Shown in pieces: positions 1 to 53,154 of a DNA stretch of 53,154 nucleotides (positions are counted from its first letter, which is position 1; each line of letters starts with the position of its first letter). The notes beneath the pieces are model-generated. The model was not told the DNA's origin and made no database searches. It saw only the letters and a program-made list of their open reading frames with translations. The stretch is from Bacteroidota bacterium (GTDB taxonomy: Bacteria; Bacteroidota; Rhodothermia; Balneolales; Balneolaceae), in the NCBI GenBank assembly GCA_027621355.1, contig JAQCBZ010000001.1, positions 1 to 53,154 on the forward strand, written 5' to 3'. Both the position numbers and the translations under genes were made by a program.

Positions 1-3000
1 AGGTCGTTTCTACCTGGTTCGGATTCAACCACTTCAGGGGATTTTTTTACTTGGAGCGGACCTGTGGATGTGGCTCTTGCACCTGTGCCAGAGATACCCG
101 TCGCGGAAGGGGCTGTTGGGGCCGTCATTTGAGGAGCAGAGAAGCCCATATTCGTTGATTCCTGATGCTGCGTTTTGGCTTTGGAGAGTTCTACTTTAGC
201 TTTAGGGGCTTGTGCTCGTTGGACGCGCTGTGCAGGTTGATCTCCTGGTCGAGCCTCCGGCACGGCTCGCCATACCATGGAGATAATGTCTTGATGGATC
301 GTTCCAAGCAAGTCTTGGAACATTTCGAACGCTTCACGCTTATACTCCACTAAGGGGTCTTTCTGACCAAAAGCTCTGAGCCCAATCCCTTCTTTCACGG
401 CATCCAATTCACGCAAATGCTCCATCCACTTATCGTCAATCACAGACAAAATCGCAGAGCGTTCAAGGGCGCGAAGCAATTCATGCCCCCGGGTATCCAT
501 CAACTTTTGGGTATCGGTCACCACGCGGAAACGACGTGATCCATCATTGAAAATCACTTGAATACGCTCTGGCAGCTGGCCATCGTCCCCTTGTTGGAGC
601 TGTTGTAACATCGCAAACAACGGTTCAGCGACTCTCGATTCTTTGATTCGGTAGAGCTCTTGTGCCTGGTGAATGAGTTCATCGGTGACAGCATCTTCAC
701 CTTTTTTGACCCACTCTTCGGTGTCAACCGTGACCGGTAATGCCAACAATCGCAACAAATCCTCTGCAATGGCTTCATAATTGCCTGTAGCAAAGTGTTC
801 ACTCACGACCGAGCTCACAAAATCGTCCAACATATTGAGTAGATCGCTCTCCACATTCTCGCCCAAGAGGGCGTTGCGACGACGAGCGTAAATCACATTA
901 CGCTGGTTGTTCAGTACATCGTCATACTCAAGTTGACGCTTACGAATACTAAAGTTGTTTTGCTCCACCTTTTTCTGCGCCCGCTCCAAAGATTTGGTAA
1001 TCATGGAGTGTTGGATCACCTCTCCTTCTTGGAAGTTGAGTCGATCCATCCACTTGGCAATGCGATCTGTTCCTCCAAAAAGAGCCATCAACTGATCTTC
1101 AAGCGAGACATAAAACTGTGTCTCACCTGGATCGCCTTGTCGTCCCGCTCTACCCCGAAGCTGAAGGTCAATCCGGCGACTTTCGTGTCTTTCTGTACCA
1201 ATAATGACCAACCCACCTCGCTCTTTCACCTCGTCGGTCAGTTTAATATCGGTTCCTCGACCCGCCATGTTTGTTGCAACAGTGACGGCCCCAGGCTGAC
1301 CCGCCCGAGCCACAATCTCTGATTCTTGGGCATTTTGCTTGGCGTTGAGTACGCTGTGATCAATACCAGACCGTTTCAACATTCGGCTCAAGGTCTCCGA
1401 CACATCGACACTTGTGGTACCAACCAGGACTGGCTGGCCATTTTTGTTGACCTCTCGGATTTTTTCAATCACTGCATTAAACTTCTCACGTTTGCTGCGA
1501 TAAATGAGATCCTCATGGTCGATACGAGCAATCGGTTTGTTGGTCGGAATCACCACCACATCCAGACTATAAATCTCATTGAATTCTCCCTCTTCGGTCG
1601 CAGCGGTTCCCGTCATACCTGAGAGCTTATGATACATTCTGAAAAAATTCTGCAATGTAATCGTCGCATACGTCTGAGTAGCAGCTTCCACACGAACATT
1701 CTCTTTGGCTTCAATCGCCTGGTGGAGGCCATCACTATAGCGACGTCCCGACATGACCCGTCCCGTGTGCTCATCCACAATGTTTACTTTGCCCTCTTGG
1801 ACGATGTACTCTTCATCTTTCACAAAAAGGGTGTAGGCCTTGAGCAACTGATTCACCGTATGAATCCGATCACTTTTCTCGGCAAACGATTTGTTGAGCT
1901 CTGCTAAGTGTTCTTGACGAAACGCTTCTGCTTTGGCGGGATCAGATAGCTTGTCAGCCTCTTCCCCAATCTTGACCGTTTCTTCTCCCATATCTGGGAT
2001 TATGAAAAAGTCTGCGTCTTCCCCTTGCTTCGTGATGAACTCACGCCCTTTATCGCTCATTTCGATGCTACGCTGGCGTAATTCAACAGCATAAAACAAC
2101 TCTTCATCCACCTCAGGCATCCTCTTGGCATTCTCCTGGAGGTAGAAGTTTTCGGATTGCGTGAGCAAGCTTTGATACTTCATGTCTTGAAGCATACGAC
2201 GAAGCTTGCGGTTTTTGGGGTATCCTCTTTGTGCCCGAAGCAGCGCCAATCCCGCACCCTCAGCGTCTCCCTCAGCTTCTAATTTTTCGGCCTGTGTCAC
2301 CAAACCAGCCACCAATTGCTGCTGGGCCTTGACCAGTGACTCTATTCGCGGCTTCATCACGACATATTTTTCAGACTGGGTATCCTCTGGAACTGGACCC
2401 GAAATAATCAATGGCGTTCTCGCCTCATCGATAAGAATGGAGTCAACCTCATCTATAATGGTATAATGGTGCCCTCGCTGAACTAATTGATCTGGGGTGA
2501 CCACCATATTATCGCGAAGATAATCGAAGCCAAACTCGTTATTGGTACCGTAGGTGACGTCGGCTCTGTAGGCTTCGCGTCGCTCCTCTGAATTAGGCTG
2601 ATGTTTATCGATGCAATCAACACGCAGACCGTGGAATTCAAAAATCGGCGTATTCCACTCTGCATCCCTTTTGGCTAGATAATCATTCACGGTTATGACG
2701 TGCACACCTCGCCCAACGAGCGCATTCAGGTAGGCCGGGAAGATAGCCACAAGGGTTTTTCCCTCTCCCGTCTTCATTTCAGAAATCATCCCCTTGTGCA
2801 AAGCAATGGCTCCAATGAGCTGAACGTCGTATGGAACCATCTGCCAGGTCACTTCAGAGCCAGCGACCTTCCAGCTTTGTCCCACAAATCGACGACACGT
2901 TTCTTTGAGTACCGCATAAGCTTCAGGTAAAATCTCATCCAAGACCTCTTCTGCACGTTCCAGCCATTGCTTCCTCAAGGCTTCAATAGAATCGGCAATT

Positions 3001-3266
3001 TCCTTAGCCTCAGCAGCTGTGCGGGTAGATTCACGATCCTCTGATTGGGCTCGTAAATCCTTGATTTGATCATCAAGATCTTGGCCAGCTTCGATGATCT
3101 TCTGTTTGAATTCAGCCGTTTTTCCTTTGAGTTGCTCATCGGAAAGCCCTTGCACGGGGGCCTCCATGGCATGGATTTGTTCGAGGATCGGCGTGAGCGA
3201 TTTGAGATCTTGCTCGCTTTTTGAGCCGAATATCGTCGTTAAGACACTATTGATTGAAAACTTCAT
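1..3266 (-). CDS. secA: SecA preprotein translocase ATPase (3' end outside window)
   Basis: SecA is the ATPase motor that pushes unfolded preproteins through SecYEG at the inner membrane. The frame is open from an ATG at 3266 to the window edge, at least 1088 residues, so the C-terminus is missing. Visible are the Walker A motif GEGKT near residue 165, the DEVD Walker B box, the GRAGRQGDPG motif of the second nucleotide-binding domain, and the helical wing and scaffold. It is longer than E. coli SecA (901 aa) because of an insertion of more than 100 residues after the DEVD box, as I recall for Bacteroidota SecA. The last residues visible are a low-complexity Pro/Ser/Thr linker, so the zinc-binding SEC-C tail, if present, lies outside. 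It is divergent from rpmH with about 197 bases between them. Confidence 0.97.
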   Translation of the reverse strand, partial: MKFSINSVLTTIFGSKSEQDLKSLTPILEQIHAMEAPVQGLSDEQLKGKTAEFKQKIIEAGQDLDDQIKDLRAQSEDRESTRTAAEAKEIADSIEALRKQWLERAEEVLDEILPEAYAVLKETCRRFVGQSWKVAGSEVTWQMVPYDVQLIGAIALHKGMISEMKTGEGKTLVAIFPAYLNALVGRGVHVITVNDYLAKRDAEWNTPIFEFHGLRVDCIDKHQPNSEERREAYRADVTYGTNNEFGFDYLRDNMVVTPDQLVQRGHHYTIIDEVDSILIDEARTPLIISGPVPEDTQSEKYVVMKPRIESLVKAQQQLVAGLVTQAEKLEAEGDAEGAGLALLRAQRGYPKNRKLRRMLQDMKYQSLLTQSENFYLQENAKRMPEVDEELFYAVELRQRSIEMSDKGREFITKQGEDADFFIIPDMGEETVKIGEEADKLSDPAKAEAFRQEHLAELNKSFAEKSDRIHTVNQLLKAYTLFVKDEEYIVQEGKVNIVDEHTGRVMSGRRYSDGLHQAIEAKENVRVEAATQTYATITLQNFFRMYHKLSGMTGTAATEEGEFNEIYSLDVVVIPTNKPIARIDHEDLIYRSKREKFNAVIEKIREVNKNGQPVLVGTTSVDVSETLSRMLKRSGIDHSVLNAKQNAQESEIVARAGQPGAVTVATNMAGRGTDIKLTDEVKERGGLVIIGTERHESRRIDLQLRGRAGRQGDPGETQFYVSLEDQLMALFGGTDRIAKWMDRLNFQEGEVIQHSMITKSLERAQKKVEQNNFSIRKRQLEYDDVLNNQRNVIYARRRNALLGENVESDLLNMLDDFVSSVVSEHFATGNYEAIAEDLLRLLALPVTVDTEEWVKKGEDAVTDELIHQAQELYRIKESRVAEPLFAMLQQLQQGDDGQLPERIQVIFNDGSRRFRVVTDTQKLMDTRGHELLRALERSAILSVIDDKWMEHLRELDAVKEGIGLRAFGQKDPLVEYKREAFEMFQDLLGTIHQDIISMVWRAVPEARPGDQPAQRVQRAQAPKAKVELSKAKTQHQESTNMGFSAPQMTAPTAPSATGISGTGARATSTGPLQVKKSPEVVESEPGRND

Positions 3267-3428
3267 ACCCTAAATATACGGGAATCGGTGGTGAGTGGAG
3301 AAGCAAGGTTGAACTTTCAGCGTTCAAAGTTCGCAGAATCTTGTTATTTTTCTCAATTACATTAAAAAACGTTTGAATCTCTCTTGGATTGCCCAATACA
3401 CCAGATTCAACACAAGTGTCAGTCCGTT

Positions 3429-3455
3429 TTTAAGGTCGAATAGTTTAAGGTCGAA
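3429..3455 (+). repeat. 12-bp direct repeat in the rpmH leader
   Basis: TTTAAGGTCGAA occurs twice, at 3429-3440 and 3444-3455, 15 bases apart, directly upstream of the rpmH ATG at 3464. Each copy holds AAGG, which resembles a ribosome-binding core; the second lies 12 bases before the start. It may be a small tandem duplication of the translation start region. The rest of the 197-base secA/rpmH gap is AT-rich and should hold both divergent promoters, but I cannot assign their boxes with confidence. Confidence 0.6.
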
Positions 3456-3463
3456 CGAGTCTC

Positions 3464-3619
3464 ATGAAGCGTACATTTCAACCAAGCCGTCGCAAAAGAA
3501 CCAACAAACACGGTTTTCGCAAACGCATGCTCACATCTGATGGGCAAAACGTCATCAATCGCCGTCGTGCGAAAGGGCGTAAAAAGCTCACTGTGAGCAG
3601 TGAAAAAGGGCCAAAGTAG
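3464..3619 (+). CDS. rpmH: Large ribosomal subunit protein bL34
   Basis: A 51-residue, very basic protein that starts [20 protein letters not shown], the near-invariant bL34 N-terminus, and continues with the [10 protein letters not shown] segment found in all members. It is part of the 50S subunit. It lies in the conserved rpmH-rnpA-yidC order, and its last 20 bases overlap the GTG start region of rnpA in another frame, which suggests translational coupling. A 12-bp direct repeat containing AAGG lies just before the start. The length is slightly above the usual 44-52 aa range's middle and nothing is missing. Confidence 0.97.
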
Positions 3620-4049
3620 CCAATCTTCTCGGCTAGTCGGTCAACGACTTCGCCTTCCCCGTGCAGCTATCTTGCGTGGGAAAGATCGCTTTCAATCCCT
3701 TTTTTCCTCCTCTACCGTGCTTCGTCAACCGCATGTTCAATTACGCTTTCGGGTAAGCCCAAGTACTGAGCCTTCTCAACAAACGGCTTTTGTGGTAAGC
3801 AAGCGTCATGGCAATGCCGTGACTCGCAATCGTCTCAAGCGTCAAATGAGGGAGTGTTACCGAAAGAATCAACATGCATGGCGTCTAGAGGGAGAGCTTT
3901 TACCTACTCAACACCGCTCAGACGCGTTGTCGGTAGATGCATTGTTTATGATCCAATCCTCAAACGTCGATTCCACACAATTAGAAACCGAGATGCTTAC
4001 GCTCATGAATCAAGGGCAAGAGCGTCTCAAAACATGGGTTCATGGATAG
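3600..4049 (+). CDS. rnpA: Ribonuclease P protein component
   Basis: RnpA is the basic protein subunit that helps the RNase P RNA bind and cut the 5' leader of pre-tRNAs. The product is 149 aa, a little longer than usual (about 115-130), and carries the RNR signature [20 protein letters not shown] near residues 63-82. The N-terminal [17 protein letters not shown] segment matches the start of the fold. GTG at 3600 is the only start codon that keeps this segment, so rnpA begins 20 bases inside rpmH. Its last 8 bases overlap yidC. The yidD gene that often sits between rnpA and yidC is absent; the overlap leaves no room for it. Confidence 0.95.
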
Positions 4050-5904
4050 AAATACCATTATCGGATTTGTCCTGATTTTCATCATCATGATGGCATGGTC
4101 GTGGACCTCTATGCCTACGCCTGAAGAATTAGAAGCTCAACGAATAGAACAACTCCGTCAGGATTCCTTGGCTGCCTTGCAAGAACAAGGGATTGAACCC
4201 GCGTTTGATGACTTAATGGGGGCCGATCGTCAGGGCCAATCTGGAACATCGACGTTTCGAGATCGTCGCGATTCCTTTGACCCGTTAAGCACGCCAACAA
4301 CCGGAGCCTTTGCACCTGCTGACGGGTTTTTTCCTGCCGAAACTCGCTCTACTGTCCGCACGCCTTACATGGAGATTGAATTTAGTTCTGTGGGTGGCGG
4401 CCCAGCGTCGATTCGATTCCTCGACTATCAAACCTGGGACAAAAAGCCCGTTCAGATGGTGCAGGACACCACAAGATCAGCCTATAATGTGGGCTTTTTG
4501 AGTCAAGAGGGGCAAAATATTGAGACACGAGGTCTCATGTTTGAGCCGCTGTTCGAAACCAGAATCGACCGAAATCTCGCGGAAGGTGAGTCCGTTGACA
4601 TCAGTTATCAATACCTCACCGCTTCTGGAGGGCGCATTATTCATACGTATACAGTCTATGGGGATGGCCATGAATTAGACTTTGACGTTCAGTTTGAGGG
4701 GTTACAGACTCAAATATTTGATCAAGCGGTGGATGTAAGTTTTGCGACCGCCCTCGTTCCAACGGAGAAAGACCTAACCCAAGATGGTCAGTATAGTAGT
4801 GCCTATGTATTCGCAGGAGATGAATTGGAGCAATTTCAGTTGACAGAAGGAGGGCGTGACCAAAATCGGATTAATGGGGAGATTGGATGGGTCTCAACTC
4901 GGACAAAGTTTTTTACGCAGATTATCAAACCTCGCACGGTCTCCGAAGCTGCACTACTCACAGGAGAAGTGACAGGAGACCCCAAAGAGCCACTCACACG
5001 TCATCGATATCAATCGTCTATTCAGCTTGATATCCGTGACACACAGCGCGCTTCCATGGAGCTCTATGTAGGTCCATTGCGCTATTATGATCTACGAGAA
5101 TTTGACGACCATGCCTACGATATGGCAGAAGTGGGCTATTCATGGATGCGTTGGTTTTCTGATCCACTTGTTCGGTTTGTCATTATCCCTTATTTCACCT
5201 TTTTTAGTGGGTGGATTGGCAACTATGGCGTGTTGATTATTCTGTTTGGCGTCCTTGTCAAATTGGTCCTGGCCCCATTGACCTTGAGTAGTTTCAAGAG
5301 TATGGCTGCGATGCGCAAGCTTCAGCCTGAGATGCAGGCACTGGCAGAGAAATACAAAGAGAATCCGCAGAAGCGTCAGCAGGAGACCATGAAATTGTAT
5401 CAGAAGAATAAAGTGAATCCTATCGGTGGATGTCTACCGATGCTCTTACAGTTGCCCATCCTGATTACACTGTGGCAATTTTTCCAAGGGTCCATTCTCA
5501 TCCGCCAAGAGTCGTTTTTGTGGGCGCAAGATTTGTCAGCACCTGATTACTGGCTCAGTTTGCCGTTTGCCATCCCCTTTTTAGGAGACCAACTGGCTGG
5601 GTTTGTGCTGCTCATGGCTGGATCGATTGTGCTGCAAACTCAGCTTTCTGGAAGTATGTCCTCCGCACCCACAAGTCCTGGGATGCCCAACATGAAAGTG
5701 ATGATGTATATCATGCCCTTCATGCTTCTGTTTTTCTTCAATAACTTTGCGGCAGGGTTGAGTTTATACTATCTGGTCTTTAATGTGCTCTCCGCTGGAC
5801 AACAATGGCTCATTAATCGGGGGACAAACAAGGAAACCACCCCTGCATTAGCCACTGTATCGACCAAAAATAGGTCCAAGAAATCTTCCCAGAAATCCAA
5901 GTAG
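4042..5904 (+). CDS. yidC: Membrane protein insertase YidC
   Basis: YidC inserts and folds inner-membrane proteins, alone or with SecYEG. The 620-aa product has an N-terminal membrane helix (about residues 5-20), a large periplasmic beta domain (about 85-360) and the conserved 60 kDa insertase domain (about 375-600) with the cytoplasmic hairpin rich in KLQPEMQALAEKYKENPQKR and the later segment NKVNPIGGCLPMLLQLPI. The tail is Lys/Ser-rich, which may contact ribosomes. The two-part layout is typical of Gram-negatives. The ATG overlaps the end of rnpA by 8 bases, so translation is likely coupled. The family assignment is certain. Confidence 0.97.
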   Translation: MDRNTIIGFVLIFIIMMAWSWTSMPTPEELEAQRIEQLRQDSLAALQEQGIEPAFDDLMGADRQGQSGTSTFRDRRDSFDPLSTPTTGAFAPADGFFPAETRSTVRTPYMEIEFSSVGGGPASIRFLDYQTWDKKPVQMVQDTTRSAYNVGFLSQEGQNIETRGLMFEPLFETRIDRNLAEGESVDISYQYLTASGGRIIHTYTVYGDGHELDFDVQFEGLQTQIFDQAVDVSFATALVPTEKDLTQDGQYSSAYVFAGDELEQFQLTEGGRDQNRINGEIGWVSTRTKFFTQIIKPRTVSEAALLTGEVTGDPKEPLTRHRYQSSIQLDIRDTQRASMELYVGPLRYYDLREFDDHAYDMAEVGYSWMRWFSDPLVRFVIIPYFTFFSGWIGNYGVLIILFGVLVKLVLAPLTLSSFKSMAAMRKLQPEMQALAEKYKENPQKRQQETMKLYQKNKVNPIGGCLPMLLQLPILITLWQFFQGSILIRQESFLWAQDLSAPDYWLSLPFAIPFLGDQLAGFVLLMAGSIVLQTQLSGSMSSAPTSPGMPNMKVMMYIMPFMLLFFFNNFAAGLSLYYLVFNVLSAGQQWLINRGTNKETTPALATVSTKNRSKKSSQKSK

Positions 5905-5929
5905 ACCTTCGCCCAAGCCAAACACCACT

Positions 5930-6877
5930 ATGAATTCTTGCTGTTCTCTTCATTTCCCACGCGTAGCATACGAAGGGGGTCAGCGGTGGCTTTGGAATCC
6001 TATTACCAAAAAACGCCTAGCCAATCGACCCGAAGAACGGGTACGGCTTCGCATGATTGATTACCTCACCTTGGAGGCACAAATCCCTGCGGGTCGAATT
6101 TCACAAGAGCTGACACTTCTTTCGAATGAATTGGGGGATAAGGATCGAGGCATGAGAGCCGATATCGTGGTTTATGGCGGAGACATGGAGCCCGAAACAC
6201 TCATTGAGTGTAAATCCGCCACCGTGAGTTTAAGCAAAGATTCGGCTGTGCAAATTAGCCGGTATAATGAACATGTGGGCGCTCGGCATCTCTGGCTTAG
6301 TAATGGGCATTCCGATGCCATCTTTACGTTTGAGAATGGGGAGCTAAAGCGTCGCCGCAAGCCAATTTATCCTAGTGCGATGTCTGTGGAGGACCTTCGC
6401 CGAGAGACCTCCTACTGGGTAGAGCGTGGGTTTATTGGACGTGCACTTGATCCAAATGCACAACAATGGTTGACTCAGGTGCTTCAAGAGTTTTGGGATC
6501 CAAGTCACGAATGGGCGTATGGATACGTTGATCTCGCACGCTCAGATATGGGGGTTCATGCGAGTCATTATTACCAAAGTATCCCCTTGGATGACGAAAC
6601 GGATGTCGCTCTGGCATTTGTGTCACCCAATCCAGAGGAAACCTTGTTGGTGGCTATTTTGAATCAATCACAACAAACAGTTGCTGTTTTTGTGACAGAT
6701 GTGCAGGATTTGTGGACAGCTCAGCCAGAGAATACCACGATCTATACAACGCATTCGCAGGAACGCGCCTCCCTTTTAAAGCACGTTCCCCTCAAGACCG
6801 ATGAGATTAACCCGATGGTCATCTCAAATTTGGCAGGTTTTTATGAAAGTTGGTTTCGTCAACTCTATTTGTTGTAG
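5930..6877 (+). CDS. HsdR N-terminal-type PD-(D/E)XK domain protein, stand-alone
   Basis: The 315-aa product resembles the Bacteroidota family annotated as type I restriction enzyme R protein N-terminal domain proteins (HSDR_N_2). Residues about 35-125 hold the nuclease-like core: a conserved RPEERVR segment, then D78 in MRADIVV and E93-C-K95 in LIECKSA, which fits a D...ExK catalytic motif. No helicase motor, HsdM or HsdS partner is present in the window, so it is not an obvious restriction system. Residues about 170-315 match nothing I recognise. It lies 25 bases after yidC and is followed 11 bases later by the prolidase gene, so it belongs to the same run. Its role is unknown; nucleic-acid cleavage is inferred only from the motif. 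Confidence 0.75.
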   Translation: MNSCCSLHFPRVAYEGGQRWLWNPITKKRLANRPEERVRLRMIDYLTLEAQIPAGRISQELTLLSNELGDKDRGMRADIVVYGGDMEPETLIECKSATVSLSKDSAVQISRYNEHVGARHLWLSNGHSDAIFTFENGELKRRRKPIYPSAMSVEDLRRETSYWVERGFIGRALDPNAQQWLTQVLQEFWDPSHEWAYGYVDLARSDMGVHASHYYQSIPLDDETDVALAFVSPNPEETLLVAILNQSQQTVAVFVTDVQDLWTAQPENTTIYTTHSQERASLLKHVPLKTDEINPMVISNLAGFYESWFRQLYLL

Positions 6878-6888
6878 TAAGTTCTAGC

Positions 6889-8289
6889 ATGCAAACGACT
6901 TTGAAGATTTTGGCAGCTGCGATGGCAGCAACTCACAGAGAGCGGTTTTATTCCATGTTTGACACTGAGGGAGCAGACGATGCGATTGTTGTGATGCGTG
7001 GAGCGTCCGTCGGGTATCGCTACGATACCGATTTTGAGCTCCCTTTTCGACAAGAGAGCCGTTTTTGGTACCTAACGGGCGTCTCAGAACCCGATTACAG
7101 TGCCATTTTTGTGCCAAAAACAGGTGAATATCATCTTTTTGCTCCCAAGCGGGACACTTCATATGCAGTGTGGAATGGGCGTATTCGATCACAAGAGGAA
7201 ATTCAAGAGCTCTATCGGCCCGATGTTCTGCACAACTCCGATGCGTTGCAATCGGTGATGGATGACCTAGCCCCGGCTCGTATTTTCACGGGTGCCGAGG
7301 AGGAGCTAACAGCACTCGGGGTGTCAGCGCCTGAAGGGTGCGCTATCGACCACCGCTCTATTGTCGACATTTTGACCCTTTGCCGTTTGCATAAAACAGA
7401 CGGGGAATTGGAGAGGATGCGCTTTGCTAACCAAGCCAATAGTGCCGCACACGAAGCGGTTCTTCGGTCCGTGCGCCCAGGTGCTTGGGAGTACCAAATG
7501 AAAGGGGTCTTGGAGGGCGCCTTGATGCAGCATGGACTGCAGTTTCCTGCGTACAATGGAATTTACGCTAGCGGGAAGAATAGCGCCATTTTGCATTATG
7601 TGGTAAACCATCAGCAAATGAGCGATGGTGAGCTCTTTTTGATTGATTCCGGATATGAATTTGAGGGGTATGGAGCCGACTTGACTCGAACTTGGCCCGT
7701 GAATGGGGTGTTTTCTGACGTTCAGCGTGAGATGTACACCATTGTACTTGAAATGCAGAAGAAGACGATTGACGCAACTCGGCCCGGAGTGAAAATGGAA
7801 GATTTGCACTGGCTCGCATGCAGAACCTTGCTTGAGGGGCTCCTAGATGGAGGGTATGTCAAAGGCTCTGTGGATGATTTGATGGCGCAAAATATCTTTG
7901 CTCTCTTTTTTCCCCATGGATTGGGTCATTTCTTAGGTCTAGACGTGCATGATCCAGGTGGATACCCCAAAGGAGTCGACCGTATTGATCGACCCGGAGT
8001 GAGATTTTTGAGGATTCGTCGAGAAATGGAATCCGGCATGGCCTTAACCATCGAGCCAGGACTCTACATGATTCCTGCTTTGTTAGCCCCAGCATTTGAA
8101 GATCCCATCCAGTCAGGCTTCTTGAATCGCTCAAAACTAGAGCCCTTGCTACATTTTGGAGGAATCCGAATTGAGGACAACCTAGTAGTGAATGACTCTG
8201 AATCGGGTCATGAGAACCTTACCTCTCTCGTCAAGGAAATCGATGAGATTGAGGCCATAATGAAGGATGCAAAAGGGGTTCGAGGGTGA
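6889..8289 (+). CDS. Xaa-Pro dipeptidase (prolidase, PEPD type, peptidase family M24B)
   Basis: The enzyme removes an N-terminal residue linked to proline; the sequence is strikingly like eukaryotic-type prolidase. The N-terminal domain contains FRQESRFWYLTGVSEP and a WNGRI segment; the C-terminal pita-bread domain carries the five metal ligands: D in IDSGYE (about residue 253), D in GADLTRTW (about 264), H in HGLGHFLGLDVHDPGG (about 343), E in IEPGLY (about 389) and E in GGIRIEDN (about 429). I chose the ATG at 6889, 12 bases after the preceding stop; an in-frame TTG at 6850 would overlap that gene and adds no conserved sequence. No signal peptide, so probably cytoplasmic. It overlaps uvrA by 4 bases (GTGA). 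Confidence 0.92.
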   Translation: MQTTLKILAAAMAATHRERFYSMFDTEGADDAIVVMRGASVGYRYDTDFELPFRQESRFWYLTGVSEPDYSAIFVPKTGEYHLFAPKRDTSYAVWNGRIRSQEEIQELYRPDVLHNSDALQSVMDDLAPARIFTGAEEELTALGVSAPEGCAIDHRSIVDILTLCRLHKTDGELERMRFANQANSAAHEAVLRSVRPGAWEYQMKGVLEGALMQHGLQFPAYNGIYASGKNSAILHYVVNHQQMSDGELFLIDSGYEFEGYGADLTRTWPVNGVFSDVQREMYTIVLEMQKKTIDATRPGVKMEDLHWLACRTLLEGLLDGGYVKGSVDDLMAQNIFALFFPHGLGHFLGLDVHDPGGYPKGVDRIDRPGVRFLRIRREMESGMALTIEPGLYMIPALLAPAFEDPIQSGFLNRSKLEPLLHFGGIRIEDNLVVNDSESGHENLTSLVKEIDEIEAIMKDAKGVRG

Positions 8290-11123
8290 GCAAACCAACT
8301 ATTCAAAGGAGTCAAAAGCGATCCAGTGGGTCTCTTGCAGCAGATCGTCCCATCAAAATCACAGGCGCTCGAGTCCATAATCTCAAGAATATTGATGTAG
8401 AGATTCCTCGCAACTCCTTGACAGTTGTGACCGGTGTCTCTGGCTCGGGAAAGTCTTCTCTTGCCTTTGATACGTTGTATGCCGAGGGGCATCGTCGGTA
8501 TGTAGAGAGTCTTTCCAGCTATGCTCGTCAGTTCCTAGAGCGCATGGACAAACCCGATGTGGATACCCTCACTGGGATTTCACCTGCGATGGCGATTCAG
8601 CAAAAAACGATTGGAAGTAACCCCCGATCTACAGTAGGGACCACAACGGAGTTGTATGATTATGTGCGCCTATTGTTTGCGCGTATCGGAGAGACCTTTT
8701 CGCCTATCTCAGGGGAGAAAGTGAGCAAAGACACCCCTCAGGAGGCTGCCGAGCGACTTCAACAGGTCTTGAGCAACGGCGAGAAGTATATGGTCTTGTT
8801 TCCGGTCGATTTGCACAGCGAGGCGTCGGTAAAGAAGGAGCTTGGGACGTTGCTCGAAAAAGGATTCACCCGTGTGATGAGTGTAGACAACGAACAGATA
8901 TTCACGCTACCCGAGCAGCAAAAAGAGGCGGAGTCGATTCCCGGTGAGAAGCTCCGCGTGCTTGTGGATCGATTAAGCGCCGCATGGGATGAGGAGTCGA
9001 TCACACGCTTGACCGGATCACTTGAAACAGCGTTTCAAAATGGCGCCGGGCGTTGTTCAGTCAAAAAGCGTGGCGGCGAGGAGTGGGACTTTAGTGAACG
9101 TTTTGAGCGAGATGGGATGGAGTTTACCGAGCCAACCCCACAAATGTTCTCCTTTAATAATCCTTATGGTGCTTGCTCACGATGTGAAGGGTTTGGTCGG
9201 ACTGCGGGCATTGATGAAGACCTCGTGATTCCAGATCCAGACAAAACGATTCGGGACGGAGCTATTGCACCCTTTCAAAGCCCGAAACATAGTGCTTCAC
9301 TGAAGCGGTTGGTCAAGGTTTTTGCAAGGCATCAGCTTCCTATCGATACCCCGTATGCACTGCTAGACAGATCTGTGCAAAAGATTCTTTGGAAGGGTCT
9401 CGAAGAGTATGAGGGAATAGATGCGTTTTTTGAGGAGATCCGTGAGCAATTCTACAAAATGCATATGCGTGTATTCTATGCGAAGTATCGCGGCTATGCG
9501 AAATGCCCTGAGTGTGAAGGGTATCGTGTGCGAAAGGATGCGTTGTATGTGAAACTACAAGACCATCATATTGGTGAGGTCACTGAAATGACCTTGGGAC
9601 ATGCCAAGGAGTTTTTTGAGCACCTCCAGCTTCGGCCTTGGCAAGAAGATGTCGCAGGTCAAATTTTGTATGAGATTCGGAAACGACTTGACTATCTGAA
9701 TCGCGTGGGCCTTGATTATCTCACACTAGACAGGGCGACAAATACCTTGAGTGGAGGAGAATCTCAGCGCATTAGTTTGGCGAATGCTTTGGGGAGCTCC
9801 TTGATTGGAAGTTTATATGTATTGGATGAACCCACGATTGGTCTCCACCCTCGTGATAATGACCGACTCATTGACATCCTCAAGTCACTACGTGATATCG
9901 GCAATACACTCGTTGTAGTAGAACACGACCCTGAAATGATGGCCGCGGCGGATCACATTATCGATATGGGCCCCTTTGCAGGGCAACATGGTGGAGATGT
10001 GGTCTTCGCAGGATCCTATGACGCGCTTCGTGAGGCCAATACCCTTACAGGTCGCTACCTCAGTGGTCGAACCATCATGGATATTCCCAAGACCCGACGC
10101 AAAGGGAAAGGCAGATCCTTAGTGCTAAAAGGGGCAAGCGAACACAACCTCAAAACCATCGACGTTGAGTTTCCATTACACCGTATGGTGTGTATCACAG
10201 GCGTGTCGGGGTCAGGGAAGTCTACCCTGGTACATGACACCCTTGTCGCAGCATTAAAAAAGGAATTAGGGCAGTCGGTCGATCGTGTGGGCCGGTTCCA
10301 CACGCTGGAGGGTGGTCTGCATGTGTATGATGTAGAGATGGTTGATCAATCCCCGATTGGACGATCATCACGAAGCAATCCAGCAACCTACAGCAAGGCG
10401 TTTGATGGCATTCGTGACTTGTTTGCACAATCCAAACAGGCCAAACTGCTTGGGTTATCGCCCGGGCATTTTTCGTTTAATGTTCCCGGTGGGCGATGTG
10501 AGGCTTGCCAAGGGGAAGGCGTTCAGACGATCGAGATGCAGTTTATGGCCGACATCGAGTTGGTGTGTGAAGAGTGCGAGGGGGCACGTTTCCGCAAAGA
10601 GATTCTCCAAGTCAAAGTGGATAGACACTCGATTCATGATGTGCTGGAGCTCTCCATCTCTGATGCCCTGGATTTTTTTAAAGATCACAACTCGATCCAC
10701 AGCCGGTTGTTACCGATGGAGCGTGTGGGCCTTGGCTATCTGAAGCTGGGGCAAAGCGCCACGACGTTAAGTGGTGGGGAGGCCCAACGGGTAAAATTGG
10801 CAAAATTTTTGACCAAGCCATCCTCGGAGCATACCTTGTATGTCTTTGATGAGCCAACGACTGGGCTCCATTTTGAGGATGTCCGTCGTTTGCTTGATTC
10901 ATTCCACGAGCTTGTGGACCTTGGCCACAGTGTGCTACTGATTGAGCATAATGTAGACATCATGATGGCCTCTGATTGGATTATTGACCTTGGGCCCGAA
11001 GGTGGGTTTGGTGGAGGAAAGGTGATTGCTACCGGAACGCCTGAAGAGATCATGGAGTTGAAACAAAGCCATACAGGGCGCTATCTAAAACGACACGTGG
11101 AGGCTCTTTCATGGAATCGCTGA
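8286..11123 (+). CDS. uvrA: Excinuclease ABC subunit A
   Basis: UvrA finds bulky DNA lesions and loads UvrB in nucleotide excision repair. The 945-aa product matches the family length and holds two ABC ATPase modules: Walker [11 protein letters not shown] near residue 50 and [10 protein letters not shown] in the second half, with two LSGGE signatures. The second zinc module (CEAC...CEEC) is complete. In the first module only the second pair (CSRC) remains; the position of the first CxxC reads FERDGME, so zinc is probably not bound there. The start is GTG at 8286, overlapping the prolidase stop by 4 bases. uvrB lies on the other strand at 27206-29299. Confidence 0.98.
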
Positions 11124-11770
11124 CCGATCTGTCTACCGCCGTATACTCCTCCTTGACGTTGTTGCTCGCGACGTTTGCATCGCTGTTTTCGGTGGTCAAT
11201 CCTTTGGCCGCTGCACCTGTGTTTTTGTCGTTGACCGACCAAGACTCCGACCAAGAGCGCAATCAAACGGCTCGAAAAGCTGCTGTGTATATGTTTGGTA
11301 TTCTCATCACCTTCTTGCTGCTCGGTAGTTATATCATGAGCTTTTTTGGGATTAATCTTGCCGGGATTCGGATTGCCGGTGGACTGATCATTATGCGAGC
11401 TGCGTTTTCGATGTTAAGTCCAGAGAAATCAGGGCGTAAGCTGTCCAAAGAAGATGAGCTTGCCGCGATGGAAAAAGAAGATATCTCTTTTAGTCCATTG
11501 GCCATGCCTTTGTTGTCCGGACCTGGCAGTATTGCGGTCATTATTGGTTTTGCTTCGCAGGCAAATAACTTAATCGATTATGTTGTTTATGGATTCGCCA
11601 TTCTTTTAGCAGCGATTTCAGCCTTTGGAATTTTGCGTCTTGCACCGTTTGTGAGAAAGTGGCTAGGCCAAACAGGGCTAAGTGCCATGACACGGATGAT
11701 GGGATTTATTGCCCTTGCCATTAGTGTTCAGTTTGTCCTGAGCGGAATTTCCCGTTTCTTCAACTTATAA
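11111..11770 (+). CDS. MarC-family integral membrane protein
   Basis: The 219-aa hydrophobic product has about six membrane helices and the MarC/UPF0056 hallmarks: SVVNPLAAAPVFLSLT in the first helix and MPLLSGPGSIAVIIG in the middle. Members were once linked to antibiotic resistance, which was later withdrawn, so the transport role, if any, is unknown. The gene overlaps the end of uvrA by 13 bases and is followed 28 bases later by a DinB-family gene, so it is probably transcribed with them. The family call is firm; the function is not. Confidence 0.88.
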   Translation: MESLTDLSTAVYSSLTLLLATFASLFSVVNPLAAAPVFLSLTDQDSDQERNQTARKAAVYMFGILITFLLLGSYIMSFFGINLAGIRIAGGLIIMRAAFSMLSPEKSGRKLSKEDELAAMEKEDISFSPLAMPLLSGPGSIAVIIGFASQANNLIDYVVYGFAILLAAISAFGILRLAPFVRKWLGQTGLSAMTRMMGFIALAISVQFVLSGISRFFNL

Positions 11771-11798
11771 GGGGTCAAAACCACCCCAAAACCGGATT

Positions 11799-12293
11799 AT
11801 GGATCGGCAGCGTGCTCATTATCGTGAATTGTTTCAGTTTGACTTATGGTCGAACCGCCAATTGATCAAACTTTTTGAACGAGAACCATCGTTTGAACAT
11901 AGGGTCGCATGCATGGCCTTTGTGAGCCATATTCTTACAGTTCAGCAGATCTGGTTCCATAAATTGATTGGCGATGCCATGGCCTCTGAATTGGATCCTT
12001 GGGCAGAGTATTCGGTTGAAGAGCTCAAGCTCAAAGCCAAAAACCTTCATGCGCTTTGGCTTGATGTGATTGATGACGAGGAATCTTCCCTTGATATGGA
12101 GTGTTTTATGTCGAAGCCTGATGGATCGTCGATGCAAATGCCCTTATGGCGAATCTTACACCACCTGATTGTTCATGGACAGCACCATCGAGCGCAGGTA
12201 TCGCAATTTTTAATGAAGTCTGGGATGATGCACTCCATTGCGGATCGCCCTCTCCCCTCTGACGCTCAAATGACCTTTACATGGAACTCTTAG
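11799..12293 (+). CDS. DinB-family putative metalloprotein
   Basis: The 164-aa product has the four-helix-bundle pattern of the DinB/YfiT family, with histidines in the usual three metal positions: one in FVSHILTVQQIW (about residue 45) and two in the HGQHHRAQ motif (about 127-131). Family members bind nickel or zinc and several are thiol S-transferases or are induced by DNA damage; the substrate here is unknown. Its end overlaps the symporter gene by 13 bases, suggesting coupling. It should not be confused with E. coli DinB (DNA polymerase IV). Confidence 0.82.
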   Translation: MDRQRAHYRELFQFDLWSNRQLIKLFEREPSFEHRVACMAFVSHILTVQQIWFHKLIGDAMASELDPWAEYSVEELKLKAKNLHALWLDVIDDEESSLDMECFMSKPDGSSMQMPLWRILHHLIVHGQHHRAQVSQFLMKSGMMHSIADRPLPSDAQMTFTWNS

Positions 12294-13651
12294 AAGCTTG
12301 GACCGGTGCGTTTTCTGGATTTATGTGGGGATACCCTCTGGTCATTTTATTGGTGGGTGGGGGTCTATTTTTTCTACTCTATTCGCAGTTTTTGCCGTTT
12401 CGGTATTTGAAGCATGCCGTCGGCGTCCTCGCCGGTAAATATGATGACCCCGATGATCCTGGCGATATCAATCACTTCCAAGCGCTGTCGAGTCATATGG
12501 CGTCGACGATTGGGATGGGAAATATTTCAGGGGTTGCCGTGGCGATTGTCATGGGTGGGCCTGGCGCGTTGTTCTGGATGTGGATGAGTGCCATTGTCGG
12601 GATGGCCACAAAGTTTTTTACCGGGACATTGTCCATCCTTTATCGAGGCAAAGATTCTGAGGGGGAAATTCAAGGCGGGCCTATGTATGTGATTCGTGAA
12701 GGGCTATCCAAAAAATGGCATGGACTGGCTGTGCTGTTCTCTATTGCGGGACTCATTGGCCCCTTGCCCATTTTTCAAGCGAATCAATTGACTCAAATTC
12801 TGAGAGATTCCATTTATATCCCCTATGGTTTGGTGGATGCTGGAGACCCGTTCATGGGGAATCTACTCACGGGAATTGTCCTTGTTGGACTCGTGTCCCT
12901 CGTCATTTTTGGCGGAATTAAACGGATTGGCTACGTGGCCGCTCGCATGGTCCCAGCCATGGTGGTGGTGTATGTGAGTTCTGTTTTGATCATTCTGGCG
13001 GTACACATTACAGAGGTGCCCTATTATCTCGGGTTAATTGTGACCGATGCATTTACGGCTAATTCTGTTTTGGGTGGGGCTGTGGGGTCGTTAATCATTG
13101 TGGGTATCCAACGTGCAGCTTTCTCGAACGAGGCAGGGATTGGTACAGAATCCCTTGCCCATGGAGCAGCCAAAACCAAGGAGCCGGTGCGTGAAGGGCT
13201 CGTTGCGATGTTGGGCCCTGCCATCGATACGCTTTTGGTGTGTACGATGACAGCATTGGCTATTTTGGTGACCGGGGTTTGGGAAACGAGCGAAGCGAAT
13301 GGAGTCACACTCACGCTGAATGCATTTAATGAAGCGTTGCCAGGTTGGGGTACATGGCTTCTACTCGTGTCGGTGATGGCGTTTAGTGTCTCTTCCATGT
13401 TGGCCTATTCCTACTATGGCACGAAGTGCTTGTCTTATTTGATTGGTGCTAAACGTGCAAAGATCTACAATTACTTTTATGTAGGGACCATTATTTTGGG
13501 CGCCGTCGTATCGATTGATGTGGTGGTTAACCTCATCGATGGAACCTTTGCGACGATGGCCATTCCGACCATGGTGTCTGCTCTGTTGCTAGCCCCTAAA
13601 GTGAAAGCCGCTGCGACAGATTACTTTCAACGAATGAAACAAAACGTATAA
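12281..13651 (+). CDS. Sodium:alanine symporter (AGCS family)
   Basis: The 456-aa polytopic membrane protein carries AGCS signatures: HFQALSSHMASTIGMGNISG near residues 65-85, followed by GGPGALFWMWMSA, GGPMYVIREGL and AAFSNEAGIGTESLAHGAA. The family imports small neutral amino acids (alanine, glycine) with Na+. About ten to eleven hydrophobic helices can be seen. Length matches the family (about 450-480 aa). The start overlaps the DinB-family gene by 13 bases and its stop shares a base with the next ATG (TAATG). Substrate choice among alanine, glycine and others cannot be told from sequence alone. Confidence 0.92.
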   Translation: MELLEAWTGAFSGFMWGYPLVILLVGGGLFFLLYSQFLPFRYLKHAVGVLAGKYDDPDDPGDINHFQALSSHMASTIGMGNISGVAVAIVMGGPGALFWMWMSAIVGMATKFFTGTLSILYRGKDSEGEIQGGPMYVIREGLSKKWHGLAVLFSIAGLIGPLPIFQANQLTQILRDSIYIPYGLVDAGDPFMGNLLTGIVLVGLVSLVIFGGIKRIGYVAARMVPAMVVVYVSSVLIILAVHITEVPYYLGLIVTDAFTANSVLGGAVGSLIIVGIQRAAFSNEAGIGTESLAHGAAKTKEPVREGLVAMLGPAIDTLLVCTMTALAILVTGVWETSEANGVTLTLNAFNEALPGWGTWLLLVSVMAFSVSSMLAYSYYGTKCLSYLIGAKRAKIYNYFYVGTIILGAVVSIDVVVNLIDGTFATMAIPTMVSALLLAPKVKAAATDYFQRMKQNV

Positions 13652-14865
13652 TGGGCGCGCTTCCCTTTCGTTTTCCTAAAAATGATCGTGGGTGGAATCG
13701 CCTTAGTCACTCCTTTTTGAAACTGACTGTCGTTAACAGTGCTCGTTGGATGTATAATCCAAGGATTTTTGGTCTAGAGCATATGCCAACCACAGGGCCT
13801 TGCTTCATTTTTGCCAATCACTCCAACAATTTTGACCCCTTTGTGTTGAATGTGAAGATGCCAAAGGAACCAACGGCTGGGGTCATGACAAGGGATCAAT
13901 TTTATAAGCCGCTTCCCGCATTATTTATGGATAGCATTGGCATTGTCCCAACTAGCAAATATGTGCCAGATCCCTCCGTAATTAGGAGTGTGATCAAGTT
14001 GTTGCAGCAGCAACGGATGATTGTCATTTTTCCTGAGGGGGGACGCCGTTGGTCGGGTCGACCCAAGTCTCCGATTGAATCCACCATGAAATTGTTTTAC
14101 AAAATGAAGGTGCCGGCACATCCAGTTCAAATCCATGGGTCGTATGTTGGGTGGCCTCGTTGGGCGACCTACCCTAGACGCAGTCGGCAGAATATTCACT
14201 TTTTAAAGCCTCTTCATCCCGAGGAGTTTACAGATTACCAAAGCTTTTACGATGCTTGTTTGCAGACGCTAGATTTTCAAGAGGAGCGGCCCGCACCTGA
14301 AACGATTCCTTTTTGGGCCCATAAGCCTGCCGTGGGGATTGATATGTTGCTGTATCGGTGCCCAACATCGGGGAGAACAGGGGCTATTCAACCTACAGAA
14401 GATGGATGGGGAGTTCAGAGTGTGACCGATGACTCCTTTCGTGCCCGTATGACATTGGCGTCACAGCTTCGTTTTGAAGGGTCGGACCCCGAGGAGCCGG
14501 CTGAGATTCTTAGTCCATGGCTCGATAAGATTCGGGAGCTTCCCATGTTTGAAAATGCTCATGGGGTGTTGGAGCAAGATCCTGAAGCGGTACTCTACTC
14601 CATTACGCCAACGTTTGAGCAGATAAAGCTAGGAGTAGGTCACGTATGGCTTGAACGTGAAAGGATACGTTTTGAGGTTGGGAGTGTGAAAAGGGTGTTG
14701 CCGTTGGAGGAGATACTGGCCATCTCGATAGAGCAACGACGGAGTTTATCAATAACCCTGGCTAACGAGACGTGGCAGATTGAGCTCCATCAAGGATATG
14801 CCCTCCAGTGGAAAGATTATATCCAGCGTCTGCAAAAAAAAGAGCCTCCCATACGCGAATCGTAG
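13651..14865 (+). CDS. PlsC-like 1-acyl-glycerol-3-phosphate acyltransferase with extra C-terminal domain
   Basis: Residues about 25-210 form a PlsC acyltransferase domain with the HX4D motif (H57-D62 in NHSNNFDPF) and the FPEGGRR motif (127-133) that binds the phosphate of the acceptor; members acylate lysophosphatidic acid at the inner membrane. The remaining about 190 residues are not part of the usual enzyme. Residues about 300-395 alternate beta strands and end in a helix, which looks like a small PH/GRAM-like domain; this is inference. The ATG overlaps the symporter stop by one base. The terminator of the convergent azurin-like gene lies inside its 3' end. Confidence 0.85.
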   Translation: MGALPFRFPKNDRGWNRLSHSFLKLTVVNSARWMYNPRIFGLEHMPTTGPCFIFANHSNNFDPFVLNVKMPKEPTAGVMTRDQFYKPLPALFMDSIGIVPTSKYVPDPSVIRSVIKLLQQQRMIVIFPEGGRRWSGRPKSPIESTMKLFYKMKVPAHPVQIHGSYVGWPRWATYPRRSRQNIHFLKPLHPEEFTDYQSFYDACLQTLDFQEERPAPETIPFWAHKPAVGIDMLLYRCPTSGRTGAIQPTEDGWGVQSVTDDSFRARMTLASQLRFEGSDPEEPAEILSPWLDKIRELPMFENAHGVLEQDPEAVLYSITPTFEQIKLGVGHVWLERERIRFEVGSVKRVLPLEEILAISIEQRRSLSITLANETWQIELHQGYALQWKDYIQRLQKKEPPIRES

Positions 14866-14873
14866 AGAGGCTC
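14834..14873 (-). terminator. Intrinsic terminator of the azurin-like gene
   Basis: Read on the minus strand, GAGCCTC (14873-14867) pairs with GAGGCTC (14848-14842), with an inner CGTA/TACG stem-like pair inside the loop, followed by a run of eight T (14841-14834). It lies 31 bases after the stop of the azurin-like gene and inside the 3' coding end of the convergent plsC-like gene. On the plus strand no T run follows, so it should act in one direction only. Confidence 0.8.
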
Positions 14874-14904
14874 CAAAATGTACTTCGTTTAAGCGGGTCG
14901 AGCG

Positions 14905-15453
14905 TTACTCAACGATTAGAACACCGACCATACCGCTTGTGTAGTGACCAGGGAAGCTACAAACAAACGTGTACTCGCCAGGCTCAGTAGGCACAGTGAA
15001 TGTGATTTCAGTAGACTCGCCACCACCTATCATTGCTGTGTTGGCAATGACCATATTTTGCATGTCAGGTGCGATATAGTCTGTATCGCGAGCTGTAATC
15101 GATGCGTTTATAAACGCATTAACATCTGTATCTGCGGCAAGAAGTGCAAAATTGTGAGCCATTGCAATAGCTGGCATTTCTGATTCTGTCATTAAATTGA
15201 TACGGATTTCCTCTCCAGCTGATGCAGTAATAGATTCAAGCTTCAAGTACTCACCAACTGACTCACCCGTTGTAATACCTTCGGATGCTTCGGAGACTAC
15301 ATACTTTAATTGATCCACACCAATAATATTAATTGTACGAATGTCATTGGCAGCGGAAGCTGCTTCAGCAGGGGCATCCATCGACTCACCGCCTCCACAT
15401 GCTGTAAATGCGAATAGACTGGCTAGAAGTCCAAGAGAAAGAAGATTTTTCAT
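14905..15453 (-). CDS. Azurin-like blue copper lipoprotein
   Basis: A 182-aa lipoprotein: a signal sequence with lipobox FTAC (C19), an Ala/Glu-rich spacer, then an azurin fold from about residue 38. Azurin landmarks are IGVDQLKY, MAHNF and the final CSFPGH. Predicted copper ligands are H100, C165, H170 and M175. Azurins are small electron carriers on the periplasmic side; partners are often cytochromes or copper enzymes, none of which is seen nearby. The Cys-x4-His-x4-Met spacing is one residue longer than the x3 of classical azurin. It is a single-gene unit with its own terminator. Confidence 0.9.
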   Translation of the reverse strand: MKNLLSLGLLASLFAFTACGGGESMDAPAEAASAANDIRTINIIGVDQLKYVVSEASEGITTGESVGEYLKLESITASAGEEIRINLMTESEMPAIAMAHNFALLAADTDVNAFINASITARDTDYIAPDMQNMVIANTAMIGGGESTEITFTVPTEPGEYTFVCSFPGHYTSGMVGVLIVE

Positions 15454-15562
15454 AGAAGTAATTAGGTTTTAGTTAAGCTGCACAAGATACTAAACCTATA
15501 TGTCTCGCAGTATCATTCCTTATTATCCTTGGACAAAAACGCGTGCCTTCGACAGATTTGTT

Positions 15563-16495
15563 TTAGTCATCAAATCGAAGACGCACGGTGCCGCCAGAAG
15601 TGCTCGCACGGACAAGTGGTCCCCCACTCATGATCACGCCTTCCATTTTGTTTCGCTCGGATCGTCCTGTAAACTGAACCATATCCACATCTACACGGGA
15701 TCCCTTAAGGTCAAGTTCGTACCCTTTTTGTAAAGGGATATCAATCGTAATATTACCACCGCTTGTATCGAGATCAATGTCCCCCTTGACTCGTGTTAAT
15801 TCACAAGTGATCGACCCTCCTGAAGTGCGTGCAATAACCGGGCCGCCATAAGATTCAGAAATCGTGATAGACCCTCCAGAAGAACGCACTTCGATCGAAC
15901 CCCTACTATCGTTTACTTGAATGGACCCACCTGATGTTCGAGCAAGTAGTTGTCCGTTAATTCGTGAAAATGACATGGCACCTCCAGAGGTTCTCACCTC
16001 AGCTGTGCCATCTATGTCCTTCAGCTCTACAGTACCACCCGAGGTTCGTCCTAAAATCGTCCCTTTGATGCCGCTAGCATCAAGGCTTCCACCAGAGGTT
16101 TTCATTTCAAGCTTGGTTGTGGTGGGAGTGTAGACTCTGTAAGAGATACTCGTATTATTTCGCCAATTCCAACCGTTTGAGTTACTCTCGGCCACGACAG
16201 AAATGGAGGCTCCTTGTTGATTGACCACAATGGTGACATCTTCTAAATCACCCTCTTTGATCAGTTTTCCTCCTTTTCGTGCGAATATCTGCACTTCGAC
16301 GGTTGATCTGTCCGACCCAATCACCTCAATGGCCCCACCACTTGTTTCTAGAAGCAACTGTGGGTTGGCAACGTCAAATACCTCAACTTGATAGGCATCA
16401 AGAGCTTGCTGAGCATGCAGGTTGGAAACGCCTATTGCAACGAGTATACAGGCTGTAAACATCGTATAGGTCAAACGGTGGAAACGTAAAGGCAT
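15563..16495 (-). CDS. DUF4097-family exported beta-repeat protein
   Basis: The 310-aa product has a signal peptide (residues 1-29, ending LHAQ) and then a beta-solenoid-like body in which [TS]SGG recurs at least eight times at roughly 15-20 residue steps, as in DUF4097/DUF4098 proteins. In Bacteroidota such proteins are exported or envelope-attached and have no assigned reaction; some act as adhesin-like structural proteins. I chose ATG at 16495; a frame open to 16612 would run into the divergent proline dehydrogenase start and would spoil the signal peptide. It is followed by the azurin-like gene about 109 bases downstream, with no terminator seen between. Confidence 0.82.
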   Translation of the reverse strand: MPLRFHRLTYTMFTACILVAIGVSNLHAQQALDAYQVEVFDVANPQLLLETSGGAIEVIGSDRSTVEVQIFARKGGKLIKEGDLEDVTIVVNQQGASISVVAESNSNGWNWRNNTSISYRVYTPTTTKLEMKTSGGSLDASGIKGTILGRTSGGTVELKDIDGTAEVRTSGGAMSFSRINGQLLARTSGGSIQVNDSRGSIEVRSSGGSITISESYGGPVIARTSGGSITCELTRVKGDIDLDTSGGNITIDIPLQKGYELDLKGSRVDVDMVQFTGRSERNKMEGVIMSGGPLVRASTSGGTVRLRFDD

Positions 16496-16575
16496 GGGTC
16501 TATAGTTAGTCGAAAAGTTCTTTTTATACGACCTGTATCTTTTAAAGTTTCGTATGCCCATTTGTTGTGATTTCG

Positions 16576-16583
16576 TACTTTTG
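16576..16583 (+). promoter_or_regulatory. TAnnTTTG-type -7 box before proline dehydrogenase
   Basis: TACTTTTG at 16576-16583 matches exactly the -7 element TAnnTTTG described for the Bacteroidota vegetative sigma factor, and would put the transcript start about 20 bases before the ATG at 16611. The -33 TTTG element is only poorly matched (GTTTC about 24 bases upstream), which lowers confidence. Confidence 0.4.
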
Positions 16584-16610
16584 TTCACTTGATGATTAAA
16601 CCCCTTCCCC

Positions 16611-17462
16611 ATGAAAACACCCTACATCTTTGCAAAGCGTTTCGTCGCTGGTGAATCCTATGACGTAGCCGAAAAAAAAGTTCAGGCCATTAACCAAAAA
16701 GGGAGTCGCGTTACCCTCGATTTATTAGGGGAAAACATCAAGGATGCCACCGCTGCTGCAGAAACTGTTGATGCCTATATCGAGTTGCTGGAACAGATTA
16801 AAACGTCAACGTTAGATAGCTCCATTTCTGTGAAACTCACGATGATGGGATTGGATATTTCGGACGAGGTCTGTTATGCAAATCTATCGAGACTCCTAGA
16901 TACCGCGAAAGCACACAATCAGTTTGTGCGCATTGATATGGAGGGATCCGATTACACTCAAGCCACGATAGATTTATTCAAGCGTGCACTCAAAGACTAT
17001 CAAGGACATGTGGGCATTGTCCTTCAAGCATACCTACACCGTACCGCGAAGGATGTGGCTGACTTAGCGTCTCTGGGAGCAGACATTCGGCTATGTAAGG
17101 GGGCTTACAAGGAGCCTTCAAGTGTGGCACTACAATCCATGGACGATATTCGCGCTGCTTACAAAGAGTATGCAAAGGTCTTGATTGAAAAAACAGCTTT
17201 CCCACGCATGGCGACTCATGATGGATCACTCGTAAAGTGGCTCCTTGAGTACGCAAAGTCTGAAGGACTCGCCAAGGATCGATTTGAGTTTCAGATGTTA
17301 TACGGATTGCGAGAAAAAACCATGAACGAACTCTCCGCAGATGGGTGGAAAACGTGTATATACGTTCCTTACGGCACCATGTGGTTCCCCTACTTCACGC
17401 GCCGCCTGATGGAAAGAAAAGAGAACGTTTTCTTTATCGCGACGACACTATTAAAGCCCTAA
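16611..17462 (+). CDS. Proline dehydrogenase
   Basis: The flavoenzyme oxidises proline to pyrroline-5-carboxylate, the first step of proline breakdown. The 283-aa product is a stand-alone PRODH TIM barrel without the P5C dehydrogenase half of PutA. Conserved segments include SVKLTMMGLDIS, FVRIDMEGSDYT, ADIRLCKGAYKEP, MATHDGSLVKW, FEFQMLYGLRE and YVPYGTMWFPYFTRRLMER, the last with the paired arginines that bind the substrate carboxylate. It is a single gene divergent from the DUF4097 gene, with a TAnnTTTG-type promoter box upstream. No pyrroline-5-carboxylate dehydrogenase is in the window. Confidence 0.92.
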   Translation: MKTPYIFAKRFVAGESYDVAEKKVQAINQKGSRVTLDLLGENIKDATAAAETVDAYIELLEQIKTSTLDSSISVKLTMMGLDISDEVCYANLSRLLDTAKAHNQFVRIDMEGSDYTQATIDLFKRALKDYQGHVGIVLQAYLHRTAKDVADLASLGADIRLCKGAYKEPSSVALQSMDDIRAAYKEYAKVLIEKTAFPRMATHDGSLVKWLLEYAKSEGLAKDRFEFQMLYGLREKTMNELSADGWKTCIYVPYGTMWFPYFTRRLMERKENVFFIATTLLKP

Positions 17463-17546
17463 GATCTGGTTCCTAGGCTGATTCCTAGAGGGCTAGGTTG
17501 ACTTCTCGAAGGGTAAATCCTCGGTGAGTTGTTCTTCGGTGGGTTA
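17463..17546. repeat. Degenerate ~15-bp repeats between convergent genes
   Basis: The 81-base gap between proline dehydrogenase and the M1 peptidase, and the last codons of the latter, are made of loosely similar 15-16 base units such as GTTGTTCTTCGGTGG followed by GTTATTCCTTGGAAG. Several units contain small inverted repeats (CCTAGG, CTTCTCGAAG, CCTTGGAAGG). There is no T run, so I do not call a terminator, but the string of short hairpins may end or protect both transcripts. Confidence 0.35.
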
Positions 17547-19475
17547 TTCCTTGGAAGGTTCCCACGTATTGTTGCTCCGATCCACATCAGCCAAGAGCAT
17601 GGACTCGTCAATTGTAATAGAAACAATCTCATCGGTAGGTACCGGTACTGAGAAGGTATAAGACGGTTCTACCCATGGCCAGTCTTCCTGAACCATCCAC
17701 CCTTCGACTTGTTCAGGATTAGGAGTTTTCTCGCCACGCATTAAGCGAAGTGGGATATAAAACGTCCAAAGTTGCCCATTGAGCCCAGTCACTTGCACCT
17801 CCAATGGCATCGGGAAATCACCCAATCGCTCCAATGTAACCTCGGTTTGAGGGGCAGGTGTTGTGGACCCTTCGGTCGTGGTTTGTGTCACGGGTGACAC
17901 GGAAGTGATCGCATAGTCCACGGTTTTGGTTGTCTCAACGAAGTATTCATAATACCAGTCAAGAATCATGTCGCCTTCTTGCTCAAAGATTCTTAAGAGG
18001 TCTTTTCCACGTGGGTGCTTGAATTTCCACTCCTCAAAGAATCGCAACATTGCACGAGCAAAGACCTCTTCTCCTAGCATATATTTGGCTTGACCAAGGA
18101 ATACAGCTCCTTTTGAGTAGGCGGCAATCCCGTAGGCCACATTCGCTGTAAAATGATCTGCATGGGTGGTCATCACTTCTTCACGACCTGCGTTGGCGAG
18201 TGCTGCATATCCCTGATAGCCTGAAAGGGAACTGCCTCCAAAGAGCTGGTCCATAATCTCATCAGTGGCATAAGATGTGAAACCCTCATCCATCCAATAG
18301 TAATAGCTTTCATTGATACCCAGGGCCCCCTGATACCACGAGTGCATAAATTCGTGTACAGTTACACCCACAAGAGATCGTAGAGAGCGATTACCTGTGA
18401 TTAATGTGCCCATGATGTACTCCATACCGCCGTCACCCCCTTGAATGACCGTATACTCAGGATATGGGTACTGCCCAAAGTGTTTGTTGGCATACTCAAA
18501 TCCTTGGGCAGTGAGCGCCGGGAGTTGCTCCCAATTAGCCGTGAGTTCGGCCTGTCTGTCAGCATCGGCATTTTCTGCCACGACATCTTGCTGATAGAAG
18601 AATCGTAATAATGGACCCCCAGGTACTTGGGCTGTGGTGTGGATATAATCTGGATCGGCGGCCCACATGAAATCGTGGATGTTTTCCGACATAAAATGCC
18701 AGCGTCGAAGCTCTCCATTTGTTGATGGGGCGCTCATGTCTGGTGTTTCACCGACGGCTGTTGTATAGCCATAGCCCACTTCCTCAGGGTTTTGAAGCAC
18801 GGCTGTTGCTGAGACAACATACTCAGGATCGATATGGATGGTCACATCAAATGTGCCAAAGGGTGCATAAAACTCTCGTCCTATATATGGATTTGGATGC
18901 CATCCATCTTCGTCATAGGCAGCCACTTTGGGGTACCATTGCGACATCGAAAACTCTACTCCTTCGGCATTATCGCGACCTGAACGGCGAATTTGAAGAG
19001 GGACTTGCGCCTCCATTTCCATCGCTAATGTCGTGCTTTGGCCAGGTTGAAGAGGTTCGGCTAATTCTACGACTAAAATAGTTCCTTCCTCGGTGAACTC
19101 GACAGGTTGACCGTCTTGAGTCAACGAGATGGGGTGTAGATAGCCGATTTCATCTGGTTGAAGTTTCGAAATTCGATCTCGAACCCTTCGATCTGGATCG
19201 GCAATGGTCAGGGAGCGAACATCCATCATACTTCCTGGCTGAAACGCATTAAAAAACAGGTGGTAGTAGACTTTTGTGATCACATCTGGACTATTATTTG
19301 TGTAGACTACTTGTTGCGTGCCAGTATATTGATGGGCCTCAGCGTCTACCTTAATGTCCATGGTGTAGGCGATTTCTTGCTGCCAGCGCGTATTACGTTG
19401 GGCATCCACCAACTCCACTGAGAGAAGGGTTAAGAGTACAAAAAAGGTGACGAAACGTGTCGATAAGTTCTTCAT
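17544..19475 (-). CDS. Secreted M1-family zinc metallopeptidase
   Basis: The 643-aa product begins with a signal peptide (about residues 1-25, ending VDAQ). An N-terminal beta domain is followed by the gluzincin core with the zinc motif HEFMH (residues 374-378) and, 18 residues later, the third ligand E397 in MDEGFTSYA; the G-x-M-E-Y segment GGMEYIMG precedes it as in M1 aminopeptidases. The enzyme probably trims peptides outside the inner membrane. ATG at 19475 was chosen because it starts a clean signal peptide; the frame extends to 19541. It lies 68 bases after recR and may be read with it. The C-terminal 130 residues are beta-rich and unassigned. Confidence 0.9.
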   Translation of the reverse strand: MKNLSTRFVTFFVLLTLLSVELVDAQRNTRWQQEIAYTMDIKVDAEAHQYTGTQQVVYTNNSPDVITKVYYHLFFNAFQPGSMMDVRSLTIADPDRRVRDRISKLQPDEIGYLHPISLTQDGQPVEFTEEGTILVVELAEPLQPGQSTTLAMEMEAQVPLQIRRSGRDNAEGVEFSMSQWYPKVAAYDEDGWHPNPYIGREFYAPFGTFDVTIHIDPEYVVSATAVLQNPEEVGYGYTTAVGETPDMSAPSTNGELRRWHFMSENIHDFMWAADPDYIHTTAQVPGGPLLRFFYQQDVVAENADADRQAELTANWEQLPALTAQGFEYANKHFGQYPYPEYTVIQGGDGGMEYIMGTLITGNRSLRSLVGVTVHEFMHSWYQGALGINESYYYWMDEGFTSYATDEIMDQLFGGSSLSGYQGYAALANAGREEVMTTHADHFTANVAYGIAAYSKGAVFLGQAKYMLGEEVFARAMLRFFEEWKFKHPRGKDLLRIFEQEGDMILDWYYEYFVETTKTVDYAITSVSPVTQTTTEGSTTPAPQTEVTLERLGDFPMPLEVQVTGLNGQLWTFYIPLRLMRGEKTPNPEQVEGWMVQEDWPWVEPSYTFSVPVPTDEIVSITIDESMLLADVDRSNNTWEPSKE

Positions 19476-19542
19476 AGGGTGGGGAGTGTTTTGTGTTCCT
19501 TTTTGGGTTGAACGTGAGAAGGCAAACGTGTTTGTACTCACG

Positions 19543-20154
19543 TTAAAATGTAGTTCGATTGCTGAACGCTCTGGTTAGCGTCGCATCGTCAATATACTCA
19601 AGATCAGTTCCCATCGGAATTCCGTAGGCAATCCTGGTTACATTGACGCCAAGCGGCTCAACAAGCTTTTGGATATAGTAGGAGGTGGCCTCCCCTTCTG
19701 CATCCGGATTCAATGCTAGAATCACTTCCTTGACTGGGGTATCAGGAGCGGCTTGACTAATGCGCTGAATCAACTCCTTGAGCCGTAGTTCATCGGGCCC
19801 TACTTGATTCATGGGTGATAGAACGCCATTAAGTACATGGTATTGCCCTTGAAATTGATGGGTTTGCTCAATGAAATACATGTCCTGGAATTCTTCCACA
19901 ATACAGAGCTGACCCGTAGCCCGCTTTGGGTTTTCGCAAATTGCACACGGATCCGTATCACTAAATGTGCCACATATGGCACAGATTTTAACTTGAGTTT
20001 TGAGGCTTAGAATCGACGAGGCTAACTCTTGTAATGAGGATTCAGATTGCTTGAGCAGATGAAGGGCCATACGCCGAGCAGACTTTCGCCCTGTTCCAGG
20101 TAGCTTTGCCAGTTCTTCAATTGCTCGTTCGAGTGCCTCAGAGGTAATTTTCAT
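19543..20154 (-). CDS. recR: Recombination mediator RecR
   Basis: RecR works with RecO (and RecF) to load RecA onto SSB-coated single-stranded DNA. The 203-aa product shows the N-terminal helix-hairpin-helix (LAKLPGTGRKSARRMALHLL), a four-cysteine zinc finger (CAIC ... CAIC, near residues 57-72), the Toprim domain (CIVEEFQDMYFIE; LALNPDAEGEATSYYI) and the C-terminal Walker B-like part. It starts 24 bases after the end of dnaX, the widespread dnaX-recR arrangement, but the ybaB gene usually found between the two is missing. Confidence 0.97.
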   Translation of the reverse strand: MKITSEALERAIEELAKLPGTGRKSARRMALHLLKQSESSLQELASSILSLKTQVKICAICGTFSDTDPCAICENPKRATGQLCIVEEFQDMYFIEQTHQFQGQYHVLNGVLSPMNQVGPDELRLKELIQRISQAAPDTPVKEVILALNPDAEGEATSYYIQKLVEPLGVNVTRIAYGIPMGTDLEYIDDATLTRAFSNRTTF

Positions 20155-20178
20155 GTGAAGGGATTACGGATGAATCGT

Positions 20179-21947
20179 CTACTGTTTTAGTTCAGCACCG
20201 AATCGTTTTACCAATTCTGCCACAATGGGATCGTTTTGCTGAATCTCTTTGAACGCCTCAAAAGGGTCCCGGGTTGATGCAGGGGCCATGAGAGAAGGGT
20301 CTACTTGAACCTTTAGTTTTGGCTTTTGTCCTAGGTGCTGCTTGAGCCAATCTCGAAGTGTTGCGTCATGCTCCTCAATCATCTTTACACCAAATTCGGA
20401 GTCGACTCTTAGCTCAAGGATATCCTCTTTATAGTTAGTAATGACTGTTTTTTGAAGCTGTAAGCTTAGAAAACGACTTACTGTACCGTTGAGGTCGGAG
20501 ACCCACTGCAACCATTGGTCTTGGATGGTTTGTAATGGTAACGGTGTGAATGTGTCACTTGCGCCGGCTGATATGGGCTCTATGTTCAGTTTGTGGTTCG
20601 GTGCAGTGGTTGCACCAAATAACTTCGGAATGGGGCCAATCGTGGTTGTGCTTTTGGGCGTTGGGGGTGTGGCAGCGCTTGGTTGCGGCGTTGGGGGTGT
20701 GGCTGGAGCGGGTGATGGCTCAGGCTCTGGCGACTCGGTCGGCGTGGTTGGCTCAGCCTGCGTCTGTGGCTCGGGCGAAGCTTCAGCAGAGGGTTGCTTT
20801 ACCTTTGGCTCAGCCGGTGGCGCCGAGTTTAATCTTTTTTTTTTGCCCCAGAGAGCTGGGACTTGAGAACTGCCAATTCAGAAGAAGGCGTCATATGAGC
20901 AAGTTTGGCTATCAGGACTTCAACCTGTATTCGAGGTTGTCGTGCCTCCCTCACGTGCATTTGTGCCTGATTCACTAAGTGGATGCCTCTAAGCGCATCC
21001 TCGGCGCTCAGGGCTTTGGCTGCCTCGAGGTATCGTTGTCGAGTATCCTGTGTCGCTTCAATATAGGGAGCGGTTCTCTCATCCTTCGCCAAGTAGATAT
21101 GACGAAAATGCTCCGTCATCGAGCCGAGAAACTCCTGAATATCGATACCATCTTGCATTAACTCTTGGAATCGAACCAATGCATCTGCTGCATGCCCTGT
21201 GCCTAAACAACCCGAAAAAAGGAACAAATCATCCACGTCAACGGCATGGAATGCCTCCAGAATGGCGTTATAGGTAATGGATGTCCCACAAAAGGCTACT
21301 GCTTGATCCATGAGGCTTAATGCATCTCTAAGCGCTCCGTCAGCACGTTTCGCGATCAAGTGTAGCGATTCTTGGTCGATCGTAATGCCCTCTTTCTGTG
21401 CAATCACCGTGAGCCTAGAAACAATCTCATCCGTTTCGATACGACGAAAATCAAATCGTTGAACGCGAGAAAGAATCGTGGGAAGTACTTTGTGAGGTTC
21501 CGTTGTCGCAAAAATAAATACAACATGAGCGGGCGGTTCTTCTAAGGTCTTGAGTAACGCATTGAACGCCGCTTTACTGAGCATGTGCACCTCATCAATG
21601 ATGTACACCTTATAACGACCATTTTGAGGGGGTATTCGAACGCTTTCCCGAAGGCTATGGACATCCTCCACTTTGTTGTTGGAAGCAGCATCAATCTCTG
21701 TGATGTTGAGCGTTTGGTTTAGCTGCTCACCATCTACAGAGCCATCTACATGATTAATAGTTCGCGCCAGTACCCTAGCCATCGTTGTTTTACCGACGCC
21801 CCGGGGGCCACAAAACATGTACGCGTGCGCAAGGCGATCATGTTCAATCGCATTCTTAAGTGTATTACTTACATGCTCTTGCGCGACAATATCCTCAAAG
21901 GAGGATGGGCGATAAACTCGGGTCAGTGCGCGGTACGATTCAGCCAT
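20179..21947 (-). CDS. dnaX: DNA polymerase III tau/gamma subunits, joined by a -1 frameshift
   Basis: This is the clamp-loader ATPase. The zero frame starts at 21947, has Walker A GPRGVGKT (residues 47-54), the IDEVHMLSKAAFNALLKTLEEPP box and SRVQRFDF sensor region, and ends at a TAA at 20831-20829, giving a 372-aa gamma-like product. Just before that stop lie ten A residues. After a -1 shift the frame stays open, through a Pro/Thr/Glu-rich linker and a C-terminal domain ending FGAELKQ, to the TAG at 20179: a tau product of about 589 aa. I traced this frame codon by codon and found no stop. Unusually, the four-cysteine zinc module expected after Walker A is absent. It sits between the S9 peptidase gene and recR. 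Confidence 0.93.
20809..20844 (-). other. Programmed frameshift/slippage site of dnaX
   Basis: On the coding strand a C is followed by ten A (20844-20835) and G. In the zero frame this reads GCA AAA AAA AAA GAT TAA. Seven bases later CTCGGC (20827-20822) can pair with GCTGAG (20814-20809), with one G-U pair and a 7-base loop. Slippery A runs with a downstream hairpin are known in dnaX: ribosomal -1 shift in E. coli, transcriptional slippage on nine A in Thermus. Either would make both gamma and tau here. An assembly error in the homopolymer is the alternative. Confidence 0.8.
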
Positions 21948-21986
21948 GGTGGAACTTACAAAATCTACACCTTAAGGGGGGCTCTA

Positions 21987-24134
21987 TCAGAGATTTTCCT
22001 CGAAAAATTCAAAGATCCGTTCATACTCATCAATCCACGAATCTGGATCTTGAAATCCATGCGGTTCGGACGGATACATCATCATATCAAATTCCTTATC
22101 CCCTGCCTGGATCAAGGCTTCGATGTATTGTGCAGCATCTTGGAACCCTACATTATCGTCAACAAGACCATGCAAAATAAGTACAGGTCGTTCTAAATCG
22201 TCCACTAAATCGAGTGGGCTACTCCGCTCATAATGCACAGGATTGTCTTCTGGGGTTCCAAGCCTCGGTAGCGTATACCACGGGTTTGCGTAGTAATAGT
22301 TTCGCCAATTGGTCACCGCGCGCAATGCAGCAGCTGCATGAAAATGATTAGGTTCAACCGTTGCAGCGTACAGGGCCATAAAGCCCCCATAACTTCCTCC
22401 ATAGATTCCAACCCGGTCACGATCCACATAATCCCCATTTTCGGCAATCCAATCGAGTCCATCGATGATATCTTCGGTTTCATATTTACCCATCCAGTTG
22501 GTGACATCTTCCCTAAACTTGCGACCATATCCAGTGCTATGGCGATAATCCACTTCGACCACAACGTATCCCCGGGTAGTGAGCCACTGATGGAACATAT
22601 ATTCACGGTAATAACTATTTGAGAACCCTTTAAAGACATTTTGGAGTGACCCCGCACCATGCACAAATACCACCGTGGGGTATTGCTTGCCAGACCCTGG
22701 CTGATAGTCCTCTGGAGTGAGAATCGACATGGATAATCCTGTCTCCCCGTCACGACCTGTAAAGCGAACATACTGTTCCGTTTGCCAGTCGATTTGAGTG
22801 AACGCTTCTGGGACGGTTTGTGTCAATTGAATCTCACCTCGGGGCCGTCTTAAGTCCAATCTGTACAGATCATAGGGTTGATTAAAGGTTGTATAGGCGT
22901 ACAGAAGATGTCGTTTATCTGGGCTCAGGCGAAATTGATAGCGGTAGCCCTCCGCTTCGGTTAATGTTTCAGTCGAGGCGTCACGAAGATCGAGTAAAGC
23001 CACCTGTCGTTCGCCTAAATCTTTTTGCGTCGTCGCCATGACAATCGTTTCATCATCCACCCACTCCGCAAATGGGATGTCGTAGGATCCTGTAGTGTGT
23101 TGCTTCAAACCAGAACCATCAGGCGAAACAGTATAGATGTGGTTCCAACCCGATTGCTCCGATTGAAACATCAGCACATCCTTAGAGGGTGCGAAAGCCA
23201 TGTTTCGGCCATACATCCAGCCCTCTGTTGAATCTTCAAACACGATGGTCGATTGCTCCGACGCAGATGCCCATACATGAATTTGACGTTTTTTCATGGG
23301 TGCATCGACCGCATCTAAGGCTAGGTATGAACCTGTGGGGCTCACCTGTGTGCTGACCCATCCTTTTGAGCGCAACACCTCTGTTGAGGAGGTGGAATCT
23401 AGGTGCATTACCGAGTAGGTCGTGGTGTAGACACCTCTTCTTGATTCCCCAGGCTCCACAAATGTGTCTACATACTCAGGAAAATAGACAAGTCGTGTGT
23501 CCGAATTATCCCGAGAAACCAAAAGAAGGTGTTCATTGGATGCCCAGCCTGCAAAGCTTTGGCCGTCTGCGCTGTCGTTATCTAATACCTTTTGGACCGA
23601 CCTGTTGCCCATCGTCATGACCCAAATATCTTCATCCTGTGCCCACGCGATCATGGATCCATCAGGAGACCATTGAGGTAGGGGGAGGCGACCTTTGGAT
23701 GCGATAATCTGCTCCGGGTTTTTGAATCGGTGATTTTCCATTGTGGAGGATGCCAGAAAAACGGCTTGGTCTTCGACATACATCACCTGTGATCGATCAG
23801 GAGATAGGCGATAACTAAGGGTCGCATCGGTGCCAACTGTATCTACAACAGCACCTTTAGGGTCCACAACAAATGTTTTTCGACCTGCATTGGCCGAATC
23901 ATTCCAAGTAAAATAGATTTGCTGGGCGTCGGGGGAGATCGCCCTCAAACTGGGACGTACACCTGGCAAAAATGGCTCATCAAAGATGCGATGAAAGGGT
24001 AGGTCCGCAGGGGATGTGATGGCAGGAGCGTCCTGCGCTGAGAGGGTGACTTGTGCCTGAGCAGAGGGTGTGGCTGCAACGAGGGCGCAAGCCAAAAAGG
24101 CCCAAAGATGGGGGGTTGTGATAGATCGATGCAT
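21987..24134 (-). CDS. Secreted S9-family prolyl peptidase (DPP IV/acylaminoacyl-peptidase type)
   Basis: A signal peptide (about residues 1-27, ending AQAQ) is followed by a beta-propeller of about 430 residues (repeated strands such as PQWSPDGSMIAWAQDEDIWV) and a C-terminal alpha/beta-hydrolase. The catalytic triad is visible: Ser in GIYGGSYGGF, Asp in HGLVDDNVGF and His in PSEPHGFQDP. Such enzymes release dipeptides or acyl-amino acids from peptides in the periplasm, which fits the nearby M1 peptidase, proline dehydrogenase and glutamate dehydrogenase. It begins 8 bases after the end of gdh and is probably in one operon with it. Confidence 0.92.
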   Translation of the reverse strand: MHRSITTPHLWAFLACALVAATPSAQAQVTLSAQDAPAITSPADLPFHRIFDEPFLPGVRPSLRAISPDAQQIYFTWNDSANAGRKTFVVDPKGAVVDTVGTDATLSYRLSPDRSQVMYVEDQAVFLASSTMENHRFKNPEQIIASKGRLPLPQWSPDGSMIAWAQDEDIWVMTMGNRSVQKVLDNDSADGQSFAGWASNEHLLLVSRDNSDTRLVYFPEYVDTFVEPGESRRGVYTTTYSVMHLDSTSSTEVLRSKGWVSTQVSPTGSYLALDAVDAPMKKRQIHVWASASEQSTIVFEDSTEGWMYGRNMAFAPSKDVLMFQSEQSGWNHIYTVSPDGSGLKQHTTGSYDIPFAEWVDDETIVMATTQKDLGERQVALLDLRDASTETLTEAEGYRYQFRLSPDKRHLLYAYTTFNQPYDLYRLDLRRPRGEIQLTQTVPEAFTQIDWQTEQYVRFTGRDGETGLSMSILTPEDYQPGSGKQYPTVVFVHGAGSLQNVFKGFSNSYYREYMFHQWLTTRGYVVVEVDYRHSTGYGRKFREDVTNWMGKYETEDIIDGLDWIAENGDYVDRDRVGIYGGSYGGFMALYAATVEPNHFHAAAALRAVTNWRNYYYANPWYTLPRLGTPEDNPVHYERSSPLDLVDDLERPVLILHGLVDDNVGFQDAAQYIEALIQAGDKEFDMMMYPSEPHGFQDPDSWIDEYERIFEFFEENL

Positions 24135-24142
24135 GGAGCCTT

Positions 24143-25546
24143 TTAAGGGAATATGCCCATTTGCTCGTAAATCGTCCCAACTTTATTGATCGCCACAATG
24201 AATGAAGCGGTTCTAAGGTCCACCTCATACTCAGAGCGTGCCTCCAAAATTTCATTGTAGGCTGTCACCATCGTCTCTTCAAGTCCCGATTTGACAAGCT
24301 CAAATTCCCCAGCCCCTTGTGTAAGATTGAGCCTCTCAATATCGCTGAACTTGATTGATGAAAGGTTCTCGACAGCGTCCAACACATTGCGGAGGGCGTT
24401 TTCGTCGAAACGTTTCTCTATCCGACCAAAACGGACGTGTTGAAGGTTTTTGAGCCATTCAAAATAACTGACCACCACACCGCCAGCATTGAGATAGGCA
24501 TCTGGAATAATTAATACCCCTTTTTGCTTCAAGATGTCATGCGCCTCGGATGAAGTTGGCCCGTTGGCCGCTTCTGCGAGAATTTTGACTTTCACATCCT
24601 TGGCATTCCCTTCATTGATTTGGTTTTCTAGAGCAGCAGGAATTAAAATGTCAGCAGGCTCGGTAAGCACCGTTGACTTATCGGGTAGGTTGGTGGCCCC
24701 TTCAAAGTCCATAATGGAGCCAGTCTCATTGCGAAATGCCATTAGCGACTCTAGATCGATGCCGTCTTTTTTGTAGATAGATCCTTCTCGCTCGGCAACC
24801 CCAACGAGTAAGGCGCCAGCTTCGGTCATGTACTTTGAGGCATGATAGCCTACGTTACCAAGACCTTGGACAATAAATGTTTTGCCTTCCACTCCCATTT
24901 CAAGGCCAAGGGCTTTCATGTCGTCGGCTTTGCTGCATGCCTCGCGAATGCCAAAGAAAACACCCATGCCTGTGGCCTCTGTACGTCCACGAACACCGCC
25001 TTGCTGAATCGGTTTTCCTGTCACACACCCTTCAGCATTTAGGTCGTTGGAGAATTGTCGATAGGTATCGACAATCCAACCCATTTCTCTAGACCCCGTC
25101 CCATAGTCGGGGGCTGGCACATCCACGGCTGGGCCTATAAAGTTCTTTTTGATGAGCTCATACGTGTATCGACGAGTGATCCGCTCCATCTCTTTGTCGC
25201 TGTATTTGCGCTTATCGACAGCAATACCCCCTTTTGCGCCACCAAAGGGCACATCCACGAGGGCACACTTGTAGGTCATAAGTGCAGCAAGCGCTTTGGT
25301 CTCATCTTCATTTACGATGCGACTATACCGAATCCCCCCTTTTGTCGGCAGCTTGTGGTGAGAGTGCTCCACTCTCCATCCCTTAATCACATCAATCGAT
25401 CCATCATCCCTACGTATCGGGAATGTGATCTCATAGACCTGATTTGCAACTTTAATTTGGTCAAGAAGCCCTTTTTCGAAGCGGGTGTACGGAGCAGCTT
25501 TGTCAAAATTTTTATTGACCTGCTCAAAGAATTTGTAGGTAGACAT
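24143..25546 (-). CDS. Glu/Leu/Phe/Val dehydrogenase, probably glutamate dehydrogenase
   Basis: The 467-aa enzyme shows the substrate-binding motif KGGIRYS, the catalytic region ALMTYKCALVDVPFGGAKGGI-like stretch with the essential lysine, and a Rossmann fold with VQGLGNVGYHASKYM. Length and sequence fit glutamate dehydrogenases that interconvert glutamate and 2-oxoglutarate with ammonia; leucine or phenylalanine dehydrogenases are shorter (about 360 aa) and less likely. It is the first gene of a minus-strand run (gdh, S9 peptidase, dnaX, recR, M1 peptidase). A 20-bp imperfect palindrome lies 55 bases upstream of the start. Cofactor preference cannot be read off safely. Confidence 0.9.
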   Translation of the reverse strand: MSTYKFFEQVNKNFDKAAPYTRFEKGLLDQIKVANQVYEITFPIRRDDGSIDVIKGWRVEHSHHKLPTKGGIRYSRIVNEDETKALAALMTYKCALVDVPFGGAKGGIAVDKRKYSDKEMERITRRYTYELIKKNFIGPAVDVPAPDYGTGSREMGWIVDTYRQFSNDLNAEGCVTGKPIQQGGVRGRTEATGMGVFFGIREACSKADDMKALGLEMGVEGKTFIVQGLGNVGYHASKYMTEAGALLVGVAEREGSIYKKDGIDLESLMAFRNETGSIMDFEGATNLPDKSTVLTEPADILIPAALENQINEGNAKDVKVKILAEAANGPTSSEAHDILKQKGVLIIPDAYLNAGGVVVSYFEWLKNLQHVRFGRIEKRFDENALRNVLDAVENLSSIKFSDIERLNLTQGAGEFELVKSGLEETMVTAYNEILEARSEYEVDLRTASFIVAINKVGTIYEQMGIFP

Positions 25547-25600
25547 CAGATTTTACTAGCTCCAGGCTCGTTTGGTTGTGGGTCGAGCATACTGAATAAT

Positions 25601-25620
25601 TGCGTGAATTTATTTACGCA
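25601..25620. promoter_or_regulatory. Imperfect palindrome between gdh and the phytase-like gene
   Basis: TGCGTGAATTTATTTACGCA pairs with its own reverse complement at 8 of 10 positions (TGCGT...ACGCA arms). It lies 55 bases before gdh and 87 bases before the divergent lipoprotein gene, in a 160-base intergenic region, where an operator would be expected. No matching regulator gene is adjacent. Confidence 0.35.
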
Positions 25621-25706
25621 TGGGTCATATCAAAGTTCAGGAGATTTTCGATATTTCGATAATGTTTTTTTCATTCTTTTTACCAACCCCCACATCTCAA
25701 CCCATT

Positions 25707-26888
25707 ATGCTGAAAACCTCACGAACGAACGCAACATTATTAAGCCTAAGCTTAAGCATGCTTCTCATCTCGTGTGGGTCACCTGCATCAGAAGAACCTT
25801 TGGAGACATTGGGTGAGCGCCCCATCATCACCCTTGATGAAACCATCATTACAGAAGCAACACCCGCTGCAAATATGGATTCACCTGCCATTTGGGTGGG
25901 GGAGGATGAGACGTGGGTCATCGTGACAGCCAAGGAAGAGGATGTATTGTATGTTCATCGGGCCTCTGATGGCGCATTGCTCCGAAAAGTAGGGGGTTCG
26001 GGCCAAGAGTTGGGGCAACTTGAGCGGCCTAATGGTGTTGTGGTAGTGGACGATTTGGTGTTTGTAGTAGAGCGTGATAATCAAAGGGTGCAGGTGATGC
26101 AATTGCCCGATTTCAAGGTCATAGGGGCGTTTGGGAACGAAACACTCACCGAGCCGTACGGTCTTGATGTAATGCACTTTTTCGGTCAGGGATACGTGGT
26201 TTTGGTGACTGATAATGTAGATGCTAGAGACGAAGAACCTGCTCCCGCGGAGGTATTAGCTAAGCGAGTGAATGTGTTTTCCTTTATTGCAGATCGTGAG
26301 AGCCCCTCTGGCGAAGTTGTTGGGTTTGAATCCTCCTTTGAAGGTGCCTTTGGGGAAACCGATGGGGACGGTGCGTTATGGGTGGTGGAATCGATCAAAA
26401 TAGATCCAACACTGGGCACCATTTTGATTGCCGATGAGTCCCCAATGCGCAAAAACCTCAAGGTCTATGATGCGCTCGATAATGAGTGGAATATGGGGGT
26501 CTATCGCGGGCGTACGTTTGGGGAAGATCTTTTTTTGAGTGAGCCTGAAGGCATTGTGCTAGGCGTTTGCCGAAACGGTGCGGGTGAAGATGTAGAGCAA
26601 GGGGTATGGATTGCGGTCGATCAAGAGGAGCGCGTGAATCATTTCTTGGCTTTTGATCGTGTGACGTTTGAGCACCTTGGGACCTTTCGAGGTGCCGTCA
26701 CGTTGAATACCGATGGAATTGCACTGCTGCAAGAAGGCCGAAATGCACCTTTTGAAAATGGACTCTTTGCCGCCGTTGATGATGATCAAGCCACCAGCTT
26801 TTTTCGCTGGGATGAAATTGTGGCAAGTCTAGATTTGGAGCTTACGTGCCCTGAGGGTTCGTCTCTTCTTCCTCTGAATGAAGACTAA
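25707..26888 (+). CDS. Phytase-like/NHL-type beta-propeller lipoprotein
   Basis: The 393-aa product is a predicted lipoprotein (signal with LLISC lipobox; start ATG 25707, because the frame further upstream reads through unlikely sequence). NMDSPAIWVGEDETWVI resembles the DPAIW segment of beta-propeller phytases, and the body has blade-like repeats (GGSGQELGQLERPNGVVVVDDLVFVVE) like NHL propellers. Beta-propeller phytases release phosphate from phytate using calcium; I cannot trace all calcium ligands, so activity is uncertain. Its 3' end overlaps the convergent small membrane protein by 47 bases. Confidence 0.65.
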   Translation: MLKTSRTNATLLSLSLSMLLISCGSPASEEPLETLGERPIITLDETIITEATPAANMDSPAIWVGEDETWVIVTAKEEDVLYVHRASDGALLRKVGGSGQELGQLERPNGVVVVDDLVFVVERDNQRVQVMQLPDFKVIGAFGNETLTEPYGLDVMHFFGQGYVVLVTDNVDARDEEPAPAEVLAKRVNVFSFIADRESPSGEVVGFESSFEGAFGETDGDGALWVVESIKIDPTLGTILIADESPMRKNLKVYDALDNEWNMGVYRGRTFGEDLFLSEPEGIVLGVCRNGAGEDVEQGVWIAVDQEERVNHFLAFDRVTFEHLGTFRGAVTLNTDGIALLQEGRNAPFENGLFAAVDDDQATSFFRWDEIVASLDLELTCPEGSSLLPLNED

Positions 26889-27120
26889 ACACATTCACGA
26901 GAAACAGAAGAAAGGCAGTCCCTAAGCCGGCATAGACAAGGGGGCCAAAAATCTCAAAATAGACCATAATGGACCCAATGAGTATGCTAGAGGCTGCACC
27001 AGACAGGAGATTTCCAATGGTGCCGAGTGCCCGTTTGCCCATGATCATATCCACGATGTAGCCAACCAGGAGGCCAACGGAGAACATGAAATAAATATTT
27101 TGTGCGTTTAATTCGTCCAT
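26842..27120 (-). CDS. Small membrane protein, GlsB/YeaQ/YmgE-like
   Basis: The 92-aa product has three hydrophobic segments (about residues 10-27, 34-56 and 60-80) and the pattern VGYIVDMIMGKRALGTIGNL, reminiscent of the transglycosylase-associated YeaQ/YmgE family (G-x-I/L-x-D...MG...G-x-x-G-N). Those proteins have no proven function. The tail is acidic and polar. Its last 47 bases overlap the end of the convergent lipoprotein gene. It is probably followed by uvrB-independent transcription, since uvrB lies upstream of it on the same strand and ends at 27206. The similarity is short, so the family call is moderate. Confidence 0.6.
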   Translation of the reverse strand: MDELNAQNIYFMFSVGLLVGYIVDMIMGKRALGTIGNLLSGAASSILIGSIMVYFEIFGPLVYAGLGTAFLLFLVNVFSLHSEEEETNPQGT

Positions 27121-27205
27121 TCCGAAATCACAACATTCAATTAAGGGTGCTCGCTTACTTCCACATACGCTAATGGCGCATGGAGCTAGTAAGGTAAGAA
27201 ATCTC

Positions 27206-29299
27206 CTACATTTCCTTCTCTAACTTCGCAATCTGATCGCGGATTCTCGCCGCCTCTTCGAACTCCATGTTTTTGGCGGCGTAGAGCATGGATTGCCGTA
27301 GGTGCTCAAGTAGGGACTCTTTGGTCTCGAATACGACCTCTTTCATCGCTGGGCCTGGTGTATAATGATACCCCTTCTCGCCAGCTCGGATTTGCTCCCC
27401 TGAACCTGTAGCGGTTACGACCGCATCAGAGTCGCTCTCTGTCACCATGTCCTCCATGGCAGCCTGTTGTGCGTCTAAGTTGACGGTTCCTGTCGAGATC
27501 AAGCTTGGATCGACCAACGGCTTTAGCTCTTTTTGGATGGTCGTCGGGGTAATGCCGTGCTCTTCGTTATACTCCTGCTGGACTTTTCGGCGACGATCGG
27601 TCTCTTCGATCACCTTTTTCATGCTATCGGTGATTTTATCCGCGTATAAGATGGCCTTTCCATTGACGTTACGGGCAGCTCTTCCCACAATCTGAAACAA
27701 CGATGTGTCGGATCGAAGGAATCCCTCTTTGTCCGCATCCAAAATAGCCACAAGCGTTAACTCTGGAATGTCAATTCCCTCCCGCAAAAGGTTAATACCG
27801 ACCAATACATTATAGTCACCCCTTCTGTATTTGTAGAGCACCTCGATTCTTTCCAATGCATCCAACTCACTGTGCATGTACGCTGCCGAAATCCCTAGTT
27901 CTTTGAGGTACGCACTGAGCTCCTCACTAAGGCGCTTTGTAAGGGTGATACACAACACACGTTCTCCTCGGGCAGCTCGTACGCGGATCTCTTCAAGTAG
28001 ATCATCGACTTGGTTGTCGACGGGCCTGACTTCAATGGTAGGCTCCATTAAGCCGGTTGGGCGGATAATTTGCTCCACAACCACACCTCCCGATTGTTCG
28101 AGTTCGTAGTCGGCTGGGGTTGCACTCACATAAATTGCTTGATTCACCATCGTTTCCCACTCTTGGAAGGTGAGTGGGCGATTATCAAGGGCGGAGGGGA
28201 GCCGAAATCCATGCTCTACGAGCTCAATTTTACGTGAACGGTCGCCGCTGTACATCCCATTAATCTGAGGAACGGTTTGGTGACTTTCGTCCACTACAAG
28301 CAAGAAATCGTCGGGGAAATAGTCGATTAAGCAGAATGGGCGCTCCCCTGGCTTACGTCCACTGAGGTATCGAGAATAATTTTCAATACCGTTGCAGTAG
28401 CCCACCTCTTGCATCATTTCGAGATCAAACAAGGTGCGTTGCTCGAGACGCTTGGCTTCCAAGTGGCGCTGCTCCGATTTGAAGACCTCCATACGATCCC
28501 AAAGCTCCTGACGGATAAGATCAATGGTTTCTGTCATCCGCCCCTTTGTCGTGACATAATGGGAAGCTGGAAAAATGCGAAACTCGTCTACTTTTTCTAG
28601 TATCGCGCCCGTTTCAGGGTCAAAACGTTCCATCGATTCAATTTCATCCCCCCAAAATGTGACTCGAAGGCCATCATCGGAGTAAGCGGGGTAGATATCT
28701 GTGACATCGCCACGAACTCGGAATCGTCCCGGTGTAAACTCAACATCATTGCGTGAGTAATGGAGATCCACCAAGTCGTAGAGCATTTTGTTGCGCGGTA
28801 TCTCATCGCCTACCTTGAGATTCAAGATGAGCTTGGCGTACTCGCTGGGTGAGCCAATCCCATAGATGCAGCTAATGGATGACACAATAATGACGTCTCT
28901 ACGACCCGAAAGCAGAGAACTGGTCGCACGCAGTCTGAGCTTTTGAATCTGCTCATTGATCGAAAGGTCTTTTTCAATGTATTTGTCCGACTTGGAGATG
29001 TAGGCCTCGGGCTGGTAATAGTCGTAGTAGGAGATAAAAAATTCGACTCTGTTCTCGGGGAAGAAATCACAAAACTCCCGATAGAGCTGCGCAGCAAGGG
29101 TTTTGTTGTGGCTCATTACCAAAACGGGTCTCTCCACATTCTCAATGACACCTGCTATCGTTCGTGTCTTTCCCGACCCCGTTATCCCCAGTAAGGTTTG
29201 ATGCTTATCCCCTGCCAAGACACCTTGGGTAAGCTCCTCTATGGCATTGGGTTGATCCCCCGCTGGGGGCCATGGAGAATGAAGGTCGTATATAGACAT
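27206..29299 (-). CDS. uvrB: Excinuclease ABC subunit B
   Basis: UvrB is the DNA-damage-verifying helicase-like subunit of nucleotide excision repair. The 697-aa product shows Walker A GITGSGKT, the beta-hairpin with [15 protein letters not shown]-like DESHQT, the motif VI region [10 protein letters not shown], and the C-terminal UVR domain ([20 protein letters not shown]) that contacts UvrC. I chose ATG at 29299 ([17 protein letters not shown]), the usual UvrB start; the frame extends to 29404 but that stretch is not conserved and lies close to the divergent tyrA start. uvrA is elsewhere in the window, uvrC is not seen. Confidence 0.97.
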
Positions 29300-29415
29300 G
29301 GTTTGGAGCTGGTGTAGCTGAGGTTGGTTTGAACGAGATTCCATACCTTGAAGCAATCTGGAAAAGTAACGACTTGTCCGATTCTCTTCATTCCTTCCTT
29401 TCATCTTTCTGACTG

Positions 29416-30537
29416 ATGAGTGATTTAGATTCCATGCGCGAGGAGATCGATGCGCTTGACAAAACCCTTCTTGAAATACTCAAGAAGCGCAATGACGTCG
29501 CCAAAAAGGTCCTTGCATTCAAATTAGAGCATCAACTACCCGTGTTTATGGCAGAGCGGGAGGAGCAAAAAACCGAACGTCTTCGGCGAGATGCTCATGA
29601 AATGGGTGTCGATCCAGAAATGGTTGAGGATCTACTTCGAATTATCATGGCCTCCTCAAGAGCTACGCAGTCACAACATGAGTTTCCCATGGCTACGGAT
29701 GAGCCAATGCACGTACTCTTGCTGGGTGGAGATGGAGGGATGGGGAAGCTTTATCGCAGATTTCTTGAACGAAGTGGTCACCAAGTATCGAGTATCGATA
29801 AAGGGAATTGGTACGAGCTTGAACAGCTCGCGCCTACCATTGACCTTGCCATTGTAACTGTCCCCATCCATGTGACATTGGATGTCATTGAGAGAGTCTC
29901 TGCAAAACTACCCGACCACGTGGTGCTAGCAGATTTTACCTCCAACAAGGTGGCGCCTATCCAAGCCATGATGCAGGCTCACAAGGGCCCTGTACTTGGC
30001 CTCCACCCTATGCATGGTCCCGATGTGCCTAATTTATCAAAGCAACTTATGGTCATCTGCCCTGCAAGAGATGGAGAGAAGGGGGCCTGGTTTGGAGAGC
30101 AGTGCAAGCTATGGGGGATGCGAGTCGTTGAAGCGGATCCCGATGCTCACGACCACGCGATGGACCTTGTGCAGGGTCTTAGACACTTTGTAGCACTGTT
30201 GCACGGCTCCTTTATGAAGGATCAAGAGCTAAAGCCACAACAAATGTTGGACTATTCGAGCCCTATGTATCGAGCAGAATTGATGATGACGGGGCGAATC
30301 TTTGCTCAGAGTGCCGAATTGTATGCTGATATTGTCTTTTCTAGTCCCGAAAGGCGAGCCCTTTTGACTCAGTTTTTCAAACATCACGAGCGATTGGCTG
30401 CGATGGTGGAGTCCAATGATCGTGCTGGATTCATCAAGGAGTTTGAAGCGGTCACCGATTTCTTTGGCTCCTTTGCCACGCAGGCTTTGTTCGAGAGTGG
30501 GTATTTGATTAATCGGCTCTCTGATCGATTTGCTTGA
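29416..30537 (+). CDS. tyrA: Bifunctional chorismate mutase/prephenate dehydrogenase
   Basis: The 373-aa product joins an AroQ chorismate mutase (residues about 1-90, with R8, R25-N26-D27, K39-like catalytic positions and AEREE) to a prephenate dehydrogenase with NAD-binding GGDGGMG (104-110) and the active-site segment GLHPMHGPD. Both reactions lead from chorismate to 4-hydroxyphenylpyruvate for tyrosine. The order, length and many stretches (VPIHVT, SSP-YR-EL, RLFAQ-like [13 protein letters not shown]) follow E. coli TyrA closely, which is unexpected in this background and suggests transfer. It is divergent from uvrB and convergent with the Mrp gene. Confidence 0.94.
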
Positions 30538-30594
30538 GCGGGCTATGTTGGCTGGCGCGCAGTGGGTTAAGAGCTATGCGTCCTTAGTGCAGAA

Positions 30595-31761
30595 CTACTC
30601 GTGAAACGAAATCGACATCTCTTCTTGCCCTTCTCCAGTCGACTCTAGAGCTTCTATCGACTGTATCACCCGCTCTGCCATGGTTCGAAATGCTTGCCCT
30701 TGCTTAGAATCCGGCGCTTCAATACTCACGGGCTTTCCTGCATCCCCTGCTTTACGGATTTCCTCCACCAAAGGGATTTCTCCAAGAAATGGGACTTGTT
30801 GCTGTTGTGCCAGCTGGCGAGCACCGTGCTTGCCAAAGATGTAATATTTCGATTCAGGATGGTCTGGGGGTGAAAACCATGCCATATTCTCTACCAGCCC
30901 TAAAATTGGCACCCTTACTTTGTCAAACATCGCAATCCCTTTTCGAGCATCCTCCAAGGCAACAGGCTGAGGTGTAGACACAATTACAGCACCGCGCAGG
31001 GGAACCGATTGGACGATGGTCAATTGAATGTCACCCGTTCCCGGTGGGAGGTCAAGCACCATGATATCGAGCTCTGGCCACTCCACATCCTGCATAAACT
31101 GCTTCACGGCACTCGTCACCATCGGCCCCCGCCAAATCATGGCTTGGTCTGGGTCAATCAAAAAACCCATCGATACGAGGTGAACACCATACTTTTGGAT
31201 CGGCTCAAGCTTCCGCTGCGTCGTAATCGTTGGCTTTTCATGCACATCAAACATAATGGGAACACTCGGGCCGTAAATATCAGCGTCCATGAGCCCAACT
31301 TTTAACCCCATTTTTGCCAAACTCACCGCTAGATTGGAGGCTACCGTAGACTTGCCGACGCCCCCCTTACCAGACGCCACTGCAATCACATGTTTGACCG
31401 TGGGCAACAAGCCCTGCGTCGCTTCTGAGGAGGCCTCCGTTTGCTGTGTGGCTCCGTCGTTGGGGTCACTCGCCCCGCTTTGAGTCCCTTCCATCCGCTT
31501 TGCCACAGAGATATTCACACCCACTGTGATATCAACAATGGCCTCTGGATCAACAAACTTTTGAATCGCTTGAGTCGCTTGATCTTTAAGAAGATCCGCT
31601 AATGCATCATTCTTGGAAGGTAATTCCAGCGTAAAAGTGATGTATTTATCCTGAATAATGAGATCCTGCACCATCTCCAGGGAAATCAAGTCCTTCTCTA
31701 CTTCTGGGTGAAGGACCTGCATTAATGCGCTGCGAACTTGCTCTTTGGTTATGGAACTCAT
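30595..31761 (-). CDS. Mrp/NBP35-type iron-sulfur cluster carrier ATPase
   Basis: The 388-aa product has an N-terminal MIP18 (DUF59) domain (about residues 5-85), a linker rich in Gln/Thr/Ser, and a P-loop ATPase of the Mrp/ApbC family with ASGKGGVGKSTVASNLA, LMDADIYGPSVPIMF and DLPPGTGD. Family members carry Fe-S clusters to apoproteins. The CxxC that binds the cluster in E. coli ApbC is not present: after GLVENMAW the sequence reads FSPPDHPESKYYIFG. I recall similar cysteine-less forms in other Bacteroidota. Start at 31761 (MSSITKEQV) fits the domain; a frame to 31878 crosses the gcvT start. Confidence 0.9.
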   Translation of the reverse strand: MSSITKEQVRSALMQVLHPEVEKDLISLEMVQDLIIQDKYITFTLELPSKNDALADLLKDQATQAIQKFVDPEAIVDITVGVNISVAKRMEGTQSGASDPNDGATQQTEASSEATQGLLPTVKHVIAVASGKGGVGKSTVASNLAVSLAKMGLKVGLMDADIYGPSVPIMFDVHEKPTITTQRKLEPIQKYGVHLVSMGFLIDPDQAMIWRGPMVTSAVKQFMQDVEWPELDIMVLDLPPGTGDIQLTIVQSVPLRGAVIVSTPQPVALEDARKGIAMFDKVRVPILGLVENMAWFSPPDHPESKYYIFGKHGARQLAQQQQVPFLGEIPLVEEIRKAGDAGKPVSIEAPDSKQGQAFRTMAERVIQSIEALESTGEGQEEMSISFHE

Positions 31762-31876
31762 GCCGCATAAAATACAAAATCTTGGGTCGAGTTCGTTGAT
31801 ACATGTGTTGGAAGTTCCGTCACGAGCGGCCGAATTTGTTATAGTCGACAATAGAAAAATGCCTACATTTGGAGCC

Positions 31877-32983
31877 ATGAAAAAGACGCGTTTATACGAC
31901 CATCATCAAGAGCTAGGCGCTCGCTGTATTGAGTTTGGTGGATACCTCATGCCCGTGAGTTATGAAGGGATAAAGCAAGAGCACCATGCCGTGCGCACTG
32001 GGTCGGGCCTATTTGATGTCTCACACATGGGGGAATTCTTTGTCACTGGAAAGGATGCCGCGTCTTTTTTGCAAATGTTGCTGATTAATGATGTGGATTC
32101 TTGCCCACCAGGGAAAGCTCAGTACACAGCGATGTGTCAAGAAAATGGCGGAGTACTGGATGATTGTCTTATTTACTGTCGTTCGGTGGAAGAATGGTTA
32201 ATGGTGGTAAATGCTGCCAATGTTGAAAAAGACTGGGCATGGGTCACGCAGCTCAAAGAGGCTCGATTTGCAGAAGCCGATGTGCAACTCGAGAATCGCT
32301 CCGATCATATGGGCCTATTGGCGCTGCAAGGACCTTCATCGTTGAATCTTCTCAAGCCATTTACAGAAGTGGACCTAGATGCAATCCCATTTTATGCATT
32401 TACCCAAGGACCTGTGTGTGGAGTCCCCGATGTATGGATCGCTACTACAGGATACACGGGTGAAAAAGGGGTGGAGCTCTACATCCCTACCGATCAAGCG
32501 GAGGGCATTCGGGCGATTTGGACAGCCTTATTAGATGCTGGGGCTGTACCCTGTGGGCTTGGAGCGCGTGATACACTACGCCTTGAAAAGGGATTCAATC
32601 TGTATGGCCAAGACATGGACGAAACGGTGAGTCCTCTCGAGGCTAGAATGGGCTGGGTCACCAAGCTCGACGCTGGACCGTTTGTGGGAAAAGAGGCTAT
32701 TGCAAGTCAAAAGGAGTCGGGAGAGTATCGTAGACTTATCGGATTTGTAATGGATGAACCAAGAGCGATTCCTCGATCGGGGTATGAGGTGGTTGATTCG
32801 AAGGGTGAAGTGATAGGGAACGTCACAAGTGGCACACAATCCATCACGCTTGGCCAGGGTATTGGAATGGCTAGAGTGGACAAACGTGAGGGGCTGAATC
32901 TAGAGGATGGCGCCTCCATTGGCATATTGATTCGAGGAGAAAGCAAACCGGCAACGATTACAAACCCCCCTTTTGTCAAATAA
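31877..32983 (+). CDS. gcvT: Glycine cleavage system T protein (aminomethyltransferase)
   Basis: GcvT moves the methylene group from aminomethylated H protein to tetrahydrofolate, releasing ammonia. The 368-aa product matches the family length and holds the folate-binding and catalytic stretches: GLFDVSHMGEF, the aspartate in NDV near residue 95, TGYTGEKGVELYIP and GLGARDTLRLEKGFNLYGQDMDE. I took ATG 31877; an ATG at 31859 is possible. It is divergent from the Mrp gene by about 115 bases, and comB-like follows 3 bases later. gcvH and gcvP are not in the window. Confidence 0.96.
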   Translation: MKKTRLYDHHQELGARCIEFGGYLMPVSYEGIKQEHHAVRTGSGLFDVSHMGEFFVTGKDAASFLQMLLINDVDSCPPGKAQYTAMCQENGGVLDDCLIYCRSVEEWLMVVNAANVEKDWAWVTQLKEARFAEADVQLENRSDHMGLLALQGPSSLNLLKPFTEVDLDAIPFYAFTQGPVCGVPDVWIATTGYTGEKGVELYIPTDQAEGIRAIWTALLDAGAVPCGLGARDTLRLEKGFNLYGQDMDETVSPLEARMGWVTKLDAGPFVGKEAIASQKESGEYRRLIGFVMDEPRAIPRSGYEVVDSKGEVIGNVTSGTQSITLGQGIGMARVDKREGLNLEDGASIGILIRGESKPATITNPPFVK

Positions 32984-32986
32984 CGC

Positions 32987-33748
32987 ATGAGTGAGAAGCA
33001 ACACCCTAAGTTAGAGATCATACTGTCTGCTAACGAAATTGAAGACGGACAGCTAAAAGGCCGCTTGGTCGTGGTCATCGATATTTTACGAGCTTCAAGC
33101 ACAATGATCACAGCACTCTCGAATGGTGCTACAAAGATTTATCCTGTGGAGGAAACAGACCAGGCCTTCCGATTGGTCCAAAATATGGATCGTAAGCAGG
33201 TATTAACGCTCGGAGAGCGTAATGGAGTAATGATTGAAGGGTTTGATTACGGAAACTCACCCTTAAGTTGCACGCCTGAAGTTGTGGGGGGGAAGCAACT
33301 TATTATGACGACCACGAATGGAACTCGCGCCCTTGAATACTCCAAAGGGGCCGAAGAGATCCTTGTTGGAGGGTTTTTGAATTATTCAGCCATTCTTGAG
33401 CGAGTTGAAGGTGCTTTGTATCAATCGATCCCTGTAACTCTTTTTTGTGCTGGCTGGAGAGGGTGTCCTGCGCTGGAGGATACACTCTTTGCAGGCATGA
33501 TTCTGAATGCTTTATTAGAACGAGGCAATCCTTCGCTTCAGCCCCTCTCAGACGCGGGTCATATGGCGATTTGCTTAGCTCAAAGGCTTGGCGAGGAAGC
33601 CCCCGTGGGGATCGTGAAACAGAGTGATCATGCCCGTCGACTTGCAGGCCTCGTGGGAGAAGATGAGGTAGAGGTGTGTTGCTCTATGGATGCGTGCCCT
33701 GTCCTTCCTGTGATGTTGGACGGCACCATTGAGCTATCCAAACGGTAG
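32987..33748 (+). CDS. ComB-family 2-phosphosulfolactate phosphatase
   Basis: The 253-aa product carries the ComB signatures VVVIDILRASSTMITAL, LGERNGVMIEGFDYGNSP, MTTTNGTRAL and LFCAGWRG. The family was defined by the archaeal enzyme that removes phosphate from 2-phosphosulfolactate in coenzyme M synthesis; in bacteria without coenzyme M it probably makes sulfolactate or acts on another phosphoester. The usual partner ComA (phosphosulfolactate synthase) is not in the window. It starts 3 bases after gcvT and is probably translated from the same message. Family certain, substrate inferred. Confidence 0.88.
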   Translation: MSEKQHPKLEIILSANEIEDGQLKGRLVVVIDILRASSTMITALSNGATKIYPVEETDQAFRLVQNMDRKQVLTLGERNGVMIEGFDYGNSPLSCTPEVVGGKQLIMTTTNGTRALEYSKGAEEILVGGFLNYSAILERVEGALYQSIPVTLFCAGWRGCPALEDTLFAGMILNALLERGNPSLQPLSDAGHMAICLAQRLGEEAPVGIVKQSDHARRLAGLVGEDEVEVCCSMDACPVLPVMLDGTIELSKR

Positions 33749-33801
33749 TTGTGTCTCATTTTCACGATATTCCATGTTAGTCGACGTTCGAATCGCCTAT
33801 C

Positions 33802-36246
33802 ATGCCTACTAAAGCAACCACAAACTCATCCTCTAGAAGAAGTCTCATCGTCCTTGGTGTGATGATGATTGGCATAGGTTTGCTCTATTTATTGAGCCTC
33901 TTAACCTTTCAGGAGTCGGATTATGCTGCTGTCAGCAGGCTTGGATTCGGTGATTTGTTAGACCCTTCTAGCCGCTCTGCCACGCTCGTTCAGAACTGGG
34001 TTGGAACCGTGGGGGCATGGCTAGCCCATTTGAGTGTAACACTGCTTTTTGGCGTATTTAGTGTGACGCTTCCTGTTGTACTCATTGGCTCTGGGTGGGT
34101 GATGATACGTGATCTGTCATGGGATCGATGGCTCAGAAAAGTTGTCTTGATGACCTTTTGGATGCTCACGCTGAGCACGTTTGCTGGTTGGTTCGCTTTA
34201 GAGTTTGACTCGATCTCTTCTGTCATGAGCGGACAAGTGGGCTTCATGTTAGCCTCCCTTTTGCAGGGGTTGTTGAGCTGGGGTGCCTTGATTTTGCTGC
34301 TCACAGCATTGGCAACACTCTCCTTTATGACGTTTAAGGTGGGCTTTTCCTTTTTGCTGAATCTTGATGTGAGTGCTTTCACGCAATGGGTGAAACAGCG
34401 CTTGAGTTCGATGAGGAAATTAGCTGATGCTCAAAAAGAAGTGCCTCGAGCTGCAGTATCTCGACCCAGTGAATCTCGACCCAGTGAGCCTCAAGCAGAC
34501 ACTCCTAAATCTTCTGCCTCCTCTCCCGCTTCAGCTTCTGCATCTTCAGCACCTCCTGCGTCCACGCCTGCACCCACTACTGAAACCCCAGCCTCTACCC
34601 AACCCCCTACAAAATCATCCGAAGAGGCCTCTTCGTCGTCAGGAAATATTGAAATCGTGGTGGGGCAAGAAGAGGAAGACGCGGGTACCAAAGACCTAGG
34701 GCGGGCACAAAAAGCAGCGGCCAGTGGGTCCAAAAATAAATTTCAATTTCCGTCTGAGGACTTACTCGATCCTGCGACGGAGGATGACACTCCCGTGAAT
34801 ATGGATGAGATTCGCAGGGTTGGCGATTTGATTAGCGATAAACTAAAGCAACACAATATTGCTCTAAAAACTCATGCAGAGGATGACGGCGAGGACCGAG
34901 AGTTGCGCGCAACCGTTGGGCCAACCGTAACGCTGTATGAGATTGAGCCAGAGGATCACGTAAAGATTAGCCGGATTGGGGGATATGCTAATGATTTGAA
35001 GATGGCAACCGCGGCCAAGGGGATTCGTATCATTGCCCCTATTCCAGGAAAATCAGCGGTTGGCATTGAGATTCCAAACTCAAATCGACAGATGGTTCAT
35101 ATCCGGTCGATGATTAACAAGAAGAAGTTTGTCGATTCAGATATGGATCTTCCGATTGCATTTGGGAAGACGATTGACAATGAAATTTTTATGATCGATC
35201 TGGCCCGCATGCCCCATTTGTTGATTGCTGGGGCCACGGGTTCTGGAAAATCGGTCGGGATTAATACCATTATCACGTGTTTACTGTACAAACTTCATCC
35301 AGATAATCTGAAGTTTGTCCTCATTGACCCCAAAAAGATTGAATTATCACTCTATCGTCACATTCAGAATCAATATCTAGCCTATGTTGAGGGGGCTGAG
35401 GAGCCGATTGTGACCGACACCAGCAAGGCTTTGGGAACGCTCAAAAGCGTCTGTAAAGAGATGGATAGTCGGTATGAGCTGCTCAAGATGGCCATGGTGC
35501 GGGATATCAAAGCTTATAACGATAAGTTTGCTGCGGGTGGGCTCGAGGATGACTTAGGGCATAGACATCTGCCGTTTATTGTCGTAATTATTGATGAGTT
35601 AGCGGATCTAATGATGACCGCTGGGCGTCAGATTGAGGAACCCATTTCTAGGATAGCTCAACTAGCGCGGGCTGTTGGCATTCATTTGGTGATTGCGACA
35701 CAAAGGCCCTCGGTGAATGTGATTACAGGAACCATTAAAGCGAATTTCCCCGCTCGTATTGCGTATCAAGTTGCTTCGAAAGTCGATTCGCGCACCATTT
35801 TGGATGTGGGTGGGGCGGATGAGCTTGTTGGGAAAGGGGACATGCTGTTTAGTAATGGGGCCCAGATGGTTCGGGTGCAGAATGCATTCGTTTCAACGGA
35901 AGAAGTGGAGCGGATTACCGCCTTTATTGGACAGCAGTCCCATTATAACCAGCCCTTGGTCTTGGAGAGTGATGAGGCAGAAGAAGCTGCGGGGCAGGGG
36001 GATGTAGGGGATGTCGACTCTTTGTTTGTAGAGGCCGCGAAAACGGTGATGTTGCACCAGCAAGGGAGTGTGTCACTTCTTCAACGAAAGCTTAAAATAG
36101 GATATAACCGTGCTGGGCGTTTGATTGATCAACTCTTTGCGCTTGGTGTTGTCGGCCCATATCAAGGAAGTGCCGCCCGGGATGTACTCATTGAAACAGA
36201 GGAGGAGCTCCAAGAGCTTCTCGACGAGCACGGAATCAAAGGATGA
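33802..36246 (+). CDS. ftsK: DNA translocase FtsK/SpoIIIE
   Basis: FtsK pumps chromosomal DNA through the closing septum. The 814-aa protein has about four membrane helices within residues 15-190, a Pro/Ser/Ala-rich linker (about 210-290), the alpha/beta RecA-like motor with Walker A GATGSGKS (about 477-484) and Walker B VVIIDELADLM (about 594-604), the RPSVNVITGTIKANFP segment, and a C-terminal winged-helix gamma domain (about 735-805) that reads orienting DNA motifs. It overlaps the next gene by 4 bases (ATGA) and opens a nine-gene envelope operon. Confidence 0.97.
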   Translation: MPTKATTNSSSRRSLIVLGVMMIGIGLLYLLSLLTFQESDYAAVSRLGFGDLLDPSSRSATLVQNWVGTVGAWLAHLSVTLLFGVFSVTLPVVLIGSGWVMIRDLSWDRWLRKVVLMTFWMLTLSTFAGWFALEFDSISSVMSGQVGFMLASLLQGLLSWGALILLLTALATLSFMTFKVGFSFLLNLDVSAFTQWVKQRLSSMRKLADAQKEVPRAAVSRPSESRPSEPQADTPKSSASSPASASASSAPPASTPAPTTETPASTQPPTKSSEEASSSSGNIEIVVGQEEEDAGTKDLGRAQKAAASGSKNKFQFPSEDLLDPATEDDTPVNMDEIRRVGDLISDKLKQHNIALKTHAEDDGEDRELRATVGPTVTLYEIEPEDHVKISRIGGYANDLKMATAAKGIRIIAPIPGKSAVGIEIPNSNRQMVHIRSMINKKKFVDSDMDLPIAFGKTIDNEIFMIDLARMPHLLIAGATGSGKSVGINTIITCLLYKLHPDNLKFVLIDPKKIELSLYRHIQNQYLAYVEGAEEPIVTDTSKALGTLKSVCKEMDSRYELLKMAMVRDIKAYNDKFAAGGLEDDLGHRHLPFIVVIIDELADLMMTAGRQIEEPISRIAQLARAVGIHLVIATQRPSVNVITGTIKANFPARIAYQVASKVDSRTILDVGGADELVGKGDMLFSNGAQMVRVQNAFVSTEEVERITAFIGQQSHYNQPLVLESDEAEEAAGQGDVGDVDSLFVEAAKTVMLHQQGSVSLLQRKLKIGYNRAGRLIDQLFALGVVGPYQGSAARDVLIETEEELQELLDEHGIKG

Positions 36247-37130
36247 AACAGACATGGCTGAGGGGTCTGGGCATAAGTAGTGTCCTCTTTTTTATGAGTG
36301 TGATACCTGTTGCCAATGCCCAAGATGGAGTGAATGCGCAAGACGCTGAGGTTCTTCAAGACAAAAACACACCTTTTTTGGATGCTTTTATTGCACAAGC
36401 TCAAAGTGGCCAACTCTTAACGATGGATTTTACAGCATTGTCTGAAGATGATTTTACCGGACAATCCACTGAAGTGAGTGGTCGTGTGGCCTTGGGCGTT
36501 GGATTTAGCCGATTTGAAACCGATGACCGGGTCATTGTGATGATTGGTGATACCTCGTGGGTGATGGATCGGTCTCAAAACCGAGTCATTATCAGTGTGT
36601 TGGCTCCAGAAGAGCGTGAGTTCTCTGTGGAGTGGTTTCTTCGAGAAAAAGACCATGCAATCTCCTCCAATCCACGCAATGAAACGACGATGGCTTTCGA
36701 CGAAGACCTTCCCTGGCAGTTGGAGCAAGTGACCATGGAAACGATTGCAGGACAAGTGCTAGAAAAAATAACGATTGCCTCCACAGACCCTTTTTCTACT
36801 TGGGAAACAGCTCAGTTGTGGATGGCGATGCGTGAGGGTTCTGCGAGGGATGGGGCTCAAGGCTCTGGTGAGTCACTACCAATAGGAGGGACACAAGCCA
36901 CAGGGGAATCCAAAGGAGTGCCTGTAACATTGGTGGTTAACGATCCTGTGGGGGCTTCAACAAGCACTCAATTTACCAATCAGCGTTGGCTGGATTGGGA
37001 CATGACGTCGATTGCAAATCCGTTAGAGTTAGCACAGAATTCGGATGAGCCGTGGGCCATACCGGTGGATCAAGACACTCAGATTACAGACTTGCGTGAA
37101 TCGTTTGAGAATCAAGAGGATGACTTATGA
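36243..37130 (+). CDS. LolA-like outer-membrane lipoprotein carrier
   Basis: The 295-aa product has a signal peptide (about residues 1-27, ending ANAQ) and a beta-rich body with the LolA-like features of an N-terminal TMDFTALSEDD strand and FSRFETDDRVIVMIGDTSWVMDRSQNRVIIS. LolA shuttles lipoproteins across the periplasm; in Bacteroidota it often follows ftsK directly, which supports the call. The C-terminal about 90 residues hold a Gly/Ser/Thr-rich stretch and are longer than in E. coli LolA (203 aa). It overlaps both neighbours by 4 bases. Sequence similarity alone is weak; position carries much of the argument. Confidence 0.6.
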   Translation: MKQTWLRGLGISSVLFFMSVIPVANAQDGVNAQDAEVLQDKNTPFLDAFIAQAQSGQLLTMDFTALSEDDFTGQSTEVSGRVALGVGFSRFETDDRVIVMIGDTSWVMDRSQNRVIISVLAPEEREFSVEWFLREKDHAISSNPRNETTMAFDEDLPWQLEQVTMETIAGQVLEKITIASTDPFSTWETAQLWMAMREGSARDGAQGSGESLPIGGTQATGESKGVPVTLVVNDPVGASTSTQFTNQRWLDWDMTSIANPLELAQNSDEPWAIPVDQDTQITDLRESFENQEDDL

Positions 37131-38212
37131 ACCATGAGGCAACAGGGCTTGAAAAAGACGCTTCCTCTATGGAAAATCCTCAAGATGTGACGAGTCCACA
37201 AGAGCCAAAACAACCCAGTATGTGGGGAAGACTGGCTAAAATCGTGGGCTCTCTTGTGATTGCTGGGGTGTTGTTGTGGTTTTCATTGCGCGGAATTGAC
37301 CTTCAAGAGTTTTGGCAACAACTTCAGCGAGTCCCTTTGGGCTGGGTCTGGATTTTCATCCCTGTCGCAATCCTCAGTCACTTATTTCGAGCTCTGCGAT
37401 GGAGACTGTTGATTGAAAAAGAAGGCTCTGAGGCGAAAACTAGCACGTTATTTGCCGGCGTCATGTTGGGGTACTTTATGAACTTCCTGGTGCCCAGGCT
37501 TGGCGAAATCACAAGGCCTGTCTATGTGGCACGAAAAATCAATGCCTCTTCAAGCTGGATGATTGGTACGATTGTTTTGGAGAGGATCATCGACTTACTC
37601 ATCCTCATTGGGTTATTTTTCTTTGTGATTTTGGCCTTGTTGAGCGACTCAAGTGTCGTGACGGGCCTCTTGGGAACCGATGAGGTCCCCACGACTTTAT
37701 TGCTAGGCATTGTGGCTGCGGCGCTTATCGTGTTAGGCTTGATCTGGATTGGCTTGAAAGGGATCATGGCCTCGCGCGACCGACTTCCAGCACCTGTGCA
37801 AAAAATCGCTGATTTAATCGTCTCATTTGGACAGGGTGTGTTGTCTATTCGTGGACTCAAAACCTGGCCTCAATTTACTGGGTATACAATTCTTACGTGG
37901 TTGGGGTACATCGCCATGAGTTACCTCCCCTTCTTTGCCATTGAGACGGTGCAGTCTGGTGTAACCTTAGGATTTACCGAGGCAATTGTCATTACTGTGG
38001 TGGCCGGAATTGGAATTACCATACCTACGCCCGGTGGAATTGGCACCTATCATTTGTTTGTGCAACAGGCACTTTTTTTATTGTATGGTGTACCACTTGT
38101 TGAAGGTCTTGCCTATGCTACATTATCCCATGGGCTAGGGATGATTGTGATTTTAGTCTCTACACCCATCCTGCTCTGGTTTGACAAGAATTTTACAAAT
38201 GATGCGTTATAA
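37127..38212 (+). CDS. Flippase-like membrane protein (LPG synthase TM region / UPF0104 family)
   Basis: The 361-aa polytopic protein has about eight membrane helices and the family marks: SLRGIDLQEFWQ near the first helix, RALRWRLLI, GYFMNFLVPRLGEITRP and the C-terminal TPGGIGTYHLFVQQALFLLYG. The family includes the membrane half of lysylphosphatidylglycerol synthase and AglD-like proteins and is thought to flip or modify lipids; no aminoacyl-transferase domain is attached here, so the substrate is unknown. It overlaps the LolA-like gene by 4 bases and is 4 bases ahead of the outer-membrane protein gene. Confidence 0.85.
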   Translation: MNHEATGLEKDASSMENPQDVTSPQEPKQPSMWGRLAKIVGSLVIAGVLLWFSLRGIDLQEFWQQLQRVPLGWVWIFIPVAILSHLFRALRWRLLIEKEGSEAKTSTLFAGVMLGYFMNFLVPRLGEITRPVYVARKINASSSWMIGTIVLERIIDLLILIGLFFFVILALLSDSSVVTGLLGTDEVPTTLLLGIVAAALIVLGLIWIGLKGIMASRDRLPAPVQKIADLIVSFGQGVLSIRGLKTWPQFTGYTILTWLGYIAMSYLPFFAIETVQSGVTLGFTEAIVITVVAGIGITIPTPGGIGTYHLFVQQALFLLYGVPLVEGLAYATLSHGLGMIVILVSTPILLWFDKNFTNDAL

Positions 38213-38216
38213 CACG

Positions 38217-40118
38217 ATGAAATCGATTCTTAAAACTTGGTCCGTTGGGTTTATGACGGTAATGGGTGTCTCTATGGTCTTTTGGTTAAGCCCATGGACT
38301 GGGGTGGTTGCACAGGATAATACGGGAGGATCAGGATCTGGAAGTGGATCAGAATCTCGTGGTGAGAGCTCGCTACTCCCTGAGATTAACCCACAAGACA
38401 TTGAAATACGAAGTGAGTACAAAGCGCAATTTCCCGGTGTGAGGCGTCAACCGATACTTGGATTTAAGCCAAGAGCTCGCGTGTTTCAGCTAGACCCCAA
38501 TCGAATGCCCTACATGGAGAGTGTGGACGAGGTGATCATGAACCTTCCCATTGGGACCTTGTCCAGGCCCGACGCTCCCCCCTATTCAGCATGGACTCCA
38601 CCTGATCCAGAAACGTTGCTTCTGACGGCGTCGACAAGTAGTGCCATTACTCCTCGCATAAGACTTGATTGGGCAACCAAACCACAGCGCCAACCAATCG
38701 GTGGCCAGATGGACTCAGTGGGTCGCAGTCAATCGTATAAGCCTTGGGTTGGCATTATGTTGGATGGCATGAGTGAAGGGAATGCTGAGCCATTTGACGA
38801 GGTTCAGCGCTCAAAGGCTATAGGGCAAGTCTGGATTCGTAAACCTTTTAAAAATAATGTGAATTGGTCCACCACACTGGGCGGCTCCCATCGTGTGTTG
38901 GAGTGGTATTCAAGGCCCTCAGATTGGGTGCCACCTGCAGGGATTGAGGGCGCTGCCTCGGAGAATGATGAACCATTATGGCGGAATCAATGGAGTGTAT
39001 TGGAGGTAGAAACGCAGATAGCCAAACGTCGTCTTGATCAGCAACATTGGACCGTTGAGCTTGCTGCATCATTAGGCAGCTCTTCGTACGAAGACGCCGT
39101 GACACAAGAATGTTGTCAACCCTTTGATCGGGATGTCTCCAATGTGGAGTTGGCGTTTGCCAAACAATGGCTTGGAGCCAATCCACAAGATTATTGGGTC
39201 ATGGATGTGGCCACAGGGTGGTTTGCACTAAGTGGAGAGCACCAGGGGTATGTGACGACCACGGGAGAGTTTAAGCGGTGGTTGTGGGGCCGCACTCCAT
39301 TTGGTGCTCATGCTGGTATTACCCTGAGTCAACGCACGGATAAAGGGTCTACATTGTATCCTGTCGGGGGAGCCTCGTTTGAGCATACGTTTTCTCGCCT
39401 CCTAACACTCGATTTCGACGTGATGCAAGAAGTTCAGTTTGGGAGTGTAGACCAAGCCTATGAAAAGGCGCCCACGAGCCCTTACCTCGACCTGTTGCCA
39501 CCATCCGTAAACACGACAGCAGATGCAACGTTACGCGTTTCCTTTCCGTGGTCTACGGAGCTTGCACTTCATGGGTCAAGTAGTATCCAGAGGGGGTATA
39601 CACTTCCTGTGTGGGGGGCTTTGCCATTAAACCAGGCCAGCCAAAGCCTTGGGGTTAGGCATCAGTGGACATCGCGTCAAGCGTGGATTCACGAAGCCTC
39701 TGTGGCCATCACGCAACCCTTACTCGTCGACAGGGTTTGGTTTAGATTTGCAGGTGGACAACGATGGAGTGAGTTGTTAGATCGCCCCTCCGCTATTCAC
39801 TCATCGATTGAGAGCGTACAAAAAGGTGCCGAGGTCCCCTTACTCGCAGATCGCTGGATCCGACTTCATGGCTATGGGGTACTCATGGAGGGTCTCGTGT
39901 TAGACATCGAGGCGCATTATGAAGGGGAAGCCGTGACGAGTGTTGGAACGCCCATTGAGGGTGACTGGATGATTCATTCAAAGTTGGAATTTCAAATAGG
40001 AGAGGCATTCGGTATTTTTGCAAGAGGAGTCAACCTTACGTCATCTAGACGGATTCTGGTTGAAAATATGCGCACACGCCCTGGTGAAGTTTATTTTGGG
40101 CTGCGATGGACTCCATAA
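38217..40118 (+). CDS. Outer-membrane beta-barrel protein, TonB-receptor-like without a plug
   Basis: The 633-aa product has a signal peptide (about residues 1-33, ending VVAQ), a Gly/Ser spacer, and a body of alternating polar/aromatic strands; the end GEVYFGLRWTP is typical of a final barrel strand. It resembles the barrel part of TonB-dependent receptors but I see no plug domain. I chose ATG 38217, the start that gives a clean signal peptide 4 bases after the preceding stop; in-frame ATGs at 38199 and 38202 exist. Its place among ftsK, LolA-like and TonB/ExbBD genes suggests a role in envelope transport or assembly. I know of no named family for it. Confidence 0.7.
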   Translation: MKSILKTWSVGFMTVMGVSMVFWLSPWTGVVAQDNTGGSGSGSGSESRGESSLLPEINPQDIEIRSEYKAQFPGVRRQPILGFKPRARVFQLDPNRMPYMESVDEVIMNLPIGTLSRPDAPPYSAWTPPDPETLLLTASTSSAITPRIRLDWATKPQRQPIGGQMDSVGRSQSYKPWVGIMLDGMSEGNAEPFDEVQRSKAIGQVWIRKPFKNNVNWSTTLGGSHRVLEWYSRPSDWVPPAGIEGAASENDEPLWRNQWSVLEVETQIAKRRLDQQHWTVELAASLGSSSYEDAVTQECCQPFDRDVSNVELAFAKQWLGANPQDYWVMDVATGWFALSGEHQGYVTTTGEFKRWLWGRTPFGAHAGITLSQRTDKGSTLYPVGGASFEHTFSRLLTLDFDVMQEVQFGSVDQAYEKAPTSPYLDLLPPSVNTTADATLRVSFPWSTELALHGSSSIQRGYTLPVWGALPLNQASQSLGVRHQWTSRQAWIHEASVAITQPLLVDRVWFRFAGGQRWSELLDRPSAIHSSIESVQKGAEVPLLADRWIRLHGYGVLMEGLVLDIEAHYEGEAVTSVGTPIEGDWMIHSKLEFQIGEAFGIFARGVNLTSSRRILVENMRTRPGEVYFGLRWTP

Positions 40119-40138
40119 TACCATAGAGGGAACCAAAC

Positions 40139-40360
40139 ATGGGTCAAAAGCCGATAGATCATGCGATTGGTGAATGGATAATTGACAAATTGCGGCGTCA
40201 TGAAGAGGTCGATTTGATGCCTTTTGGGCACCTTCGAGTAAAGCATCAGCCCCAAACGCGAAAGGATCAGCCTGAAGGGGGTTGGTCATTGATTCCACCC
40301 AAGGATGAGATTGAGTTTGTCCACTCCCGTAACGAACATAAGGGTGGGTCAACCACATGA
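40139..40360 (+). CDS. HU-CCDC81-type domain protein, first half of a split pair
   Basis: A 73-aa protein with the pattern of the bacterial HU-CCDC81 domain 1: EWIIDKLRRHEEVDLMPFGHLRVK, then PPKDEIEF, as in the start of Bacteroidota proteins that continue with domain 2 and a SPOR domain in one chain. Here it ends with a TGA inside ATGA and the next gene carries the rest. Whether this is a real split or a frameshift cannot be told; the reading frames differ by -1. It starts 20 bases after the barrel gene. Confidence 0.65.
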   Translation: MGQKPIDHAIGEWIIDKLRRHEEVDLMPFGHLRVKHQPQTRKDQPEGGWSLIPPKDEIEFVHSRNEHKGGSTT

Positions 40361-41331
40361 TTACCAATCAGGAACTTATTGCAACACTGATTGTCAAAAC
40401 CGGTCTTGATGAACAAACGGTCAAAGGACAGCTTCTAGCATGGCAAAAAGAGGTGTCTAATGCGTTGGAAAATGGGGAAGAGGTCAAACTTTATGGCGTT
40501 GGTGTACTGAAACCTACGGGAGGAACCCTTGAATTCACTCCCGATCCCCAACTCGCGCATGAGGTGAACTTCAAGTATGTCGGGCTAGCAGAAGTGGTGC
40601 AGCAGATGCCAGAGGATCCGTCCAAAGGGGCGTCGACGGAGGCAGTCAAAAAAGTTGAAGCATCTGAAGGTCTGGCAACTACCAAAACGGTGCCTTCACA
40701 GACTAAGACCACCGACTCTACCTCAACGCCGAAGACTCCAAAAAAATCCACCACATCCACGAAGGTGGATCGCCCGTTTGATCAAGGCTCACCACTTCGT
40801 TGGGTCGCTGCTATTGTCGTACTTGCAACAGCTTTCACACTGCTTTTGTGGCAATTGCCGATACAGCGCCCAAGCGCTGTAGAAACCATGGCTGAAGCTC
40901 CTAGCCAAGTGGACTCACCCCAAGAGTCTGGGGCAGAAACTGGGACAAACCCTGAAACTGAATCTAACACTGCGCTCGGCCCTGAAACTGCGCCTGAGTC
41001 AGAAACCGCTCCAGAGCCTGATCTAGAATACTCCGGTGAGGAGTATGGCTTAATGGGACCCTATAATGAGTCCCTTGAGGAATCGTACACCATTGTTTTG
41101 TATAGTTTAAGTAATCGGCAAAACGCCTTAGCACAGCGAGACGAGTTACAGGATCAATCCTATCGTGCCTTTGCACGAGAACGACAACTCAATAGCGGTA
41201 CCCTTACAACACAGGTTTGCGTAGGGCAATTTGAAGGTTTTGAACAAGCGGTAAACGCAGCAAACGCCAGTTTTGGCGAAGCAGGCATTAACTTTTTTAT
41301 TTCAGCACACAGTCAATCCATCCTAGAATGA
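40357..41331 (+). CDS. HU-CCDC81-type domain plus SPOR domain membrane protein
   Basis: The 324-aa product has an HU-like domain (about residues 1-80, with VKLYGVGVLKPTGG), a Lys/Thr/Ser-rich linker, one membrane helix (about 148-168), an acidic Glu/Pro/Thr-rich periplasmic spacer and a C-terminal SPOR domain (about 245-322, YTIVLYSLSNRQNALAQRDEL ending in FISAHSQSI-like strand). SPOR domains bind denuded peptidoglycan at the division site, which fits the ftsK operon; the HU-like half stays in the cytoplasm. It overlaps both its neighbours by 4 bases (ATGA). Confidence 0.8.
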   Translation: MITNQELIATLIVKTGLDEQTVKGQLLAWQKEVSNALENGEEVKLYGVGVLKPTGGTLEFTPDPQLAHEVNFKYVGLAEVVQQMPEDPSKGASTEAVKKVEASEGLATTKTVPSQTKTTDSTSTPKTPKKSTTSTKVDRPFDQGSPLRWVAAIVVLATAFTLLLWQLPIQRPSAVETMAEAPSQVDSPQESGAETGTNPETESNTALGPETAPESETAPEPDLEYSGEEYGLMGPYNESLEESYTIVLYSLSNRQNALAQRDELQDQSYRAFARERQLNSGTLTTQVCVGQFEGFEQAVNAANASFGEAGINFFISAHSQSILE

Positions 41332-42047
41332 ACGAAACTACCCAACTCGACTCCCTCGCAGGAATCGTGAATGAATCCACCTCTATGAGTCTGTTTGAGC
41401 TTCTGGCCCAAGGAGGGATCCTCATGATTCCCATCTTTTTACTATCACTGGTTGCGCTCTATGTGGTCATTGAACGCCTCCTTGTGATCGGCATAGCGTT
41501 CTTCCAGATTGATGACTTTTTGACAGACGTAGAGGGCCATATGAAGCGTGGTGAGCCTAGGCTAGCGATTCAATATTGTGAGGACATGCATAAGCCTCTC
41601 TCTAGAATTGTCAAGGGCGGGCTGACGAGACTTGGAAGATCTTTACGAGATATTGAAGAAGGGATCCATACAGCAGCAAAAAAAGAGATTTTCTATCTCC
41701 AAAATCGCCTTCACTGGCTAGCAACCATTGCAGGCGTCGCTCCCCTACTAGGCTTTACTGGCACCGTCACCGGGATGATTCGTGCCTTTATGGAATTGCA
41801 GTCCCTCCAGGGTAATGCGAACCCAAGCGTACTTGCTGGTGGGATTTGGGAAGCCTTGATTACCACAGCATTTGGCCTGATTGTGGGAATTATTGCTTTT
41901 GGGTTCTACAATTATTTAGTGAGCCGAGTCGATCGACTGATCTTTGAACTCGAGAATGCTTCGGCAGATTTCATGGAGTTGCTCCAGGCGCCCGCACCTG
42001 GAGGTGGTAAACAAGCAGGATCTGCTAACCCATCGCCAAAAGGATAA
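41328..42047 (+). CDS. ExbB/TolQ/MotA-type proton channel subunit
   Basis: The 239-aa inner-membrane protein has three helices (about residues 20-45, 130-155 and 175-205) and the family stretch WLATIAGVAPLLGFTGTVTGMIRAF, followed by GIWEALITTAFGLIVGIIAF. With an ExbD-type partner it uses the proton gradient to drive TonB or Tol. It directly precedes exbD and tonB genes, so ExbB is the likelier role, but TolQ cannot be ruled out because no tolA/tolB/pal is seen here. The start overlaps the SPOR gene by 4 bases. Confidence 0.92.
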   Translation: MNETTQLDSLAGIVNESTSMSLFELLAQGGILMIPIFLLSLVALYVVIERLLVIGIAFFQIDDFLTDVEGHMKRGEPRLAIQYCEDMHKPLSRIVKGGLTRLGRSLRDIEEGIHTAAKKEIFYLQNRLHWLATIAGVAPLLGFTGTVTGMIRAFMELQSLQGNANPSVLAGGIWEALITTAFGLIVGIIAFGFYNYLVSRVDRLIFELENASADFMELLQAPAPGGGKQAGSANPSPKG

Positions 42048-42051
42048 TCCC

Positions 42052-42468
42052 ATGGCCATGCAATTCCGTAAAGACTCCTCAAATCTGAAGCCACTGACGC
42101 TTTTTTCTCAGTCATCGTTGACGGATATCATCTTGTTGTTGTTGATTTTCTTCTTGTTGACCTCCTCGTTCGTGTCCAATTATGGCATTAAGGTGAATAT
42201 TCCAGCCGCTTCGACGGCCTCTGCAGGGGAGACCCAGCAAATCACGGTCTCCATTACTGAGGAGGGGAGGTATTTCCTCGATGGTAATGAGATTGAACGA
42301 AGTGGTTTAGGGGCGGAGCTGAGAGTAGCACTCGATGGCAAGGAGAATCCCATTCTTGTGATTCGAGCAGATGGAGACTCTAAGCTTGAGGAGTCTGTTT
42401 ATGTCATGAATTTAGGTAAGGCGCTGGACCTTCCATTGGTGATTGCTGCGGATCGGCAATCAAACTAA
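42052..42468 (+). CDS. ExbD/TolR biopolymer transport protein
   Basis: The 138-aa product has a short cytoplasmic N-terminus, one membrane helix (about residues 24-42) that starts with the conserved aspartate D25 in SLTDIILLLLIFFLL, and a periplasmic domain with VLVIRADGDSKL. The aspartate is the proton-path residue of the family. I chose ATG 42052, 4 bases after exbB; a longer frame from 41944 is inside exbB. Its partners are the ExbB-like protein upstream and TonB downstream. Confidence 0.93.
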   Translation: MAMQFRKDSSNLKPLTLFSQSSLTDIILLLLIFFLLTSSFVSNYGIKVNIPAASTASAGETQQITVSITEEGRYFLDGNEIERSGLGAELRVALDGKENPILVIRADGDSKLEESVYVMNLGKALDLPLVIAADRQSN

Positions 42469-42480
42469 TCGCAACAATTG

Positions 42481-43257
42481 ATGAACGAAGACCGGCAGGC
42501 AATTTTATTATCGGTTACGATCCACGCGATACTGTTGTTGTTGGCGTGGTTTGTGGCGTTGGAACCTCAAACTCGTTTTCAAACCTCGATGCTTGAGGTG
42601 ACCTATGGAGAGTTAGAGCAAGGGCGCCCGCTTCCGCCTAATGAACCTGTTGAAGAGGAGGCAGAAGCCACTACGGAAACAGAAGAAGAGATGGCTCCCG
42701 AGGCTCCTAATGACCCAGAACCTGTGGAAGCCGAGCCGACACCCGAGCCTGAGCCGACAGAAACAACTCCCGAGCCTGAGCCCGAGCCTGTTGAACCACA
42801 ACTAGAGCCCGAACCAACCCCTGAACCCGAGATTGTGGAAGATCCCGAGACGCCGGTGGACGATCCAACCCAACCTCAATATGCGGTGGAACAACCTGAG
42901 ACGGAGCCCAAAACCCCCGTAGAAGAGACCCCTGCGATAGATGCTGAAGAGGGTGACGCAACCGATGATGAATTACAATCCCCCTACGAACTCAAATGGG
43001 AAGGCGAATTGGGTAGAGACCCACGCGTTCAGCCGCTTCCTGTCAACCGCACCAATACAGATGCGACCATCACCATTCGCTTCGAAGTAAACCCAGATGG
43101 GTCCATTGGTCGCACGCTACCTATTCAACGAATGAATCCTGAGCTCGAACGAGAGGTCATGCGAACGCTCCGAAATTGGCGCTTTAATCCACTACCAAGC
43201 CGGGTTCCTCAGGAAGCTCAGTGGGGAACCATTACGTTTCGGTTCGTGGTGGAGTAG
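42481..43257 (+). CDS. TonB-family energy transducer
   Basis: The 258-aa protein has an N-terminal membrane anchor (about residues 7-27), a long Pro/Glu-rich spacer of PEPEP type (about 40-155) that spans the periplasm, and a TonB C-terminal domain (about 165-258) with a GSIGRTLPIQRMNPELEREV-like stretch and the final FRFVVE strand. It couples ExbBD to outer-membrane receptors. It is the last gene of the ftsK operon. The ATG at 42481 is preferred to a TTG at 42478. The spacer coding sequence is itself repetitive (GAGCCTGAGCC-like units). Confidence 0.92.
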   Translation: MNEDRQAILLSVTIHAILLLLAWFVALEPQTRFQTSMLEVTYGELEQGRPLPPNEPVEEEAEATTETEEEMAPEAPNDPEPVEAEPTPEPEPTETTPEPEPEPVEPQLEPEPTPEPEIVEDPETPVDDPTQPQYAVEQPETEPKTPVEETPAIDAEEGDATDDELQSPYELKWEGELGRDPRVQPLPVNRTNTDATITIRFEVNPDGSIGRTLPIQRMNPELEREVMRTLRNWRFNPLPSRVPQEAQWGTITFRFVVE

Positions 43258-43311
43258 AAGAGCATAGCGATTTAAAGATTGTTGAAGCTCTTTACAATTA
43301 GTTAATATCTA

Positions 43312-43329
43312 CTGTGACTATTGTTACAG
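43312..43329 (+). promoter_or_regulatory. Predicted Crp/Fnr-type operator before the TPR/SnoaL-like gene
   Basis: CTGTGACTATTGTTACAG is an 18-bp palindrome with one mismatched pair. Its core TGTGAC-N4-GTTACA matches the TGTNAC-N4-GTNACA pattern of the two sites next to the regulator gene at 44570-45250. The centre is 67.5 bases before the ATG at 43388, close to the 63.5 and 69.5 bases seen for the other two. A TATTTATT box at 43351-43358 would fit a promoter activated from this site. Confidence 0.6.
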
Positions 43330-43387
43330 ACATTTCAATATTTATCTAGTTATTTATTTTCCTTACACAAAACTAAATATCGGGATC

Positions 43388-44539
43388 ATGAGAACAATAG
43401 CTTTTTCACTATGTCTTTTTGCGCTCAGCGTAACTCAAGTCCATGCACAGTGGGTCGAAAGTGCTTCTTGTGACGAACTTTCGAGTACGTTAGCCAACAA
43501 AGCCATTACACATTTACTAAATCTAGAACCTTTATCAGCAGTTGCCACTGCAGAAGCTGCACTCATTGTAGATAATTCTTGTGCGCTAGGCCATCTAATC
43601 TTAGCCGATGCAGCTATCGAACGTGATAAACAATTACATCTAGATAAACTCTCAAAGGCTGGTTTGTCTAGTGTAGAATCTTCCTATTTGAAGATCATAT
43701 TATCTTCAGATGAAGAACGGCCGGCAGTCGCAGAGGATGTATTCAAAAAATCCTCCGATAATGCATTATTACATTTCAAGTATGCAAGTTCCAACCAAGA
43801 TTGGGATTCTATGCTAGATGGTGTAAACCAGCATGTTGGAAGTGAGGTGTCTCTACCTTTTCTCAATACAGTAGCGTATGGATACTCTGGTGGGCAATAT
43901 GGAGAGCCTAATTACGATCGCGCTATGGAACTACTGGATATTGCAATTACAATTCAAGAATCGCCAAACATACGTGACTCAAGAGCAGAGCATTTTGCAA
44001 ACATGGGAGATTTCGAGTCAGCGTTTGAGGAGCAGCTTCACGCGTATGCATCAAATGGCAATGCTGGATCACCATACAGAACCAATTTAGTAAAATACTA
44101 TCGTGCTACGCAGCATGAGCAATTGCAAAGTGAGCTAAAAACACTGGTGCAAAAGCGCATGGATGCGACTAGAGAAAATGATCGTGAGGTGCTGCAAGAG
44201 CTCACGGTAGAAGGTTACTCTGCAGTTGCTTGTAATTCTAACCTAGAAGCTTGCTATGTGACAGATCCTTCCGTAGAACCTAATATTAATCTTGAATGGT
44301 TATCCTTTGAAGCAAACAACATGGAGGTTTACTTCAATGGTAACTTTGACAATGCCATCATAACATTTGATGCCAAAGGATCTTATACAACGACTGGAGA
44401 AGTGGTTACAAACTACTCAACCAGAGTTTCTGAGGTGTGGAGCCTAGAAGAGGGCGCATGGAAGATGTGGCTTTCAAATTATGCTCCAAAGCCTGATGCA
44501 AGTGGCATCCCATCATCATTATCCTCTATTTACTACTAG
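43388..44539 (+). CDS. Exported protein with TPR-like and SnoaL-like regions, unknown function
   Basis: The 383-aa product begins with a signal peptide (residues 1-21, ending VHAQ). Residues about 25-255 are helical and look like degenerate TPR units (NYDRAMELLDIAITIQESP; RAEHFANMGDFESAFEEQLHAYA). Residues about 260-383 resemble a SnoaL/DUF4440-type cone fold, with alternating strands ending in VWSLEEGAWKMWLSNYAP. Two cysteine pairs may form disulfides (CNSNLEAC). I recognise no named family. Base composition is AT-richer than in the flanking operons, and a strong terminator follows. It is probably controlled by the Crp/Fnr regulator encoded convergently downstream. Confidence 0.75.
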   Translation: MRTIAFSLCLFALSVTQVHAQWVESASCDELSSTLANKAITHLLNLEPLSAVATAEAALIVDNSCALGHLILADAAIERDKQLHLDKLSKAGLSSVESSYLKIILSSDEERPAVAEDVFKKSSDNALLHFKYASSNQDWDSMLDGVNQHVGSEVSLPFLNTVAYGYSGGQYGEPNYDRAMELLDIAITIQESPNIRDSRAEHFANMGDFESAFEEQLHAYASNGNAGSPYRTNLVKYYRATQHEQLQSELKTLVQKRMDATRENDREVLQELTVEGYSAVACNSNLEACYVTDPSVEPNINLEWLSFEANNMEVYFNGNFDNAIITFDAKGSYTTTGEVVTNYSTRVSEVWSLEEGAWKMWLSNYAPKPDASGIPSSLSSIYY

Positions 44540-44561
44540 AGATTTTTCATAGGGTACAATT

Positions 44562-44598
44562 AAAAAAAGCTAGGACTTGACAGTCCTGGCTTTTTTTT
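44562..44598. terminator. Bidirectional intrinsic terminator
   Basis: AAAAAAAGCTAGGACT (44562-44577), loop TGAC, then AGTCCTGGCTTTTTTTT (44582-44598): a stem of about eight base pairs with A/T runs on both sides. It serves the plus-strand exported-protein gene and the convergent regulator gene, whose last codons (to 44570) lie inside the hairpin. Confidence 0.88.
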
Positions 44599-45250
44599 CA
44601 TCTATTTGAGACCCTATGAGCATACATATTTTTCCACGATGAAGGCTTAATGCCCCTGTTTGCTCTAGTTTCTTAAGCGTCCGAGTAACGACCACACGGC
44701 TAGATCCTATCTCCTGAGCAAGCTCATCATGAGTAATCTTAATCATGTGTCCGTTTTTAGGATGGCATGAAATCGTGATAAATTCTTGTACTCTTTGTTC
44801 AACCGTTTTGGTCATGGCGCCACTAAAGCTATTCAAAATCTGGTTGTAACCTTTGGTCATTGACTGAAGAACAAAACGGTTCCAGCTCTCAAAATGATCT
44901 TGCAGGTAACCCACTTCATATACTGGTATACATAGTTTTTTTACCGGCTTAATTGCAACACCCGTCACAGCACTAGGTTGTTTTGTTAGTGCAGCTACAA
45001 GAGATGTTGGACAAGTTTCCCCAGGCTTGACATGGCAGATGACATACTGCTTATCCTTTTGTGCATCGTATCTGTAGAGCCTTGACTCACCTACTAAGTA
45101 TAAAGGTATACGATTCACAGGGTCGCCTTGGTGGATTGCCTTCTCACCCACAGCTTGATTCACGATAGAATAATTGTCAGACAAGTAACCAATGAGACCC
45201 TTATCAAAAGGGAATAGGGATAATCGAGACCATATTTCGGATGGGTGCAT
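44570..45250 (-). CDS. Crp/Fnr-family transcription regulator
   Basis: The 226-aa product has an N-terminal cyclic-nucleotide-type beta roll (about residues 20-125, with QGDPVNRIPLYLVGESRLYR and VKPGETCPTSLVAAL), a long dimer helix (about 128-155) and a winged helix-turn-helix (about 170-215) with THDELAQEIGSSRVVVTRTL as recognition region. There is no N-terminal cysteine cluster, so it is not a classical Fnr oxygen sensor; the ligand is unknown. Two identical palindromes lie in the divergent promoter region and one more upstream of the neighbouring exported-protein gene, which points to autoregulation and a local regulon. Its end overlaps a terminator. Confidence 0.88.
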   Translation of the reverse strand: MHPSEIWSRLSLFPFDKGLIGYLSDNYSIVNQAVGEKAIHQGDPVNRIPLYLVGESRLYRYDAQKDKQYVICHVKPGETCPTSLVAALTKQPSAVTGVAIKPVKKLCIPVYEVGYLQDHFESWNRFVLQSMTKGYNQILNSFSGAMTKTVEQRVQEFITISCHPKNGHMIKITHDELAQEIGSSRVVVTRTLKKLEQTGALSLHRGKICMLIGSQIDEKKARTVKS

Positions 45251-45303
45251 AGGCTAAGTGATTGTAAATGAGTTGTTTAATGACATGCTTTTTGTGCAAC
45301 GCA

Positions 45304-45323
45304 TATGTAACCTAAGTAACATA
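45304..45323 (-). promoter_or_regulatory. Predicted operator 1 (regulator side)
   Basis: TATGTAACCTAAGTAACATA, a near-palindrome (16 of 20 positions equal to its reverse complement; core TGTAAC-N4-GTAACA). An identical copy lies 72 bases away. Its centre is 63.5 bases before the regulator start at 45250. If the regulator activates from position -41.5 as Crp does at class II promoters, transcripts would begin about 22 bases before the ATG. Confidence 0.72.
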
Positions 45324-45333
45324 ATCACAATTA

Positions 45334-45366
45334 TTTAACATCAATTTAACAGCAATTTAACATCAA
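45334..45366. repeat. Three tandem 11-bp repeats between the two operators
   Basis: TTTAACATCAA (45334-45344), TTTAACAGCAA (45345-45355) and TTTAACATCAA (45356-45366) follow each other without a gap; only one base differs in the middle copy. A period of 11 bp is close to one helical turn, so a protein could bind each copy on the same face of the DNA, or the A/T tracts could bend it between the two palindromes. Confidence 0.85.
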
Positions 45367-45375
45367 TAAGACAAT

Positions 45376-45395
45376 TATGTAACCTAAGTAACATA
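45376..45395 (+). promoter_or_regulatory. Predicted operator 2 (exported-protein side)
   Basis: An exact second copy of TATGTAACCTAAGTAACATA. Its centre lies 69.5 bases before the chosen start of the first exported-protein gene (45455). A class II arrangement would place the transcript start near 45427, giving a leader of about 28 bases, which supports the later of two possible start codons. Confidence 0.72.
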
Positions 45396-45454
45396 GTCAG
45401 AATATTTCGTTCTGTTATCATATATGCATGATCGAAAAAATTAACCAAAATGGA

Positions 45455-46249
45455 ATGAAGAACTTATTTTACACCCTGAGCATTGTGTTACTTTCATGCT
45501 CAACCTCCATCGCACAAGACCGTTCTAACCCTGTCGTTGTAGTCAACTTTGTTTCCGTCGATGATGTTGACATCCCTCAATTTACTCAATACCTAGACTT
45601 TGTAGCCGAGATGCAAGCTCTACGTGTAGAGGAAGGGTACATTGACTTCTTTCATGTATGGGAAGTAATGCATGATAGTTATCCGAGTGGGGATATTCAG
45701 TTTGTAGTAGCTGCTAGAACAAGCCTTGAACACACTATGATGCCACCCATGGAAGACTGGCAGGGGTATGCCTCAGAATTAGCGACTAGAGGAATAGAAA
45801 GTCCCTTTCCAATGGGGTCTTATGACATATCTAAGATTTATCAAGGATACTTTGAACTCGCTGAAGCAGATGAAATCACATTCTCCGAAGTGGTTAATAC
45901 GGTGGCTGATGGACAAGACATTGTTGAGCCCGGATGGATTGCATCCATGAATTTTATGCTTGCAACATCACCTGAATATCAAGCCTTAGAAGCCCAGCTT
46001 TTAGAAATGAATGAAGCAGACATTGCAGCAGGCGGAAAGGATGGGTGGGGATTCATTAGCAATGTGAACGGTTATCCAACAGATACACCTGTGACTCACA
46101 TGACACTTGATTTCTGGAATGGTATGGAATCTTTTCTTTCACCAAGTACTTATGAAATGACGAGCCAGGATTTGGAGCTCGTGAACGATGTCGTTGAAGC
46201 ACGAGACTTAAGAAGACTTCTCAGAACTCGTCTGATCATTGCCAAATAA
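45455..46249 (+). CDS. Exported protein of unknown function, possible dimeric alpha-beta-barrel type (A)
   Basis: From ATG 45455 the product is 264 aa, with a signal sequence ending in LLSCSTSIAQ; this may also be a lipobox (LLSC). An ATG at 45428 would add nine polar residues and leave almost no leader. The mature part seems to consist of two related halves of about 110 residues, each strand-helix-strand with a Gly-aromatic turn (GYIDFFHVW; GWGFISNVN), as in stress-response A/B barrel or NIPSNAP-like folds. This is an inference from pattern only. The next gene encodes a paralogue. Both are divergent from the Crp/Fnr regulator. Confidence 0.75.
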   Translation: MKNLFYTLSIVLLSCSTSIAQDRSNPVVVVNFVSVDDVDIPQFTQYLDFVAEMQALRVEEGYIDFFHVWEVMHDSYPSGDIQFVVAARTSLEHTMMPPMEDWQGYASELATRGIESPFPMGSYDISKIYQGYFELAEADEITFSEVVNTVADGQDIVEPGWIASMNFMLATSPEYQALEAQLLEMNEADIAAGGKDGWGFISNVNGYPTDTPVTHMTLDFWNGMESFLSPSTYEMTSQDLELVNDVVEARDLRRLLRTRLIIAK

Positions 46250-46270
46250 ATCACCCTTATTAACAAGAAT

Positions 46271-47011
46271 ATGAAACATATATTAATCACTCTTATTGCA
46301 CTCCTGCTAAGCACCTCCGCAAGTGCTCAAATTATCTACATGCAATCACACCATGTCAAAGCAGAAGACATGGAGACCTTTGAACAAAATGAGCTTCAGT
46401 ATTGGTCACAAGTTGCGGAAAAAGCTATAACAGACGGAAATATGGGCGGTTGGTATTTCTTGCGCCGCGTAGATGTTGCTTCTGTAATGCATGATGAATC
46501 TGAGCCTACACACCTGTTTGTAAATGTCTACGAATCAATTGATCAGCTCACCTCAGGTGCAGCATGGGCAGCAACAGATGTGCTTGGTTTTGACCCTGCA
46601 TTGATTCAATCTGAGTCAATGCTTCTTGCTGTCCAGTATTTCAAAATGGAATCATCTATTCCAGATAATGGGTTTACACACACCATTTTAAACTTCGCAA
46701 AACCAGTAAATGGCGCCGGGTTTCTTGAAGAAAATATCTCGCTTTGGAAACCTTTCTTTGAAGCCAATATGGACGCTACAGGAATGCAAGGGTGGGGAAT
46801 TGCCTCTAAGTTTTACCCTCAAGGAATGGATCATTCTACATACATGACTTGGGATCACTTTAATTCACTTGCCGATGCAATGAAGCATTTAGCTGGGGAG
46901 AATCTGCTGCTTGGAGGTGAAAATATCCTTGAGCAGTCCAACATGTCAGAATATGATCCTGATGGGTTCCGCTACAGAGTGCTTTTTGAGAACCTAGACA
47001 GTCGGTTCTGA
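46271..47011 (+). CDS. Exported protein of unknown function, paralogue (B)
   Basis: The 246-aa product has a signal peptide (residues 1-19, ending SASAQ) and a mature part with the same plan as the preceding protein: MGGWYFLRRVDVASVMHDES against the first half and GMQGWGIASKFYPQG, STYMTWDHFNSL against the second half (GWGFISNVN, VTHMTLDFWNGM in protein A). The two probably arose by tandem duplication. It starts 21 bases after gene A ends, and a strong terminator follows, so the two form one transcript. No catalytic motif is evident to me. Confidence 0.75.
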   Translation: MKHILITLIALLLSTSASAQIIYMQSHHVKAEDMETFEQNELQYWSQVAEKAITDGNMGGWYFLRRVDVASVMHDESEPTHLFVNVYESIDQLTSGAAWAATDVLGFDPALIQSESMLLAVQYFKMESSIPDNGFTHTILNFAKPVNGAGFLEENISLWKPFFEANMDATGMQGWGIASKFYPQGMDHSTYMTWDHFNSLADAMKHLAGENLLLGGENILEQSNMSEYDPDGFRYRVLFENLDSRF

Positions 47012-47038
47012 TTAAATAAACTGTTTGTTTCATAGGGT

Positions 47039-47072
47039 AAGGGCTTGGTCATCATGATCAAGCCCTTTTTTT
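47039..47072 (+). terminator. Intrinsic terminator of the exported-protein pair
   Basis: GGGCTTGGTCA (47041-47051), loop TCA, TGATCAAGCCC (47055-47065) form an 11-bp stem with one G-U pair, followed by seven T. It ends the plus-strand transcript; the stop codon of the convergent glgP gene (47073-47071) abuts the T run. Confidence 0.92.
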
Positions 47073-49548
47073 ATCCCTTCACCACGTAGGGCTTTGCATC
47101 CCAAATCTCTGTCGCATAGTCCATAATTGTGCGGTCTGAGCTAAATTTGCCAATTCGAGCTACATTAAGCGCCGCCATCTTGTTCCACTCTTTTTTCTTA
47201 CGGAACAAGGCCTCAACCTCACGTTGTCTCGCTTGGTATGCATCAAAGTCTGCAAACACTAGGAAGTAATCTCCTTGATGAATGAGCGCTTCAATGATAG
47301 GTTGGTACAGACCAGGTTCGTCAGGGCATAGTACATCGCTGGCCAGTTGATCCATCACCTCTTTGAGCTCAGGTTGCGCTTCCAGCATTTCCGTTGCGTT
47401 GTACCCAGAGGTACGGAACGCTTCCACCTCCTCCACGGTGTGTCCAAAAATGAAGATGTTTTCTTCGCCCACCTCTTCTTGAATTTCCACATTGGCCCCA
47501 TCAAGTGTTCCGATGGTAATGGCCCCGTTCAGCGCAAACTTCATATTCCCCGTTCCCGAGGCTTCCATCCCTGCTGTTGAGGTTTGTTCTGAAAGGTTGG
47601 CTGCAGGGATCAGTTTCTCCGCAAGAGTGACGCTATAGTTGCCTAAGAACAAGCATTTGAGTTTGTCATTCGTCTCTGGATCATTGTTGACCAGATCAGA
47701 AATCGCATTAATCAGTTTGATATGAAGTTTGGCCATCGCATAGCCCGGTGCAGCTTTTCCAGCAAATATGACAGTCCGAGGAACCATGTCTGTCCCCTCG
47801 CCACGCTTGAGGCGATTGTACAACACCAACGTATGCAATGCGACCATCAGTTGTCGTTTGTACTCATGAATCCGCTTGATTTGGATATCAAACATGGATG
47901 TCGTGCTCACCTTTACACCCGTTGTTTTCTCAATGTACTTGGCCAGCTCTTTCTTCTTTTGCTGTTTAATCTTGCCAAATGACTTCAAAAACTCAGCGTC
48001 TTCCACAAAGGGTTCAAGCTCTTTGAGACGGTCAAGCTCAGACTCCCACCCAGGACCAATCGAATCTGTGATTAGTTGGCTGAGCTCAGGATTGCACTGC
48101 TTTAGCCAGCGGCGTGGGGTAATTCCATTGGTTTTGTTGGTAAACCGATCTGGATACATCTCATAGAAGTCCTTGAACAACGTCTTTTGGAGAAGGTCGC
48201 TATGTAGTGCAGCGACTCCGTTGATCTTGTGAGACCCAACAATTCCCAGCGAGGCCATATGCACCATCGGCTCTTCTCCTTCGCTGACAATCGACATGCG
48301 CGAGATGCGGTCCTTATCATCCCCAAACGTAGTTTGAACATCACCCAAGAAACGACGATTGATTTCGAAGATAATCTGGAGGTGGCGGGGGAGTAATGTT
48401 CTCATCAACGCAACCGGCCATTTCTCTAAGGCTTCTGGAAGCAAGGTGTGGTTGGTGTAGGCGATGGTCCGTACCGTAATATCCCACGCAAGCTCCCAAT
48501 CAAGTCCTTCCTCATCCATTAGAATGCGCATCAATTCGGGAATGGCAAGATTTGGGTGTGTATCATTACACTGAATGGCCACGTACTTCGGAAGCTTTCG
48601 CCAGTCCTTGGACTGCTTGCGAAAACGATGAAGAATGTCATGCAAAGAGCTTGCCACAAGGAAGTACTCCTGCTTGAGTCGCAACTCTTGGCCGACGAAC
48701 ACTTTATCATTCGGGTAGAGAACGCGCGAGATATTCTCATTGAGTTGCGTGTCACGAACCGCATTAATGTACTCACCTTGGTTAAAGCTCTTCAGGTCAA
48801 TGCTTGTGGAGGACGTAGCTTTCCATAAACGAAGGTGGTTCACAATATTATTTTGATAGCCAGGGATTGGCGTATCATAGGCCAGCGCTAGGACTTCGTT
48901 GGCTCCATTCCATCGGAAGCGAAGGCGCTCCTCTTCATCTCGATACATCTCTGCATGACCATAGAAATTGACGGGCACCTGAAGCTCAGGTCGAACAATG
49001 TCCCACGGGTTGCCATAACGTAGCCATAGGTCAGGTTTCTCCACCTGATATCCATCTTGAATCGACTGATAAAAGATGCCATAATCATACCGAATGCCAT
49101 ACCCAACCGCTGGGATGCCAAGCGTAGCCATGGAGTCCAAAAAACAGGCTGCTAGGCGACCAAGCCCCCCGTTGCCGAGACCCGCATCCCACTCAGCGTC
49201 ACGAATATTTTCGTAATCAAGCCCTAGCTCTTCCAGTGCTTCAGCTACCGTCTCTCGTAGCCCCAGGTTTACCAACATATTATCAAGGAGGCGGCCGATG
49301 AGATACTCCATCGACAAATAATAGACACGCTTCACATTATCCTCATAATATGCCTGTTGTGTGTCTAACCAACGACTATGAAGCCGATCTAGAAGCGCCC
49401 AAACGACACTTCGATAGTCATCCCAATCTTGACGAGAATAGTCGTCCTTGGCAAGCGTGAAGCGTAGATGTTGCTTGATGTCTTCGCGTATGGCATCCTT
49501 GTCCATGCCGCGCCGAATGTGATCTGATGAAGAGGCTTTTTTAGCCAT
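47071..49548 (-). CDS. glgP: Glycogen/alpha-glucan phosphorylase
   Basis: The enzyme releases glucose-1-phosphate from glycogen or maltodextrins with pyridoxal phosphate. The 825-aa product has the usual length and motifs: YYLSMEYLIGRLLDNML, GNGGLGRLAACFLDSMATL, YGIRYDYGIF, FTNKTNGITPRRWL and the cofactor lysine in EASGTGNMKFALNGA. No other glycogen gene is nearby. A half-good copy of the island's palindrome lies 40-55 bases upstream of the start, which might link it to the adjacent regulator, but spacing differs from the other sites. Confidence 0.97.
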   Translation of the reverse strand: MAKKASSSDHIRRGMDKDAIREDIKQHLRFTLAKDDYSRQDWDDYRSVVWALLDRLHSRWLDTQQAYYEDNVKRVYYLSMEYLIGRLLDNMLVNLGLRETVAEALEELGLDYENIRDAEWDAGLGNGGLGRLAACFLDSMATLGIPAVGYGIRYDYGIFYQSIQDGYQVEKPDLWLRYGNPWDIVRPELQVPVNFYGHAEMYRDEEERLRFRWNGANEVLALAYDTPIPGYQNNIVNHLRLWKATSSTSIDLKSFNQGEYINAVRDTQLNENISRVLYPNDKVFVGQELRLKQEYFLVASSLHDILHRFRKQSKDWRKLPKYVAIQCNDTHPNLAIPELMRILMDEEGLDWELAWDITVRTIAYTNHTLLPEALEKWPVALMRTLLPRHLQIIFEINRRFLGDVQTTFGDDKDRISRMSIVSEGEEPMVHMASLGIVGSHKINGVAALHSDLLQKTLFKDFYEMYPDRFTNKTNGITPRRWLKQCNPELSQLITDSIGPGWESELDRLKELEPFVEDAEFLKSFGKIKQQKKKELAKYIEKTTGVKVSTTSMFDIQIKRIHEYKRQLMVALHTLVLYNRLKRGEGTDMVPRTVIFAGKAAPGYAMAKLHIKLINAISDLVNNDPETNDKLKCLFLGNYSVTLAEKLIPAANLSEQTSTAGMEASGTGNMKFALNGAITIGTLDGANVEIQEEVGEENIFIFGHTVEEVEAFRTSGYNATEMLEAQPELKEVMDQLASDVLCPDEPGLYQPIIEALIHQGDYFLVFADFDAYQARQREVEALFRKKKEWNKMAALNVARIGKFSSDRTIMDYATEIWDAKPYVVKG

Positions 49549-49587
49549 AGAATTGAAGATTTGTCATGACGTCCGCATCTAGGCGTG

Positions 49588-49603
49588 CGTCACCCATGTT
49601 ACA
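49588..49603 (-). promoter_or_regulatory. Weak candidate for the same operator before glgP
   Basis: On the minus strand TGTAACATGGGTGACG has the core TGTAAC-N4-GTGACG, one base away from TGTNAC-N4-GTNACA. Its centre is 47.5 bases before the glgP ATG, nearer than at the other three sites (63-70), so it may be chance. Confidence 0.3.
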
Positions 49604-49656
49604 GAAAGAGGTTGTTTTATGGATAGGTGCTTCTGCTAAACATTACCAGTCAAGAA

Positions 49657-50538
49657 TTACCCAGCCTTTAATGACGTGTCTGGCACAAAGTTCGGAGCCG
49701 TCACGTTCGTCTTGTACCCTAATTTAGTCAAAGAATCGGAGGCATGAAAAGCGACAAACTCTTGCTCGAATAGACCAAAGACACTGCTGCCACTCCCAGA
49801 CATGGAGGCATAGATCGCTCCAAATTCATAGAGTTGATCCTTCAGGAGGCCAATCATATCATGACGCGCGATCACAGCCGGCTCAAGATCGTTTTCTAGG
49901 AGGAGTCTCCATTCTTCTAGTGGCTCCTCCATCAACAGCGTCTTGAGGGGTAGAATCGGTTCTGGGTTTGGCTCGCATTGAGCATACGCTTCAGCTGTGG
50001 AGCTTTCGAACCCTGGATTGACTACGACGATCCACGCATTTGGCTGAATGGGTAACGTTTCGAGTTGGTGGCCTTGCCCTGAGGAGATGGCAGGCTGTGC
50101 GCCAAGAAAAAACGCTATATCAGAGCCTATCGACGTGCTTAATTCGATCAAGTCCTCCTTGGTGCAGCCAGATTGCTCAAGCTCATTTAGTGCAAGGAGA
50201 ACCGCCGCTGCATTTGCACTTCCACCCCCAAGACCTGCGCCCGTGGGTACTTGCTTCATCAAATCGATGGCATAATGATGCCCATCAGCCAGTCCTACGT
50301 GATCTTCAAACGCACGATAGGCTTTCACAACGAGATTCTGGTCATCCGTAGGGATCGTGGAATCAGATACATGAAACTCAAACGACGCCGCTTGGCGAAT
50401 ATTGAGCTGATCCCACCAATCAATGTAGACCATGCCGGTCTCAATTTGATGGTAGCCATTGTCTAATCGCTCCAAAACATGGAGGCCAAGATTGATTTTG
50501 GCATACGATCTCATGCGCCATACCCCCACCTCACTCAT
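49657..50538 (-). CDS. ispE: 4-(cytidine 5'-diphospho)-2-C-methyl-D-erythritol kinase
   Basis: IspE is the ATP-dependent fourth step of the MEP pathway to isoprenoids. The 293-aa GHMP kinase has the N-terminal SYAKINLGLHVLERLDNGYH, the ATP-binding loop VPTGAGLGGGSANAAAVLLAL and the C-terminal MSGSGSSVFGLF. The ATG at 50538 overlaps the stop of the upstream gene (TGATG), so translation is likely coupled; a second ATG eight codons in (50514) would start directly at the conserved part. No other MEP-pathway gene is in the window. Confidence 0.96.
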   Translation of the reverse strand: MSEVGVWRMRSYAKINLGLHVLERLDNGYHQIETGMVYIDWWDQLNIRQAASFEFHVSDSTIPTDDQNLVVKAYRAFEDHVGLADGHHYAIDLMKQVPTGAGLGGGSANAAAVLLALNELEQSGCTKEDLIELSTSIGSDIAFFLGAQPAISSGQGHQLETLPIQPNAWIVVVNPGFESSTAEAYAQCEPNPEPILPLKTLLMEEPLEEWRLLLENDLEPAVIARHDMIGLLKDQLYEFGAIYASMSGSGSSVFGLFEQEFVAFHASDSLTKLGYKTNVTAPNFVPDTSLKAG

Positions 50539-51980
50539 CAGCAGACCCCACGACGTTTTGCCTCTTCCATCATGAAGACTTTGGCTTGTTCCGGGTCGTT
50601 TTCAATGACGCCATCCATAATGGCCTCTTTCACCGCTTCTTTGAGCTCTCCCACAACCGGTCCAGCAGGAACGCCGCACGCCTCCATAATCATCTCCCCT
50701 GTGACAGGGTTTTTCCAATTGCGAACACGATCTTTTTGCTCTACTTCAACGATCTTTTTGTCCACTTGATCAAAATTGGCCAAATATTGCTTCACTTTGG
50801 TGTCATTTTTGGATGTCACATCGGCGCGACAAAGCAACATTAGGTGCTCAAGATCGTCCCCTGCTTCATAAATCAACCGCCGCACGGCGCTATCGGTCAC
50901 CCCCTCATCGGCCAGAGCAATAGGTCTCAAATGGAGCCTAACGAGCGTTTGCACTGATTTCATTCGACCATCTAATGGCAAAGAGAGTCGTCTAAATAAC
51001 TTCGGCACCCACTTGGCCCCCAACGCTTCATGACCATGAAACGTCCATCCCACACCTTGCACAAATCGCTGCGTAGGTGGTTTAGCGATGTCATGCATGA
51101 TCGCGGCCCATCGAAGCCATAGGTCATCCGATAGCTCTGCCACATTATCCAAGACTTCCAATGTGTGCCAAAAATTATCCTTGTGACGAATTCCATTCAC
51201 CTCCTTGACCCCTTGAAGTGCCACCATTTCGGGGAAAAAGATGCTTAATAATCCTGTTTCAACCAGTAATGCAAACGCATAGGAGGGCTTGTCTGACAAG
51301 ATCATCTTATTGAGCTCTTCTGCGATGCGCTCTGCTGAAATAATCCCCAAACGCTCGTGACGATCGACAATCCCTTGGTACGTGGACTCTTCGATTTCGA
51401 AGCCGAATCTCACCGCAAACCGGATCGCCCTCATCATACGGAGCGGATCATCATCAAATGTCTTTTGGGGGTCAATCGGGGTTCGTATGATTCCATTTTG
51501 CAGATCCTCTAGTCCATGAAATGGATCTCTTAGCGCCCCATAGTCCTCCTCATTTAGAGAAAACGACATCGCATTAATCGTTAGATCGCGCCGCTCTTGA
51601 TCTTCCTCTAATGTGCCCGTTTCAACGACTGGCTTACGGCTATGGTGTTGATAGCTTTCTTTTCGAGCCCCCACAAACTCTAGGTCCATCCCTTCTGTGT
51701 GAAGGTGGGCCGTGCCAAAATTCTTAAAGATGGATAACGATGATGCCGGCAGATTTAGTCGTTTAGCGACCTCTTGGGCAAGTTTATCACCAGGGCCAAG
51801 GGTTACAAAGTCAATATCCTCTGTGAGAGGGGATTGGCGGCCTGGCATGAGTGCATCACGCACGTATCCACCTACCACGAAAACGGGTTGATTCAATGCT
51901 TTCCCAGCCTCCCGAACGATTTCGAACAGGGAATGATGCTTGGCTGGGAGATCGCGCCAACAAGCATCGATGATGGACAT
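50538..51980 (-). CDS. CCA-adding enzyme/poly(A) polymerase family protein with HD domain
   Basis: The 480-aa product belongs to the class II nucleotidyltransferase family. The head holds VVGGYVRDALM and the metal-binding DIDFVT, then RRDLTINAMSFSL and the neck with DPLRMMRAIRFAVRFGF; the C-terminal part is an HD phosphohydrolase domain (HTLEVLDNVAEL; MHDIAKPPTQ). In Bacteroidota this architecture usually adds or repairs the CCA end of tRNAs; polyadenylation of RNA is the alternative. The ATG overlaps the preceding stop by one base (TAATG), and ispE follows with a one-base overlap, so three genes are coupled. Confidence 0.9.
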   Translation of the reverse strand: MSIIDACWRDLPAKHHSLFEIVREAGKALNQPVFVVGGYVRDALMPGRQSPLTEDIDFVTLGPGDKLAQEVAKRLNLPASSLSIFKNFGTAHLHTEGMDLEFVGARKESYQHHSRKPVVETGTLEEDQERRDLTINAMSFSLNEEDYGALRDPFHGLEDLQNGIIRTPIDPQKTFDDDPLRMMRAIRFAVRFGFEIEESTYQGIVDRHERLGIISAERIAEELNKMILSDKPSYAFALLVETGLLSIFFPEMVALQGVKEVNGIRHKDNFWHTLEVLDNVAELSDDLWLRWAAIMHDIAKPPTQRFVQGVGWTFHGHEALGAKWVPKLFRRLSLPLDGRMKSVQTLVRLHLRPIALADEGVTDSAVRRLIYEAGDDLEHLMLLCRADVTSKNDTKVKQYLANFDQVDKKIVEVEQKDRVRNWKNPVTGEMIMEACGVPAGPVVGELKEAVKEAIMDGVIENDPEQAKVFMMEEAKRRGVC

Positions 51981-53002
51981 TACGCCTCTAGGTCTGAATT
52001 TCCTTCGATCGTTGAGTGATCACCCATGTGAACCTCACCCTCGAAATGTGTAACATGAGCATGTTGCCCAACAGAGGAATGGGTCAACGAAGCCTGCTCC
52101 AAGGTCGCTTTTTGCTGGATGATAGAGTCACGGAGCGTACATCCTCGGACCGTAGCCCCTGCTTCCAGGCTCACGTTGGGTCCAACCGTTGAGTGCTCGA
52201 TCGTCACCCCTTCGCCAATATACACAGGAGGAAGAAGGGTGGATCCAGGATAACTTGAAGCATCTTTGTCCTCTCCATGCTCCTTAGCCAGGATTACGCC
52301 ACTGGTATCAAGCCAAGCTGGTAGTGTGCCACAGTCTAGCCACTCATCCACCGTAGCCTTTTTGAAGACCAGGCCTTGCTTGAGCATTCGATCCAGGGCA
52401 TCCGTGAGCTGATACTCATCTCCATGACCTGTGATGTTATGCTCCATTAAATACTCTATTTCGGTGCGAAGTTGTGTCGCCTCTTTAAAATAATAGACCC
52501 CAATGATCGCCTGATTCGAGATTGGCTCGGCGGGCTTCTCTACAAAATCGGTAATGGTATCGCCCTCGTGCACAGCAACACCAAATCTGGATGGGTCCTC
52601 CACCTCCTTGAGCCATATGACACTGTCTGCATCGTCAAGCGTTACCTTCTTTGCCGTGTCAAAGAGGGTATCAGCAAACACGATAATGACTTCTCCCTCT
52701 AACGTTTCTTCAGCGCAAAGCACCGCATGCGCTGTCCCCAACGCGACCTCCTGCACCTTGAAGGTTGCCTTAGCGTTTTGTCGCTGGCTCATTTCGGTGA
52801 GAGTATCACGAATGGGTTGTCCAAAATCTGGGCCAAGGATATAGACAATTTCGTCAATCGATCGGTCTAGCGTTCTGCCAAAGGTCTCGACAATACGCTC
52901 AACAATCATAGTCCCAGCCACAGGCAGCAGGGGTTTAGGCGTAGTGTGGGAGTGAGGTCTGACACGGGTTCCGCGTCCCGCCATTGGAATGATTAACTTC
53001 AT
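51980..53002 (-). CDS. NDP-sugar pyrophosphorylase-type nucleotidyltransferase
   Basis: The 340-aa enzyme has an N-terminal sugar-phosphate nucleotidyltransferase domain (PMAGRGTRVRPHSHTTPKPL; IVFADTLFD with the metal aspartate; FVEKPAEP) and a C-terminal left-handed beta-helix of hexapeptide repeats (IGEGVTIEHSTVGPNVSLEA). Such proteins make dTDP-, UDP- or GDP-sugars, or GlmU-like products, for envelope polysaccharides; the sugar cannot be told here. The GRGTR loop deviates from the commoner GxGTRL by a valine. It is the first gene of the coupled group with cca and ispE. Confidence 0.9.
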   Translation of the reverse strand: MKLIIPMAGRGTRVRPHSHTTPKPLLPVAGTMIVERIVETFGRTLDRSIDEIVYILGPDFGQPIRDTLTEMSQRQNAKATFKVQEVALGTAHAVLCAEETLEGEVIIVFADTLFDTAKKVTLDDADSVIWLKEVEDPSRFGVAVHEGDTITDFVEKPAEPISNQAIIGVYYFKEATQLRTEIEYLMEHNITGHGDEYQLTDALDRMLKQGLVFKKATVDEWLDCGTLPAWLDTSGVILAKEHGEDKDASSYPGSTLLPPVYIGEGVTIEHSTVGPNVSLEAGATVRGCTLRDSIIQQKATLEQASLTHSSVGQHAHVTHFEGEVHMGDHSTIEGNSDLEA

Positions 53003-53033
53003 GCAAAACGATTGGTTGGAGAAAGTAGAAATA

Positions 53034-53049
53034 TACCATAAGAATGGTA
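53034..53049. promoter_or_regulatory. Perfect inverted repeat upstream of the nucleotidyltransferase gene
   Basis: TACCAT-AAGA-ATGGTA is a perfect 6-bp inverted repeat with a 4-base spacer, 32-47 bases before the start codon at 53002. The position suits an operator near the -35/-10 region of the minus-strand promoter. The rest of 53003-53154 holds no gene I can support. Confidence 0.35.
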
Positions 53050-53154
53050 CTTTTTCCGTACCCGGTTCAGGCGATGTCGTGGCTAAGCGTGTGGGTTTGA
53101 TGATGCGCTATCCTCCCCTTGAGTGTGCCGGATACAATACTCTTTCAACCCAGT

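Follow-up and report, generated by a model that had tools for sequence, protein, structure and literature searches.

A predicted Crp/Fnr-family regulon with paired palindromes at a divergent promoter in an uncultured Balneolales lineage

Among the closest described systems, the HcpR2 branch of the Crp/Fnr superfamily (Bacteroides, Clostridium, Thermotogales) has the predicted consensus GTAACnnnnGTTAC, and a comparative study linked this motif to replacement of Glu181 (PMC1274295). NtcA of cyanobacteria has a GTA-N8-TAC site at about -41.5, combined with a TAN3T -10 box (PMC3898017), and contacts 2-oxoglutarate via Arg128 and Glu133 (PMC6243067). In E. coli, class III sites of CRP are concentrated around -93.5, and in the deoC promoter two Crp sites flank a CytR site (PMC5957442).

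Here, we describe a divergent promoter from a Balneolaceae genome (G000), located in a contiguous stretch of 53,154 bp (the window). What was noticed as an intergenic oddity in this uncultured Balneolales lineage turns out to belong to a predicted regulon, which would include the gene of its own regulator and for which a motif and a promoter geometry can be defined. The regulon is new; its kind is already known. The features of the locus are listed in Table 1.

Table 1. Features at and around the divergent promoter (window coordinates).
Feature	Position	Strand	Remarks
Third regulon site, TGTGACTATTGTTACA	43313-43328		non-identical to TATGTAACCTAAGTAACATA; upstream of an exported TPR/DUF4440-like gene; conserved in G001
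Exported protein, 383 aa	43388..44539	+	predicted regulon member; weak DUF4440 match
Crp/Fnr-family regulator, 226 aa	44570..45250	-	recognition helix IGSSRVVVTR
Palindrome 1, regulator-proximal	45304..45323		core TGTAACCTAAGTAACA, 45306-45321
Three tandem 11-bp units, TTTAACA[TG]CAA	45334..45366	+	
Palindrome 2, exported-gene-proximal	45376..45395		core 45378-45393; about -41.5/-42.5 relative to the predicted start
Putative -10 box, TATCAT	45416..45421	+	30 bases beyond the midpoint of palindrome 2
Exported protein 1, 264 aa	45455..46249	+	signal peptide judged by eye
Exported protein 2, 246 aa	46271..47011	+	

The original prediction reported two identical palindromes in this gap, one near each of the divergent starts, and both points hold. 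The two copies of TATGTAACCTAAGTAACATA start 72 bp apart. This is the only 20-mer present twice in the window, and the 1.5-Mb assembly contains no exact copies beyond these two. When the 204-bp gap is shuffled, even a duplicated 12-mer arises in just 0.7% of the shuffles. The palindromic symmetry of TATGTAACCTAAGTAACATA is imperfect and covers 8 of 10 base pairs. The centre of palindrome 1 is 63 bp from the ATG of the regulator gene, a distance that is identical in a genome from the same genus (G001). G001 lacks the in-frame ATG at 45428, which makes 45455 the likelier start of the first exported gene. With this start, the gap probably extends from 45251 to 45454, as originally delimited. The second exported gene is probably co-transcribed with the first. 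The structure predicted for exported protein 1 has a mean pLDDT of 43.5, which is too low for a fold search.

The regulator has a C-terminal Crp-type helix-turn-helix (PF13545, 37.9 bits, cut-off 27; PF00325, 26 bits, cut-off 21), and its structure model (mean pLDDT 77) matches CRP/NtcA structures with a best E of 3e-14. The helix-turn-helix, together with the modelled N-terminal cNMP-like beta-roll and overall fold, is consistent with membership in the Crp/Fnr superfamily. It is not an FNR proper: the cysteine cluster that holds an Fe-S centre at the N terminus of FNR was not found, there being no Cys before residue 72 of the 226-aa protein. Cys80 is invariant in 47 homologues. The equivalents of CRP Arg180 and Arg185 are kept, and Val replaces Glu181. 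This Val helix occurs in 37 of the 47 homologues; an upstream site was found for 5 of these 37 and for none of the 10 Glu proteins. Laboratory mutants of CAP Glu181 no longer need G at the corresponding position. The regulator is a natural Val181 protein, and its TGTWAC sites can be used to test the residue-to-base rule that has been proposed for the family.

The HcpR2 consensus is the core of the sites found here, with an equal half-site. HcpR2, however, has Pro at CRP position 181, where the regulator has Val, and HcpR2 regulons centre on hcp. This gene (PF03063) was not found in G000, G001, G016, G017, G112, G114 and G115, all of which are represented by incomplete assemblies. We thus rejected both the assignment to HcpR2 and hcp as a target of the regulon. 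The half-site also fits the NtcA consensus, both systems combine a TAN3T box with a site at about -41.5, and the recognition helix of NtcA (IGSTRVTVTR) likewise has Val at position 181. In contrast to NtcA, the targets are exported proteins rather than nitrogen genes, and Arg128 appears to align with Gly (profile alignment, judged by eye). Membership in NtcA was rejected because the NtcA_cyano equivalog model scores 29.8 bits against a cut-off of 244.95. As in class II/III promoters of E. coli CRP, an activator site at -41.5 is accompanied by a second site near -93.5 (the palindromes are 51 bp apart in G001 and 72 bp in G000). The system differs from CRP in its half-site (TGTWAC versus TGTGA), in its cNMP domain (PF00027, 22.9 bits, under the Pfam cut-off of 27.5) and in that divergent promoters share the palindrome pair.

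Three further genomes of the family encode close homologues of the regulator: G001, from the same genus (92% identity), G016 (48%) and G017 (45%). G001 has kept the divergent gene pair and both palindromes, TATGTAACCATAGTTACATA and TGTGTTACTAAAGTAACATA, with one 11-bp unit, which is the outcome of the comparison with relatives that the original prediction had proposed. In G016, the gene order has changed, with one site upstream of the regulator gene and another upstream of an exported gene. G017 has a site in front of the regulator gene. Sites from all four genomes have the common form TGTDAC-N4-GTHACA. Homologues of the exported proteins in G005, G032, G113, G107 and G084, which lack a close regulator homologue, have no site (in G113, the contig begins at the gene).

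This pattern has 10 exact matches in G000 (1 for the reversed control) and 9 in G001 (0 for the control). Only exact matches were used because the one-mismatch list is at control level (37 vs 35). Because the regulator-adjacent sites served to derive the pattern, these few are not independent of it. All sites in G000 are intergenic and precede the regulator gene or genes for exported, lipo- or membrane proteins, and 9 of the 10 have a counterpart in G001. Neighbouring genes code for NIPSNAP-like, SnoaL/DUF4440-like and cupin proteins, a PDZ lipoprotein, an outer-membrane-barrel-like protein and small membrane proteins. In several cases, the domain match is weak and under the curated cut-off. 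The regulon thereby joins uncharacterised exported families (NIPSNAP-like, SnoaL/DUF4440-like, cupin). When second genes are counted, 7 of the 8 members of the exported family in G000 are behind a site. A paralogue of this family in G000 (C23, L120 1866-2582) has no regulon site. A paralogue without a site also occurs in G001 (C10, L121 13-1726), where there are two tandem copies compared to one in G000. Within the window, three matches are found where 0.05 are expected. The third, separated from the gap by the regulator gene, had not been listed originally.

The comparison of site density covered 92 genomes, namely the four that encode close homologues of the regulator, the genus g5 and 79 others. 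The four genomes have 27 sites in 7.2 Mb (3.7 sites/Mb). The 79 others have 129 sites in 278 Mb (0.46/Mb), and there the control is commoner than the pattern. Enrichment is also seen individually (G000, P = 4e-9; G001, P = 6e-8). Genus g5, some members of which have related Val-type regulators, has an intermediate density. Enrichment of the sites is confined to genomes with the regulator or a related type. The regulator had originally been proposed to control itself and the two exported proteins. On comparative evidence, it probably does so, but this scope was too narrow: with at least 10 sites, the predicted regulon extends far beyond two genes.

The promoter geometry was analyzed for 21 promoters, mostly one per orthologous set. 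Of these, 17 have a TANNNT box that starts 28-30 bases past the centre of the palindrome, compared to 2.85 in shuffles (0 of 5000 shuffles were as high), and 12 have it at exactly 29 bases (0.97 in shuffles). The offset is expected from the class II rule, but the TANNNT score was chosen after viewing the alignment, so the P value is somewhat optimistic. With a box at this distance, the palindrome is centred at about -41.5, where class II activators bind. The G001 counterpart of the putative -10 box is TATAAT, 29 bases from the palindrome centre. The regulator's own promoter has no clear TANNNT at class II distance in G000 and G001.

That the palindromes are sites of the adjacent regulator is well supported computationally. 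Based on the sites, their conservation, the regulon and the positional -10 box, all established by computation, we propose the following. A homodimer of the regulator would bind TGTDAC-N4-GTHACA. At palindrome 2, in class II position, it would replace the -35 element and activate the promoter of the two exported proteins, with the distal dimer giving class III-like help. Palindrome 1 precedes the regulator gene and would serve autoregulation. At least eight further sites, scattered over the genome upstream of genes for exported, lipo- and membrane proteins, may be under the same control. The spacer between the dimers would have expanded in tandem, giving the 11-bp units; a unit is about one helical turn, so that the copy number can vary with the dimers on the same face of the DNA. 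We assign a probability of about 85% to this account as a whole.

The palindromes might instead be operators of a different dimeric regulator, with the Crp/Fnr gene merely another target. Adjacency alone is no proof of binding, and few of the many homologues with the Val helix have a nearby site. However, site enrichment tracks close homologues of the regulator across the family, the site stays with the regulator gene after rearrangement, and the motif is of the Crp/Fnr form, as for HcpR2 and NtcA, so that we regard this explanation as very unlikely. Nor do we expect the regulator to be a repressor that blocks polymerase. Operators near the regulator gene are common for repressors, and the palindromes overlap the -35 position, but the tight spacing between palindrome centre and -10-like box in 17 of the 21 promoters corresponds to class II activation. 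A more far-reaching proposal, which we consider improbable, is a redox- or nitric-oxide-linked switch acting via Cys80 on an undescribed envelope-protein regulon, with a shared divergent promoter, occupied by two dimers in a class III-like manner, that the 11-bp array tunes through the addition of whole helical turns. Nitric oxide synthase is present in 3 of the 4 genomes with the regulator, in 5 of 9 from genus g5 and in 4 of the 79 others (Fisher P = 5e-6, phylogeny not controlled). Nitric oxide as the signal of the regulator is only a lead. The nitric oxide synthase gene of G000 has no site. In G115, such a gene (L125 415-2569; PF02898, 8e-140) and an exported gene point away from each other, a site lies in the interval, and this locus adjoins a Crp/Fnr gene with a Val-type helix. 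In G101 (L133 628-2643), a homologous Crp/Fnr gene is divergent from a nitric oxide synthase gene, and there is no match to the site.

The three contiguous 11-bp units between the palindromes are present as first described: TTTAACATCAA (45334-45344), TTTAACAGCAA (45345-45355) and again TTTAACATCAA (45356-45366). The TRF score of 63 is among the highest in the window. Judged by eye, degenerate units (45323-45333 and 45367-45377) extend the register on both sides. The array is not conserved, the congener G001 having one unit, TTTAACATC. The palindrome spacings of 72 bp and 51 bp differ by 21 bp, which is two helical turns; the alignment gap is also 21 bp and spans two units. Relative to the promoter of the exported proteins, the distal site is near -114 in G000 and at -92.5 in G001. 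The units resemble the half-site (TTTAACA vs GTAACA) but are devoid of the key G.

The units had been suggested to bind a second protein or to help two dimers cooperate. A second protein between the dimers, adding repression or a second signal, would be in line with direct repeats whose period is about one helical turn and which lie exactly between two activator sites, with the unit remaining in G001 and with the CytR site between two Crp sites at deoC (PMC5957442). However, G001 has the gene pair and both palindromes with this single unit, which speaks against a conserved second-protein site, and the array is seen in no other regulon promoter (by eye). We consider such a protein unlikely. Cooperation survives in a weaker form, as a helically phased spacer allowing both dimers to serve a single promoter, which is compatible with spacings of 72 and 51 bp (n=2). 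The array looks like a lineage-specific spacer expansion that keeps helical phase, as judged from two genomes only. Two spacings cannot establish selection for helical phase, and chance alone would be expected to preserve it roughly one time in four. Between convergent genes, there is an inverted repeat, AAAAAAGCTAGGACTTGACAGTCCTGGCTTTTTTT, flanked by runs of A and T (44565-44600; by eye, unscored). It looks like a bidirectional terminator.
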